Shown: piece by piece, positions 1 through 49,053 of the stretch
Layout of the letters: each line of letters starts with the position of its first letter
Numbering within the stretch: position 1 is the first letter of the stretch
From: a virus
IMG/VR virus record: IMGVR_UViG_3300025097_000996
Span: 1-49,053 of that record
Length of the DNA stretch: 49,053 nucleotides
Direction: 5' to 3' (one strand)
The notes under the pieces: model-generated
What the model saw: only the letters and a program-made list of their open reading frames with translations
Databases searched by the model: none
What the model was told of the DNA's origin: nothing
Position numbers and translations under genes: made by a program

Positions 1-1
1 T

Positions 2-208
2 TGTCCTCAATGCAATACGGTTTTCGTTAAAAGACGTAAATTTTGTAGTGGAAAATGTAAATATAATTATCAATATCCGTTATTAAAATGTGATTATTGT
101 CAAAATTTGTTTAGAAGATCACGACATGAAATATTCCAATCAGGAAAAAAAGGTTCTAAACATGCTTATTGTGATTTAAAATGTTGGAATAGAGCGAGGT
201 CAGAATAA
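2..208 (+). CDS. Zinc-finger protein, C-terminal part (start lies outside the window)
   Basis: The frame is open from the window edge to a TAA, giving 68 residues without a start. Two cysteine modules are visible: CPQC followed by CSGKC, and CDYC followed by a final CDLKC. This spacing resembles small FCS/MYM-like zinc fingers, which often sit beside nuclease domains in phage proteins. Whether a nuclease lies upstream cannot be seen. The gene ends just before the strong promoter for the Hsp20 gene, so it belongs to the preceding transcription unit. Confidence 0.7.
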   Translation, partial: CPQCNTVFVKRRKFCSGKCKYNYQYPLLKCDYCQNLFRRSRHEIFQSGKKGSKHAYCDLKCWNRARSE

Positions 209-217
209 TAAAATAGC

Positions 218-245
218 TTGACAAATTCAAGTTATATGATATAAT
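218..245 (+). promoter_or_regulatory. Strong sigma-70-type promoter
   Basis: TTGACA at 218-223 and TATAAT at 240-245 are both perfect, with a 16-base spacer. It drives the Hsp20 and sigma factor genes and probably the early operon. The flanking AGCTTGACAAAT is repeated almost exactly at the promoter near 22947. Confidence 0.85.
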
Positions 246-253
246 TAAGTAAA

Positions 254-271
254 AGGGTAAAACTATACCCT
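254..271 (+). promoter_or_regulatory. Palindrome AGGGTA-N6-TACCCT in the Hsp20 leader
   Basis: A perfect 6-bp inverted repeat starts within a few bases of the expected transcription start. The same AGGGTA/TACCCT pair, with a 4-base spacer, follows the capsid-operon promoter at 28253-28268. It may be an operator or an mRNA 5' hairpin; the sequence does not decide which. Confidence 0.45.
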
Positions 272-295
272 ATTAAACTAAATATAGGAGGAAAT

Positions 296-721
296 ATGGC
301 ATTGGCATATACAACAAACCGTACAGATCCATTTAATATTTTTGGAGATTTTTTGAACAGAGAATGGTCAGCTTCAAGGGCTACCGTAAAATATCCGCTA
401 GATATTGTGGAATCTAAAGATGCATATAAAGTTAAGATTTCTTTACCCGGTGTGGAAAAAGGTAATCTTTCAGTTACTATAGATAAAGACATTCTAGTTA
501 TAGAAGCTAAGGATGTAGCAGCTGAAAACGAAGAAGAGAAAGGTACATATATTTATAAAGGTATTAGAACAGGATCTTACAAGAGAGAAATCTCTGTAAA
601 AGATTATGGTGTAGATAGTAAAAAAGTTACTTCAGTCTACAAGAATGGCATTTTAACAATTAACATGCCTAAGACGAAGGAGGCAAAACCACAGGTTATT
701 ACCGTGGCTATGGATGGATAA
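296..721 (+). CDS. Hsp20 / alpha-crystallin small heat-shock protein
   Basis: This 141-residue protein has the alpha-crystallin domain layout: a variable N-terminus, then a beta-rich domain beginning at YPLDIVESKDAYKVKISLPG, and a short C-terminal tail after GILTINMPK, the family's typical end-strand motif. Small heat-shock proteins are ATP-independent holdase chaperones, and phages including cyanophages carry them. It has a clear AGGAGG site and is the first gene after a perfect promoter, so it should be made early and in quantity. Its stop overlaps the start of the sigma factor gene by one base, suggesting coupled translation. Confidence 0.9.
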   Translation: MALAYTTNRTDPFNIFGDFLNREWSASRATVKYPLDIVESKDAYKVKISLPGVEKGNLSVTIDKDILVIEAKDVAAENEEEKGTYIYKGIRTGSYKREISVKDYGVDSKKVTSVYKNGILTINMPKTKEAKPQVITVAMDG

Positions 722-1260
722 TGGAGATAAATGATGAATTAATTAGGCAATGGGAACCTAAAATTCATAAAATGCTTCAAACAACATATGTACGTGGGTA
801 TGATAGAGAGGATTTAGCACAAGAACTTAGAATGGCTATTATGAAAGCCGCTAAGGCATTTAATCCTAATAGAGGAACTATCTTTCATACCTACTTACAT
901 ACCACTATGGTGAATGCAATTAGAACACTAATTACTAAAGCACAAAGAAAACCAATTACTGTTAGTTATAATGAAAATTTTTATGATAATGAATCGAATT
1001 CATTACCTGAAATAATAAGCAAAGCAATATCTCATTCTGATGTAGAAGAATGGGAGACATTAGAATTAAAAGATCAATTAAACAAATTTAATTTAACTGA
1101 TCAAGAGAAAAGATTTATAGAATTAAGATTAGAAGGTTGGACAATGGACGAAATTTCTGAAGATTTAACTAAATCTTCATATAGAATTCGCCAAAAGTTA
1201 AGAGTTAAAGTGGAGACAATATTTTATGGTGAAGAAACCGAAGAAGAAAAGTCTATATAA
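721..1260 (+). CDS. Phage-encoded sigma-70-like factor
   Basis: This 179-residue protein has a region 2-like segment at about residues 25-75 (GYDREDLAQELRMAIMKAAK, then RGTIFHTYLHTTMVNAIRTL) and a region 4-like helix-turn-helix at about 120-165 (LTDQEKRFIELRLEGWTMDE). It is compact, like ECF sigma factors and phage sporulation-type sigma factors. Translation is probably coupled to Hsp20 because its own ribosome site is weak. It likely redirects host RNA polymerase to phage promoters. The TAGTATAATA class of promoters found before the phosphoesterase, membrane and capsid genes is the obvious target, but that link is inferred. Confidence 0.8.
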   Translation: MEINDELIRQWEPKIHKMLQTTYVRGYDREDLAQELRMAIMKAAKAFNPNRGTIFHTYLHTTMVNAIRTLITKAQRKPITVSYNENFYDNESNSLPEIISKAISHSDVEEWETLELKDQLNKFNLTDQEKRFIELRLEGWTMDEISEDLTKSSYRIRQKLRVKVETIFYGEETEEEKSI

Positions 1261-1654
1261 TTCAAAAGATTTATTTGAAGAATTTAAAGCACTATATTCT
1301 AGAAAACATAAACAAGAATATGAACCTAAGAATTTTATTGGGAATGAATTAAGATCCCTAAAACTTCTTTTAGATAAATATTCTACATATGAGATTCTAT
1401 CAGCTATGTATAATTTCATAGTTAGGAATGGTAGTGGTATTTCTGTTAATTATTTTACTAATGGGATTAAGTATTATCTTACTGATCATGATCCTAAATT
1501 ATATTGGTCAATTATGTCTTCTCCTAACCCCTCAGTTAAAAAGAAATGGAGAGCTTTTACTATTTTAAATTCAAAATGGTTGCCTACTGCAACTGATCAA
1601 AAGCGTCTTGCTTCTCTTGAAAAAGAATTACAGGAAATTTTTAATGAAGCGTAA
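1226..1654 (+). CDS. Unknown basic protein upstream of the helicase; possible helicase loader
   Basis: The 142-residue product starts within the end of the sigma gene, overlapping 35 bases in another frame. It is helical, with a Lys-rich N-terminus (MVKKPKKKSLYN) and the segment YSTYEILSAMYNFIVRNGSG. No family was recognised. Its position two genes before a DnaB-like helicase is where phages often place helicase loaders or initiators, but no ATPase motif is visible, so that role is only a suggestion. Confidence 0.7.
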   Translation: MVKKPKKKSLYNSKDLFEEFKALYSRKHKQEYEPKNFIGNELRSLKLLLDKYSTYEILSAMYNFIVRNGSGISVNYFTNGIKYYLTDHDPKLYWSIMSSPNPSVKKKWRAFTILNSKWLPTATDQKRLASLEKELQEIFNEA

Positions 1655-1901
1655 AAGACAAGGTGGGTTGTTCAAGGGGGTTGACAAATCCAATTCTTAT
1701 GATAAAATTAATATAGAGAATAATATTAATAATTATAGAATTATAAGTATACATAATAAGACTAAGAAAGTAATGACAATAGATACAACGAATAACTTAG
1801 AAAGTGCAAAATTAATAGCAGACAAAGTAGCTGATAACAATGATGTAAAATGTTATGTCCATACTGATTCTAACCGAGTACTATATATAGCAGAGGAGTA
1901 G
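1644..1901 (+). CDS. Small unknown protein
   Basis: The start ATG (MKRKRQGGLFKG) was chosen because an AGGA site lies just upstream and it overlaps the previous gene by only 11 bases; earlier in-frame starts run deeper into that gene. The 85-residue product has an Asn-rich linker and a compact C-terminal half with the look of a small alpha/beta fold. No family was recognised. It sits directly before the helicase gene. Confidence 0.6.
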   Translation: MKRKRQGGLFKGVDKSNSYDKINIENNINNYRIISIHNKTKKVMTIDTTNNLESAKLIADKVADNNDVKCYVHTDSNRVLYIAEE

Positions 1902-1902
1902 A

Positions 1903-3159
1903 ATGCAAAGTTATGAATACATTGAATCTGGCATAATTTTAAATCTAGATAATAAAGAAGCATTAAAAAAATTCAAACATCCAGTAAAAGATTTCGCTAA
2001 ACACGGAGATGCTTTTAAATTCATTAATAAACATTTTGATGATTATGGAACATTTCCTTCATCTGATACTTTAGTTGAAAATTTTCCTACCATTGATCCA
2101 ACTGCTAATAGCCTCAATTTAGATTATGCAATTGATTCATTTAAAGATCAAGTTTTATTTAGAAACATTGTTGCTGCATTTCAGTCTAATAAAGAATTAT
2201 TAAAAGAAACCCCTAAAAAAGCTTTATCTCACATTCAATCTAGTTTAAATGATATCGAAGTTACTTATGATGAAGATGTTATTTCCTATGAAACAGATGC
2301 AGAGAATAGATTTTCAGAGTGGGAAGGTAGAAGTAAAAAACGAAAAATGGGCGAAGGTATAATGGGTATACCTACACCATTTAAATCATTGAATAATACA
2401 GGTGTTGGTTGGATGCCGGGAGAGTTAATTGCTCTGTTTGCTAGACCTACAGTTGGTAAAACATGGATGTGTATTCAAGTCGCAGCTACTGCTATGATGA
2501 ATGGACATAAAACCCTTTTAATTTCAACAGAAATGCCTGTAAGTGCTATTAGTTTAAGAGCAGATGTAGTTTTAGCTAAGATGATGGGATACAATTTCTC
2601 ACACTCGGCTCTTAGAACAGGTCAACCAATAGATGAAGATAAGTATAAAGAATTTTTACAGAAGTTAAATGGAAGACCACTGTTAATCTGTGATCATATT
2701 CAAGGAGAAAGTAGCATTTCTTTAGAAAGTATTGCAGCATTAATACGAAAACACAATCCTGAGTTGGTTGTTTTAGATGGAATTTATTTAGTATCATCGG
2801 GAGATGGTAAAAAAGCAATGTGGGAACAATCCCACTCATTGTTTTATGGTATGAAGACTCTTGCTCTTAGTACTAATACTCCTGTATTCGTTTCTACACA
2901 AGCTACTAGAGAGGCTGCAAATATGTTTGAGCCACCTAGAGCGGATCAAGTTGCATTTGGAGATGCTTTAATTAGATCTTCAGATGTAGCAATGGCAATG
3001 TGTAGAGTTGAGAATGAGGAGAATCAGAGATTAGTCCAATACCAAAAATATAGAGATGGAGTCCTTTCAGTTGATAGTTCTATAATGGATTGGGATGTTG
3101 ATAAGGGATATATAGAAGAAACAGATGAGGATGTCTGGAATAACAATGAAGACTTTTAA
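1903..3159 (+). CDS. dnaB: DnaB-like replicative helicase
   Basis: The 418-residue protein shows a RecA-fold helicase core. Walker A is ARPTVGKT at about residues 180-187 and the Walker B region is PELVVLDG near 286. STQATR near 327 corresponds to the following DnaB motif. The N-terminal 150 residues are helical, as expected for a primase-interaction domain. It unwinds the fork 5' to 3' ahead of the polymerase. A GAGGAG site precedes the ATG. It lies beside the primase, SSB-like and polymerase genes, forming a full replication cassette. It is a little shorter than bacterial DnaB (about 470), as usual in phages. Confidence 0.88.
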   Translation: MQSYEYIESGIILNLDNKEALKKFKHPVKDFAKHGDAFKFINKHFDDYGTFPSSDTLVENFPTIDPTANSLNLDYAIDSFKDQVLFRNIVAAFQSNKELLKETPKKALSHIQSSLNDIEVTYDEDVISYETDAENRFSEWEGRSKKRKMGEGIMGIPTPFKSLNNTGVGWMPGELIALFARPTVGKTWMCIQVAATAMMNGHKTLLISTEMPVSAISLRADVVLAKMMGYNFSHSALRTGQPIDEDKYKEFLQKLNGRPLLICDHIQGESSISLESIAALIRKHNPELVVLDGIYLVSSGDGKKAMWEQSHSLFYGMKTLALSTNTPVFVSTQATREAANMFEPPRADQVAFGDALIRSSDVAMAMCRVENEENQRLVQYQKYRDGVLSVDSSIMDWDVDKGYIEETDEDVWNNNEDF

Positions 3160-3168
3160 GGAGGATAT

Positions 3169-3360
3169 ATGAAAGTTTTAAGCATGATTATGAAATATTA
3201 CTCTCTCTTTAATAGGTACTCAGATGTAATACCTGAAGTTGTTCAGCTTATAGATACTGCTGCAAAAGCAGTTGAAGATAAGAAGATCAGTAAGGCAGAA
3301 CAGAGTGCATTAATGAAAGAGTATTGGGACGTAATTAGAAAAATAAAAGAGGCAGCATAA
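3169..3360 (+). CDS. Small helical protein between helicase and primase
   Basis: A strong AAGGAGG site and a stop overlapping the primase start by one base support this 63-residue gene. The sequence is amphipathic helix throughout (VVQLIDTAAKAVEDKKISKA). No family was recognised; conceivably an accessory of the replication complex because of its position. Confidence 0.65.
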   Translation: MKVLSMIMKYYSLFNRYSDVIPEVVQLIDTAAKAVEDKKISKAEQSALMKEYWDVIRKIKEAA

Positions 3361-4223
3361 TGGTAAACTGGGCACAAATATTACTAGATACAGGAATAGA
3401 CGTACCTGAAGAATTTGATGAATTTTCTATCAGGTGTCCATTTCATGAAGATGGTGTAGCTTCGTGTTCAATTAACATTGATAAAGGTGTGTGGATCTGC
3501 TTCGCAGGATGTGGACAGGGAACCTTAAAAAGTTTCTTAAAAAAATATTTAGATTGCAATGGTGTAGAGCTTGAAAAAATGTTGTTTGATAATCAAATGG
3601 ATTTTAACATTGACATTTTTGATGATTTACAAGCTACTATTGAACAAAGAGAAGAGTATTTTATGGAAGCTGATACTTCAACTTTTCCAAGTTGGATATT
3701 TGAAAGAGGTTTTTCTGAACAAATCTTACGAGAATGGGGATGTGGAACTACTGAATATCAAGATTTAGTGATTCCAATACATAATTTAGAGTCAACTCTT
3801 GTAGGATCAGTTACTAGAAGGATAAATGCTATCCCAAAGTATATGTATTCTAAAGGATTGAGAAAATCTGAAGTTATATTTGGAGCATATAAATTAACAG
3901 AACCTAAAAAATACATCTGTATAACTGAAGGTTCTCTTGATACAATGTGGTTAACTCAAAATGGGCATCCAAGTGTTGCTATTTTAGGAGCAACTACTTC
4001 TAGAAAACAGTTGGACATTTTGAAGTCATTACGAACAGAGGAATTTATCTTATGTTTTGATAATGACGAGGCAGGACAAAGGGCGATATCGAGAGCAATG
4101 CTTGACATATCGACTAGTTTTATGGTATCATATATAAAGATACCGAAAAAATATAAGGACGTACAAGATGTACGTTCCAAGGCATTACTCAATGAAGTAA
4201 TAGCAAATAGACATTATTGGTAA
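3360..4223 (+). CDS. DNA primase, CHC2 zinc domain plus TOPRIM
   Basis: The 287-residue protein begins with a zinc-binding module, CPFH at residues 26-29 and CFAGC at 47-51. It ends with a TOPRIM fold: the catalytic glutamate is in TEGSLD near 190 and the metal-binding aspartates are in FDNDEAG near 233-239. It makes RNA primers for the lagging strand. It is much shorter than DnaG (about 600) and has no helicase-binding C-terminal domain; the separate DnaB-like protein two genes upstream fits that arrangement. The region between the two domains is short, so it is a minimal primase. Confidence 0.85.
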   Translation: MVNWAQILLDTGIDVPEEFDEFSIRCPFHEDGVASCSINIDKGVWICFAGCGQGTLKSFLKKYLDCNGVELEKMLFDNQMDFNIDIFDDLQATIEQREEYFMEADTSTFPSWIFERGFSEQILREWGCGTTEYQDLVIPIHNLESTLVGSVTRRINAIPKYMYSKGLRKSEVIFGAYKLTEPKKYICITEGSLDTMWLTQNGHPSVAILGATTSRKQLDILKSLRTEEFILCFDNDEAGQRAISRAMLDISTSFMVSYIKIPKKYKDVQDVRSKALLNEVIANRHYW

Positions 4224-4236
4224 TATAGGAGGATAT

Positions 4237-4923
4237 ATGTCAGGAATAGCAAAAATTTTGCAAAAAAGAGAAGCTGTATTAAATCCATCAGATAATCAAT
4301 CTTTTGGAAAAGAGATTTGGTTTAAAGACGGAGACCAAGCGTTTCTTACTCCAGTAGCTTCAGGAGAAGAAGGGGACGCTTTATTAGATGAAATCTATCT
4401 GTATACATACAGGTCAGGTAATAGATGGATTAATCTATTATCAGATGATTCAGTAGACACAAGTTCTGTGCCATCTGATTCTAGACCATCACACAAATTC
4501 GCTTTTTGGGCTTACGTTCATGAAATCATACATGCTGAGAAAAAGGTAGATGATTGGGAAGAAATTGAAGGTCCAAGTGGTAAGAAAATGTACAAACAAG
4601 TCGTAAATGACTTTAAGGTTGTACCTTTAGGCTTCGGAAGAAGTGATTACATCTGGAACCAACTTGTAGATGTTTACAATGATTGGGGAGAATTAAACAA
4701 AGGTGTAATTAGAATAAAAAGAACAGGTGCAGGTATGTATGACACTTCATACACTGTTGCAGCAACTACTAGAGCATCAGAGATACCTGAAGACAAAACG
4801 TCTGAAATTAGTGAATTACCATCAATCAAGGACTATTACATGGACAGATATGGTAAATCACCTGAAGGCGAAAGTGAAACTAGTACATTTAGTACTGATG
4901 ATACAGAGGATGATTTATTTTAA
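4237..4923 (+). CDS. Probable single-stranded DNA-binding protein
   Basis: This 228-residue protein sits between primase and DNA polymerase. Its core is rich in aromatic and basic residues (RSGNRWINLL, SHKFAFWAYV, FGRSDYIWNQLVDVYNDWG). It ends in a flexible acidic tail with the terminal residues DDTEDDLF, as in SSB and gp32 proteins where the tail recruits partners. A GGAGG site precedes the ATG. The OB fold is not directly visible, so the assignment rests on position, composition and the acidic tip. Confidence 0.65.
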   Translation: MSGIAKILQKREAVLNPSDNQSFGKEIWFKDGDQAFLTPVASGEEGDALLDEIYLYTYRSGNRWINLLSDDSVDTSSVPSDSRPSHKFAFWAYVHEIIHAEKKVDDWEEIEGPSGKKMYKQVVNDFKVVPLGFGRSDYIWNQLVDVYNDWGELNKGVIRIKRTGAGMYDTSYTVAATTRASEIPEDKTSEISELPSIKDYYMDRYGKSPEGESETSTFSTDDTEDDLF

Positions 4924-6942
4924 ATGATAATTAGAGATCAAGATACATTTAATAAAATACTTCCAACACTAGGTACTCATACAGTAGTAGTGGATGTGGA
5001 GACAAATGGTTTTGATTCCTATGGTAATCATCAAATATGTGGAATCGGGATTGGATTTGATAACAAAGTAGATTCGTTCTACTTCCCTTTCCGCCATCAA
5101 CAAGTGGGAGTCAACCTTCCTAATGAGTGTTTAATAGCCTTAATTGCGTGGCTTAACAAAGCTAAACACCTTGTTGGTTATAACATCAAGTTCGATCTCC
5201 GATTCCTTGAAAAAGAAGGTTTACTAGTAGGAGATAAAGACCTTATAGACGTGCTTACCATGGTAAGACTCACAGAATCGTCTACAGTTAAGGATTTAGA
5301 CCTTACTAGCACAATAAAAAGAGCATATGGTGAGATTCATTGTGCATATGATTTAGAAACTAAAAAAGTTTTACGTTCTAATAAATGGCACAAGGACTTC
5401 TCCATGGCTCCTGTAGATTTACTAGGACCATATTGTGAGAAAGATGTTTTCTATACTGCTAAACTTTTCAATGATAGGCAAAATATGATAAAGAAGTCTA
5501 ATCAAAAAGAAGTTTGGAAGATGCAGATTGAATTAACTAAGGTTTTATATGCTATGGAAGGGTGTGGAATTGGGATAGATAATAAATATGTTCATGAAAC
5601 CATGATTAAATTAGAGGAAAGAAAAAATGAGATTCAAAATAGAGTTTTAGAACTTGCAGGAAAGGAATTTAATCTTAATAGTACACAACAATTAGGGGAA
5701 GTATTAAATGATAGAGGTATATTATCTCCTGAAAAGACTGCAAAAGGGCAGCAATCGTGGAATGAAGCCGCATTAGTACAAATAAATGACCCTATTGCTG
5801 GATATGTACGACAATATAGAGCTTTAGAGAAATTGAGATCTACGTATTTAGAACCTTTTTTAGTAAAGAATGAACTACATACAACTTTTTGTAATTGGGG
5901 TACTTTAACAGGTAGATTATCTTCTAGGAATCCTAATTTACAGAATATTCCTAGAAACCACTTTAATTTAATAGATAAAGAATTAACTGAAACTGATAAA
6001 GAAGAATTAAAAGGTAGAATTAATGCAACATTAGCCGCAAAAGGTCAAACAAGTAGGGTTGAAGGATTAAGTGATGAGGTTTTAAACACTTGGACGTTTG
6101 TTGGAGATGAATCTTTCGATAAATCTAATGAAGGACAGATATCAATTAGAAATTTATTTGTTCCAAGAGATGATTATTGGTTAGTTTCTTTTGATTATTC
6201 ACAAATGGAAGTAAGAGTATTCTTAAGTTATCTACGAAATGAGGAAGTTAATCAAATGTTAACTAAATCTAATGTAGATTTTCATGGAGAGGCTGCAAAA
6301 TTAGCATTTAATGTTACAGAAGATGATGATACATTTAAAATGTTTAGACAAACTGCAAAAAGTATTACTTTTGGAACTATTTATGGTATAGGAAATCAAA
6401 AATTAGGTATACAATTAGGTGTCCCTGCTCAAGAAGCATCTAATTATAAGAAAAGATACTTTGATGGGATTAAGGGTTCAAGAGAATTCTTTAATGCAGT
6501 CGTCAAAAAAGTAGAACGAGTGGGGCAGATAAGAAATAAATATGGTAGGGTTTACCAAATACCTAGAAATTTAGGTTATAAAGGAATAAATTATCTTGTA
6601 CAAGGCACAAGTGCTGATATTCTTAATGAAAGAATGATAGAAGTACATAAGCTTTTACAAAATTATAAAAGTAATCTATTGTTGCAAGTACATGATGAGA
6701 TAATTTGTGAGATTCATAAAGATGAAATAGATGAATTACCTTCCTTAATAAGAGATTTATTAATTGAGAATTCTTTAGGTATACCTTTAGAGGTGGATAT
6801 AGAATTATGTAATCCATCATGGGCAGTTAAAGAAGATTATGATAAATTAAATTGGGTTGAACCTGAAAACGATAAGATTGGTTTTATTATTGAGGAACCA
6901 GCAAAAGAAAAAGAATTAGTACATAGTATAGATTGGAGCTAA
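4924..6942 (+). CDS. polA: Family A DNA polymerase with 3'-5' exonuclease
   Basis: The 672-residue enzyme has a DEDDy proofreading domain: DVE at residues 24-26, D91 in GYNIKFD, and Y170/D174 in YCEKD. Polymerase motif A is FDYSQMEVR with the catalytic Asp near 423. Motif B is RQTAKSITFGTIYG at 475-488 and motif C is QVHDE at 588-592. No 5'-nuclease domain is present, as in T7-type enzymes. The residue equivalent to E. coli Phe762 is Phe (483). The ATG follows the preceding stop directly. An insertion of about 60 residues (roughly 340-400) lies between the template-binding motif and motif A. Confidence 0.95.
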   Translation: MIIRDQDTFNKILPTLGTHTVVVDVETNGFDSYGNHQICGIGIGFDNKVDSFYFPFRHQQVGVNLPNECLIALIAWLNKAKHLVGYNIKFDLRFLEKEGLLVGDKDLIDVLTMVRLTESSTVKDLDLTSTIKRAYGEIHCAYDLETKKVLRSNKWHKDFSMAPVDLLGPYCEKDVFYTAKLFNDRQNMIKKSNQKEVWKMQIELTKVLYAMEGCGIGIDNKYVHETMIKLEERKNEIQNRVLELAGKEFNLNSTQQLGEVLNDRGILSPEKTAKGQQSWNEAALVQINDPIAGYVRQYRALEKLRSTYLEPFLVKNELHTTFCNWGTLTGRLSSRNPNLQNIPRNHFNLIDKELTETDKEELKGRINATLAAKGQTSRVEGLSDEVLNTWTFVGDESFDKSNEGQISIRNLFVPRDDYWLVSFDYSQMEVRVFLSYLRNEEVNQMLTKSNVDFHGEAAKLAFNVTEDDDTFKMFRQTAKSITFGTIYGIGNQKLGIQLGVPAQEASNYKKRYFDGIKGSREFFNAVVKKVERVGQIRNKYGRVYQIPRNLGYKGINYLVQGTSADILNERMIEVHKLLQNYKSNLLLQVHDEIICEIHKDEIDELPSLIRDLLIENSLGIPLEVDIELCNPSWAVKEDYDKLNWVEPENDKIGFIIEEPAKEKELVHSIDWS

Positions 6943-6943
6943 T

Positions 6944-7126
6944 ATGGAAGTTAAATTAAAAAAAGACGAAAGTTTTGAAAAATTATTAAGACGTTTTACA
7001 AAACAAGTTCAAAAAGAAGGTATTCTAGAAACTTATAGAAAACATTTAGAATTTGAACCTAAAAGTGTAGAACGTCAACAAAAGAAATTAAATAAATTAA
7101 GGAAGAGTAGACAAAATGAATCATGA
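6944..7126 (+). CDS. rpsU: Ribosomal protein bS21 homologue
   Basis: The 60-residue, very basic protein follows the bS21 pattern along its whole length: MEVKLKKDESFEKLLRRFTK, then a gap-free KEGILETYRKHLEFEPKSVE, then a Lys/Arg-rich helix (RQQKKLNKLRKSRQ). Host bS21 binds the 30S platform near the anti-Shine-Dalgarno end of 16S rRNA and affects initiation. Phage copies are known in pelagiphages and large metagenomic phages and are thought to replace the host protein. It lies one base after the polymerase stop and overlaps the DUF3310 gene, so it is co-transcribed with the replication genes. Confidence 0.85.
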   Translation: MEVKLKKDESFEKLLRRFTKQVQKEGILETYRKHLEFEPKSVERQQKKLNKLRKSRQNES

Positions 7127-7469
7127 TCCATTAGACTATTTAGTTGAAAAAAAGAGAAAAGAAATGGCTGATGCAGAACATATTAAACAAGAGAAAGAGG
7201 CAGCAAATTTATATAATAATAAATATAAGATGGCAGATATTGAAGTTGGATTAACAGATCTTGACAGTGATATAGATCCTGAGCATTATAATCTTGCTAT
7301 TCAACCTTTTGATTACATTCATGATAACAATTTAGGTTTTGCAGAAGGTAATGTAATAAAATATATAACTAGATGGAAACAAAAAAATGGAATTGAAGAT
7401 TTAAAGAAAGCAAAACAATACATAGATATGCTAATAGCTAAGGAGCTAATAAAAAATGGAGAAGTCTAA
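7116..7469 (+). CDS. DUF3310 protein (SaV-like family)
   Basis: The C-terminal half of this 117-residue protein carries the DUF3310 signature: HYNLAIQPFDYI, then NNLGFAEGNVIKYITRWK and KNGIEDLKKAKQYIDMLI. The family is common in phage replication and nucleotide-metabolism blocks and is sometimes labelled nucleotide kinase-like, but its reaction is not established. The N-terminal 45 residues are a Lys/Glu-rich extension. It overlaps the bS21 gene by 11 bases and the next gene by 14. Confidence 0.85.
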   Translation: MNHDPLDYLVEKKRKEMADAEHIKQEKEAANLYNNKYKMADIEVGLTDLDSDIDPEHYNLAIQPFDYIHDNNLGFAEGNVIKYITRWKQKNGIEDLKKAKQYIDMLIAKELIKNGEV

Positions 7470-7776
7470 AAGTAATAGTTATATCGATACTGATGATGGT
7501 ATGAAAACTTTAGAGGAATTTACTTGTAATCCTCATTATTTTATTTTTAAAGAAAGACGTGCCCCTGATTCCCCTCAAGGATTTATAACTGGTGAATGTA
7601 GTAAATGTAATATTACCCATAAAGAATATTTATTGGAAAAAATTAAAAGTGATGATTATCCAAAACTACCTAATGGTGATTTTGATATGAAGCATGAAAA
7701 TATTAGATTAATCTCAAATCCAGAAGTTTTAAGATTAATCCAAAAGTTAAGAAAAGAAAGGGGTTATAAAAAATGA
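7456..7776 (+). CDS. Unknown protein with a possible zinc site
   Basis: The product has 106 residues. An AAGGAG site lies within the end of the previous gene. The pattern TCNPHYF followed about 20 residues later by CSKCN could hold one metal ion. The C-terminus is basic (LRKERGYKK). No family was recognised; its place is in the replication operon before the HNH gene. Confidence 0.65.
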   Translation: MEKSKSNSYIDTDDGMKTLEEFTCNPHYFIFKERRAPDSPQGFITGECSKCNITHKEYLLEKIKSDDYPKLPNGDFDMKHENIRLISNPEVLRLIQKLRKERGYKK

Positions 7777-8669
7777 AAAATAATAATAAATTTAATGTTG
7801 AAAGTACATATATTAATCATCATGGTACATCTCAAAAAACTTATAAACTTAAATATAAAGATGAAGTTTATGACAAGTATAAAGACAAGTTACCATATGA
7901 TTTGTGGAACATGGACTATAAAGTTAATAAAAATGGTACCTTAGAAAAAACAAATGGGCACATGAGAGTACATCGTTTCGCAAAAAAAATAACTGCATGG
8001 GAAGAACACTATGGTAACACAAGTCCAAGAGGTTGTGAAGCTGCCGGATGTGACGTAGTAGGACCCATTTCATATTATGCATTTAATAGAGATAGACAAA
8101 AAGATGATGAAGGGGGATATTATTTAATTTATAATACAGGTGAAGTAATAAAAACTAATGGAAATCCTAGGAGGAAAAATTATACAGGTCCGGAAATTTC
8201 ATGGTTGGAATTTGATCATATAGATGCTAAAAATAAAAAATCTGAAATGAGTCAGATAATTCAAAAGGGAAGCATATCAAGAATTGTAAAAGAGATGAAA
8301 GTATGTCAACTATTATGTCTTAAACATCATAGAGCAAAAACTGAAAGAGAATCAAGAGCATATGGTGGAAAAACGAAACTTCCATATTTAGAAGCTGTAA
8401 ATTTAATAAAAAATTATATAAAACCAAAAAGTGAAGATCATTTCAATCCCGGAAAATGGAGAAACTGTGTAGATAAATATGGCATAGGAGCATTAAATGA
8501 GGCTATAGAGAAGGCTAAGAATACTGATCCTGCTTTATATGAAGATTTAAAACGCATACCTAGACGACCAGATGAAGCATATAAAAAAGAAGGATTTAAA
8601 TGGTCTGATATTACTGGTAATAAAAGTACAAAGAACAGGAAAAAAAAGGAGGGCTATAAAAATGGCTAA
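7773..8669 (+). CDS. HNH endonuclease-like protein
   Basis: The 298-residue protein has an HNH core. A CEAAGCD pair comes first, then the central LEFDHID at about residue 148, and VCQLLCLKHHRAKT at about 178-191 with the last histidines. The C-terminal part (IPRRPDEAYKKEGFKWSDIT) resembles the short repeat unit found in some phage integrases, but that likeness is by eye only. It may be a free-standing nuclease or a homing-type element. It overlaps its neighbours by four and eight bases like the rest of the operon, so there is no sign of recent insertion. Confidence 0.7.
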   Translation: MKNNNKFNVESTYINHHGTSQKTYKLKYKDEVYDKYKDKLPYDLWNMDYKVNKNGTLEKTNGHMRVHRFAKKITAWEEHYGNTSPRGCEAAGCDVVGPISYYAFNRDRQKDDEGGYYLIYNTGEVIKTNGNPRRKNYTGPEISWLEFDHIDAKNKKSEMSQIIQKGSISRIVKEMKVCQLLCLKHHRAKTERESRAYGGKTKLPYLEAVNLIKNYIKPKSEDHFNPGKWRNCVDKYGIGALNEAIEKAKNTDPALYEDLKRIPRRPDEAYKKEGFKWSDITGNKSTKNRKKKEGYKNG

Positions 8670-8883
8670 AGTAGGAATAAAATTAGGGTTTACTTATAGG
8701 ATAGGTGATCTAAGTACAAATCAATATGGAAGAATGGATGTAGATATACATGATATTGATACTGAACTTCCCTTAGATGAACAATTAAATAAATCTAAAG
8801 AGTATGCTGATAAAATATTTAAAACAGTAAAGGATAAATTAGATAATAGTTTGGATGAAATATTGGAGGAATCAAATGAGTGA
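8662..8883 (+). CDS. Small unknown acidic protein
   Basis: The ATG (MAKVGIKLGFTYR) was preferred over an upstream in-frame start because a perfect AAAGGAGG lies 9 bases before it. The 73-residue product has a beta-strand-like first half and a helical acidic second half. No family was recognised. It overlaps both neighbours by eight bases. Confidence 0.65.
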   Translation: MAKVGIKLGFTYRIGDLSTNQYGRMDVDIHDIDTELPLDEQLNKSKEYADKIFKTVKDKLDNSLDEILEESNE

Positions 8884-9124
8884 AGTAATTAGAGCTGTAG
8901 TACTAGAAGATGTTCTTAAAGAAAGAGAAAGACAAGATAAAATGTATGGAGATCAAACTAACCATTCTGATCAGTATTGGAATGTAATTGCAACTGAAGA
9001 GAATGGTGAAGTAGCCAGAGCTATTTACGAAGAAGATGATGGACATATGTATGAAGAAATTATTCAAGCCTGTGCTGTATATTTTGCTTGGGCAGAAGCA
9101 ATTAGAACAAGGGGACAAGAATGA
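8876..9124 (+). CDS. MazG-like nucleotide pyrophosphohydrolase
   Basis: The 82-residue protein has the phage MazG-like layout: VLKERERQDKMYGDQ, then TEENGEVARAIYE with the metal-binding EExxE glutamates, then YEEIIQACAVYFAWAEAI. Relatives hydrolyse NTPs or (p)ppGpp-like nucleotides. A GGAGG site fixes the start; the earlier in-frame ATG lies inside the previous gene. The stop overlaps the recA start as ATGA. Confidence 0.75.
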   Translation: MSEVIRAVVLEDVLKERERQDKMYGDQTNHSDQYWNVIATEENGEVARAIYEEDDGHMYEEIIQACAVYFAWAEAIRTRGQE

Positions 9125-10062
9125 AAGACAATGCAGAAAAAGCAATCCAAGATTTATTAAAAGATAAAAATCTTAATTTAACGCTGGGAGATAGTAATGT
9201 TTTTGACTATGGTAGAATTCCTTTTGGAATACCTGCTCTTGATACATTGACTGGTGGTGGTATACCAAAGAAACGAATGACTTTAATTTACGGTCCAACT
9301 AATGTTGGTAAGTCTTATTTATCATCACAAATAGTTGCTCAAGTACAAAAACAAGGTGGTAGAGCAGCATGGATTGATACAGAACTATCTTGGGATGCAG
9401 ATTGGATGGCAAAATGTGGAATAGACGCAGGAAAAGTATTAGTTAGTCAACCAACAAGTGGTGAGCAAGCTATGGACACTATTAAAGCATTAGCAACAAC
9501 AGGATTAGTAGATGTGATTATTTTAGATAGTATCGCAGGTTTAGTCCCTGCTCAAAATATGGATGAAGATTTTTCATTTAGTCCTATGGCTTGGCAAGCA
9601 AGATTTGTTAATTCGTCTTTACCAAGACTATTACCAAGTCTACATAGTGGAACTGCTTTAATTTGCATTAATCAGGTTAGAGCTAGTATGGGACCTACTG
9701 CATTAGCAAACATGCCGGGTGGTAAAGCTCAATCTTTCTTTGCTCATTTCTTATTAGAAGTTAGAAGAAATGGATGGATTGAAGAATCTGGTGAGAAAGT
9801 TGGATTTGATATGCAAGTAAGACTACGAAAAACTAAAGTTGGTGGTCAGAATTGGAAAGCCGCTTCTGTTCCATTTAGAGTAGAAGGTGGAATAGATATT
9901 TTAGAAAGTTTTATTAGAGAAGGTATTGAACGAGGTTTAGTCCTAAAGGCAGGATCATGGTATACATATAATGATGTAAGAGCTCAAGGTATGAATGGTC
10001 TTAAACAAGTCTTTATTGATAAACCAGAATTACAGGAGCAATTAATAAATGATGTTTCCTAG
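9121..10062 (+). CDS. recA: RecA-like recombinase
   Basis: The 313-residue protein carries the RecA ATPase core: Walker A GPTNVGKS at 58-65, Walker B VIILD with the Asp at 136, the AWIDTE segment near 83-88, and INQVRASMG near 185, the RecA-type motif before the DNA-binding loop. PGGKAQSFFAHFLLEVRR also matches RecA. It forms the strand-exchange filament. It is shorter than bacterial RecA and lacks most of the acidic C-terminal domain, as phage versions do. Two nucleases and RuvC follow, which completes a recombination module. Confidence 0.9.
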   Translation: MKDNAEKAIQDLLKDKNLNLTLGDSNVFDYGRIPFGIPALDTLTGGGIPKKRMTLIYGPTNVGKSYLSSQIVAQVQKQGGRAAWIDTELSWDADWMAKCGIDAGKVLVSQPTSGEQAMDTIKALATTGLVDVIILDSIAGLVPAQNMDEDFSFSPMAWQARFVNSSLPRLLPSLHSGTALICINQVRASMGPTALANMPGGKAQSFFAHFLLEVRRNGWIEESGEKVGFDMQVRLRKTKVGGQNWKAASVPFRVEGGIDILESFIREGIERGLVLKAGSWYTYNDVRAQGMNGLKQVFIDKPELQEQLINDVS

Positions 10063-10357
10063 AGATTATACTGAACAAGAATTAAAAGTGGCAGAAGCTT
10101 TAGATTCAACTGGACTTAGATACGAAACTCAAGCTCCATTTGACAAATATACTGTTGATTTTTATATTGATGAAATTAGTACAGTTATAGAAGCTGATGG
10201 AGTAATGGGACATTTACGAAAAAAAGATAGGCAAAGAGATATAGAATTAAAAGATATGGGAATAGAACATGTTATTCATATTAGGTCTCAAACTAAAGAG
10301 GATATTAAGGAGGAATTATGGCAGGCATTAAACAGCTTGGGAAAAAAGCAAACGTAA
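10049..10357 (+). CDS. VSR/DUF559-like endonuclease domain protein
   Basis: The 102-residue protein fits the PD-(D/E)XK very-short-patch-repair-like family: YTVDFYIDEISTVIEADG supplies the acidic residues, and KKDRQRDIELKDMGIEHVIH matches the conserved closing helix and strand. The usual first half of the fold is short, so this is a minimal domain. It overlaps recA by 14 bases and the next nuclease gene by 40, which suggests a joint role in recombination or end processing. Confidence 0.75.
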   Translation: MMFPRDYTEQELKVAEALDSTGLRYETQAPFDKYTVDFYIDEISTVIEADGVMGHLRKKDRQRDIELKDMGIEHVIHIRSQTKEDIKEELWQALNSLGKKQT

Positions 10358-11001
10358 AACCTAATGGTAAACAAGATAGATGGTTATTGAAATTTTTTGA
10401 AACACAACTTACAAAAAAACAATCTCCTCCAAGACATGGAGTATTTTTTCCTTCATTAATTTCAAATACTTGTGATAGATATGTATATATGGCATATACA
10501 GGAATGTTACCACCATCTACTATAGATGCTAATTTGACTAGGATATTTGATAATGGGGGTTCATTAGAAGATAGAATGAATGAATATTTTTTACGAATGG
10601 GTATTTTAGAAGGTAGAGAGATTTCTTTAAAAAATGAAATGCCTCCAATTTCAGGACGTATGGATTTTCTTATTAGACATGAGAAATATGGTGGATCTGT
10701 AGCTCTTGAATTAAAATCTATAAATACAAGAGGTTTTGAAAATTTAAAACAAGCTAAACCAGACCATGCTTTACAACTACAGACTTATATGAATCTTTAC
10801 AACGCTACAGCAAAATTTCCTGTAACACATGGTATTGTATTATATGAGAATAAGAATGATCAAAAATTAAAAGCATTTGTAGAAGAACTAGATCTAAATG
10901 TATGGAATGGAATAATAGAAAGATTATTAAACATTATGAACATGACTAAATTACCTGAAAAATGTACAGGTGATAAGTGGTGTAAATGCAAGGAGGTATA
11001 A
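10318..11001 (+). CDS. Cas4/RecB-like Fe-S exonuclease
   Basis: The 227-residue protein has the RecB-family motifs GRMDF (D116), ELK (E131, K133) and QLQTY (Q153, Y157). Four cysteines are placed as in Cas4 and AddB, with C52 near the N-terminus and C216, C222 and C224 at the end; such a set binds a 4Fe-4S cluster. These enzymes resect DNA ends. Phage Cas4-like proteins usually work in recombination rather than CRISPR adaptation, and no CRISPR array is present here. A strong AAGGAGG site fixes the start. Confidence 0.85.
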   Translation: MAGIKQLGKKANVKPNGKQDRWLLKFFETQLTKKQSPPRHGVFFPSLISNTCDRYVYMAYTGMLPPSTIDANLTRIFDNGGSLEDRMNEYFLRMGILEGREISLKNEMPPISGRMDFLIRHEKYGGSVALELKSINTRGFENLKQAKPDHALQLQTYMNLYNATAKFPVTHGIVLYENKNDQKLKAFVEELDLNVWNGIIERLLNIMNMTKLPEKCTGDKWCKCKEV

Positions 11002-11498
11002 TGGAAGATGAAAAATGGACTCCCATAAAAGCTTTAGGGAGAGCTAGGAAATCAATCAATGAATTAATGATTCCCGAATTAACAGTAGATAAATCAGAAA
11101 GAACAGATTTAATATTTTCTGATGTATATAATGCTGGTAATGCAAAGCTAGAAGAATATCTAGTTATGTATAGTAGTTACAAAGCATATTTGGAAACTGA
11201 AATTTCTAGAAGAGAATCAGAAAGAAACGCTTTAGAAGCAGCCTTTGAAGAAGGTTATTCAAAAGCTATGTTTACCCTATATCAAGAAAGAGAAAATGAA
11301 GGTAAAAAGAAACCTGTAAAAGAAGAAATTAGGGGTGAAATATTTAGCAAATATCCCGGACTTGAAAATAGGAGAAAAGAAATAATTGAAAAAGAAATAG
11401 CTGTGAGAGAACTTGCAGGTTTATTAAATACATATACAACTGCATATAATACTATAAGCAGAATTGTAGCTCTAAGAACATATGGAGGTGAGAAATGA
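11001..11498 (+). CDS. Unknown coiled-coil protein in the recombination module
   Basis: The ATG at the TAATG overlap follows AAGGAGG and gives 165 residues (MEDEKWTPIKALG). The product is nearly all helix with long charged stretches (SRRESERNALEAAFEEGYSK). No family was recognised. Its place between the Cas4-like nuclease and RuvC suggests a recombination accessory or mediator, but nothing in the sequence proves it. Confidence 0.7.
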   Translation: MEDEKWTPIKALGRARKSINELMIPELTVDKSERTDLIFSDVYNAGNAKLEEYLVMYSSYKAYLETEISRRESERNALEAAFEEGYSKAMFTLYQERENEGKKKPVKEEIRGEIFSKYPGLENRRKEIIEKEIAVRELAGLLNTYTTAYNTISRIVALRTYGGEK

Positions 11499-11962
11499 TA
11501 TTAGGATTGGATTGTTCATCTAGAACTGTACATGGCGTAGTATTAAATGATAAAGAAGAAATTGTAACACGATTTAAAACAGGTAAATATAAGGAAGATT
11601 TTGATATAAGATTTGTTAAAATAACTGATAATTTTGATGGGATATTAAGTAAAATAAAAGTAGAGAAAGCTTTTGTTGAAGCTGCAATTTACATACAAAA
11701 TCCAAAATCTACAATTGAAATAGCTAGAGTTGTCGGTGGGGTTCAACTTACTTGCAATAAATATAGAACACCTTGTCAGTTGGTGGATAACACTAAATGG
11801 AAGAAAGAGGTAGTAGGTAAAGGAAATTGTTCCAAATCCGATATTATGTCTTTTGCAATTGAAAAATGGGGTGATAATTTTGAGGAACAAGATTTTGCAG
11901 ATGCAGCTTGCATTGCTTTATATGGTTTAAAGGAGGGAAAAGAAAATGGCAATACCCAGTAA
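11495..11962 (+). CDS. ruvC: RuvC-like Holliday junction resolvase
   Basis: The 155-residue protein has the RNase H-like fold of RuvC. D6 is in MILGLDCSSR, E62 in FVEAAIY, and D133/D136 in EQDFADAACIALYG, giving all four acidic catalytic positions. It resolves recombination intermediates and branched DNA before packaging. It begins at an ATGA overlap with the previous gene and ends 17 bases into the next, keeping the recombination genes in one unit. Confidence 0.88.
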   Translation: MILGLDCSSRTVHGVVLNDKEEIVTRFKTGKYKEDFDIRFVKITDNFDGILSKIKVEKAFVEAAIYIQNPKSTIEIARVVGGVQLTCNKYRTPCQLVDNTKWKKEVVGKGNCSKSDIMSFAIEKWGDNFEEQDFADAACIALYGLKEGKENGNTQ

Positions 11963-12458
11963 TTATAAAAAAGTAAATGATAAACCAACTTTTTATTATC
12001 ATGAGAAAGTTGAAAAGAAGGTAGAGAAACCTAAAGATAGTTTACCAAAAGGTATGACTGTTAAAAAGTTTAAAGAGAAGTATGCTAAGGTCGTATGGTG
12101 TGATTATTATGATTGTCTACACAATGAGACTCCAAAAGGAGCTAGTAGAAAAATAGGAACTATATTAAATAATCCTCAATATCAATCTATTGGTACAAAA
12201 GATGAATCCTTTAAAGGTGTATGTGGAACTGATAAAAATGAAATAGCCATAAGATTTAAAACTATTATTGGTACAACTGGAGCAAAACAGAAAGTTCCTG
12301 AATGTTTTAACGCAGCAACTAATAAAACAGGTACTGTAGATATGAGTAGGCTTTTACAAAGTGATGGAACCCCTTATGGTGGAAGCATTGAATCTCAAAG
12401 TGCTGATCAAAATTTTACTGATTCGGCTGCCTTTGGCACTGAATGGAAGGGTAAATAA
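11946..12458 (+). CDS. Unknown protein before the terminase
   Basis: The 170-residue product has an AAAGGAGGG site. A Lys-rich N-terminus is followed by WCDYYDC and two later cysteines (GVCGTD, PECFNA), a possible zinc site. The C-terminal third is Ser/Gly-rich. It ends one base into the small terminase gene. No family was recognised. Confidence 0.65.
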   Translation: MAIPSNYKKVNDKPTFYYHEKVEKKVEKPKDSLPKGMTVKKFKEKYAKVVWCDYYDCLHNETPKGASRKIGTILNNPQYQSIGTKDESFKGVCGTDKNEIAIRFKTIIGTTGAKQKVPECFNAATNKTGTVDMSRLLQSDGTPYGGSIESQSADQNFTDSAAFGTEWKGK

Positions 12459-12961
12459 TGCCTAAGAATTATCCCGAAGAAATAAAATTAGCAGCTTTAG
12501 AATTGTATTTAGATAATAAAACTGGAGCTCAGATTGCGGAATCCGTAAATAAACAATTTCAAACAGATGTTAAAGCCCCAACTATTTATGCTTGGGCAAG
12601 ACAATATAATTGGAAAGGTGAAAATGCGGCTATGACTACTAAATCAAAAGAGATAGTAAAAGAAAAACATAGTCAAAGACTTGCAAGACTTCAAACAGAA
12701 CATTTGGATACATATCAAAATGTAAGAGAAAAAGCAAGTTCTGAATTAGATACTTTAGAGTTTGATAGAGCTTTTGATGCAGTTAAAGCTTTGGATATAG
12801 GAATACAAGGAGAACGTAAAACAATTGAAGGAATGGTAAATCTACAATTTGTTCAAGATGTTCTTAATGTATTAGTTGATGAGATATCAGATCAACAAGT
12901 ATTAACTAAAATTGCAACCAAATTAAAAACATTAGTACAGGAAAGAGATGACATTCAGTAA
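12458..12961 (+). CDS. terS: Terminase small subunit
   Basis: The 167-residue protein opens with a helix-turn-helix (EEIKLAALELYLDNKTGAQI through PTIYAWARQYNW). It continues with a long helical oligomerisation region and lies 14 bases into the large subunit gene. TerS recognises phage DNA at the pac or cos site and passes it to TerL. The DNA-recognition helix is typical of phage TerS and transposase-like HTH proteins, and the position makes the call fairly firm. Confidence 0.8.
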   Translation: MPKNYPEEIKLAALELYLDNKTGAQIAESVNKQFQTDVKAPTIYAWARQYNWKGENAAMTTKSKEIVKEKHSQRLARLQTEHLDTYQNVREKASSELDTLEFDRAFDAVKALDIGIQGERKTIEGMVNLQFVQDVLNVLVDEISDQQVLTKIATKLKTLVQERDDIQ

Positions 12962-14606
12962 AAAACAGCAAGAGGCAGTTACATTTCAAGATGCATTTAG
13001 TAGATTAGCTGATGGATTAACTACTGGAAATGTTAGTTATCAAGTTGGAAGCTTTTATGAGTTTCTTAGAGATGTTTGGTCACAGAGTTTTGACAACCCT
13101 GAGTATTTTGGAGCTTGGCATGTAGGTGTTTTAGCTGAAGATATAGAGGAATGTTTAGAAACAGGTCTGAATTATGTTGCAGTATTACCACGATTTCATT
13201 TTAAATCGACTGTATTAGGGCATGCTTTTAGTGTATGGAGACTTTTAAAGGCTAAAAGAGATTGTTCTGTTTTATATTTGTCATACAGTGATGGTATGGC
13301 GAGATATCATTTGTCTGAAATAAATAAAGCTGTAAGTAGAAATCCTATTTTGACAGAACTTATGGATAATCGTTCTCCAAAGGCAGATTATTCATTTAGA
13401 TATTATGTTAATAAAAAACCTATGGAGATAATGCATGGTGGTTTATTCTCTTTCAAACGTGGTATGCATGTTAATGGAGCTTTAATTGCCGATGATGTAT
13501 TGCGTGATCCTGAGAATCCTTTAAATACTGGACAGATAACAAAAGTAGAAGATCATTTTATGACGGAAAGTATGTTCATTCCTTTAAAGGGTGTACCAGT
13601 AATTGTATTAGGTACTCCTATGATGCCCGGAGACTTATTAAGTAATTTACAAAAAGATGAAAGATTTAAATCAAGAGTATTACCAGCTCTCGATCCAACA
13701 CCCGATAGAAAAGTGTTGATGCCAGAATTGTATAATGAAAAATGGTTATTAGAACAACAAAAAGCAAGACCTAAATCATTTGCTTCAGAGTTTTTACTAG
13801 TACCTCATTTTTCAACTGAGGCATATTTTCATGAAGAAGATATAGTTAAATGTGAAGATGAAACTTTACGAAGTGTATCAGTCCATCAACCTTTTAAAAT
13901 GGAAGCTGGTGATCAACTTTTTGCTGGATTTGATGTGGGTAAGAAAAGACACCCATCACACTTAGTAATTTTTAGAAGAAGAGATGAAAAGATTGAACAA
14001 GTCCATCAATCATGGTTAGATGGTTGGGACTATTCAAAACAAATACAATATTTAAATGAGGTAGCAGAAAACTTTAGTTTACATAAAGGATATATAGATA
14101 ATACAAGAGGAGAACTTGAAGATAGAGGATTAGATCCTGTGTGGCATTCTATGACCTTTTCACAAAAAAGTAAAAGAACTATGGCACAAATATTTGAAGA
14201 ATATACTCATTCAGATAATTTACATTTAATAAAAGATGAAAGACAAAAACAACAGATTCTTTCTGTGAGTAATGACTTAAAAGCTCCTGAGACTCCAATG
14301 GGTCATGGAGATGCATTCTTTTCGATTGCTATGGCATTACAAGCATGTTATGAAACAACTGTTTATAAATATGAAAGCTTAGGAAGTTTGACTGATTGGT
14401 TGGAAGCAGTGTCGCCTGAAGAAAAGAATACAGTACAAGAAGAAGCAAAATTACCAGACCTGTCAAAATGGACAGGAAATGAGTATAATAAAGATAAGCA
14501 AGAAAAACAAAAAGCCCCAAATCCCAACTGCGATGAGTTGGTATGTATGCCCAATTTCTGGGTTGAAGAAAAAAATTTATGTCTGTACTGTGGTTACAGA
14601 GGATAG
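12948..14606 (+). CDS. terL: Terminase large subunit with C-terminal zinc knuckle
   Basis: The 552-residue packaging motor has an ATPase half with the P-loop PRFHFKST at 81-88, where Phe stands before the Lys instead of Gly, and Walker B ALIADD near 180. The nuclease half has aspartates in AGFDVGKK, GYIDNTRG and GHGDAFF. After the usual end of TerL the protein adds C528, C533, C545 and C548 (DELVCMPN, LCLYCGYRG), a probable zinc knuckle. It pumps DNA into the prohead and cuts it. Its stop is 13 bases before the reductase TTG start. Confidence 0.92.
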   Translation: MTFSKKQQEAVTFQDAFSRLADGLTTGNVSYQVGSFYEFLRDVWSQSFDNPEYFGAWHVGVLAEDIEECLETGLNYVAVLPRFHFKSTVLGHAFSVWRLLKAKRDCSVLYLSYSDGMARYHLSEINKAVSRNPILTELMDNRSPKADYSFRYYVNKKPMEIMHGGLFSFKRGMHVNGALIADDVLRDPENPLNTGQITKVEDHFMTESMFIPLKGVPVIVLGTPMMPGDLLSNLQKDERFKSRVLPALDPTPDRKVLMPELYNEKWLLEQQKARPKSFASEFLLVPHFSTEAYFHEEDIVKCEDETLRSVSVHQPFKMEAGDQLFAGFDVGKKRHPSHLVIFRRRDEKIEQVHQSWLDGWDYSKQIQYLNEVAENFSLHKGYIDNTRGELEDRGLDPVWHSMTFSQKSKRTMAQIFEEYTHSDNLHLIKDERQKQQILSVSNDLKAPETPMGHGDAFFSIAMALQACYETTVYKYESLGSLTDWLEAVSPEEKNTVQEEAKLPDLSKWTGNEYNKDKQEKQKAPNPNCDELVCMPNFWVEEKNLCLYCGYRG

Positions 14607-14619
14607 AAGGAGAATTAAA

Positions 14620-16497
14620 TTGGTTACGCAATTAACACAACAGGCGGAAACAGTAGCAACAAGCCGATACTATTTAAAAGATGAAGACAACAAAATTATT
14701 GAAAACGCAGAAGAAATGTTTAAAAGGGTAGGAATAGCGATTGCTAAACTTGATATGTTGTATGGACGAATGGCTCCAGAAGCATCTATGACTGCGATAG
14801 ATTTTATAGATATAATGAAAGACTTAAAATTTATCCCCAACTCACCAACTCTAATGAATGCAGGAACTAATCAAGGAACTTTATCTGCATGTTTTGTCTT
14901 ACCTTTAGAAGATAGTATGGAAGGTATCATGAAAACAGCACATGACATTGCTATGGTTCAAAAATTTGGGGGAGGAACTGGGTTTTCTCTTTCTAAATTA
15001 CGACCAAGAGGTGATCGGATAAAGACAACTCATGGAATTGCTTGTGGACCAATACAAGTTTTAAAAACACTTTCTAGAGTATCATCTATGATTACTCAAG
15101 GTGGAAAAAGAGATGGTGCAAATATGGCAGTAATGTCAATATATCATCCTGATATCTTAGAATTTATAGATTGTAAAAAAGTAGAGGGTGAAATACACAA
15201 TTTTAATATTTCAGTTGGAGTAGATGCTAATTTTATGAAGGCAGTAGAATCTAATTCGGATTATAATTTAATAAATCCAAAAAATAATGAGGTTGTTGAA
15301 CAACTAAATGCTAAAACAGTATTCAATAAAATTATTTATGGGGCTTGGAGAAACGGAGAACCGGGCATGGTATTTTTAGATAATATAAATAAAGATAATC
15401 ATGTTAAAGAAGAATATGGTGAAATGATTGCGACTAATCCATGTGGTGAACAACCATTATTAGGAAATGAATCATGTAATTTAGGTTCTATTAATTTAGC
15501 AAAATTTTATAATGAAGATGAAAATAATGTTGATTGGTCAGAATTAGAAAGATCTGTAAAAACTTCTGTACATTTTTTAGATAACGTAATTGATGCTAAT
15601 GAATATGCAACGCCAGAAATAGAAAAAATGACTAAAGCTACTAGAAAAATAGGTTTAGGTGTTATGGGATTTGCAGATTTGTTAATTCAGCTGAAAATTA
15701 AGTATAATAGTATAGAAGGACATAAATTAGGTAAAGATATTATGTCTTTTATCAGAGACAAAGCTAATAAACAATCAATTAAGTTAGCTAAAGAACGAGG
15801 TACTTTTCCTGCATGGGATAAAAGTAACTATGGTGAAGATGAGAAATATAGAAATGCTTGTCGTCTAACAGTTGCACCTACAGGAACTATCTCTATGTTA
15901 GCAGATACTTCTAGTGGAATTGAGCCAACTTTTGCATTGGCTTGGAAAAAATCTAATATATTAGAAGGACAAACTTTATATTATATAAATAAATATTTTG
16001 AGACAGATGCTAAAGCACATGACTTCTATTCAGAAGATTTAATGGAGCACCTATCTCAAGGAGGGTCATTACAGACTAGAGATGATGTACCAACATGGGC
16101 TAAAGAAATATATGTTACAGCTCCAGAAATATCTGCAGAAGATCACGTTGAAATGCAAGCAGTTTTTCAGGAAGATTGTGATTCTGGAATCTCAAAAACA
16201 ATTAATTTTCCTAATGAAGCATCCATCAATAATGTTGAGTCAGCTTACTTATCAGCTTGGAAACTTGGTTGTAAAGGTATTACAGTCTATAGAGCAGGAA
16301 GTAGAGAAAAAGAAGTTTTGGTTAAAGGAACAGAAGAAAAAGAAGAAATTGTGAATGATCAATTAAATTTTTTCAATTCTATACAAATCCCCTTTAAACC
16401 TATTTCATCTGATTGTTGTGAGTCTCCTCAAATTATTATGGAGTCAGGTTGTGAGACCTGTAAAACATGTGGGTGGAGCATGTGTCATGTGGCATAA
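14620..16497 (+). CDS. nrdJ: Class II (adenosylcobalamin-dependent) ribonucleotide reductase
   Basis: The 625-residue enzyme has the NrdJ-type sequence [20 protein letters not shown] with the active-site Cys near 275. C91 in SACFVLP is the partner Cys, followed by [18 protein letters not shown] and a C-terminal redox tail ([12 protein letters not shown]). It reduces ribonucleotides using vitamin B12 and needs no NrdB, and none is present. The TTG start was chosen because AAGGAG lies seven bases upstream; earlier in-frame starts run back into TerL. The thioredoxin 8 kb downstream could reduce the tail cysteines. Sitting between terminase and portal is unusual for a metabolic gene. Confidence 0.92.
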
Positions 16498-16539
16498 AAT
16501 AAAAATAAACAGTAAAGTATAGAAAATAGGAGGTCAATT

Positions 16540-16992
16540 ATGGCTATAGGAAGTTTATTAAGAGATAGAGATATCCAATATGTTGCTTTAAAAGATGAAG
16601 CAACTAAGACTTGGAGAATATTAGATTCGTGGAGTGATGCATTAAAAGATTTAGATGCAGAAGATGACATTCCAGATGATAACGATGCAGTACAAATTAT
16701 TACAGAGGCAGCATTTATTGCTTTAATTAAAGAGGCAACTAGGCTTGGTGTGTTAGAAAACGCTTCATTAGGTGGAAATAATGTAAATGAGGATGATTTA
16801 CTCGCCTTAGAGCGTGAAAATCAAGAATTACACGAAAAACTGTCGAAAATCGAAGGAAATGTAGTAAAATATAAAGAGGAACCAAAAAAACCTCAGTACT
16901 CAGAGAATTATGCAATAAAAGACAGAGCTATTCAGGCAATTATTAATTTAGCAGGTATGGCTGATGTTGAAAAAATTAGCGAGGATAAGTAA
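16540..16992 (+). CDS. Unknown protein before the portal
   Basis: The 150-residue product has an AGGAGG site. The middle is a charged coiled coil (ALERENQELHEKLSKIEG) and the ends are helical and acidic. It lies six bases before the portal gene, so it may be a head-assembly or neck accessory. No family was recognised. Confidence 0.7.
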   Translation: MAIGSLLRDRDIQYVALKDEATKTWRILDSWSDALKDLDAEDDIPDDNDAVQIITEAAFIALIKEATRLGVLENASLGGNNVNEDDLLALERENQELHEKLSKIEGNVVKYKEEPKKPQYSENYAIKDRAIQAIINLAGMADVEKISEDK

Positions 16993-16997
16993 AAAAT

Positions 16998-18680
16998 ATG
17001 GCTAAAATATCAGAATTTCTTCCAGATGTGCCTCAAGTAGCTAAGACTATTTCAAATTTGAACGAACAGATTAATATGTTACAGCTTATGAAATCTGCTG
17101 GGGATACTGGACAAGCTCCTACTATTGGGTTGGATCATGTAGTCAATACATGGGTTCGACATCAAATGGCGTATCGCCAACAACTTGTAATGGATTTACA
17201 GACTATTACTTTTTCTGTACAAGAAATTAGAGGTCCATTAACACATATTACAGGTGAAGTATTTAGAAGGGGTATGAAAATTGTCCCAATAGTTAAAAAC
17301 CCAGATAAAGCTCAACTAACTAGATTTAGTAGATTTTTAACTGATGCGAATGTATTTGACCAAAGTTTAGAAGAAGTATTAAGACAATTCCATTTTGATG
17401 TTAATTCAATTGATGATGGATTTTTATATTTAGCTAAAGAATATGAAGAGTTGGGTGATGGTAAAATCGGTGCTAAAGTTAAAGAAATAAGACGTTTAAA
17501 CCCAGCTTTAGTAGAGTTTGATTTAGATGCTGCCGGACTTCCAAAAAATGCTCATTTTATTTGTCCATTAGACAGAACTGATATAGCTGAAGAACCGGGC
17601 AAATCTAAAAAAGGATATAAAAGAATTCCTGCAATGTATAAATACTATCACAGGAATCAACATATGTATTTGGCAGATTCAGAAGTAATACATTTATCTA
17701 AATTCTCACCATCTGAAACTTATGGATGGTCTCCTATTTTAACAGTGTTTGAAAAAGCATTGACTCTAATAGGTATGGATAAAAATTTATATAGATATTT
17801 CTTTGAAAGAAAAATGCCAGCCTCTATGATTATGGTAACTACTGATGATCCTGAGAGTTTGAGAAGAGAAAGAGCTCATATTGCAGCTCAAACTAGACTT
17901 GATCCAAACTTTATTCCTATGGTAGCAGTATCATCTAGAAACAATAGAGGTAGAGTTGATATGGTAAGATTGTTCCACACTCTTCAAGAGATGGACTATA
18001 TGCCAATTAAACAAGAAATTAGAGAAAGAATTGCATCTATGTGGGGAGTATCTCCTACATGGCAAGGAACACCTGAAGCATTTGGTGGTTTATCAAACAC
18101 TACACAAAACTTAACAGTAATGAGTAGAGTGGTAGAATCAGATCAAAGACTATTCCACGACAAAATTTTTCCTGAATTGTTTAGAGCTTTTGGAATTACA
18201 GATTGGGAAATTGAATTACCACAACCTGAAGAAAAAGCTGAAGCAACTATTATTTCCCATGCTCAACAAAAAGTTGCAATTGCAAATCAATTAGCACAAT
18301 TAGGCTTTACTATTGAGTTGAAAGACCCTGAAGTAGATATAAAAGAGGCTGAATTTCTAGTTAGTGGAGAAGCAGTTCCAGCAGCTAAGATGCAAGGAGA
18401 ACAACAAGCAATGCAATTAGAACAACAACAGCAGCAAATTGAACAGGCTAAACAGCAGGCTGAAATGGCTCAAATGCAATCAGCTATTGAAGAGGGAGCT
18501 GGTGAAGAAGGTGGTGAAGAAGGCGAAGAAATGGAAAAAAGTATCCGTGGATTTAAAGATTTAGATGAACTTCTTGACTATAAACCAAAGGAAAAAGCAG
18601 AAGATGAAGAAGATGAAGAAGATGAAGAAGATGAATATTCACATGTGGAAGAAGTTGAAGATGAAGAACATGATTATTAG
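16998..18680 (+). CDS. Portal protein
   Basis: The 560-residue protein sits downstream of TerL (with the reductase and one unknown gene between). Portal-like features include LVMDLQTITFSVQEIRGPLT, the EVIHLSKFSPSETYGWSPIL segment typical of phage portals, and a helical stem around KQEIRERIASMWGVSP. The ring of portal subunits is the channel for DNA entry and exit. The C-terminal 100 residues are unusual: a Gln-rich stretch (QQAMQLEQQQQQIEQAKQQA) followed by a strongly acidic tail (EDEEDEEDEEDEYSHVEEVE), both absent from typical portals. Confidence 0.85.
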   Translation: MAKISEFLPDVPQVAKTISNLNEQINMLQLMKSAGDTGQAPTIGLDHVVNTWVRHQMAYRQQLVMDLQTITFSVQEIRGPLTHITGEVFRRGMKIVPIVKNPDKAQLTRFSRFLTDANVFDQSLEEVLRQFHFDVNSIDDGFLYLAKEYEELGDGKIGAKVKEIRRLNPALVEFDLDAAGLPKNAHFICPLDRTDIAEEPGKSKKGYKRIPAMYKYYHRNQHMYLADSEVIHLSKFSPSETYGWSPILTVFEKALTLIGMDKNLYRYFFERKMPASMIMVTTDDPESLRRERAHIAAQTRLDPNFIPMVAVSSRNNRGRVDMVRLFHTLQEMDYMPIKQEIRERIASMWGVSPTWQGTPEAFGGLSNTTQNLTVMSRVVESDQRLFHDKIFPELFRAFGITDWEIELPQPEEKAEATIISHAQQKVAIANQLAQLGFTIELKDPEVDIKEAEFLVSGEAVPAAKMQGEQQAMQLEQQQQQIEQAKQQAEMAQMQSAIEEGAGEEGGEEGEEMEKSIRGFKDLDELLDYKPKEKAEDEEDEEDEEDEYSHVEEVEDEEHDY

Positions 18681-18688
18681 GAGATAAT

Positions 18689-21600
18689 ATGGTTTGGATA
18701 CAGAAACAAGGTAGAGAGGGCTTAATCCCCAAAAAAATTTCTGAAACTGTTCACCCTAAACAAGGGCTTCCATTTGAACGTAGAACTACTGTGTATGTGA
18801 AGCCAGAAGTTCCTGAGTTTGTAAATGAATGGTTAAATAATTTTGATTCTAAAGTTCCAATTTATTTAGTTGGAGGTTCAGTTAGAGATTCTATATTAGG
18901 AAAAGCTCCAAAAGATGTAGATGTAATTACTTTTAGTCCTAAAAAAGATGTAGAAGCAGCTCTTAAAACCGTTAAAACAAAATTCTATCAAGGTGGTAAA
19001 AATTTACCTAATTTAGTTACTGCCAATTTAGGTAAAAACCAATTGATTGATATTTTAAGTACGGACACAGATATCGAAACTGAATTAGTCAGAAGAGATT
19101 TCACTATAAATGCAATGGCTCAAAAACCTAATGGAGAAGTTATTGATCCTTTTGGAGGACGTAAAGATTTAAAAGAAGGAATTTTAAGATCACCTAAAGA
19201 TGATAGTGATAAAGTTTTTAAAGATGATCCTTTAAGAATGTTTAGAGCAGCACGATTTATTGGGCAGTTAAATTTAAAACCCCATAGTTCAGTTACTGAT
19301 GCTATTAAAAAACATAGAAGTTTACTTGAGGATTTACCAAAAGAAAGAATTGGAAAAGAACTTGGACTTATATTATTTTCAAAAGATCCAACTAAAGGAT
19401 TAAACTTTCTAAAAGAAAATGATATTTTAAAATATATTGACCCAGCTTTGCAAAGAACAGTTGGATTTGTTCAAAATATGGATGGACATGATAATGATGT
19501 CTGGAATCATACAATGAAAGCTTTAGAACATCATATTAAACAAGATGAAAAATATCCTGATTTAACTACCAGACTTGCAATATTATATCACAATGTTGGA
19601 AAACCTGCAACTGCCGATAAAAATAATAGTTCGTTTAATAACTATGAAGGAGTGGGGGCTCAATTAACTGAAGAAGGACTTAATATGTTACGTTTTCCTG
19701 CTGATATTGTAGATACAGTTAGAAAATTAGTTCAACACCACACTTCTCCTAAAACTGCTAAAACAGAAGGAGATCATAGAAGAATACAACTTAAATTAAG
19801 AGATGACGTAGCGAAATTAAATTACTTAGCTACTGCTCATGAAGTTGGTAAAGAAGGAAATACAGATGCAGATACTTCACATATTGTAAACTTTCAAGAT
19901 AGAATTGATAATTTAGAGCCTGTAGAAGCTGAAGGTGAAGGTTCCTCTAATCTTTCTCCATTAAGTGGTAAAGAAATAATGGATGAACTTGATATTAAAC
20001 CTAATAGAAAAGGTGGTGGGCAACAGATAGGACAAATTAAAGACTATCTCAATACTTTAGTTATTGAAGGTGAATTAAAACAATCTGATAAAGAGACAGC
20101 TTTAAAAAGAGCAAAAGCATACAATTCAACTTTCACAAAAAAATCCAATAATGTTTTAAAAAATTGGTTAAATATATTAAAAGCTGATGATGATGGGATA
20201 GATATACATCCAGAAACTGGTGAGGTTTCTTGGAAAGTAGATAAAGTAGCCCATAGAGAATCAATAGAAAATAAACAAAGTGAATTATTTGATAATAAAA
20301 GACGTAACTTAAAGTTAGTTCCAAGAAAACTTACAGATAAAAATGGTAAGGAAGTTACACGATGGTGTAGACCGGGTTGGGAAAATGTACCTCAATCTGA
20401 AGGTGGTATGGTCACAGATCCTAACTCTATGTATTTTGGAAAATTCCCTATAAAAACTCATGGACATGATCCTTTCGATCCTAACTCAATGACAGAAACC
20501 AAAAAGGGTGACAAATTTATTACTGGTGTTAGATTAGCTCACGAAGATGACAATCATGATACACATAAACACTTCACAGGTGAAGGTAAAAAGGGTAAAA
20601 AGGTTCCATGGGGTATACATGATATGCATATAAGCCATGATCCATATGATGAATTTCTACATAAAGGTAAAAATAAAGCTACAGGAAATCTAAGTAGATC
20701 TCACGGTCCGGGAATGACCGACCCAGAAATTATAGCAATAAAAGATATTCAAAAAGAATATCAACTAAAAGCTCTACGAAAACAATTACCTTTATTAACT
20801 ACAGAACTTGATAAACAATATAATAGTGAAACACCTGATGTAAGAGCTTTAATTACAGGTATAATGATGGAAACAGGGCTTAGGATAGGGAATCCTGCTG
20901 ATGCAATTAAAAAAATAAAAGATCCTAAAGTAGCAGAGTCATATGCAACTTCTACATTTAAAAAGAAACACATATCAATAAAAGGTGATACAATTAGATA
21001 TAATTTTCCGGGAAAAAATAAAACTATTCAATCTGGTTCTTTTAAACATAAAGGATTAGCAAAAGGTTTAACAACTGTATTGAAAACTAAGAAGGATGAT
21101 GATTTTGTGTTTGAACAAAATGGTAAATTTTATGATGAAGATGGCGTAAAGGACTATCACAATAAGATTATGAAAGTTGCTAAGGGTCATGTAATAAAAA
21201 ATCATAATTTTAGACATAGAAAAGCAACTACTATGACAATTAAAAATGTTACTGAATTTATTGAGAAAGCAAAAAATTTATCTTTTATAAAGACAAAGGG
21301 AGATTTTCAAGACTTTCAAAAACGAATGGCTACTGATGCAGCAAGACAATTAAATCACCCAGATACTAAAGGTGAATTTTGGAACACTGATATGACTTTA
21401 AAGTCTTATATTATGCCAAGTTCATTTTCTTATGTTGATGAAAATAACAATCAAGTTTTAATAAAAGATCAAGTAGATAACGAAAACAAAAAACTTTCAA
21501 ATGACTATCAAAATAGAATGGGAGAATTAACAGGCACAAAAAAATATGAGAAAGTTCCACTTAAAACTGTACAATTAGATAAAGCCTATGATGGCAAAGA

Positions 21601-21988
21601 ATTTGATCCAACTAGGAAAAAAGAGAAAGATATAGACACTTATTTTGAAAATAGGAAAGAGAAAGAGGAAGATAGGAACTATGGGTTAGATAAAATTCCA
21701 CCTCATATGAGACCTAGACCAAAATATTATACTAAAACATGGATTGAAGGATTAGCGGATAAAGGATATATATCTCCTATGATTAAATCTTTTAGTCCAG
21801 ATAGTTCTAAAATGTGGTTCATTCAAGGAAATACAGATTTCGTAGCACATTTAGACTCAACAGGAGTAAGTCATGTTGAAAAGGCTACCTTTGCTCCATT
21901 ACCCTCAAATGCTACTAATACAATAAGTTACGCCCCATCAGCCTCAAATAAGAGACGGGAGGAAGATATTGATGAAGAAGAAGAATAA
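18689..21988 (+). CDS. Fusion: CCA-adding/poly(A)-polymerase-like nucleotidyltransferase, HD-like domain, type IB topoisomerase
   Basis: The 1099-residue product has at least three parts. Residues 55-195 match class II CCA-adding/PAP enzymes: VGGSVRDSILG at 61-71, DVD at 76-78, RRDFTINAMA at 135-144 and DDPLRMFRAARF at 179-190. Residues 270-355 look like the HD domain of those enzymes, but the HD pair is His-Asn in LYHNVGKP. Residues 700-915 resemble a type IB topoisomerase: ETGLRIGN (R732), FPGKNKT (K776), HNFRHRKAT (R842) and KSYIMP with the probable nucleophile Y907. The end is acidic. It lies nine bases after the portal gene in the head operon, so the protein may be packaged. The fusion itself is read directly as one uninterrupted frame. 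Confidence 0.8.
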   Translation: MVWIQKQGREGLIPKKISETVHPKQGLPFERRTTVYVKPEVPEFVNEWLNNFDSKVPIYLVGGSVRDSILGKAPKDVDVITFSPKKDVEAALKTVKTKFYQGGKNLPNLVTANLGKNQLIDILSTDTDIETELVRRDFTINAMAQKPNGEVIDPFGGRKDLKEGILRSPKDDSDKVFKDDPLRMFRAARFIGQLNLKPHSSVTDAIKKHRSLLEDLPKERIGKELGLILFSKDPTKGLNFLKENDILKYIDPALQRTVGFVQNMDGHDNDVWNHTMKALEHHIKQDEKYPDLTTRLAILYHNVGKPATADKNNSSFNNYEGVGAQLTEEGLNMLRFPADIVDTVRKLVQHHTSPKTAKTEGDHRRIQLKLRDDVAKLNYLATAHEVGKEGNTDADTSHIVNFQDRIDNLEPVEAEGEGSSNLSPLSGKEIMDELDIKPNRKGGGQQIGQIKDYLNTLVIEGELKQSDKETALKRAKAYNSTFTKKSNNVLKNWLNILKADDDGIDIHPETGEVSWKVDKVAHRESIENKQSELFDNKRRNLKLVPRKLTDKNGKEVTRWCRPGWENVPQSEGGMVTDPNSMYFGKFPIKTHGHDPFDPNSMTETKKGDKFITGVRLAHEDDNHDTHKHFTGEGKKGKKVPWGIHDMHISHDPYDEFLHKGKNKATGNLSRSHGPGMTDPEIIAIKDIQKEYQLKALRKQLPLLTTELDKQYNSETPDVRALITGIMMETGLRIGNPADAIKKIKDPKVAESYATSTFKKKHISIKGDTIRYNFPGKNKTIQSGSFKHKGLAKGLTTVLKTKKDDDFVFEQNGKFYDEDGVKDYHNKIMKVAKGHVIKNHNFRHRKATTMTIKNVTEFIEKAKNLSFIKTKGDFQDFQKRMATDAARQLNHPDTKGEFWNTDMTLKSYIMPSSFSYVDENNNQVLIKDQVDNENKKLSNDYQNRMGELTGTKKYEKVPLKTVQLDKAYDGKEFDPTRKKEKDIDTYFENRKEKEEDRNYGLDKIPPHMRPRPKYYTKTWIEGLADKGYISPMIKSFSPDSSKMWFIQGNTDFVAHLDSTGVSHVEKATFAPLPSNATNTISYAPSASNKRREEDIDEEEE

Positions 21989-22844
21989 AACACTTAATAA
22001 ATTATTAAAATTATTAAAAGAAGGGGGAGGAGCTGCCACTTCTGGAAGCTTTGGAGATGGTGGTGGAACTGTATTCACATCTACCGATTCAGGTATATTT
22101 ACTCCTACTTATGGTGGTGGAGGTTCTAAAAGACGTAGACCTCACATCAGAAAACCAAAAACAAAGAAGAGTGGTATTGAAAGATTAGATGCATTTCTTA
22201 GAGAATTTAGTCCTGTGCCTAAATCAGTAGAAAAAAGTAAATTAACATCTGACGCATTAATTCAATTAGTTGATTCTGTTAGAAAAGCAGAATATCCAAC
22301 TAGAGGTTATGGGGGCAATTTAGGTAGGAAACAATTAGATTGGAAGAAACCTAATAGTAATGAAGAACCTCCAAAAGTTTCTGAATTTAAAGGTGAAATT
22401 AATCATGAAGAAGATGAATCAGCAGTGATTGAACAAAAAGATATGGAACAAAAGATTAGAAATTTAGATGATAAATCTAGAAAAGAAGGTAGAGATCATT
22501 CAACTGAAGATGAAACTATGTCAGCAGATACACCTGAATTAGTTACTTTAAAAGGTTTATCTCCATCAGCTGATGATTCTAATCCTTATAAAAGAGGAGG
22601 CAAGATGGATAATATTGATGATAATCCTGAAATAAAAAAGGATGAATTAGATAAATTTATAGACAAATATCTAACTATAGATAAAGAAGTAGGTGGGGCA
22701 GCTACTCAAACAACTTTTCAAGAAAGAGAAGTACTTGATGAAGATGAGGATGAAAAAGAAGAAGACATGATTGAAGAAGAAAAGCATGTAAAAGAAGTAG
22801 TGCATCCTAAAGGACAAAAAGAAACATATTCTACAGATGAATAG
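21972..22844 (+). CDS. Gly-rich, acidic low-complexity protein of the head module
   Basis: The 290-residue product has a Gly-rich head (GGGAATSGSFGDGGGTVFTS), a basic patch (GGGGSKRRRPHIRKPKTKKS) and a long acidic tail (EDEDEKEEDMIEEE). The start is the ATG nine bases after GGAGG; a TTG one codon earlier is also possible. It overlaps the fusion gene by 17 bases. It may be a head-assembly or internal virion protein. No family was recognised. Confidence 0.65.
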   Translation: MKKKNKTLNKLLKLLKEGGGAATSGSFGDGGGTVFTSTDSGIFTPTYGGGGSKRRRPHIRKPKTKKSGIERLDAFLREFSPVPKSVEKSKLTSDALIQLVDSVRKAEYPTRGYGGNLGRKQLDWKKPNSNEEPPKVSEFKGEINHEEDESAVIEQKDMEQKIRNLDDKSRKEGRDHSTEDETMSADTPELVTLKGLSPSADDSNPYKRGGKMDNIDDNPEIKKDELDKFIDKYLTIDKEVGGAATQTTFQEREVLDEDEDEKEEDMIEEEKHVKEVVHPKGQKETYSTDE

Positions 22845-22855
22845 AGGAAATACTC

Positions 22856-22873
22856 CTCAAAATCTAGTATAAT
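22856..22873 (+). promoter_or_regulatory. Putative phage-specific promoter (TAGTATAATA class)
   Basis: CTCAAAATCTAGTATAATA ends with TATAAT at 22868-22873 and is followed by ATATAGA. No TTGACA lies at the right distance. The same YAAAA-nn-TAGTATAATA pattern occurs near 24871 and 28238. It would drive the phosphoesterase and thioredoxin genes. Confidence 0.5.
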
Positions 22874-22906
22874 AATATAGAACAATATTTAGAAAAGGGG
22901 GACAAC

Positions 22907-22945
22907 ATGTGGTACACTCCACAGGTGTTGAAAGGTATCAAATAG
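22907..22945 (+). CDS. Possible 12-residue leader peptide
   Basis: A purine-rich AAAAGGGGGA site precedes an ATG encoding MWYTPQVLKGIK and a TAG. It is the first start codon after the putative promoter at 22868 and lies immediately before a second promoter. It is too short to be sure; it could be a leader or chance. Confidence 0.25.
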   Translation: MWYTPQVLKGIK

Positions 22946-22946
22946 C

Positions 22947-22974
22947 TTGACAAATCCAAAATATGTGATAAAAT
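22947..22974 (+). promoter_or_regulatory. Sigma-70-type promoter
   Basis: TTGACA at 22947-22952 and TAAAAT at 22969-22974 with a 16-base spacer. The flank AGCTTGACAAAT is shared with the promoter at 218, which suggests a common origin or a shared control site. It lies upstream of the phosphoesterase gene. Confidence 0.65.
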
Positions 22975-23282
22975 ATAATAGAAGCACTAAAAATAAATGT
23001 GATAGATGTGGTGGTTTTATAATCTTTGATGAAGACAATGATTTAAAATGTGTGCAGTGTGGAAGACAAATAATACTAAAATTAGCAAGGAGCAAACATG
23101 TGGAACAAAGGAGAGACAAAGATACCGGTAAAGGCACAATCAGAACTGGTAAGAAGAAGACAAGCGGGAACAACGTGGACAAGTCTATCGGAATGGCTAA
23201 AATCAGCATTCGGGATAGAAATACACCGAACCAACATTCAAAGATGGTACGACAAAGAGGTTTATTTAGATCAAGAAGATGA
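22965..23282 (+). CDS. Zinc-ribbon reading frame overlapping the phosphoesterase gene
   Basis: The first third is a convincing zinc ribbon: CDRCGG, then 12 residues on, CVQCGR. The rest is basic and Gln/Thr-rich and runs for 185 bases across the phosphoesterase N-terminus in another frame. No good ribosome site or start was found; GTG at 22965 lies inside the promoter. It may be a decayed small zinc protein or a true overlapping gene. Confidence 0.3.
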   Translation: MIKYNRSTKNKCDRCGGFIIFDEDNDLKCVQCGRQIILKLARSKHVEQRRDKDTGKGTIRTGKKKTSGNNVDKSIGMAKISIRDRNTPNQHSKMVRQRGLFRSRR

Positions 23283-24456
23283 ACTATTAGATCCTGAAGT
23301 AGACCCTACTTATCATATTAAGATGAGTAAAAAAGCAGAAACCTATAAAGCGGAATCTAGGTATTTCAAAAAATTATATGAGACTACAATCAAAGATCAA
23401 GCTAAACAAGAAATCTTTGAAGAATCAATTATTAAATTAGCACCTGCATTTAATAAAGCTAAAAAAGTGAAGATTCGAAAGCCTTCAGGAAAAACTAAGG
23501 GTAACAGTGCTCAAAGTATGATTGCTCCTTTAACTGATACTCATGTTGGAGATAGAGTTGAAAGTGATCAAATGGCAGGTTTGAATCATTACAACATTGA
23601 CATCTTCAACCGAAGGCTTTATGGATGGGCAAATCAAGTATTAACTCTTGCTGAAATGCGAAGAACTTATGCAGAAGTTGACGAACTTGTGGTTCCAATG
23701 CTTGGAGATATGATTAGTGGTGATATTCATGAAGAACTTGCTAGAACTAATGTTGACAATTGTATGGGACAAATGATTAGGGGAGCAAATCTTATTGCTC
23801 AAGCTCTAATGTTTCTAGCTCCTCATTTCAATAAAATGAGAGTTCCTTGTGTAGTAGGTAATCATGGTCGTATGACTAGGAAACCTCCTATGAAAGATAA
23901 GCATCAAGATTGGGATTATATGTTATATCAATGGATTGCAGCTTTCTGCAGAAATCAAGATAACATTGAATTCCATATTCCAAAAACATTCTCAACTACA
24001 ATAGAAGTAGCTAACAGACAAATATTTTTAACACATGGAGACTTTATAAATGGAGCTGGTAGTGGTACTGCTATTACTAAAGGTGTGTTAAACATGAGAA
24101 ATGTACTTCAATTCAGGAGAGGATTAGAAGATGAGATTAGAAATCTTGAGATTAAAAATCTTGAACAATCAGGAATGTCAACATACTTTGATACAGTATT
24201 GATGGGACATTTTCACCGAATAGATGAAATAGATATAGGTACAGGAGCAATACATTTGTGTGGCTGCATGAAGGGTGGAGATGAATTTGCTATGCAAAGA
24301 GTTCAAGCAATCAATAAACCAAGACAACTTGTATTATATTACCATCCAAAATATGGAGAGATTGGTAAGGAAATCATATATTTAAATAGATACGATTCTA
24401 CAGAAAGCGAATTTAATGATGTTATACCAGAAGTATGGCATACAAATCTACCATAA
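23098..24456 (+). CDS. Calcineurin-like metallophosphoesterase with N-terminal HTH-like region
   Basis: The 452-residue protein has the full metallophosphoesterase set: DTH at 147-149, LGD near 202-204, GNHGR near 256, THGD near 312 and GHFHR near 370. It should hydrolyse phosphoesters at a two-metal site; the substrate is unknown and could be nucleic acid. The first 60 residues (TWTSLSEWLKSAFGIEIHRT) look like a small DNA-binding helix-turn-helix of the TerS type, so the enzyme may act on DNA. AAGGAGC fixes the start. Confidence 0.85.
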   Translation: MWNKGETKIPVKAQSELVRRRQAGTTWTSLSEWLKSAFGIEIHRTNIQRWYDKEVYLDQEDELLDPEVDPTYHIKMSKKAETYKAESRYFKKLYETTIKDQAKQEIFEESIIKLAPAFNKAKKVKIRKPSGKTKGNSAQSMIAPLTDTHVGDRVESDQMAGLNHYNIDIFNRRLYGWANQVLTLAEMRRTYAEVDELVVPMLGDMISGDIHEELARTNVDNCMGQMIRGANLIAQALMFLAPHFNKMRVPCVVGNHGRMTRKPPMKDKHQDWDYMLYQWIAAFCRNQDNIEFHIPKTFSTTIEVANRQIFLTHGDFINGAGSGTAITKGVLNMRNVLQFRRGLEDEIRNLEIKNLEQSGMSTYFDTVLMGHFHRIDEIDIGTGAIHLCGCMKGGDEFAMQRVQAINKPRQLVLYYHPKYGEIGKEIIYLNRYDSTESEFNDVIPEVWHTNLP

Positions 24457-24469
24457 ACGAGGACTAAAT

Positions 24470-24823
24470 ATGAGTAATGTAATTGAATTAAATGATGAAA
24501 ATTTTGGAGACGAAGTTATAGAATCTTCTAAACCAGTATTAATAGATTTCTGGGCAGCGTGGTGTGGTCCTTGTAAAATGATTGCTCCATACGTAGAAAA
24601 GATTAGTAAGGATTATGAAGGAACATTAAAGGTATGTAAGTTAGATGTAGATGCGAATCCAGTTATGGCATCAATTTATGAAATAAAGTCTCTCCCTACA
24701 CTATTAATTTTCAAAGATGGTTCTCAAGTAGATCAAATGGTTGGTGCAGTGAGTCAAGATGTAATATCGTCTAAAGTTGATGCATATATATTTGGACAAG
24801 ATTTAACTGAAATCCCCAAATAA
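24470..24823 (+). CDS. trxA: Thioredoxin
   Basis: The 117-residue protein has the classical WCGPC site (C32, C35) in DFWAAWCGPCKMIAPY, the cis-proline in SLPTLLIFKDG, and normal length. It is a cytosolic dithiol reductant and the likely electron donor for the phage NrdJ reductase; T7 also uses host thioredoxin as polymerase processivity factor, so a link to the family A polymerase is possible but not shown. The start ATG (MSNVIELND) was chosen because GAGGA precedes it; an earlier in-frame start lies within the phosphoesterase gene. Confidence 0.93.
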   Translation: MSNVIELNDENFGDEVIESSKPVLIDFWAAWCGPCKMIAPYVEKISKDYEGTLKVCKLDVDANPVMASIYEIKSLPTLLIFKDGSQVDQMVGAVSQDVISSKVDAYIFGQDLTEIPK

Positions 24824-24859
24824 TAAGCTAATTTTATTGTATTTTTCGGAAGTTTAGAG

Positions 24860-24876
24860 CCAAAAGTTAGTATAAT
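24860..24876 (+). promoter_or_regulatory. Putative phage-specific promoter (TAGTATAATA class)
   Basis: CCAAAAGTTAGTATAATA with TATAAT at 24871-24876, followed by ATATAGACAA. It is the closest match to the copy at 22868. It lies just upstream of the membrane-protein cluster. Confidence 0.5.
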
Positions 24877-24926
24877 AATATAGACAATTAGTATCAATAT
24901 TCAAATCAAAGGTTATAAATGAGGAT

Positions 24927-25013
24927 ATGTCAACTATAGATATAATAAAAATTGCCTTCTTCATTGGAGGAAGCGTAACCATAATGCTAATTGTAGGAGA
25001 ATATACTAGCTAA
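24927..25013 (+). CDS. 28-residue single-span membrane peptide
   Basis: GAGG lies just before the ATG. The peptide is almost entirely one hydrophobic helix (IIKIAFFIGGSVTIMLIVGE). It is the first of six membrane proteins in a row. No family was recognised; holin or virion membrane roles are possible. Confidence 0.5.
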   Translation: MSTIDIIKIAFFIGGSVTIMLIVGEYTS

Positions 25014-25025
25014 GAGGACCAAAAC

Positions 25026-26300
25026 ATGAAATTAAGACTGCCGAATTTTAAAAAAATTGGAAATATAGCATTAAATATATTTACATTTTTAACTGTAATT
25101 ATAGGAACAATAGGTGTTGCAATTACTACAGTTAATCCTGTGAACTTATGGTGGAATATTGCCCCTATACAAACACCACTTGGAATTATTACTTATTCTA
25201 AAGTTATGCAATATTTTGAATTTATTCAAGCATATTATTATTTTGCATTAGGAGCATCAGCATTTACAATTCTCTTAGGACTTGCAATACATCTTAGAAG
25301 TTTATCACAATTAATTAAAATATTAAAAGCAATTCCTATGAATATTTTAAAATCTCCACTAATATTATATAAAGACCTTAAACGATTGAGAGATTGGATA
25401 TTTAATAAAATAGAATACCTCAATTCAGAATCAACTAAATGGAGAAGATTCTTCACAGTCATGAAATCTCCATATAGCATGCTTAGAGCCTTTGGGCTTA
25501 ACCCCCAGATGGCAATAGGTTTATTGGCAGTTGGTGGTACAGCAGGTACAGCAGTAGCAGTAAATGAAATTGTAATTGAAAGAAGTTTTGAAAACCGTTC
25601 TCCGGGAATTTACTCTGCTCCCGGTGAATATCCAGATGAAGAATTAGAAAAACTTATGGCGTGGAGAAAAGATAACCCTAACGATAATACGCTTAGGATT
25701 GTTCTTGGTACTACTCCTGTAGAAGAAATAACTATATCTAATGTATCTGTTGGTACTGCATTTTCTGGTTCAGCATTACCTAGTGGAAAGACAGAAGCTA
25801 TTTTAATTGAAGGAAAGTCTGGGATGAATACCAGATTAGAAATAGGGGAGTTGGTTTTTGAAAGAAACACTTGTAAGACTCTTACGTTAAGTGATATAAA
25901 TGCCTATAAAGTAGTAGTTCAACACAACATATCTGATGGTCAGTCTATTGCACAGACTATTGGAACGTCTAGAGATTTGCGAATTAGTGGTGGTAACTTT
26001 ATGGCTAAGAAGCTTTCAACTGAAGGTGGATTATATGACCGAATCTGGCTTGATAGTGGTTCGTTAACTTCTACAAATGCTAAGATTAATAAATTAAATT
26101 TGTCAAATATTGTAAGCAAAGGTGGAACTTGTGTAATTAGACAGGCTGACATAGGGTTACTTACAATTCAATACAATCAAACTGGACACGACCAAAACTT
26201 TGCGACTAAAGAATTTGAAGTGCAGTCAAGCACAAAGGCTAGTATTTGGGAAGTTAATGATAACAGAGAAGTTTTGTTAACTGAGCCTGCAACACAATAA
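25026..26300 (+). CDS. Membrane-anchored protein with a beta-rich C-terminal domain
   Basis: The 424-residue protein starts with a basic stretch and two to three hydrophobic helices (about 12-35, 70-92 and 160-180; for example IALNIFTFLTVIIGTIGVAI). From residue 200 it becomes beta-rich with short irregular repeats (ITISNVSVGTAFSGSALPSG, LRISGGNFMAKKLSTEGGLY) like a beta-helix or stacked-strand fold. No family was recognised. Within a membrane-protein cluster before the connector gene, it could be a DNA-delivery or virion membrane protein. A GAGGACC site lies upstream. Confidence 0.7.
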   Translation: MKLRLPNFKKIGNIALNIFTFLTVIIGTIGVAITTVNPVNLWWNIAPIQTPLGIITYSKVMQYFEFIQAYYYFALGASAFTILLGLAIHLRSLSQLIKILKAIPMNILKSPLILYKDLKRLRDWIFNKIEYLNSESTKWRRFFTVMKSPYSMLRAFGLNPQMAIGLLAVGGTAGTAVAVNEIVIERSFENRSPGIYSAPGEYPDEELEKLMAWRKDNPNDNTLRIVLGTTPVEEITISNVSVGTAFSGSALPSGKTEAILIEGKSGMNTRLEIGELVFERNTCKTLTLSDINAYKVVVQHNISDGQSIAQTIGTSRDLRISGGNFMAKKLSTEGGLYDRIWLDSGSLTSTNAKINKLNLSNIVSKGGTCVIRQADIGLLTIQYNQTGHDQNFATKEFEVQSSTKASIWEVNDNREVLLTEPATQ

Positions 26301-26304
26301 AATT

Positions 26305-26736
26305 ATGGATAATTTAAAGAATATGAAAGTATCAATAGGATTAGTAATAGCCATTATAGTTCAAGCGTTTGGACTTATTTGGTATGTTGCACAACTTGAT
26401 TCAAATGTTACTTCTTTGAATGAGTCTGTTGGAGCTTTACAAGAACAAGCTACTACAGTTGATGTTGCAGTTCTTCAAAAGGATTTAGAAAATATTAAGG
26501 AAAAAATTCTAGTGATGGATGAAATGCACAGTATGAAGTTTGACCCATCAGAATTAGAAGAAGCAATAGATGATATAGAAAAAATAATTGCAGAGCTTTC
26601 AACTAAAGATGCACTTATAGAAAATGAAATGCGAACTATCATGTCTGACCACGGGGGTTTTGCTGAGGTTTTAAAACAACTTAATGCAGCTGGTTTATTG
26701 CCAAGTGGAGAAAAAAGAAGTTACGGAGACTATTAG
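26305..26736 (+). CDS. Single-span membrane protein with coiled coil
   Basis: The 143-residue protein has an N-terminal anchor (VSIGLVIAIIVQAFGLIWYV) followed by a long coiled coil (LDSNVTSLNESVGALQEQAT onward). This is the general shape of inner-membrane spanins, though no outer-membrane partner is visible. It starts four bases after the previous stop with a weak ribosome site. Confidence 0.6.
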   Translation: MDNLKNMKVSIGLVIAIIVQAFGLIWYVAQLDSNVTSLNESVGALQEQATTVDVAVLQKDLENIKEKILVMDEMHSMKFDPSELEEAIDDIEKIIAELSTKDALIENEMRTIMSDHGGFAEVLKQLNAAGLLPSGEKRSYGDY

Positions 26737-26788
26737 AAAAGAAATTGGATAACATTAAAAGATAAAACGATAAATGGAGGACATTAAT

Positions 26789-26941
26789 ATGTGGGGAAAA
26801 GTAAGACCACAAATTTTTCTAGCTATTATTGTACTTGGTGGTTTAAGTGCAATTGGAGTGATTTATGGACACATTGAAATTGCTACAGGATGTACAGGTG
26901 GAATTATAGCACTCGGTATGAAGGTTTTAGAGAGTGAGTAA
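26789..26941 (+). CDS. 50-residue protein with two membrane helices
   Basis: GGAGGAC precedes the ATG. Two hydrophobic segments (IFLAIIVLGGLSAIGVIYG and ATGCTGGIIALGMKVL) form a likely helical hairpin with short charged ends, the size and shape of a class II holin. It overlaps the next gene by eight bases. No family was recognised. Confidence 0.6.
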   Translation: MWGKVRPQIFLAIIVLGGLSAIGVIYGHIEIATGCTGGIIALGMKVLESE

Positions 26942-27056
26942 AATTAAAAAAGTTAGTGTGACTAAAAGACAATTTATAGTCTTTACTCTACAAATAGCAT
27001 TAATTATTGGTTGCATAGTATCAATTATAGTAATTGGAAATATTTACGGAAATTAA
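26934..27056 (+). CDS. 40-residue single-span membrane peptide
   Basis: It begins at a GTG inside the end of the preceding gene. A basic head (SKIKKVSVTKRQF) is followed by one long hydrophobic helix (IVFTLQIALIIGCIVSIIVI). It is probably translated by coupling. No family was recognised. Confidence 0.5.
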   Translation: MSKIKKVSVTKRQFIVFTLQIALIIGCIVSIIVIGNIYGN

Positions 27057-27109
27057 GATTGTTATTATAAATTAATTAAAAATATAGAAAAAAGAAAAGG
27101 AGATGAAAA

Positions 27110-27283
27110 ATGTTATCAAAGAAAATAGGAAATTCTATTATTAAAAGTTTACCTGTTGCAGGAGCTTTAGCAATTGGTGTAGGAGCAACATTAGCAGTAC
27201 TTAATAGAAGCAAACTTGAAAATAGAATATTTGATAAATTAACTGCAAGACAGATTATAAAAGAGTCTATTCCTTTGCAGTAA
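27110..27283 (+). CDS. 57-residue hydrophobic small protein
   Basis: AAAAGGAG precedes the ATG. The first half holds an Ala/Gly-rich hydrophobic helix (PVAGALAIGVGATLAVL) and the second half is an amphipathic charged helix. It is the last of the membrane cluster. No family was recognised. Confidence 0.55.
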   Translation: MLSKKIGNSIIKSLPVAGALAIGVGATLAVLNRSKLENRIFDKLTARQIIKESIPLQ

Positions 27284-27290
27284 AATTACT

Positions 27291-27329
27291 TAGTGTAATA
27301 GACAATTTTATTGAAAAAAAGGGTATAAT
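27291..27329 (+). promoter_or_regulatory. Two -10-like sites before the connector gene
   Basis: TAGTGTAATAGACAA at 27291 resembles the TAGTATAATA class, and a TATAAT at 27324-27329 lies only five bases before the ATG at 27335. No TTGACA is present. Use of the second site would give a leaderless message. Both are tentative. Confidence 0.3.
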
Positions 27330-27334
27330 AAGTT

Positions 27335-27952
27335 ATGGATGATAACGAAGCTGATATTTTAGGTGCTGTTCAAGAACTTGGAGAAGAAGTATTTATTGAA
27401 TCTCAGAGATTATGCCCAGAAAATTCAGGGTGGTTAAAAACCAGTGGGCAACTTATCCCAACTATGGGAGGGTTTGAAATTATATATGAAGCTCCACATG
27501 CTAGATTAATACATGATGGAAAAGAATCAGATGAACAATACTATGAACAAAAAGTGAAAAGACATAGAAGAAGGAGAAGAGGAATGAAAAGTCCTTTAGC
27601 TTTAAAAATTGATGCTAAAGGAATAGGAACAGGTAATCCTAATAGACCTCCAAAGGGTAACTATGATGATTTAAGATCATTACTTAATTTAAAAAGAATG
27701 TCTAATACTGTTCCAGTAAAAGCACATACAAAAAAATTCTTTGGTCGTAGACCAATGTTAAATCCAGAAACAGGTGAATGGAAAGTAGTAAGTACAATTG
27801 CTCAAAGTCCTAGACCTTTTATTGATGATGCTTATAGAAAAGTAATTAAAAGAAAAAAGTATAGAGACGTTAGTAAAGTATTGGGAATTTCTTTTCCAGC
27901 GAAATTGGGGAAAGGAAGACAAGAAATTCTAAGACGATTCTTATCAATATAA
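27335..27952 (+). CDS. HK97 gp10-like head-tail connector protein
   Basis: The 205-residue protein follows the gp10/minor-capsid pattern: an N-terminal helix with ESQRLCPENSGWLKTSG (CP-x-NSG-x-LK-x-S), FEIIYEAPHARLIHDG, and near the end SPRPFIDDAYRKV. Such proteins complete the neck or tail junction of siphoviruses and myoviruses. A basic insert (KVKRHRRRRRGMK) and a Pro/Arg-rich middle are extra. It implies that tail genes exist outside the window. Confidence 0.75.
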   Translation: MDDNEADILGAVQELGEEVFIESQRLCPENSGWLKTSGQLIPTMGGFEIIYEAPHARLIHDGKESDEQYYEQKVKRHRRRRRGMKSPLALKIDAKGIGTGNPNRPPKGNYDDLRSLLNLKRMSNTVPVKAHTKKFFGRRPMLNPETGEWKVVSTIAQSPRPFIDDAYRKVIKRKKYRDVSKVLGISFPAKLGKGRQEILRRFLSI

Positions 27953-27964
27953 AGGAGGAATAAC

Positions 27965-28180
27965 ATGGTAGACGTTAGTAAAGTTACAGCTGAACAAGAG
28001 TATATAATAGCCAGACATTCACGCATGGTTGGTAAAATATTAGATTTGGTTGAAGCATCTATGCCAGAAGGAAATCAACTCGAAAAACTCAAGAAGCTCA
28101 TTCAAGTCCCACTATATGACTATAGAAATGAAATGATTAAGTTGGTTTCAGGCGAAGCTGGTGCAGAAATTACTGAATAA
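27965..28180 (+). CDS. Small helical head protein, paralogue of the protein at 30702
   Basis: AAGGAGG precedes the ATG of this 71-residue protein. RMVGKILDLVEASMPEG aligns with RMVGEVMNLIEASLPDT of the 74-residue protein on the other side of the capsid gene, and the match continues through KKLIQVPLYDYRNEM against KKSIKQAMWRTNRNI. The two are clearly related. Function is unknown; probably a head or neck component. Confidence 0.7.
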   Translation: MVDVSKVTAEQEYIIARHSRMVGKILDLVEASMPEGNQLEKLKKLIQVPLYDYRNEMIKLVSGEAGAEITE

Positions 28181-28225
28181 TATATAATTTATATATAAAA
28201 TTCGTAATATTTATGGTAAAAATGC

Positions 28226-28243
28226 ATTAAAATGTAGTATAAT
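28226..28243 (+). promoter_or_regulatory. Putative capsid-operon promoter (TAGTATAATA class)
   Basis: ATTAAAATGTAGTATAATA with TATAAT at 28238-28243 and no TTGACA box. It matches the copies near 22868 and 24871. It lies 137 bases before the scaffold gene, leaving a long structured leader. Confidence 0.5.
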
Positions 28244-28252
28244 ATAACAGAT

Positions 28253-28320
28253 AGGGTAAATATACCCTTTTATAATATAATTCAGAAGGTCGGGGGTGGC
28301 TAAGACCAACCTTGAGAATT
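28253..28320 (+). promoter_or_regulatory. Structured leader of the scaffold-capsid operon
   Basis: AGGGTA/TACCCT (28253-28258, 28263-28268) repeats the palindrome of the Hsp20 leader. A second hairpin follows: AATTC and AAGGT at 28279-28290 pair with ACCTT and GAATT at 28309-28320, separated by a two-base internal loop. The structure could protect the message or control translation. Confidence 0.4.
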
Positions 28321-28379
28321 AAAAAAATAAATTATTTTTAGTCTGGAATGGACTGGAAAGGACATAGGAGGTCGTAAAT

Positions 28380-29204
28380 ATGTCACAGGAACAAAATTTG
28401 GAGAAGCATATGGAAGGTACTAACCTTGCATTATCTGCTGTAGCAGAAGTGCTTGCCAAGATGGACGAAAGACTTACGAAAGAAGAGGAAGAGGATAGAA
28501 TAGACGAGGAAGAGAAAGCGATAGAAGCTGAAAAATCAGACTTAGTAAAGGCTGTAGCTTCAGAAGTTGTCTCTATGATTAAAGAGGAAAACCCTCTTGG
28601 AATGGATGTTGATGGTAGTAAAGAAAGGAAAGCAAAGGCAGCAGCACCTCGATATGATGATGCTCAAGCAGCCGCTAACCCGACTACTAAAATCGAAGAT
28701 CAGCAGTCAGTAATCCAAGCTGCAGACATGGAAGATGAAGACGAAGAAGAAAAAACTTCATACAAAGCTGAAGATGACGATAACGGTTCTGATGAAGAGC
28801 CTGTTGACAAAGCTGAAGATGAAGACGAAGAGGATGTCGAAAAAGCAGACGATAACGATGACGAAGAGGATGATGACGGAATGAAAGCAATGAGGAAAGA
28901 ACTCGATGCTTTAAGAAAGACTGTCGCAGCCTACGAAGCAAACATGGAAAAAGCTATCGAAGAGCAGTCTGAATCAAGACTACGCAAGATGGGCTTTAGA
29001 GAAGAGAATGGTCTTCAGAGACCAGCTCTTATGAATAACGAAGCACTGGGTACAGATGGAACTACTCCACTTGTAAAACGTGCTGCAAGTGGTACTGATG
29101 TTGCAGACGAACTTTCTGGCTTGTCTTACAAGCAATTAAGAGACCTACAACACAAAATAGATACTGGTGACACTACTGGTGTTCCTAGAGAACTACTTGG
29201 ATAA
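28380..29204 (+). CDS. Scaffold-like acidic protein upstream of the capsid gene
   Basis: The 274-residue protein lies directly before the major capsid gene. It has a helical charged N-terminus, a very acidic middle (EPVDKAEDEDEEDVEKADDN) and a coiled-coil segment (MRKELDALRKTVAAYEANME). This is the usual composition of phage scaffolding proteins, which guide capsid assembly and leave or are digested. AGGAGG fixes the start. Codons are richer in G and C than in the neighbouring accessory genes, as expected for a highly expressed structural unit. Confidence 0.75.
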   Translation: MSQEQNLEKHMEGTNLALSAVAEVLAKMDERLTKEEEEDRIDEEEKAIEAEKSDLVKAVASEVVSMIKEENPLGMDVDGSKERKAKAAAPRYDDAQAAANPTTKIEDQQSVIQAADMEDEDEEEKTSYKAEDDDNGSDEEPVDKAEDEDEEDVEKADDNDDEEDDDGMKAMRKELDALRKTVAAYEANMEKAIEEQSESRLRKMGFREENGLQRPALMNNEALGTDGTTPLVKRAASGTDVADELSGLSYKQLRDLQHKIDTGDTTGVPRELLG

Positions 29205-29237
29205 ATTAAATTTTAGTAAACGAGGAGAAAATTAATT

Positions 29238-30605
29238 ATGGCAAATCCATCATTATCTGAGTATATTGCTCAGTCTCAAAGAGGTTTGTACTCGTCTGTA
29301 TTCGGACCTGAATACTTACAGAAACAGACTTACTTTACAGTGGACACTGCTACAGGTATTTTTAATACTACCTATGGTAGGAAAGTTTGGCATGCGTTAA
29401 ACAACCAAACTCGTTTTTTCAATGCTGTCCCAAGAACTGTTTGGGGCAACACAGCTGGTTGGAGAATAAGAACTGACCGAGGTTCAAGTCGATCAAGACC
29501 TGTAACTGAAACTGGTTCACTCCCTACAGTTGACATTTCTAACATTGCAAACGTATCTAGCTTGCCTAGAATCGTTTCAACTACTTTCGGTGCTTCAGTG
29601 AAGTCAGTCTTTACTGCACAGCTAGAAGGTGGTGTTGGTGATGTTCTAGCATTGGAAAACGAAAACGCACAACTTGACCACGTTAAAGAAATTAACGAAG
29701 AATTAATGGCAGGCTCTGGATACGTTGTATCAGCTGGTTCTACAACCACTGGTACTGTCCCAGCAGCTGTCGCAAAAAATATTAAGATAGGTGACAATGT
29801 TGCCTATTGGGATACATCTGCAAATGGTTACATTGATACAGGTGGGATGGCAGTGAGTGGTGTGAATACAACTACTGGTGTTGTTACACATGCTTCAACT
29901 GATTCAATAACTATTGCTGACGGTGATGGTATGATTGTTGTGTCAAGAGCAGGATTGACATCTATTGATGATATCGTTCAGGCAGATGGTGCTGTTGTTG
30001 GTGGGTCATATGACTCAAATGCAGCCTTCGCTTCAGGCGGTGGAGTACAAGCGTATGACTTAACATTTGGTGACAGAGCTGCAGGTAACTGGAACGCTGC
30101 TGCTACAGTTAAGGATAACAACGGTACAGGAAGAGATTTATCTCTAAACCTACTTGATGATTGTATTCAATCAGTAAGAACTAATGGTGGAGAACCTAAA
30201 CTAATCGTTATGGGTCACGACCAATACTTCAAACTTGAGAGATTACTACAATCACAACAGAGATACTTAGGACAGGAAGAGTACCAAGTTGGTGTTGGTT
30301 CTGAAAGAACCTTCCCCGGAACTCGTACTGGTCTAGTTCTTGCTACTTACCAAGGTATTCCAATACTTCCAGATGCTGACACTCCAAAGAGTGTTAGTAC
30401 AGCTGACGCAGTTTTGGGTTCAAACGTATATGTTTTGGACACAGACTACCTTGAAATAGCTGTGGCACAACCAACACAGTATATAGAAAACAGAGATTAC
30501 TTCGCAGCTAATGCGTTAGTAGTCAGAGGTTTACTATACACTATGGCAGAAATGCGATGTCACAACTTCTTTGTACAAGCTAAGATTGTTGATTTAAATA
30601 CATAA
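29238..30605 (+). CDS. Major capsid protein, HK97 fold
   Basis: The 455-residue protein has HK97-type features. An N-terminal arm is followed by NNQTRFFNAVPRTVWGNTAG, then SSRSRPVTETGSLPTVDISN, then in the A-domain part LLDDCIQSVRTNGGEPKLIV, YQGIPILPD and YVLDTDYLEIAVAQP. The last two patterns are typical of HK97-fold capsids. A beta-rich stretch at about 160-240 with TTTGTVPAAVAKNIKIGDNV is probably an inserted surface domain. It follows the scaffold gene by 33 bases with a GAGGAG site. Synonymous sites use C more than the accessory genes do. Confidence 0.88.
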   Translation: MANPSLSEYIAQSQRGLYSSVFGPEYLQKQTYFTVDTATGIFNTTYGRKVWHALNNQTRFFNAVPRTVWGNTAGWRIRTDRGSSRSRPVTETGSLPTVDISNIANVSSLPRIVSTTFGASVKSVFTAQLEGGVGDVLALENENAQLDHVKEINEELMAGSGYVVSAGSTTTGTVPAAVAKNIKIGDNVAYWDTSANGYIDTGGMAVSGVNTTTGVVTHASTDSITIADGDGMIVVSRAGLTSIDDIVQADGAVVGGSYDSNAAFASGGGVQAYDLTFGDRAAGNWNAAATVKDNNGTGRDLSLNLLDDCIQSVRTNGGEPKLIVMGHDQYFKLERLLQSQQRYLGQEEYQVGVGSERTFPGTRTGLVLATYQGIPILPDADTPKSVSTADAVLGSNVYVLDTDYLEIAVAQPTQYIENRDYFAANALVVRGLLYTMAEMRCHNFFVQAKIVDLNT

Positions 30606-30632
30606 TCTTTAGTTAGTTAACAAGAAACTTTT

Positions 30633-30663
30633 ATGGGATGGGGAGCTAGTTCTCCCCACCCAT
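30633..30663 (+). terminator. Hairpin after the capsid gene
   Basis: TGGGATGGGGAG pairs with CTCCCCACCCA around a six-base loop with one bulged A. Only a weak TTATTATA follows, so it may be a partial terminator or a 3' end that stabilises the capsid message. Confidence 0.6.
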
Positions 30664-30701
30664 TATTATAAAATGAATGTGATGTAATGTAATGGTGAAT
30701 A

Positions 30702-30926
30702 ATGAGAGTTGTATATAAAAATGGTGTGTTGCAGAGTCTGGATGTCCAGACAAAAAGAATGGTCGGAGAAGTAATGAATCTAATCGAAGCTTCATTACCC
30801 GATACTTCAGCAACAAAAGCTTTTAAGAAATCTATAAAGCAAGCCATGTGGCGTACAAATCGTAATATTCAAGATGATGTGAACGGTATGTCTTTCACAG
30901 ATATAAATGTGAACATGGAGAAATAA
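30702..30926 (+). CDS. Small helical head protein, paralogue of the protein at 27965
   Basis: The 74-residue protein shares KRMVGEVMNLIEASLPD and the following KKSIKQAMWRTNRNI with the protein before the scaffold gene. The duplicated pair brackets scaffold and capsid. The start has a weak ribosome site (AATAATG), so translation may be low. Function is unknown. Confidence 0.65.
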   Translation: MRVVYKNGVLQSLDVQTKRMVGEVMNLIEASLPDTSATKAFKKSIKQAMWRTNRNIQDDVNGMSFTDINVNMEK

Positions 30927-30929
30927 AAA

Positions 30930-31589
30930 ATGTCTAAACATACATTTAAACAATCAAGCGTGACTGGCGATACTAGAGGGTTAGCCCGACTAGCGTTAGG
31001 ATACGATTGGAACTACTTGGCTGATGCCGAGACTTTATTATTTGGAAGCACAGATGAAACTGCTTTCAGAATGCAAAACATCACCGCTGGTACTGGTATT
31101 ACTACTGGTACAGGCACTCTCTATAAAGCTAATGTTACAGTTGCAGGAGACTTGATTACTACAACTATCGTTATGGATATAACGGGTCTAGACTCAAGTG
31201 CTAATACAGATATTATTGGAGTAGACTCTACTGCTAACAGTCACATTGGACAGGTTACTGCTGCCCTTAATGGAACAATCTTTGCAGGGGAAATAACTTG
31301 CTTAGAAACCCCGGCTGGTGGTGAACCTGACATTGACCTAGTATCTGGGGATGAAGCCACAGGAACTGAAGATGCAGTATATACAGGACTTACTAACAGT
31401 ACAAAGTTGTTCGATGCTGGACAAGATTGGGTGGGTGGTTTACATGCCAACCAATACCAGACAGCGGGATTAACAGCTATGCCAGCTGCTGACCAGTACT
31501 TGTACTTGTCAACTGGTAATACTGATAATGTTAACGATACTTATACAGCAGGTAAATTCAAAATAGTACTTTACGGTTACCCAGCGTAA
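30930..31589 (+). CDS. Beta-rich virion protein, possible head decoration protein
   Basis: The 219-residue protein lies soon after the capsid gene and is rich in Thr, Gly and Ala with strand-like segments (ITAGTGITTGTGTLYKANVT, GDLITTTIVMDITGLDSSAN). It lacks long helices and charged tails. Position and composition suggest a capsid decoration or other virion protein. Two strong hairpins follow the gene, which suggests a discrete abundant message. No family was recognised. Confidence 0.65.
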   Translation: MSKHTFKQSSVTGDTRGLARLALGYDWNYLADAETLLFGSTDETAFRMQNITAGTGITTGTGTLYKANVTVAGDLITTTIVMDITGLDSSANTDIIGVDSTANSHIGQVTAALNGTIFAGEITCLETPAGGEPDIDLVSGDEATGTEDAVYTGLTNSTKLFDAGQDWVGGLHANQYQTAGLTAMPAADQYLYLSTGNTDNVNDTYTAGKFKIVLYGYPA

Positions 31590-31601
31590 TAAATAATTAA
31601 T

Positions 31602-31702
31602 TAAGTAGCCATCTTTTAATCGAGGTGGCTACTTAGAAGAAAATAAATAAATCTACGATATTAAAGCTGTCTTAGAGCAACTTTCTGAGCAGCTTCGTAG
31701 AT
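31602..31702 (+). promoter_or_regulatory. Two tandem RNA hairpins between virion genes
   Basis: Hairpin 1: 31602-31614 pairs with 31623-31635 over 13 bp with one G-U. Hairpin 2: ATCTACGA (31651) pairs with TCGTAGAT (31695), AGCTG (31665) with CAGCT (31690), and CTTAGA (31671) with TCTGAG (31684). Neither has a T-run. They may be mRNA-end stabilisers or a regulatory RNA for the gene at 31740. Confidence 0.5.
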
Positions 31703-31739
31703 ATACTGATAAATTAGGATAGATTTAAAGGAGACTTAA

Positions 31740-32789
31740 ATGGCAGGCTTTACAAATAGTTATGATAAATCATGGGAATGGAAAGAATGGAATACTGATC
31801 CTAGTACTAGAACTTCCGTAGCTCCCTATGATAGATATGTACCTTTTAGTGGTACTGTAGGAACAAGTGCTGTTGATTTAATCAATATATATGCAGGTCC
31901 ATACTATGAATTAGATCAAGGTGGTGCTGCAGGAACTACCGCAAGTTGGGAAAAGGCTACTACAGGTAGTCCCGGAATAAACCAAATTTTAAACCCCTCA
32001 ATTGAACACACAACCATCTCCGAATTTACAGCAGATGGTTCAGCTATATCAAGAACTACTTCAAACCCTCACTTAGGTTCAGCAGAACTTACAGTTAACC
32101 CTACTGGCTCTGCAGCCAAAGAAGGATTTTATGTTACTACAACTTCTATTGCTGGTGGAGGAGCCGATTTAAATCAAAATACAGATAGATGGATAGTAGC
32201 TTCAGGAATGGTAAGAGGAGCAACTGCTGAAGGTGATGCAGTAGTGCAAATCACAGATTCTGATGGAATTGCTCTAGTTACTGGAACTGCAGTTAGTTTA
32301 AGTACATCTTACCAAAGAGTAAGTGTAGCATACAATATTCCGTCAAGCCAAACCCCAGCAACTTACAGAGTTAAATTCTGTTCAAATACTCAACACGATA
32401 TTGATATGTACTGGGATTCTTTGATGTGGGATGTTAGAAAAGATTCAACTGTTGTTGATTATATAGATGGAAGCCTAGCAGGTGGAAATGGATATGAATG
32501 GGAAGGCACTGCAAACCTATCAAGATCAAGACATATTTCACCTATAGGAGTAATTAGAGGAATTAGTATTAGAAACACTCATGCTTCTAATGTATTATAT
32601 GTAGCATTTGATTGTACTGCAGAAGCAAGTACAGCAGCAATTAAATTAAGTGGTAACGATACTACAGAACATAATTGGTTCTCAAGTAATCACCCATTAG
32701 ACTTCAGAAAGAATGTCTCTGTTTATGGCAGTAGTTCAAGCACAGGCTATGAAGGTGTAATTTGGGGAACATCATTTCCAGTAGGATAA
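31740..32789 (+). CDS. Virion protein with a carbohydrate-binding-like domain
   Basis: The 349-residue protein contains a jelly-roll-like carbohydrate-binding segment, starting at LNPSIEHTTISEFTADGSAI and ending at DYIDGSLAGGNGYEWEGTAN, a closing pattern seen in many siphovirus minor tail and decoration proteins. Such domains may help virions adhere to cell surfaces or glycans. The flanking parts are beta-rich. AAGGAG fixes the start. Whether it sits on the head or tail cannot be told. Confidence 0.65.
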   Translation: MAGFTNSYDKSWEWKEWNTDPSTRTSVAPYDRYVPFSGTVGTSAVDLINIYAGPYYELDQGGAAGTTASWEKATTGSPGINQILNPSIEHTTISEFTADGSAISRTTSNPHLGSAELTVNPTGSAAKEGFYVTTTSIAGGGADLNQNTDRWIVASGMVRGATAEGDAVVQITDSDGIALVTGTAVSLSTSYQRVSVAYNIPSSQTPATYRVKFCSNTQHDIDMYWDSLMWDVRKDSTVVDYIDGSLAGGNGYEWEGTANLSRSRHISPIGVIRGISIRNTHASNVLYVAFDCTAEASTAAIKLSGNDTTEHNWFSSNHPLDFRKNVSVYGSSSSTGYEGVIWGTSFPVG

Positions 32790-32802
32790 GGAGAAAACTG
32801 TC

Positions 32803-34191
32803 ATGACAATGACTGCAGAACAAATTGCTACAACTAATAGGGATATGTATCAAAGTGTATCTGACAATGCTTCATTAGCTTTATTAGAAAAAACTGAAGG
32901 AGGAAAGGTAACACTCAAGCAAATTTCTAAAGCTTTAGATGAATTTAAAAGATTATATAAAGCAGGAATTGCATCCCCAGCTGAGATTATGACTCTGTAT
33001 AGAGCTTATCCTAATGATGAAACATTTAAAAAGGAAGCAATAAAATTTGAAAAGGAAAACACCGAACCAGTAGTATTAGGAGGTCCAGCGTCTGTTGAAT
33101 TAGTAGATAGAGAAGGACATCTTATCACTACAGTTGCCTTAGAAAAAGCTTTCGATAATTATATGAAAAGCTTTAGAACTAGGAATGCTATGGTTTTACA
33201 TTCAGATGTACAAGTAGGTTGGGCTTTACCAGCTTATATTAACAAAGCTGGACAAATATTTAAAAGTGGTGTTAACGATAAAGGTTTGTTCTTTATAACT
33301 GAAATGAGAAATGATACAAAAATCTCAGATAGAGTTAAAGAACAAATAAATGAAGGAAAGCTAAAGTCATATTCTATTGCTGGTTCAGCAACTAAAATGC
33401 AGAATATGAACAAAGGCTTAGAATCTTATATGCAAGTAGATGACTTGGAACTTGCAGAAGTAACTGTATGTGAGAAAGGAGTGAATCAAGGAGCTTCTTT
33501 TGATCTACTCAAGTCAGACAACCCAGCACAAGGTTCTTGTGCAGATGGTAGTTGTTTAAATAAATCAACTTCAAAATCAAGAGAGGATATTACTATGATA
33601 TTAAAATCAAATGGAAACATAGACTTTACTCAGACTTTCTTTAATTGGGTTTCAAAAGAGAATAGTGATCCATTAGTAGGAAATAAGATGTTTGCTACCC
33701 TAGAAAACTATCATGGTAGAGAAAGAGTCCACCATAATCTGTTAGACGAACAAGGATTTCCAAAGGAATTGGAAGCGGAATTTGCAAGGTACACTCCAAT
33801 AATGGAAAACCCAAAGTACGTTCCTTGGGTTGTTAATGAAGCAGGTGAGGAAGCTGGAGCAAATCATTATGAGGAAGCTCTAACACCTCCTAAAGCAGTC
33901 CTTCCAGTAACAAAGAGTTTCTTAAATTGGATGGAAAAGGAGGGCAAGGAAACCGATGCGTTTGCTATTGCTACTGCTCAAGCTAAAAAAGAAGGTTATG
34001 ACGATTTTTCAGAAGGAAGCGAAGGAAGGGAAAAGCGGAACAAGATCGCTGAAGATATTAAAGGAATGAGTGATAAGGATTTAGAAAAATGGATACTTCC
34101 AGCACTTGCTGGAGCAGGAGTGGGAGCACTTCTATCATCTAACAAAACTAGAGAAGACACTGAAAAATTAAAGCTTAAAGATAAAAAGTAA
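32803..34191 (+). CDS. XkdF-like putative prohead protease with extra C-terminal region
   Basis: Residues 120-235 resemble the XkdF family of putative phage serine proteases: AMVLHSDVQVGW with a candidate His, GKLKSYSIAGSATKM with a candidate Ser, and DLELAEVTVCEKGVNQGASF, the typical closing EVSIV-x-x-x-x-N-x-x-A segment. The second half adds unrelated helical material and ends with a small hydrophobic stretch (ILPALAGAGVGALLSSN). Prohead proteases normally sit before the capsid gene, so the downstream position is unusual. GGAG precedes the ATG. Confidence 0.65.
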   Translation: MTMTAEQIATTNRDMYQSVSDNASLALLEKTEGGKVTLKQISKALDEFKRLYKAGIASPAEIMTLYRAYPNDETFKKEAIKFEKENTEPVVLGGPASVELVDREGHLITTVALEKAFDNYMKSFRTRNAMVLHSDVQVGWALPAYINKAGQIFKSGVNDKGLFFITEMRNDTKISDRVKEQINEGKLKSYSIAGSATKMQNMNKGLESYMQVDDLELAEVTVCEKGVNQGASFDLLKSDNPAQGSCADGSCLNKSTSKSREDITMILKSNGNIDFTQTFFNWVSKENSDPLVGNKMFATLENYHGRERVHHNLLDEQGFPKELEAEFARYTPIMENPKYVPWVVNEAGEEAGANHYEEALTPPKAVLPVTKSFLNWMEKEGKETDAFAIATAQAKKEGYDDFSEGSEGREKRNKIAEDIKGMSDKDLEKWILPALAGAGVGALLSSNKTREDTEKLKLKDKK

Positions 34192-34204
34192 GGGAAACGA
34201 GGAA

Positions 34205-34564
34205 ATGAACAACTCGTATTATCAAATTTTAAAAAGACTTTTTCTTCATAAGGAAGAAGAAGTAGATAGTTTGAGAAACCCAGACATAGAGAAAATCTTA
34301 CCTTTACTAGGAAGAATAATAGCAAAACCAGCTACTAAAAAAATTGCTGGGGAAGTTGCTGGGGCTTATGCGGGTAAGAAGATAGCCGAACATCAACAGA
34401 AAAAAGCTCAAGCTCTTGAAAAAAATGATGAAGCTATTATCTATGAAATTCAAGGAAACAAAAAGAAACCAAGAACTACTGGGAAACAAAACATAGGTAT
34501 AGGACAAGGAAGCTATGGAAGACGTAGCAAGGAAACAAAGGACACAAAATATGGCACTTATTAA
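34205..34564 (+). CDS. Unknown small basic protein
   Basis: The 119-residue product has a Gly/Ala-rich helix (GRIIAKPATKKIAGEVAGAYAG) that may be membrane-active and a basic C-terminus. A GAGG site precedes the start. It lies 13 bases after the protease gene. No family was recognised. Confidence 0.6.
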   Translation: MNNSYYQILKRLFLHKEEEVDSLRNPDIEKILPLLGRIIAKPATKKIAGEVAGAYAGKKIAEHQQKKAQALEKNDEAIIYEIQGNKKKPRTTGKQNIGIGQGSYGRRSKETKDTKYGTY

Positions 34565-34712
34565 AAAATCAAGGAAATGGGGAACTCACCCTCATCAGAT
34601 AACTAAATATGATATTCAAAAAAATATCAAGGAAAGGGAGAACAAGGAAACCAACCTTGATATTCTAGATGGGAAACCACTAGGAAAGGAGAATAAAAAT
34701 GACTCAGACTGA
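34551..34712 (+). CDS. Unknown small basic protein
   Basis: The 53-residue reading (MALIKKSRKWGTHPHQ) starts 14 bases inside the previous gene after AAAGGACA; an earlier in-frame start would overlap by 50 bases. It is Lys-rich. No family was recognised. Confidence 0.5.
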   Translation: MALIKKSRKWGTHPHQITKYDIQKNIKERENKETNLDILDGKPLGKENKNDSD

Positions 34713-34818
34713 ATGTTGTAATCTAGAAAATTGTTGCCAAGATGAAGAATGTGATTTAGATGAATGTATCTGTGAAGAAGAAGGACTATGTAAATACGAA
34801 TGTGATGAAGAAAAATAA
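34699..34818 (+). CDS. Cysteine-rich acidic peptide
   Basis: AAAGGAG precedes the ATG. The 39 residues contain nine cysteines in ECC, NCC, EEC, ECIC, GLC and YEC patterns with many Glu and Asp, resembling a metal-binding, metallothionein-like peptide. The frame stays open beyond the TAA for 14 more codons, with CCGGECGC, up to a TAG at 34861-34863. No family was recognised. Confidence 0.6.
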   Translation: MTQTECCNLENCCQDEECDLDECICEEEGLCKYECDEEK

Positions 34819-34892
34819 CAAGGAAACAAATGTTGTGGAGGTGAGTGTGGTTGTATAGATTAGATTTTTTATAAACTAATCAAGGAGGAAAT

Positions 34893-35012
34893 TTGGAAAC
34901 CAAGAACATATTAGTAATTCTTTGGGAAATCTCAACAAATATGTTAAAAGAAATTACTTGGAAACTAAAGCGTTCACTTAAAATATTAATGGGTAAAAAT
35001 CCATATAAGTAA
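34893..35012 (+). CDS. Unknown 39-residue protein
   Basis: AAGGAGG lies four bases before a TTG start. The product is a helical, basic and hydrophobic peptide (ILVILWEISTNMLKEITWKL), possibly amphipathic. It ends just before the terminator. The start is uncertain. Confidence 0.4.
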   Translation: METKNILVILWEISTNMLKEITWKLKRSLKILMGKNPYK

Positions 35013-35024
35013 ACACCATTTCAC

Positions 35025-35063
35025 TTCCCCTACTCAAATAAACTTGGGTAGGGGAAATTTTTA
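35025..35063 (+). terminator. Rho-independent terminator closing the structural region
   Basis: A 13-bp stem with one G-U pair (TTCCCCTACTCAA with TTGGGTAGGGGAA) and a six-base loop is followed by ATTTTTATT. It separates the structural operon from the accessory genes. Confidence 0.85.
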
Positions 35064-35068
35064 TTGAC

Positions 35069-35096
35069 TTGACAATGCTAAAATATATGCTAAAAT
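35069..35096 (+). promoter_or_regulatory. Sigma-70-type promoter
   Basis: TTGACA at 35069-35074, 16-base spacer, TAAAAT at 35091-35096. It follows the terminator directly and drives the glycosylase-like gene. Confidence 0.8.
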
Positions 35097-35129
35097 TTAA
35101 TAAGAAACAAATTACAGTATAGGAGATTT

Positions 35130-35534
35130 ATGCAAACATTTATGCCTTACCCTAACATTGAAAAAAGTGTTAGGTGTTTAGACTACAGAAGATTAGGTAA
35201 GCAAAGAGTAGAAGCTATGCAAACCTACAATCAAATAACTAAAGGTAAAGGTGGATATCCACACCACCCTATAAACAATATGTGGAAAGATAATCCTAAT
35301 GCATTAGCATACTATTATAACATATGTATAGATGAATGGATTAAACGTAGATACAATAATACTATGAAAATGATTAAAACTACTTCTCCTAGTAAAGATA
35401 ATTTCTTACCTGATTGGATTGGAGATGATAGAGTTCATGCTTCACATAGGTCTAATCTTCTACGTAAAGACTATGATTTCTATAGTCAGTATAATTGGAC
35501 TGAACCAACAGACATTCAATATCATTGGGCTTGA
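35130..35534 (+). CDS. MSMEG_6728/pyrimidine-dimer-glycosylase-like protein
   Basis: The 134-residue protein matches a family annotated as MSMEG_6728 or pyrimidine dimer DNA glycosylase: MQTFMPYPNIEKSVRCLDYR, RLGKQRVEAMQTY, YPHHPINNMW, then HASHRSNLLRKDYDFY. A DNA-repair function against UV damage is attributed to the annotation, but direct evidence for this branch is thin. It has its own promoter and an AGGAGA site. Its stop lies in the -35 box of the next promoter. Confidence 0.75.
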   Translation: MQTFMPYPNIEKSVRCLDYRRLGKQRVEAMQTYNQITKGKGGYPHHPINNMWKDNPNALAYYYNICIDEWIKRRYNNTMKMIKTTSPSKDNFLPDWIGDDRVHASHRSNLLRKDYDFYSQYNWTEPTDIQYHWA

Positions 35535-35558
35535 CTTTGGATTGTAGTGTGATAAAAT
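35531..35558 (+). promoter_or_regulatory. Sigma-70-type promoter overlapping a stop codon
   Basis: TTGACT at 35531-35536 with a 16-base spacer to TAAAAT at 35553-35558. The TGA stop of the previous gene lies inside the -35 box. It serves the small genes that follow. Confidence 0.7.
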
Positions 35559-35597
35559 TAAAGAATAAGAAATTGAGTGAAAGAGGAGAAATAATAT

Positions 35598-35690
35598 ATG
35601 AGTTTTGAAAGTCCTGTATCAGCATTACTTTGGATAATGTTTTTAGGTTTTATAGTTAGTGTAGCAGATGGGTGTGTGGTGTTAGTATGA
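35598..35690 (+). CDS. 30-residue membrane peptide
   Basis: GAGGAGA precedes the ATG. A single hydrophobic helix (ALLWIMFLGFIVSVAD) fills most of the peptide. First gene after a promoter. No family was recognised. Confidence 0.45.
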   Translation: MSFESPVSALLWIMFLGFIVSVADGCVVLV

Positions 35691-35705
35691 TGAAAGGTAA
35701 ATGAG

Positions 35706-35789
35706 TTGAGTAAAGATGAGAAAAATGATGTAGCATATACAATGTATTCATTGTTTAAAGACAATATAAAAGAGGAGAAAGATGACTAA
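35706..35789 (+). CDS. Possible 27-residue peptide
   Basis: It starts at a TTG nine bases after GAAAGG and overlaps the next gene by eight bases. The product is charged and helical (VAYTMYSLFKDNIKEEK). Short and uncertain. Confidence 0.35.
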   Translation: MSKDEKNDVAYTMYSLFKDNIKEEKDD

Positions 35790-36297
35790 TAAATATAGAA
35801 CATGGGATAATGTAGGTGTTTATAAATATAATGTAAATGAAACTACAACAGTAAAACAGTTTCTATTACATAGACCTGAATATTTTATACAAGTTGTAGG
35901 TTCAGATGATGGTTATTCAAGATTTGAATTATCAGATAGAGCAAAGGGAGATATAAATACTTTTGTTGAATACTTTAAAATGTGGGTAAATGACTATGAC
36001 AATATAGAAAAGTTTAATGGACACCCTAAAAATTGGCACAAACTAGATAGAATAAATGAAGTTGAATACTTTGGAGAAGAAATTGAAACAGATGATGAAG
36101 AACTTTTTAATGAAGTACTTGAAAACAAAAATGAGAATTATATTAATATAGAGTTTGATATGGTACAAGGAGTAGATGGACAAATTGGATTTCACACTAC
36201 ACCTATTCAAGCAGAAATTTCTATATTAACAATCTTAAGTAGAACAGGAGATTGGTGGAAAGTATGTACAGAAAGTTTAGATGATTGGTGGTTTTAA
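35782..36297 (+). CDS. Unknown accessory protein
   Basis: The 171-residue product has GAGGAG before the ATG. It is acidic and rich in Tyr and Trp, with no motif that was recognised (TVKQFLLHRPEYFIQVVGSD near the start, GDWWKVCTESLDDWWF at the end). Its stop shares one base with the next start. Confidence 0.7.
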   Translation: MTNKYRTWDNVGVYKYNVNETTTVKQFLLHRPEYFIQVVGSDDGYSRFELSDRAKGDINTFVEYFKMWVNDYDNIEKFNGHPKNWHKLDRINEVEYFGEEIETDDEELFNEVLENKNENYINIEFDMVQGVDGQIGFHTTPIQAEISILTILSRTGDWWKVCTESLDDWWF

Positions 36298-36503
36298 TGA
36301 TTAAGAAGATATTTGGACAATGGTTAGAACCTACATCAACAAAGCAGTATCAGTTCTATCGTGATGGTATAACTGATGCTTTGATTCATGGTCGTAGAGA
36401 TGAGAAGAAACTAGATGAGTTTCTGTTTAGCCATTTTTATAAAAGAGGATATGACTTTGGTATGTGGTTATGGAATGAACAACAAGAGGATAAAGATGAG
36501 TAA
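36297..36503 (+). CDS. Unknown accessory protein
   Basis: The ATG at the TAATG overlap gives 68 residues (MIKKIFGQWLEPTSTK). Aromatic-rich helical protein with KRGYDFGMWLWNEQ near the end. No family was recognised. Confidence 0.6.
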   Translation: MIKKIFGQWLEPTSTKQYQFYRDGITDALIHGRRDEKKLDEFLFSHFYKRGYDFGMWLWNEQQEDKDE

Positions 36504-36645
36504 TTTAATGGAATATATGATTCAGATTGCAGACCAAATTAGAGAACTGCAAGAAGATGCAGATGATAAAATGGAAGTGATTTTAAAAGAAATAGCATTA
36601 ATTCAAGTTAAACTACATGAATTAGATGAAAAGATTAAGAAATAG
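36496..36645 (+). CDS. Small coiled-coil protein
   Basis: The 49 residues (MSNLMEYMIQIADQIRELQE) form one long charged coiled coil. AGAGG precedes the ATG, and an earlier in-frame ATG lies well inside the previous gene. No family was recognised. Confidence 0.55.
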   Translation: MSNLMEYMIQIADQIRELQEDADDKMEVILKEIALIQVKLHELDEKIKK

Positions 36646-36653
36646 AGTATAAT
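36640..36653 (+). promoter_or_regulatory. Putative TAGTATAATA-class promoter
   Basis: AAATAGAGTATAATAG has TATAAT at 36648-36653, similar to the sites before the capsid operon but weaker in the upstream half. It lies at the end of the coiled-coil gene, 25 bases before the next ATG. Confidence 0.35.
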
Positions 36654-36677
36654 AGTATATGATAGGGGGTATAAACT

Positions 36678-37244
36678 ATGGAAGAAAATACTAGACGAAA
36701 CCACCCTGAAGATGATAATCTCCCACAAAATAAATATAGAGATAGTTTTCTTACAAATGGGGCAACTAAAATAATCTCTTTGACAAGAAAAGAATGTTTA
36801 TTTTTAGATGATTGTTTTACAGTCATTATTGATGGTAGAGAAATGCAAGGGTTAACAACATTAAGGAATATGTCAGGTTCAGCGACAATTCCTGTTTCAG
36901 TTGATTTAATACAAAAAGTTGGTAGAGCAGTTTTATTTACTACCGACAATAGAAATGGTGGAAAAGAAGCATTAGTGGAAGTAGATGAAAGTGATTTACT
37001 TGCTTTAAGGGAAGTAGCACAAAGCTATATCAAAATAGATGGGGAACTAATAGGAGTATCACTTAAAAGAAAAGTTCTTTCTTTACTCTTAGAGAATAGT
37101 TATTCTCAAGAACTTAAGAAGCAAAAAGATATTAGATATTGGTTAAGAACTTTGAACCAACTTTCTCCAACAGAACATTATGACCAACATCAATGGACAT
37201 ATACTTTAGAGAAAAATGATTTTCTAACAGAGGAGAAGAATTAA
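36678..37244 (+). CDS. Unknown accessory protein
   Basis: The 188-residue product has a beta-rich N-terminal half (KIISLTRKECLFLDDCFTVI) and a helical second half (RKVLSLLLENSYSQELKKQ). A GGGGG stretch serves as a weak ribosome site. No family was recognised. Confidence 0.7.
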   Translation: MEENTRRNHPEDDNLPQNKYRDSFLTNGATKIISLTRKECLFLDDCFTVIIDGREMQGLTTLRNMSGSATIPVSVDLIQKVGRAVLFTTDNRNGGKEALVEVDESDLLALREVAQSYIKIDGELIGVSLKRKVLSLLLENSYSQELKKQKDIRYWLRTLNQLSPTEHYDQHQWTYTLEKNDFLTEEKN

Positions 37245-37248
37245 GAAG

Positions 37249-37452
37249 ATGGATACAAATAACATTAATCTTATAGTTATTGCTTGGACATCTATCATTG
37301 TTACATTCACAACATTCTTATTAACTTATGTTAATTACAAAATTTTGAGGGTAACACTAGATATTTATAATCAAGCAAGAGCAACAAGAAAAGAATTACA
37401 GAAATCAAATATGATAAATAAAGATATTAAAAGATTTATAGGTGGTAGATAA
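37249..37452 (+). CDS. Small single-span membrane protein
   Basis: The 67-residue protein has one N-terminal membrane helix (LIVIAWTSIIVTFTTFLLTY) and a basic cytosolic tail with a helical heptad look. It follows the previous stop closely and ends before a terminator. Confidence 0.6.
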   Translation: MDTNNINLIVIAWTSIIVTFTTFLLTYVNYKILRVTLDIYNQARATRKELQKSNMINKDIKRFIGGR

Positions 37453-37480
37453 TGACCATGCTATATATACTCTCTAATGG

Positions 37481-37518
37481 GGGGGTGTCAATCGAAAGGG
37501 TTGACACTCTCTTTTTTT
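37481..37518 (+). terminator. Rho-independent terminator
   Basis: GTGTCAA pairs with TTGACAC, extended by G-U pairs to about 11 bp, and a run of seven T follows. The right arm is also the -35 box of the next promoter. Confidence 0.8.
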
Positions 37519-37528
37519 ATGTTAGAAT
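37501..37528 (+). promoter_or_regulatory. Promoter whose -35 box is the terminator arm
   Basis: TTGACA at 37501-37506, 16-base spacer made mostly of the terminator T-run, TAGAAT at 37523-37528. The 16-base spacing is the same as in four other promoters here, so it is probably real. Confidence 0.6.
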
Positions 37529-37558
37529 AAAAGTAATGAATTTTATAACAGGAGAAAA

Positions 37559-37810
37559 ATGGGTAAAGAAATTATAAGTGATGATACAAGAATTGGATTA
37601 GCTTGTGATATAGCACATTATATATTAACAGAATATATACACCCACAACTTGTATATGCTTGTATTGAAGATGACCACATCATTGAAGATAATCCTAATG
37701 GAGATGGTACTCAATATACAAAGTGGGGGCAAACTTTATTCGACCCTATCTATGATACTGTAGAGGGAATGATAATGGAACATTTTGTAGAGGAGAATAA
37801 ATATGAGTAA
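37559..37810 (+). CDS. Unknown acidic protein
   Basis: The 83-residue product has AGGAG before the ATG and is acidic (YACIEDDHIIEDNPNGDGTQ). First gene after the terminator-promoter unit. No family was recognised. Confidence 0.65.
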   Translation: MGKEIISDDTRIGLACDIAHYILTEYIHPQLVYACIEDDHIIEDNPNGDGTQYTKWGQTLFDPIYDTVEGMIMEHFVEENKYE

Positions 37811-37982
37811 ATGTAATATGTGTAATGGGTTAGGCTATTTAACTGTTGATTGGAGTAACTCAATTATAAAAGACTACCAAAGAAAACATATTGAAAAATG
37901 CGATAGTTGTAATTTGTTTAATACAGACCAACAAGCAAGGAGCAAGAATGAAACAAGAAATTTTTACAACTATAAGCGTTGA
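37803..37982 (+). CDS. Small zinc-finger-like protein
   Basis: The 59 residues contain CNMCNGLGYL, like a DnaJ-type CxxCxGxG knuckle, and CDSCN, a second pair. It starts eight bases inside the previous gene with GAGGAG upstream and overlaps the next by 35 bases. Likely one zinc site. No close family was named. Confidence 0.55.
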   Translation: MSKCNMCNGLGYLTVDWSNSIIKDYQRKHIEKCDSCNLFNTDQQARSKNETRNFYNYKR

Positions 37983-38205
37983 CGATTGGCATGGCTTTGA
38001 AATTGATGGTGTTCAATATGATTTGAACTTGTATGCTGATGAAGATAATAACATACAAGCCAACATTTACAGATGCACAAAAAATGCTGATGACACATGG
38101 TCAACTGATACAGAAACTAAAGAAAATACAATTTTAGAAACTGTATCAGATATTGATATTGAAATTGATACAAAAGAAAACAATCATAATAAGGAGCAAG
38201 AATGA
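37948..38205 (+). CDS. Unknown acidic protein
   Basis: The 85-residue reading (MKQEIFTTISVDDWHG) starts after AAGGAGC. It is acidic and beta-rich early. It ends in NKEQE, written by AAGGAGCAAGAATGA, which is also the ribosome site and start of the next gene. Confidence 0.6.
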   Translation: MKQEIFTTISVDDWHGFEIDGVQYDLNLYADEDNNIQANIYRCTKNADDTWSTDTETKENTILETVSDIDIEIDTKENNHNKEQE

Positions 38206-38393
38206 GTGGATTAATTACAGATATTACCAACGCATTATATGAACTTGAAGAGTGGAATTCTGAATCTAAAAAATGGGAGCATGTATACAAGGGGCTTCAG
38301 GCTTTGCCTAATCATATTGTTTTCATGATAGCAAAAGAATGTGGAGTAATAACAGAAGTTACAACTAGTAGTTACTTCAAGGAGAACGCATGA
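38202..38393 (+). CDS. Unknown small protein ending in KENA
   Basis: The 63-residue product begins at an ATGA overlap after AAGGAGC. It is helical with no recognised motif. Its last codons are part of the first copy of the 15-bp gene-boundary repeat. Confidence 0.6.
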   Translation: MSGLITDITNALYELEEWNSESKKWEHVYKGLQALPNHIVFMIAKECGVITEVTTSSYFKENA

Positions 38394-38515
38394 GTGAATG
38401 TAATTTTTGCAACGAACAAATACCTGATGATGTTCCATTCACATACTATGGGGATAGTTTTCCTATGTGTGATGATTGTATAACTTATGATGACTTAGAC
38501 AAGGAGAACGCATGA
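38390..38515 (+). CDS. Small zinc-finger-like protein ending in KENA
   Basis: The 41 residues hold CNFC and CDDC separated by 21 residues, a likely zinc ribbon, with an acidic loop between. It begins and ends in copies of the boundary repeat. No family was recognised. Confidence 0.55.
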   Translation: MSECNFCNEQIPDDVPFTYYGDSFPMCDDCITYDDLDKENA

Positions 38516-38676
38516 GTGAAGTAACAGCAGAGATGATTAGAAATTGGATAGGTGGCGAAGATGATGGAACAATTTTACAAAGAACACTAGATACATTATC
38601 CGAAATAGCAAATGGAGAATATGAACCAAAACTGTTTGCTAGTGAGGTGTTGATGTATAACGAGGAGAACGCATGA
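38512..38676 (+). CDS. Unknown small protein ending in EENA
   Basis: The 54-residue, acidic, helical product (MSEVTAEMIRNWIGGEDDG) lies between two boundary repeats. No family was recognised. Confidence 0.55.
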   Translation: MSEVTAEMIRNWIGGEDDGTILQRTLDTLSEIANGEYEPKLFASEVLMYNEENA

Positions 38677-38987
38677 GTAATTACGAATACGAAGTAGAAG
38701 AATACTCACAAGACACAAGAATGTTTACGCTTGAGTCAAACAAGAAACTACCACAAGATGTTGTAGACAGAGTTTATTACTCAGAGTGTGGCTTATGCCA
38801 TGTTGATGTGGACATAGAACACGACATTACAGGAGAAGTATACACTGTTCTAAAAGATAAAGGCTACGATACAAACACCGAAGATTTTAAAGGGCTAAAG
38901 GTTACTACTAGGTTTTCAGGCACAGTATATGGAGATAATGGCGAAGTAGAATCAAGTGGCGAGTTCTTTGACGAGGAGAACGCATGA
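38673..38987 (+). CDS. Unknown acidic protein ending in EENA
   Basis: The 104-residue product is acidic and beta-rich (YEVEEYSQDTRMFTLES), with CGLCHVDVD near the middle as a possible metal ligand. It lies between boundary repeats. No family was recognised. Confidence 0.6.
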   Translation: MSNYEYEVEEYSQDTRMFTLESNKKLPQDVVDRVYYSECGLCHVDVDIEHDITGEVYTVLKDKGYDTNTEDFKGLKVTTRFSGTVYGDNGEVESSGEFFDEENA

Positions 38988-39139
38988 CTTATGAAGAAAC
39001 TACAAAGAACTTAGAAGAACTAATTGCAGACTTAAAAGATTTAGGTAGTGATTATATGCAAAGTATATACGAATCAATACTAGAAGAAATTATTGTTTTA
39101 TGCATGAATGCACAAAGTATGAGAAAGGAGAACGCATGA
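38984..39139 (+). CDS. Unknown small helical protein ending in KENA
   Basis: The 51-residue product (MTYEETTKNLEELIADLKDL) is one amphipathic helix pair. It lies between the fourth and fifth boundary repeats. No family was recognised. Confidence 0.55.
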   Translation: MTYEETTKNLEELIADLKDLGSDYMQSIYESILEEIIVLCMNAQSMRKENA

Positions 39140-39282
39140 ATGATGTAGAGTTAAATGACCTTATGAGATTAGTAGATGACTTAGGTTGGGAATTTGATAG
39201 AATGAGTAGTAGTGGGCAAGAAACACTTAACGATATATACAAGTTGCTCGGTATGGCACAAATACCTTATGAGAGAGGATAG
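39136..39282 (+). CDS. Unknown small helical protein
   Basis: The 48-residue product (MNDVELNDLMRLVDDLGWEF) starts in the fifth boundary repeat. It is acidic and helical. An upstream in-frame start exists but lies inside the previous gene. Confidence 0.55.
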   Translation: MNDVELNDLMRLVDDLGWEFDRMSSSGQETLNDIYKLLGMAQIPYERG

Positions 39283-39285
39283 AAT

Positions 39286-39540
39286 ATGTCTAAATATGAA
39301 CGTATGAGTAAAGATGAATATGGAGATACTAAAGAATATGAATATACTTTTATAGTTCCCTGTGCTTATGAATATCGGATAGTAGCAGAGAGTGAAGAAC
39401 AAGCAAGGTATATACTTGAGAATGGTGGAATTGATATAGCAGATGAATGGCATGATTGTCCTGATGGAAACTTACTGCTTGAAGATGAAGATTATGAAAA
39501 TGCAACATTACATGAAGAATTAACAGAGGAGATGGATTAA
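39286..39540 (+). CDS. Unknown acidic protein
   Basis: The 84-residue product has an AGAGGA site, a beta-rich middle (YEYTFIVPCAYEYRIVAE) and SEEQARYILENGGIDIAD, a pattern seen in small phage proteins of unknown role. The stop overlaps the next start by one base. Confidence 0.6.
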   Translation: MSKYERMSKDEYGDTKEYEYTFIVPCAYEYRIVAESEEQARYILENGGIDIADEWHDCPDGNLLLEDEDYENATLHEELTEEMD

Positions 39541-39965
39541 TGGCTTATCCAAAGAATGGAGAAGATATGAATAACGAAATACACACCTACGAAATAGATG
39601 ACTATCTGTTAATAGTTAATGGGGAAATTGTTGCAGTTAGTGGTAATACTGATTTTGAGTATAAAACAAATAAAGTTGACGATAAAGTAACAGTAATACA
39701 AGTAATAGAAAAGTGGCAAACAGAAGATATACATAATCATATTAATGACGAAATAGAAAAGATGATTGAATCCAAAGAATCAATGGTAGACGAAACTATA
39801 GATATATACAAAAAGGATTGGGATAATCCTGATAAAACTAAAGAGAGTTTAGTAGAAGAACTAGAGATGGCACATAGACGAGGAGTAAAAGGATTTGACA
39901 GTATGACTTATGATGAGATACAATATGAATATAATGACCAACTAGATATGGATAATGATGACTGA
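39540..39965 (+). CDS. Unknown acidic protein
   Basis: The 141-residue product has GAGGAG upstream of the TAATG overlap. A beta-rich first half (EIDDYLLIVNGEIVAVSGN) precedes a helical acidic second half. No family was recognised. Confidence 0.6.
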   Translation: MAYPKNGEDMNNEIHTYEIDDYLLIVNGEIVAVSGNTDFEYKTNKVDDKVTVIQVIEKWQTEDIHNHINDEIEKMIESKESMVDETIDIYKKDWDNPDKTKESLVEELEMAHRRGVKGFDSMTYDEIQYEYNDQLDMDNDD

Positions 39966-40206
39966 TACATTAACAGATAAACAAGTAGAAAGATTAATTA
40001 AGTTAGGTAAAGATTTAGCATTTTGCTTACAATGTAACGCAAATGGGGATAACTTTCCTTGCAGAACAGATAGATTAGAAGCAGTTAAACTTATGCAAGA
40101 ATACCTAGAGATACACGACTATACTATCGTTCATACTTCTAAAGCATTATCTGATATAAATTTAATAGAACGAAATAATCATAGTCATTATGTGGTGGGA
40201 GAATGA
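39955..40206 (+). CDS. Unknown protein with a Cys pair
   Basis: The 83-residue product has CLQC and a later Cys in NFPCRTDR, a possible metal site. ATG at 39955 or 39958 could be used. Its TGA overlaps the next ATG. No family was recognised. Confidence 0.55.
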   Translation: MMTDTLTDKQVERLIKLGKDLAFCLQCNANGDNFPCRTDRLEAVKLMQEYLEIHDYTIVHTSKALSDINLIERNNHSHYVVGE

Positions 40207-40349
40207 AAGGTAAAAAACAAATGATAATCTATTCTAAGTTTACAGAATGGCTTAACAGTTGCCCTGTATACTATGAGGTTCAATCATCAGAAGAATACAT
40301 AGATGATAATAACTCAATGGCTATACTCTTTGATATGGAGAAAGCATGA
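40203..40349 (+). CDS. Unknown small protein
   Basis: The 48-residue product (MKGKKQMIIYSKFTEWLNSC) begins and ends with ATGA overlaps. The end is written by GGAGAAAGCATGA, a relative of the boundary repeat. No family was recognised. Confidence 0.5.
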   Translation: MKGKKQMIIYSKFTEWLNSCPVYYEVQSSEEYIDDNNSMAILFDMEKA

Positions 40350-40495
40350 GTATAGATGAATTTCTTAATGACAGAAAACCTTGTGAATTATTAACTGAAT
40401 TTGGAGATAAACATAATCATACAATGGATTGTGATTTACTAGATGATTTGTTCGTTCAAGCATATAAATTAGGAGAACAACGTAATGAGTTGTAG
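40346..40495 (+). CDS. Unknown small acidic protein
   Basis: The 49-residue product (MSIDEFLNDRKPCELLTEFG) has GGAGAAAG before the ATG. It overlaps the next gene by 11 bases. No family was recognised. Confidence 0.5.
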   Translation: MSIDEFLNDRKPCELLTEFGDKHNHTMDCDLLDDLFVQAYKLGEQRNEL

Positions 40496-40835
40496 TTTAG
40501 ATAAGTGGAATTACTTTCACGATAGAAAAAATAAGAAAGGGATTGTAGTTAACACTTTTACTTGTGAAGATTCTGATGGACATGAACCACAACTAAATGT
40601 ATTTGTAGTTGACACTCCTGACAATAATGATTGGCATACCGATATGGAAGAAATACAAGAGGACATACTTTATAGTTGGTATGGTGGGCATACACAAAAC
40701 GAACTATTTTTAGGTAGAGATACGCAAAAAATACAAGAATGTAATTGTGGGATTGATGACGATAAGATTATGGCAAAACCATTTGATGCTTTAATGAAAT
40801 CATTTTTTACGAAAAATAAAAAAAGAAAAAAATGA
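40485..40835 (+). CDS. Unknown protein with basic tail
   Basis: The 116-residue product is acidic in the middle with CEDSDGHEP and CNCG segments and ends in a Lys/Arg-rich tail (TKNKKRKK). AGGAGAAC precedes the ATG. No family was recognised. Confidence 0.6.
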   Translation: MSCSLDKWNYFHDRKNKKGIVVNTFTCEDSDGHEPQLNVFVVDTPDNNDWHTDMEEIQEDILYSWYGGHTQNELFLGRDTQKIQECNCGIDDDKIMAKPFDALMKSFFTKNKKRKK

Positions 40836-41122
40836 AAGAAGAACTAACAATACAGAAACTACATTGGGATAACATCAAACAAGGTTATCCATATATAGAA
40901 GATGATGATAACAATAATGGTTATGTCTTTGGTATTGAATATGGAATTGGCTTGGGAGATACAGAACAACATTGGTTTAAATCTAAAGCTAAACGAGATG
41001 GGGTGGTAAAAGAAATGGTAACCATAGATAATTACATAGAGATTAAAGAACCATTTAAAGTTAACCCATTAGTAACGTGGCTAACTACTTTAGCACAATT
41101 AGATAAAGGATTGTTAAGATGA
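40832..41122 (+). CDS. Unknown protein
   Basis: The 96-residue product starts at an ATGA overlap and ends at another. It is aromatic-rich with EYGIGLGDTEQHWFKSKA and a basic patch in the middle. No family was recognised. Confidence 0.6.
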   Translation: MKEELTIQKLHWDNIKQGYPYIEDDDNNNGYVFGIEYGIGLGDTEQHWFKSKAKRDGVVKEMVTIDNYIEIKEPFKVNPLVTWLTTLAQLDKGLLR

Positions 41123-41280
41123 AATTATCAAAGGATTTAGAAAATATAATTTTTGATACAGAAGATGATAAAATTATATTTGAAAACAAACAAGATTATT
41201 GGCAATATTTATTTAATCAGAACAAGTATTCTGCCGAAGAAATAGGAGAGATGATGATGAAAAAATGGGGGGAAAAATAA
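41119..41280 (+). CDS. Unknown small protein
   Basis: The 53-residue product (MKLSKDLENIIFDTEDDKII) starts at an ATGA overlap. It is charged and helical. No family was recognised. Confidence 0.5.
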   Translation: MKLSKDLENIIFDTEDDKIIFENKQDYWQYLFNQNKYSAEEIGEMMMKKWGEK

Positions 41281-41281
41281 A

Positions 41282-41458
41282 ATGTGTAGAGTAAAGCCAT
41301 CCGAATATCCCATAAGGTCTACACTAGGTAAACCAATATTGCTAAGACAACAAGGTTATGCTACAATAGATAATAGACTATATAACCTTTATAAGAAGAT
41401 TATAATAAAGCTAAAGAAATATAAAAACAATATGATGAACAGAAGATATATAAATTAA
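41282..41458 (+). CDS. Unknown small basic protein
   Basis: The 58-residue product (MCRVKPSEYPIRSTLGKPIL) is strongly basic toward the end (KKIIIKLKKYKNNMMNRR). It closes the run of + strand small genes before a long intergenic region. Confidence 0.5.
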   Translation: MCRVKPSEYPIRSTLGKPILLRQQGYATIDNRLYNLYKKIIIKLKKYKNNMMNRRYIN

Positions 41459-41904
41459 ATAGTATAACCTTACACAGAATACAGTTAGGTTTAATCTATA
41501 TACTGTATCCTGTCTGCTCTCTCACAGAATTTACAGAGGGAAGTATAAGGCGATTGTGTGCTTGTTATTGAGTTTTGATTGGTTACTCAATGTGATGGTA
41601 GTAATACTCCTTTCGACACAACACTTTGCTTCCCTACTCTCACGTATACTCCCCAAGTTTTAGACACGCTCCCCCCAAATTTTATACTTATATAGCGTGA
41701 AGTTTTAAATGCAAACACGCTGAAGTTTTATATGGGAAAGGGGAGCGAAGTTTTAGGTTGGGAAACATCTAGGAAGATAGGTGGGAAATCGCACTTCGAT
41801 GTGATAGTTATATGTGATACTTATATAGTAGTATGGGGGGTAGTTTAGCTATCCTTTCTCTGCACGGCTTCTGAACCTTACCGTAAATGGGTTGAAAAAT
41901 AGAT
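41459..41904 (+). repeat. Long intergenic region with iteron-like boxes and nested palindromes (composite element 1)
   Basis: No convincing gene is present. Five (G/C)AARTTTTA-like boxes lie at about 41654, 41676, 41699, 41722 and 41747. CGCTCCCC (41667-41674) pairs with GGGGAGCG (41740-41747) and, inside it, AGCGTG (41694-41699) with CACGCT (41716-41721). A GATGTGATA repeat block follows near 41799. The first 190 bases show no recognised feature. The arrangement suits an origin or a control region. Confidence 0.5.
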
Positions 41905-41933
41905 TTGACAGAGGCTAACCTATTTAGTAATAT
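41905..41933 (+). promoter_or_regulatory. Sigma-70-type promoter
   Basis: TTGACA at 41905-41910, 17-base spacer, TAATAT at 41928-41933. It drives the three genes from 41967. Confidence 0.75.
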
Positions 41934-41966
41934 ATAAGTAATAGTATAAACCAATGGAGATTAACA

Positions 41967-42239
41967 ATGCCAAGAGAACTAAATACTGAGCAGAAAGCTG
42001 TATTAGATTCTGCTATGAAAGAACACTACTTAAAAACCAATAAGTATATCAGAGGGTGCTTAGAACTACCTTTGGATATATTCAATAAGGTTATGAGTCT
42101 GAATCCAATGGAACACATCTTTCAACTAATTGATGCACATCTTTGGGATAGAACTCACAATACCAAATTTACAAATGAATTAAAAAAGACCTTTCAACTA
42201 GGAGAGGGTAAGCTGTATGTAAATGAGGTGAAAGAATGA
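41967..42239 (+). CDS. Unknown protein
   Basis: The 90-residue product has GGAG before the ATG. It is helical and basic early, with PLDIFNKVMSLNPMEHIFQL in the middle. No family was recognised. Confidence 0.65.
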   Translation: MPRELNTEQKAVLDSAMKEHYLKTNKYIRGCLELPLDIFNKVMSLNPMEHIFQLIDAHLWDRTHNTKFTNELKKTFQLGEGKLYVNEVKE

Positions 42240-42406
42240 GGTGTATAATTTGCGATGGAATCATATTTGGTCACGGACATAACGCTTCACCTGTAGCTGA
42301 CGGCATATGTTGTGACGTTTGCCAAGACACTAAAGTATTACCTACGAGATTGCGAATAGCTTTCCCTGAAAAGCACAGCTTTCCTAATTTACAGGTTGGT
42401 GATTAA
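42236..42406 (+). CDS. Small zinc-binding phage protein
   Basis: The 56-residue product has CIIC near the start and CCDVC 21 residues later, with GHGHNASPVADG between and TKVLPTRLR after. This layout is widespread among small phage zinc proteins of unknown role. ATGA-type overlap at the start and TAATG at the end. Confidence 0.65.
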   Translation: MRCIICDGIIFGHGHNASPVADGICCDVCQDTKVLPTRLRIAFPEKHSFPNLQVGD

Positions 42407-42654
42407 TGAGTCATCAAGAATACCTAGATAGAAAGATGTCTGTATATACCTTAAGGATTGATAGAGAGGCAGTCAATGATGAGATAGATGAGATAGATGG
42501 AGTAATGGTCAGAGTGCCAAGAACTCTCAAAAAGAGAGACGCTGAACGAATGATAACAGATAATATCCCTAATCTTGGGCATTATCCCTATAAGATTTAC
42601 AGGGTTGATGTGCCATTCAATAAAAAAGATAGACCTGCAGGTAAAGAGGTATAA
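42406..42654 (+). CDS. Unknown protein
   Basis: The 82-residue product (MSHQEYLDRKMSVYTLRIDR) is charged with a beta-rich end (YPYKIYRVDVPF). No family was recognised. Confidence 0.6.
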   Translation: MSHQEYLDRKMSVYTLRIDREAVNDEIDEIDGVMVRVPRTLKKRDAERMITDNIPNLGHYPYKIYRVDVPFNKKDRPAGKEV

Positions 42655-42664
42655 GTATTGGTAT

Positions 42665-42721
42665 AAGGGCTTGTAAGCGAAAAGTTAGTCTCCTATGGTT
42701 TTAACATAAACTCAAGCCCTT
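42665..42721 (+). promoter_or_regulatory. Long-loop hairpin
   Basis: AAGGGCTTG (42665-42673) is a perfect complement of CAAGCCCTT (42713-42721), with a 39-base loop. There is no T-run. It lies between a stop and the next promoter and may be a 3' end structure or small RNA. Confidence 0.4.
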
Positions 42722-42733
42722 TACCTTAAGGAT

Positions 42734-42762
42734 TTGACATAAATTAAAAGACATAGTAAAAT
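42734..42762 (+). promoter_or_regulatory. Sigma-70-type promoter of a possibly leaderless gene
   Basis: TTGACA at 42734-42739, 17-base spacer, TAAAAT at 42757-42762. The ATG at 42772 lies only ten bases after the -10 box. Confidence 0.75.
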
Positions 42763-42771
42763 TAATATATC

Positions 42772-43482
42772 ATGAAAACAATACAGACAAATAAGTTAAA
42801 GTTCTCTACAGAACCTAACACTAAACTAACTAAGATTAACAAATGGCATGATGGTTTCTTTAAACCTGTAGTTCTATCGTTTTGGTTACCTAGTGGTTAT
42901 ACTTGTCCATCAGCTAATGAATGCCAAACATGGTTTAGTCCTAAACTTAGAAAAATCAAAGATGGTAATAACCAAACCTTTCGGTGTTTTTCTGCTAGTT
43001 TAGAGGCGAGGTTGGGTGTGGGTAAAATGGTATGGCATAACTTCAATCTAATTAATCCGATTCGACATGACTATAAGAAGTTAGCAAAACTTATACTAGA
43101 TTCCCTACGAGATTATCCTAAACCTGATTATGTAAGGATTCATATAGGTGGTGATTTCTATACTGCTGATTACTTTAAAGCGTGGTGTTATGTTGCTGAT
43201 TGGTTAAGTAATGATGGTATTACATTCTATGCGTATACTAAAGAGTTAGCCACAGTAAAGAGTTTTCATATGCTTATCCCTAGTAATCTAAAGTTAACCT
43301 TATCAAAAGGTGGTAAACACGATAACCTTATAAATGAAATGGATATTAAAGTAGCCGAAGTTGTTACAAGTGAAAATGATACAGAACTTCCGATAGATTA
43401 CAATGAGTTTCATGCTATCAATACTGATGATGATTTCGCTCTAGTGGTTCACGGAACACAACCCAAACAGGAAAAAGCATGA
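42772..43482 (+). CDS. Gp88-like phage protein
   Basis: The 236-residue protein resembles the GP88 family of actinophage-type proteins: LPSGYTCPSANECQTW, then FRCFSASLEARLG, RIHIGGDFYTADYFKAW and TFYAYTKEL. Conserved cysteines in TCPSANEC and RCF suggest a metal or Fe-S site. Its role is unknown. No Shine-Dalgarno site precedes the ATG and the promoter lies ten bases upstream, so the message may be leaderless. After the TGA the same frame stays open for 28 codons. Confidence 0.7.
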   Translation: MKTIQTNKLKFSTEPNTKLTKINKWHDGFFKPVVLSFWLPSGYTCPSANECQTWFSPKLRKIKDGNNQTFRCFSASLEARLGVGKMVWHNFNLINPIRHDYKKLAKLILDSLRDYPKPDYVRIHIGGDFYTADYFKAWCYVADWLSNDGITFYAYTKELATVKSFHMLIPSNLKLTLSKGGKHDNLINEMDIKVAEVVTSENDTELPIDYNEFHAINTDDDFALVVHGTQPKQEKA

Positions 43483-43577
43483 AATACTCCAACAGAATGC
43501 CGTAACCCTAATCACCCAAGTCACCATTGTAGGAAACAAGGAAACACCCAGCTTCAATTTTTAAAATGAATTACCCT

Positions 43578-43649
43578 GAAGTTTTAGCACGTCCTGTGGT
43601 GATAGGAAAGGATGGGAAATAGGGATGTGATAGTTACACTTATCACATC
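43578..43649 (-). repeat. Composite intergenic element, copy 2
   Basis: GAAGTTTTA at 43578, a purine tract GATAGGAAAGGATGGGAAAT, then GATGTGATA (43624-43632) and TATCACATC (43641-43649) as a perfect 9-bp inverted repeat. It lies between convergent genes; the rest of the 250-base gap shows no gene. Confidence 0.6.
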
Positions 43650-43651
43650 TC

Positions 43652-43684
43652 ATAAAACCCCCCCAGCCTTGCAACTAGGGGGTT
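43652..43684 (-). terminator. Terminator for the leftward genes
   Basis: AACCCCC pairs with GGGGGTT around an AG/CT extension and short loop. Read leftward it is followed by TTTTATG. It ends the two-gene unit 43737-44358 and may act in both directions. Confidence 0.65.
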
Positions 43685-43736
43685 AGAAAGGAGTTGTCTT
43701 ATGGTATCAAAACAACTTTAAATAAACAACCTCTAC

Positions 43737-44072
43737 TCATTTAAGTTCTCCATTCATCATATTGCTGTCCTCTACCCATTTACGTTTTGTATTATTCCAA
43801 ATTAATCCACTTTTTGGGGGAAAAGGTATTGTATCCATGAGAGGACTTCCGTCTGCTTCGAGCAGAAACTCTTGGTCTAGATTTTGAATATTCAGTAGAG
43901 GATTACCACTAGGTTGTTTGATGTCTAGTATCTTAGCAAGAGTGAGTGCATCATTTAAATCCAATGACTCAACAGTTGCTCTCATTCCAAGTGAACCTCT
44001 GCTTAATTGTAGTGAGTCTGCAATCCAACTTGCGATTGCTTTGTCATTTACCAACTTTGTATAATTACTCAT
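43737..44072 (-). CDS. Unknown protein
   Basis: The 111-residue product (MSNYTKLVNDKAIASWIADS) is helical with a Pro/Leu-rich middle. It overlaps the upstream gene by eight bases in a two-gene leftward unit. No family was recognised. Confidence 0.6.
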   Translation of the reverse strand: MSNYTKLVNDKAIASWIADSLQLSRGSLGMRATVESLDLNDALTLAKILDIKQPSGNPLLNIQNLDQEFLLEADGSPLMDTIPFPPKSGLIWNNTKRKWVEDSNMMNGELK

Positions 44073-44358
44073 TGTTCATCTCCATTACATATTGCTTCCC
44101 AACTTCAGTCTCTACCCATTTAGGTTCATCTACAGGTATCCATTCCATTGGCTCATCATAATATTTCTTATCGTATATATCCATACCTTCATTTTTAGCA
44201 AGGTGTTCCCAAAGCTGATTGACTTCTTCACAGAAATCTTCGTAAGAAATGTCAGGGTGAAGTAACTTAACTTCTCGTTGGGCTTGATAATATATCTTGG
44301 TAATTCGATTTGGAATCATGTGGTATGTAACATTAGGTTTAGGTGTAAAGTCTTTCAT
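44065..44358 (-). CDS. Unknown protein
   Basis: The 97-residue product (MKDFTPKPNVTYHMIPNRIT) has AAAGGAC before the ATG and a good promoter upstream. Helical, with LHPDISYEDFCEEVNQLWEH in the centre. No family was recognised. Confidence 0.65.
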   Translation of the reverse strand: MKDFTPKPNVTYHMIPNRITKIYYQAQREVKLLHPDISYEDFCEEVNQLWEHLAKNEGMDIYDKKYYDEPMEWIPVDEPKWVETEVGKQYVMEMNNE

Positions 44359-44390
44359 AATTTGTCCTTTCTAATTTATCTTCATTATTA

Positions 44391-44419
44391 ATTTTATAGT
44401 AATTCTTCTCTCATGTCAA
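44391..44419 (-). promoter_or_regulatory. Sigma-70-type promoter, leftward
   Basis: Read leftward: TTGACA (44414-44419), 17-base spacer, TAAAAT (44391-44396). It drives the gene at 44358. Confidence 0.75.
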
Positions 44420-44587
44420 GTTTGATAATCTGTGGAAAGCGTTAGAAATTAATCCAACCTCTCCACGATTACCATATAGTTTCCTTAGTATCGGAATGGA
44501 TTTGGGTTTTGTACCATTCAAGTAACATTGAGGAATAGTGCTAATTACCCATCTATTTTACCTCGTTACATCTAGCTTATGACGACC

Positions 44588-44677
44588 TCACCATTTGGCA
44601 TCGGTTCGTGTAAGCCAAGCATTGCTCTCTATCATGCCAAGCAATTCTGCCACGCAAGTTGAATCCATTAGCCTCAT
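44588..44677 (-). CDS. Possible 29-residue peptide in a gap region
   Basis: A short frame (MRLMDSTCVAELLGMIESNA) with a GGTGGG site lies downstream of the 55-residue gene. It looks a little like the start of a small HTH but stops early. The rest of 44420-44698 shows no recognised gene or RNA. Confidence 0.25.
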   Translation of the reverse strand: MRLMDSTCVAELLGMIESNAWLTRTDAKW

Positions 44678-44698
44678 TTCATCAACCCACCAATTAAA

Positions 44699-44866
44699 CT
44701 ATTTTATTTTTTTATTTAAATCAATTTCTTTTTCCAATCGTAATTTTTCATCTTGTAAAGATTTTAAGTTTCTGCCATCTAAAGCTTCTTTTTTCATTAC
44801 TGAATCAGTATATGAATCAGCAATTTTGTTTTCAACTTCTTGTAGTGCTTTTTTTAATTCTTTCAT
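44699..44866 (-). CDS. Small coiled-coil protein
   Basis: The 55-residue product (MKELKKALQEVENKIADSYT) is a charged coiled coil. AAAGGAA precedes the ATG and a TATACT box lies about 30 bases upstream. No family was recognised. Confidence 0.65.
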   Translation of the reverse strand: MKELKKALQEVENKIADSYTDSVMKKEALDGRNLKSLQDEKLRLEKEIDLNKKIK

Positions 44867-44950
44867 TTTCAAATTCCTTTCTTTACTTTATATATAAGTA
44901 TATCATGAAATTTTACTTTAAATGTTACAAAAGTGTTACAACTTCTCTGC

Positions 44951-45024
44951 GAAATTTTATACAGGTTGGGATAGCTAGGCAGGAAAGGAAAGGAAAGCTA
45001 GACATGATAAATCAAGTTTATCAT
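44951..45024 (-). repeat. Composite intergenic element, copy 3
   Basis: GAAATTTTA at 44951 (another at 44907), a purine tract GGCAGGAAAGGAAAGGAAAG, then a perfect 8-bp palindrome ATGATAAA-tcaag-TTTATCAT at 45004-45024, replacing the TATCACATC repeat of the other copies. Confidence 0.55.
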
Positions 45025-45040
45025 ATCGCCGAAAATTGCC

Positions 45041-45060
45041 AACCCCCCCTTTTGGGGGGG
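45041..45060 (-). terminator. G/C hairpin after the DUF932 gene
   Basis: Seven C pair with seven G around TTTT. Read leftward the hairpin is followed by TTGGCAATTTTC, a poor T-run. It probably ends the DUF932 message. Confidence 0.6.
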
Positions 45061-45095
45061 CTGACTTTCCCTGTCTAATAGATAGTGTCGAACTA

Positions 45096-46229
45096 TTAGA
45101 CCGTAACCTTATTGTAGTCAAGAACCATGTCTAAGATTGCGTTACGTTTTTTCTGATGTCCACTATTAAACATCTGACGTTCAACAATCTTTGAACTATC
45201 TTTATACTTTCCCTGATACCAATCTAAATGCTCTGTTAAGGCATTTAAGCCACCCCACATAGTATTTTCAATACCTGACATAGTATTATTAGAAGTTCGT
45301 CTATGTTCGACTAACTCATTGTCCCATCTATTTTGATAGATGTTGATTAATAACTCCTCAGCATTATCAAATTTATTTGATTGCATAGAACCATATTTAA
45401 TTGGACGTCCATCCTCTCCGACTTTTTCCTCTGGACGACCCTTGCCGTTATAGATTTCAGAAACATTATTTTTTACTGAGTCAATACCATTTAACCCAAC
45501 ATACATTTTTCTAATATCTTCAGTTGTGCAAGGGAGAGCAAAAAGATTATCTCCAATAGTTTGTAATTGTTTGGAGTAAGTTGAAAAAGTTTCTACTGAC
45601 TCTTTAGCAATTGCTATCCTATCATCAACTCTGAGAGTGTGCTTAGTCCTTAGAGAGTGATTAGCTTGACCTAAAACAAAAGTTAATTGATTAGTGCAAG
45701 ATAATCTAATCGGAGTAATCATAGCCGTTACACCCATAGTCCCATCATGTCCATTAGCGATAGTCAAATACATATCAACTTTATCTTCTTTACCAAAAAA
45801 TAAACCTGATTCAGGTAGATGCATAACTCCATAAACTTTATGTCCATCCCCCAATTTTCCTGCATTGACCCATTTTGCATTTGGAAACTGTTTCATCAAT
45901 ACATCCCCAAATTCAAACAATGTCTCATTTTGAACAGGTGTATATTGTGAAGTTCTATATGCTAGACCCACGCCAATATCTTTACGAACTACAACGACTC
46001 TATCGTTGTTTGCTCCACTTGGAATATTCCAAGATTGCTCTAGTACGTTTCCGTCCTCTAACTGTTGCTCAGTTATAATTTTAGAAACTGTTTCACAAGA
46101 CACGTCCCAATTTGATAGACCGAATTTATCCATCACTTGCTGAGTATCTCTCCAATCAAGATTTTTAGTATCAAGATTGTCATTTTTTATTAACCCCCAA
46201 CTAGGAGTTAAAGTAATTTGTTGTGTCAT
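45096..46229 (-). CDS. DUF932 phage/plasmid-like protein
   Basis: The 377-residue protein has the DUF932 layout: a WRDTQQVMDKFGLSNWDVSC start region, IGVGLAYRTSQYTPVQNETL, a central NGHDGTMGVTAMITPIRLSC and NTMWGGLNALTEHLDWYQGK near the end. The family is common in phages and plasmids but its role is not established. The ATG was chosen because AGGAGG lies four bases before it; a TTG 90 bases earlier lies in the promoter. Confidence 0.85.
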   Translation of the reverse strand: MTQQITLTPSWGLIKNDNLDTKNLDWRDTQQVMDKFGLSNWDVSCETVSKIITEQQLEDGNVLEQSWNIPSGANNDRVVVVRKDIGVGLAYRTSQYTPVQNETLFEFGDVLMKQFPNAKWVNAGKLGDGHKVYGVMHLPESGLFFGKEDKVDMYLTIANGHDGTMGVTAMITPIRLSCTNQLTFVLGQANHSLRTKHTLRVDDRIAIAKESVETFSTYSKQLQTIGDNLFALPCTTEDIRKMYVGLNGIDSVKNNVSEIYNGKGRPEEKVGEDGRPIKYGSMQSNKFDNAEELLINIYQNRWDNELVEHRRTSNNTMSGIENTMWGGLNALTEHLDWYQGKYKDSSKIVERQMFNSGHQKKRNAILDMVLDYNKVTV

Positions 46230-46290
46230 AGAACCTCCTATCGACACTATTAGGAAGTAATTATCGTGGACTTCCTTAACCACAATAACA

Positions 46291-46319
46291 ACCTTATCCC
46301 ATATATGGACTAGTGTCAA
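46291..46319 (-). promoter_or_regulatory. Probable promoter of the DUF932 gene
   Basis: Read leftward: perfect TTGACA (46314-46319), 17-base spacer, a poor TAAGGT -10. A GGAAGT/ACTTCC hairpin lies in the leader. The weak -10 suggests activation or low use. Confidence 0.5.
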
Positions 46320-46338
46320 TTTTTAAGGTAAACACCAT

Positions 46339-46448
46339 GAAATTTTAGGAAAGGAAATAGGAAAGGAAATAGGAAGATAGGAAGAAAGGAAAGTATTATA
46401 TCTAATATCACATCTAATATCACATCTAATATCACACCGAAATATCAC
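46339..46448 (-). repeat. Composite intergenic element, copy 4
   Basis: GAAATTTTA at 46339, GGAAAGGAAATAGG twice plus a longer purine tract, then ATATCACATCTA three times in tandem and a further ATATCACA. The tandem period is 12 bases. Confidence 0.65.
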
Positions 46449-46460
46449 AAAAAAAATCGC

Positions 46461-46514
46461 AAAAAAAATGGGGTGCAAAATAGGGATAAACTAAAAAACC
46501 CTATCTAACACCCC
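46461..46514 (-). terminator. Rho-independent terminator with T8
   Basis: Read leftward, GGGGTG and ATAGGG pair with CCCTAT and CACCCC around an A/T loop, followed by eight T. It ends the gene at 46521. Confidence 0.8.
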
Positions 46515-46520
46515 AATATA

Positions 46521-46949
46521 TTAATCTCTATACATGGATTCCCATTTACATAATTCGACAAATTCTTTATCGAATAAATCTATGCCAAAACCATCTAAGA
46601 AAAAAGTCCTTATTAAGCAGATACCTAAATTCTTTAAAGAACCTCTATTCAAAGAATTAGTTTCAATCCAAAACTCTAACTCCTCAGTTATAGTGTCTTT
46701 TAATGTATCTAGGTCTCTATCGAAAGAATCAGTTTCTACTAGTGTAGAAAATTCAAATTCAATATAAACTGAACGTCCATTACCTTGATTGTATGGATTA
46801 CAATCAACTTGAACATACGCATTTGGCTCTATCCTGCTACCATCATATGTATATGACATTCCATCAATCATGCTTTGAACCATACCGCCGTCACTACCAT
46901 TGCCATATGCAAATAAATCTTCGATTATTTCTTTTATCATTGTTTCCAT
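46521..46949 (-). CDS. Unknown acidic protein
   Basis: The 142-residue product (METMIKEIIEDLFAYGNGSD) has a beta-rich middle (NAYVQVDCNPYNQGNGRSVY) and a helical end. ATAGGA lies before the ATG. No family was recognised. Confidence 0.65.
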   Translation of the reverse strand: METMIKEIIEDLFAYGNGSDGGMVQSMIDGMSYTYDGSRIEPNAYVQVDCNPYNQGNGRSVYIEFEFSTLVETDSFDRDLDTLKDTITEELEFWIETNSLNRGSLKNLGICLIRTFFLDGFGIDLFDKEFVELCKWESMYRD

Positions 46950-47038
46950 AATTTATATTTTTCCTATTCTAATTTGATTAAATTGGAGATTTTCTGTTGA
47001 CAAGTAATCTCCAAACTCCGAATCTTATTCAATGTAAT

Positions 47039-47356
47039 CTATAAGCTAGTTATACGCAAACTAGGCTTAGTATTAGTCACTTTAATATGATGACTTGGAT
47101 TCAATCCCACATCAATTAAAACTCTTTCTAATACTTCCATAGAATGGATACTAGTCCTAGTAGAACCACTAACAAGAGAAACTTTGCCACCTGTGACAAG
47201 AATCTCAGTTAGACCAAACTCATCTAAAATAGATTGAAGTTGTTTCTTTAAAGAGCCAAGTTCAGCATCTACTCTTTTTCTAGTAGATTGTAACTTTACT
47301 GCTTTACGAAGTAACGGTCTAGCAAGTGCTTTAACTTCTTTAGAAGTATTGTCCAA
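47039..47356 (-). CDS. Unknown coiled-coil protein
   Basis: The 105-residue product starts at a TTG (AGGAGGG eight bases upstream). A basic coiled coil (RKAVKLQSTRKRVDAELGSL) precedes a beta-rich half (GKVSLVSGSTRTSIHSMEVL). The shape recalls Gam-like host-nuclease inhibitors but is too short to claim. Confidence 0.6.
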   Translation of the reverse strand: MDNTSKEVKALARPLLRKAVKLQSTRKRVDAELGSLKKQLQSILDEFGLTEILVTGGKVSLVSGSTRTSIHSMEVLERVLIDVGLNPSHHIKVTNTKPSLRITSL

Positions 47357-47404
47357 TTGATTACCCTCCTTTTTATTTCAGTACGTTTATTATTTACACT
47401 ATAA

Positions 47405-47433
47405 ATAATAACGATTTTTTAAACCATTGTCAA
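47405..47433 (-). promoter_or_regulatory. Sigma-70-type promoter, leftward
   Basis: Read leftward: TTGACA (47428-47433), 17-base spacer, TATTAT (47405-47410). The composite element lies directly upstream of the -35 box. Confidence 0.7.
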
Positions 47434-47441
47434 AACAGGTT

Positions 47442-47562
47442 GAAATTTTGCACAGGAAACAAGTTGAAATTTTGCACAGGAAAGCAAGGAAAGGAAAGGA
47501 AGTAAGGAAGTAAGGAATGCTCATATCTAATATCACATCTATATCACATCTATATCACATCC
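47442..47562 (-). repeat. Composite intergenic element, copy 5
   Basis: GAAATTTTGCACAGGAAA occurs twice (47442, 47466), then the purine tract GCAAGGAAAGGAAAGGAAGT, then ATATCACATC three times. The rest of the gap holds the terminator and promoter. Confidence 0.65.
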
Positions 47563-47567
47563 CCACC

Positions 47568-47587
47568 CCCCACCCTTTCGGGTGGGG
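47568..47587 (-). terminator. Hairpin after the HNH-HTH gene
   Basis: CCCCACCC pairs perfectly with GGGTGGGG around TTTC. There is no clear T-run on the leftward side. It occupies the terminator position of the composite element. Confidence 0.6.
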
Positions 47588-47615
47588 AGTAGAGTAAGTT
47601 TGAAGGAGAACAAAC

Positions 47616-48212
47616 TTAGTTTTTAACTAATGGTATAAACCTTTTTACAGCGTTCACATTTATATGTAATTGTTTCGCTATTCTATTTGAGCCTAATCCC
47701 TCAGTTCTTAATTTAATCCCTTTAGCAATTAAAGAATCGGTTATCGGAATACCCTTAGATGAACCGATTTTAACAATCATCGGAATTGGTTTATTTTTAA
47801 AGTGAATAAACCACCTTTCAATTATTGCCATGTTTAATTTATGAACATCATTATTTCTAATTGGAATTGTTACCTTAATTGCATTTTCTGAAAGCATAGG
47901 TTTAATAAGATTTTCTCTCCTATCTCTTTTTACTTCTCCTTTCCTAGACCTATGATGAGCAACGCAAAGAACCCTTGTTTTTAATAACTCTTTATATAAG
48001 TTATCTAAACTCATTTTGTATTGTGCATGTGCAATAGCTTGAACCTTAACACCTTTGAAGTGGTCAAAATCCTGCTGTAGAAATCCCATAGGATTTAAAT
48101 TGTTTGGACATTCTGAATTATCCATAATTCCAACGCACTTAATAATAGGTTTTATCTTAAGCATAAAATCAATATTCCAATACTTGTTTACGTTATATTT
48201 CTTATAAGGCAT
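47616..48212 (-). CDS. HNH-like protein with C-terminal HTH
   Basis: The 198-residue protein has an HNH-type zinc core (CVGIMDNSECPNN, DFDHFKGVK, then VLCVAHHRSRKGE) followed by a helix-turn-helix (KGIKLRTEGLGSNRIAKQLH). This is the layout of intron-less HNH homing-type proteins, but a regulator is possible. AAAGGAGG precedes the ATG. A second HNH protein lies at 7773; the two share only the general core. Confidence 0.7.
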   Translation of the reverse strand: MPYKKYNVNKYWNIDFMLKIKPIIKCVGIMDNSECPNNLNPMGFLQQDFDHFKGVKVQAIAHAQYKMSLDNLYKELLKTRVLCVAHHRSRKGEVKRDRRENLIKPMLSENAIKVTIPIRNNDVHKLNMAIIERWFIHFKNKPIPMIVKIGSSKGIPITDSLIAKGIKLRTEGLGSNRIAKQLHINVNAVKRFIPLVKN

Positions 48213-48230
48213 ATTTTCCTCCTTTTTAAA

Positions 48231-48252
48231 GTGGGAGAAATTAATCTCCCAC
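48231..48252 (-). terminator. Intercistronic hairpin
   Basis: GTGGGAGA pairs perfectly with TCTCCCAC around a six-base loop, directly before the ribosome site of the HNH-HTH gene. Read leftward it is followed by TTTAAAAAGG, so it is more likely a partial terminator or translation control. Confidence 0.5.
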
Positions 48253-48265
48253 TACTATTAATTTA

Positions 48266-48574
48266 TTATTTACTACACTTACACCAATCGACACCATCAA
48301 TGATTCTACAGAGTAAGTCTTGAAGTGTTTTATCTCCACTTGTATTAGTGAGAATGAACTCCTCTACTTTTTCTAAACGAATATCTAAATTACCAACTAC
48401 CATAGTTAGACCAATTATTGCATCGCTTAAGTCTACATGAGTCTTTTTAGTCTTTTCTTCTTCATGTTCTCTTTTATCTTCATCAATGCCATCTTGGTCT
48501 GTACTATCAGGCATTTTTGATACCTTAGATTGTGCTTCTGTCATTTGATTAAAGTCTTTTGCTATATCTAGCAT
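48266..48574 (-). CDS. Unknown acidic protein
   Basis: The 102-residue product has an acidic low-complexity first half (DSTDQDGIDEDKREHEEEKT) and a helical second half ending CKCSK. AAGGAGG precedes the ATG. No family was recognised; probably in one message with the HNH-HTH gene. Confidence 0.65.
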   Translation of the reverse strand: MLDIAKDFNQMTEAQSKVSKMPDSTDQDGIDEDKREHEEEKTKKTHVDLSDAIIGLTMVVGNLDIRLEKVEEFILTNTSGDKTLQDLLCRIIDGVDWCKCSK

Positions 48575-48616
48575 TTTGAACCTCCTTGATTCATTTAATT
48601 TTTATTTGATAACATA

Positions 48617-48645
48617 ATATTAGTTGAATTTTTAACTACAGTCAA
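48617..48645 (-). promoter_or_regulatory. Sigma-70-type promoter, leftward
   Basis: Read leftward: TTGACT (48640-48645), 17-base spacer, TAATAT (48617-48622). The upstream bases AAAATTTGAACTTGTTT nearly match those before the promoter at 47433. Confidence 0.7.
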
Positions 48646-48653
48646 AACAAGTT

Positions 48654-48732
48654 CAAATTTTAGGAAAGGATGGATAGGAAGTAAGGAAATAGGAAAGTAC
48701 CATATCTAATTATCACATATATATCACATCTA
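48654..48732 (-). repeat. Composite intergenic element, copy 6
   Basis: CAAATTTTAGGAAAGG at 48654, a purine tract GGATAGGAAGTAAGGAAATA, then three TATCACA-type repeats (48713-48740). It sits between a promoter and a terminator like copies 4 and 5. Confidence 0.65.
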
Positions 48733-48749
48733 ATATCACAACTAAAATA

Positions 48750-48771
48750 GGGGGAGTATTTCTACTCCCCC
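48750..48771 (-). terminator. Terminator of the partial gene at the right edge
   Basis: GGGGGAGTA pairs perfectly with TACTCCCCC (9 bp) around TTTC; read leftward CTATTTTAG follows. Confidence 0.75.
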
Positions 48772-48776
48772 CATAC

Positions 48777-49053
48777 TTAATCTTCAGGATAACACCCACA
48801 AGGGCTATGCTCACAATAACATATACCATTGGAAACACTTGTATGACCATTTTCATCAGGCAAATGATCATAAGTGTTATTAGCACTTCTAAAGCCCTCC
48901 AAAGCAGTTGGATACTCTTTCAAAGCCTGTTTTAAACCATCTTTTGTTGGCTCATACGTAGCCTTAAAAGTCTTACAATCTTGACCTTCTAAAACTGAAC
49001 CTTTTTCCCATACGCCCCATTTATAAACTGCGTAATTTGTAGGTTCAGGATTA
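48777..49053 (-). CDS. Unknown protein, C-terminal part (start lies outside the window)
   Basis: The frame is open from the window edge for 91 codons to a TAA. The visible part has a conserved-looking core (YKWGVWEKGSVLEGQDCKTF) and ends in a cysteine cluster (CYCEHSPCGCYPED), a probable metal site. No family was recognised. A good terminator follows. Confidence 0.65.
   Translation of the reverse strand, partial: NPEPTNYAVYKWGVWEKGSVLEGQDCKTFKATYEPTKDGLKQALKEYPTALEGFRSANNTYDHLPDENGHTSVSNGICYCEHSPCGCYPED

Follow-up and report, generated by a model that had tools for sequence, protein, structure and literature searches.

Why should a phage encode, directly behind its portal gene, a single protein that combines an RNA-end-modifying enzyme with a DNA topoisomerase, and where in the infection cycle would such a protein act? 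The question is raised by the window analysed here, the whole 49,053-nucleotide stretch of viral DNA in IMG/VR record IMGVR_UViG_3300025097_000996. The initial annotation had described one long frame joining a CCA-adding or poly(A)-polymerase-like nucleotidyltransferase (NTase), an HD-like region and a type IB topoisomerase (TopoIB)-like domain, and had argued from adjacency to the portal gene alone that the product may be packaged and ejected with the DNA. Below, the clade refers to viral contigs that carry an NTase-HD-TopoIB-portal C-terminal domain (CTD) gene behind the portal, and L-numbers denote related loci.

Gene content and probable host

The window has a GC content of 33% and encodes a DnaG-type primase as well as the following genes.

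721..1260, plus strand: sigma-70 family factor (TIGR02937 at 2e-18, above the cut-off)
9121..10062, plus strand: RecA of the bacterial type (PF00154 at 3e-49; TIGR02012 at 5e-58, below its equivalog cut-off)
11495-11962: RuvC-like gene
16998..18680, plus strand: portal protein, 560 aa, core only (phrog_18178 portal at 4.6e-34; closest annotated proteins, Druskaviridae portals)
29238..30605, plus strand: major capsid protein (phrog_24667 at 3e-19; Druskaviridae major capsid protein by tblastn)

The sigma-70 factor, bacterial-type RecA, DnaG-type primase and RuvC-like protein indicate that the host is probably a bacterium. An archaeal host is suggested by the portal and capsid proteins, whose nearest annotated counterparts belong to the haloarchaeal Druskaviridae, but was dropped because the same four genes argue for a bacterium. 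The head module spans domains of life: a Druskaviridae-like portal and capsid accompany sigma factor, RecA and RuvC-like genes of bacterial type. Elsewhere in the window, a B12-dependent (class II) ribonucleotide reductase (14479-16497) lies between the terminase and portal genes, and an Hsp20-type small heat-shock protein gene (296-721) lies beside the sigma factor gene.

Architecture of the fusion protein

The gene behind the portal and its parts are as follows.

18679..18683, plus strand: AGGAG, Shine-Dalgarno-like in sequence, 5 nt before the fusion ATG and overlapping the portal stop
18689..21988, plus strand: NTase-HD-TopoIB-portal CTD fusion gene, 1099 aa
18860..19189, plus strand: class II CCA/poly(A) polymerase head domain, residues 58-167 (PF01743 at 8e-19; GGSVRD, DVD, RRDFTINAMA)
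19280..19450, plus strand: PolyA_pol RNA-binding domain, residues 198-254 (PF12627 at 6e-9)
19502..19813, plus strand: HD-like region, residues 272-375, pair H301-N302 (PF01966 at 4e-4)
20600..21433, plus strand: type IB topoisomerase domain, residues ~638-915 (R732, K776, R842, H890, Y907; profile, fold and BFVD matches)
21407..21409, plus strand: predicted active-site tyrosine Y907 (SYI-P), invariant in alignments
21584..21985, plus strand: portal-derived CTD, residues 966-1099 (tblastn, portal-only HMM, predicted fold)

The frame opens with ATG and runs through 1099 codons free of internal stops. The last base of the portal gene is 18680, and the fusion gene, the next in the head operon, starts at 18689; the AGGAG ahead of its ATG points to a separate translation start. 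Different marine metagenomes have yielded about ten contigs with full-length copies, at 54-100% identity, and further copies are cut by contig ends. Both the uninterrupted frame and its adjacency to the portal stand as first annotated. As every sequence is a metagenomic contig, an assembly chimera or a mis-joining of genes could be imagined; it is hardly credible, however, and was rejected, since the same joins recur across these contigs and dN/dS of 0.09-0.33 in all three segments (NTase, TopoIB and CTD) indicates purifying selection. The earlier domain list was right about the NTase, the His-Asn pair and the topoisomerase but missed the third part, the portal-derived residues 966-1099. By homology, the protein is a fusion of a predicted class II CCA-adding NTase, a degenerate HD region, a type IB topoisomerase and a portal CTD.

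The NTase half is recognised by several independent models. Its PF01743 and PF12627 matches each exceed the Pfam cut-off, the CCA-adding enzyme 6ibp in the PDB matches at 2e-26, and NCBIfam TIGR02692 matches the fusion protein at 4e-59, a value under the equivalog cut-off of that model. The motifs GG-RD, DxD and RRDFTINAMA, at residues 62, 76 and 135, place it in class II. At the position of the nucleotide-selecting E-D-x-x-R motif, which L003, L004 and others carry, the window protein has D179-D180-x-x-R183. The HD region scores slightly below the PF01966 cut-off and has, as annotated, His-Asn (H301-N302) instead of the His-Asp metal pair of an HD phosphohydrolase such as that in the E. coli CCA enzyme. 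Because this Asn is invariant across the aligned clade members, the region is predicted to be inactive as a phosphohydrolase, a function probably lost; the HD pair is intact in L089 and L149.

Phage tRNA nucleotidyltransferases (phrog_2244) belong to the same NTase family. Neither the window nor 12 related loci contain a tRNA gene, so the enzyme is not obviously for phage tRNAs; this absence fits an action on host tRNAs, without proving it. A genome collection scanned with leader patterns only yielded one CCA-like protein, and hence no host link.

The topoisomerase part is weakly matched by its single sequence (PDB 2f4q at 0.004) and is not noticeable in a single-sequence Pfam search. A profile of seven sequences matches the D. 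radiodurans TopIB and the topoisomerase 6z01, both at 2e-6, and the poxvirus enzyme at 1e-4; thus both enzyme families on whose profiles the initial annotation had staked its reading, PF01743/PF12627 and TopoIB, are significantly matched. PF01028 matches three of the seven members (best 2.5e-8). Foldseek with the predicted model, whose mean pLDDT of 68 is moderate, returned 22 PDB matches at E<=0.001, every one a topoisomerase IB (best 1.9e-9, against 2e-3 for the XerH recombinase), and the BFVD matches are viral TopoIB. Topoisomerase variants only about 25-45% identical conserve R732, K776, R842, H890 and Y907, and among variants at 35-45% identity the motif residues are invariant; the catalytic list given earlier had four of these at exact positions but left out H890. 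We read the middle part as a predicted type IB topoisomerase with the complete catalytic residue set R-K-R-H/N-Y. That it is instead a tyrosine recombinase or integrase is very improbable. Although the two families have a common catalytic layout and all seven members match PF00589 (best 2.6e-5), TopoIB ranks first by orders of magnitude in profile and fold searches, and in relatives the catalytic domain is still preceded by the N-terminal domain pattern of TopoIB (P...D..IS.D...). One of them, L059, exceeds the PF01028 cut-off (2.6e-11), and its TopoIB aligns with that of the window at 2.7e-8 in hhalign.

A portal-derived domain on the enzyme protein

A portal protein scan found hundreds of relatives. 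The survey covered 107 distinct portals, of which 77 had enough downstream sequence to be informative. The 560-aa window portal is without the ~110-aa CTD present on relatives' portals (640-700 aa), and the last ~130 residues of the fusion protein match those portals by tblastn with up to 47% identity (best 7.5e-29). In 53 loci, the match falls inside the portal ORF, as the portal C-terminal domain; a separate small gene for a CTD-like tail in relatives was considered and rejected, as the tail belongs to the portal ORF. An HMM built from portals only detects the fusion CTD at E=2e-30, against 0.2 (0.21) for the best of 500 shuffles. Among the informative loci, 11 have an NTase-TopoIB gene beside a portal without the CTD, all 11 in the window clade, and the remaining 66 portals carry it without exception. 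Eleven clade portals without the domain against 66/66 others with it indicate that in this clade the portal core is parted from its putative CTD, which is now on the enzyme protein. The Druskaviridae portal is without this CTD. The predicted CTD fold, a helix and a four-stranded sheet, has no significant match in a fold search against the PDB.

A slot for exchangeable enzymes

Two genes lie downstream, in or at the edge of the region in which relatives vary.

21969..22844, plus strand: O291, the next head-operon gene, overlapping the fusion gene end; relatives have TopoIB or NTase-TopoIB as an N-terminal or internal part of it
23098..24456, plus strand: exonuclease-like gene, downstream edge of the cargo slot (phrog_284 at 2e-47)

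The basic order, portal(+CTD), O291 and exonuclease, with only basic O291 in the slot, is found in 42 of the 77 informative loci. Large added parts on O291 are frequent in relatives, and in CTD-bearing loci the cargo ORF starts at the portal gene end. TopoIB is fused to O291 in L059, L064, L138, L139, L143 and L151, and the slot holds TopoIB without the NTase in L059, L138, L139, L143 and L151. The search of phages for the same domain pair, proposed with the initial annotation, succeeded: NTase and TopoIB occur together in three layouts, namely that of the window clade, NTase-TopoIB-O291 in L089, and TopoIB-O291 with the NTase inserted mid-O291 in L149 (11952-15701). Single-sequence Pfam and PDB searches gave nothing useful for the topoisomerase-like part of L089, whose call is based on aligned residues and on a BLAST match to L059 (6e-8) that in part covers a shared linker. 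The L089 and L149 NTases are 60% identical to each other. In the tree they fall among other phage CCA enzymes and separate from the window NTase, and an AU test rejects a single clade of all three (p=0.0034). Given this separation, the NTase was probably acquired twice, and the NTase-TopoIB pair probably assembled more than once.

Other enzymes occupy related slots. A PAP2-family phosphatase is on the C-terminus of an O291-type protein in L061:12874-14511 and L067:12137-13591, and DUF6321 is found in L061:11985-12881. HExxH- or ART-like motifs were seen by eye in slot proteins of L079, L102 and L094, which Pfam does not confirm, and the HVTV-1/HCTV-5 slot has a HEMGH-motif protein together with annotated ADP-ribosyltransferase and zeta toxin genes. 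A hairpin-like motif of ~32 aa (lP..AvYss.e.pPeg...f.t..G.eYWv) precedes cargo parts in L094:6285-9380, L149:11952-15701, L059:11922-13997 and L042:19681-23562; it is significant in relatives and in the HCTV-5 zeta-toxin protein (4e-6; best shuffle 0.007) and was not detected in the window protein. The gap between O291 and the exonuclease gene is another variable spot, at ~1.4 kb in L003:9281-13434 and L023:11332-14974 versus ~0.25 kb in the window. A thioredoxin gene (24416-24823) overlaps the exonuclease gene end and, of the compared loci, is shared only with L017 and L021, which are the nearest two.

Within the clade itself, sliding identity of protein and DNA delimits one exchangeable segment.

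20204..21583, plus strand: exchangeable topoisomerase cassette, residues ~506-965

In proteins with flanks 83-100% identical, identity within this segment drops locally to 33-60%, and the drop is seen at the DNA level too. For L003 and L004, identity is 96-100% across most of residues 1-480 and again in the tail, but parts of the middle are at 33-60%; the flanks of L003 and L010 are 83-100% identical, with about 33-43% in between. Such a pattern points to a topoisomerase part that is swapped as a cassette by recombination between nearly identical flanks. Parts under diversifying pressure are often exchanged in this way. Neither this exchange nor the recurrence of the NTase-TopoIB pair in further layouts figured in the initial annotation.

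Discussion

We propose, with a probability of roughly 0.6, that the fusion protein is a virion-anchored enzyme cargo that docks via its CTD, leaves with or ahead of the DNA, and then works on DNA topology and RNA ends. The CTD and O291 are putative virion parts by homology and position, and the fusion to a portal CTD suggests that both enzymes ride in the particle and reach the host together with the DNA. In phage P1, the portal C-termini form a crown facing the capsid interior (PMC12810830), so the CTD should keep the enzymes within the head, at the portal. It would dock on the portal core in trans and retain the enzyme there, with one copy per portal subunit giving up to 12 copies; this docking is a prediction for a domain whose fold has no significant PDB counterpart. 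On infection, the protein would exit with or ahead of the DNA, by analogy to the P1 Dar proteins (PMC12810830) and polyvalent proteins (PMC5512222). The topoisomerase could then, without ATP, nick and rejoin the genome as it enters or once it is newly circular, removing torsion, and the NTase could rebuild the CCA at tRNA 3' ends after damage by host anti-phage ribonucleases, or tail RNA otherwise; jumbo-phage CCA enzymes have been proposed to act in tRNA repair (PMC7824862). The packaging and ejection first argued from adjacency thus gain much stronger indirect support from the portal CTD on the protein and from relatives' TopoIB-O291 fusions, from which we infer virion presence and ejection. 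Several points count against this cargo role: the change from HD to HN would mean that one function of the NTase half is lost, the CTD fold is without a significant PDB match, the topoisomerase model is of moderate confidence, and a protein of ~125 kDa could pass a tail only if unfolded or unusually flexible.

Two other explanations deserve weighing. The protein might be virion-resident and not ejected, working at the portal in the head, where TopoIB would, for example, remove packaging twist and the NTase would be a structural or regulatory passenger. The direct link to a portal domain, the independence of TopoIB from ATP and cofactors, and the five loci with slot TopoIB but no NTase all speak for this, yet we find it unlikely, as most relatives package DNA without a slot TopoIB (basic O291 only in 42/77) and the NTase catalytic motifs are conserved under purifying selection. 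It is quite improbable that the protein is a normal intracellular late enzyme to which the portal domain was attached by accidental rearrangement, supplying only the CTD to the portal while the enzymes stay unpackaged. Since the clade has the CTD only on the fusion protein, selection would keep it for the portal regardless of the enzymes; however, in relatives it is O291, a second head-operon protein, to which TopoIB or NTase-TopoIB is fused, cargo ORFs begin at the portal gene end where the portal bears its CTD, and a CTD joining the portal would bring the enzymes along unless cleaved. An open-access literature search for virion proteomics of HVTV-1 or PaBG covering a homologue gave nothing decisive.

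The nearest concept to a virion-anchored cargo is that of polyvalent, virion-delivered multi-enzyme proteins (Iyer et al. 2017, PMC5512222), which likewise combine several enzyme domains per polypeptide, are encoded among head genes, are thought to be injected and undergo modular shuffling; zincin-like, ART-like and zeta-toxin-like parts also occur in slots related to the window's. The fusion protein shares their arrangement, having at least two domains of effector type in a polypeptide that is encoded with head genes, and by Pfam contains none of their recurrent hub domains (zincin MPTase, ART, ArdC-N, DdrB-ParB and others). A text search of PMC5512222 found no TopoIB or CCA-type NTase among polyvalent domains and no portal CTD as a tag; pol-beta NTases are placed there only in conjugative-element proteins. 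DarA, DarB and Hdf of P1 are also large internal head proteins co-ejected with DNA (PMC12810830), but DarA and Hdf sit on the inner capsid surface, are not attached to a portal-derived domain, and have no NTase-TopoIB.

Separate components have counterparts in other viruses. Stand-alone TopoIB of Achromobacter phage Motura, Pseudomonas phage PaBG and Rhizobium phages share fold and catalytic type but are annotated as single topoisomerases, and that of Rhizobium phage RHph_I42 has no annotated portal gene within 9 kb on either side. Poxviruses have both a TopoIB (vaccinia H6R) and an RNA-3'-end polymerase, the poly(A) polymerase, although as separate proteins in an unrelated virus. The two are co-packaged in the vaccinia core, and the poxvirus poly(A) polymerase is of another family. 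A reference listed in PMC11980589 reports poly(A) polymerase in purified vaccinia virions. The annotated phrog_2244 enzymes seen are, unlike the fusion, stand-alone genes of about 400-480 aa. Druskaviridae (HVTV-1, HCTV-1, HCTV-5) have the nearest annotated portal and capsid and a similar variable slot behind the portal, but no NTase-TopoIB is annotated in that slot and their replication genes, such as RFC, are of archaeal type. No phage record covers 80% of the fusion protein, and an open-access full-text literature search returned nothing on the NTase-TopoIB pair, of which an earlier description elsewhere is possible. The fusion is real, well conserved and unusual.

Taken further, these observations suggest, at what we consider even odds, that this lineage may have split its portal and moved the CTD onto a ~125-kDa NTase-topoisomerase, making the enzymes obligate in the DNA gate; that the group may use C-terminal head-operon domains, either the portal CTD or O291, as tags for exchangeable enzymes; and that tRNA-end repair and TopoIB may have been combined more than once independently. 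If true, phages would bring enzymes of DNA topology and RNA repair into the capsid via the portal's own domain, a simple packaging tag. The clade would then provide a testable case of how an entering genome is relaxed and of how tRNA-cutting defences may be countered from time zero. It would also be a natural system for studying the exchange of enzyme cassettes at fixed borders.
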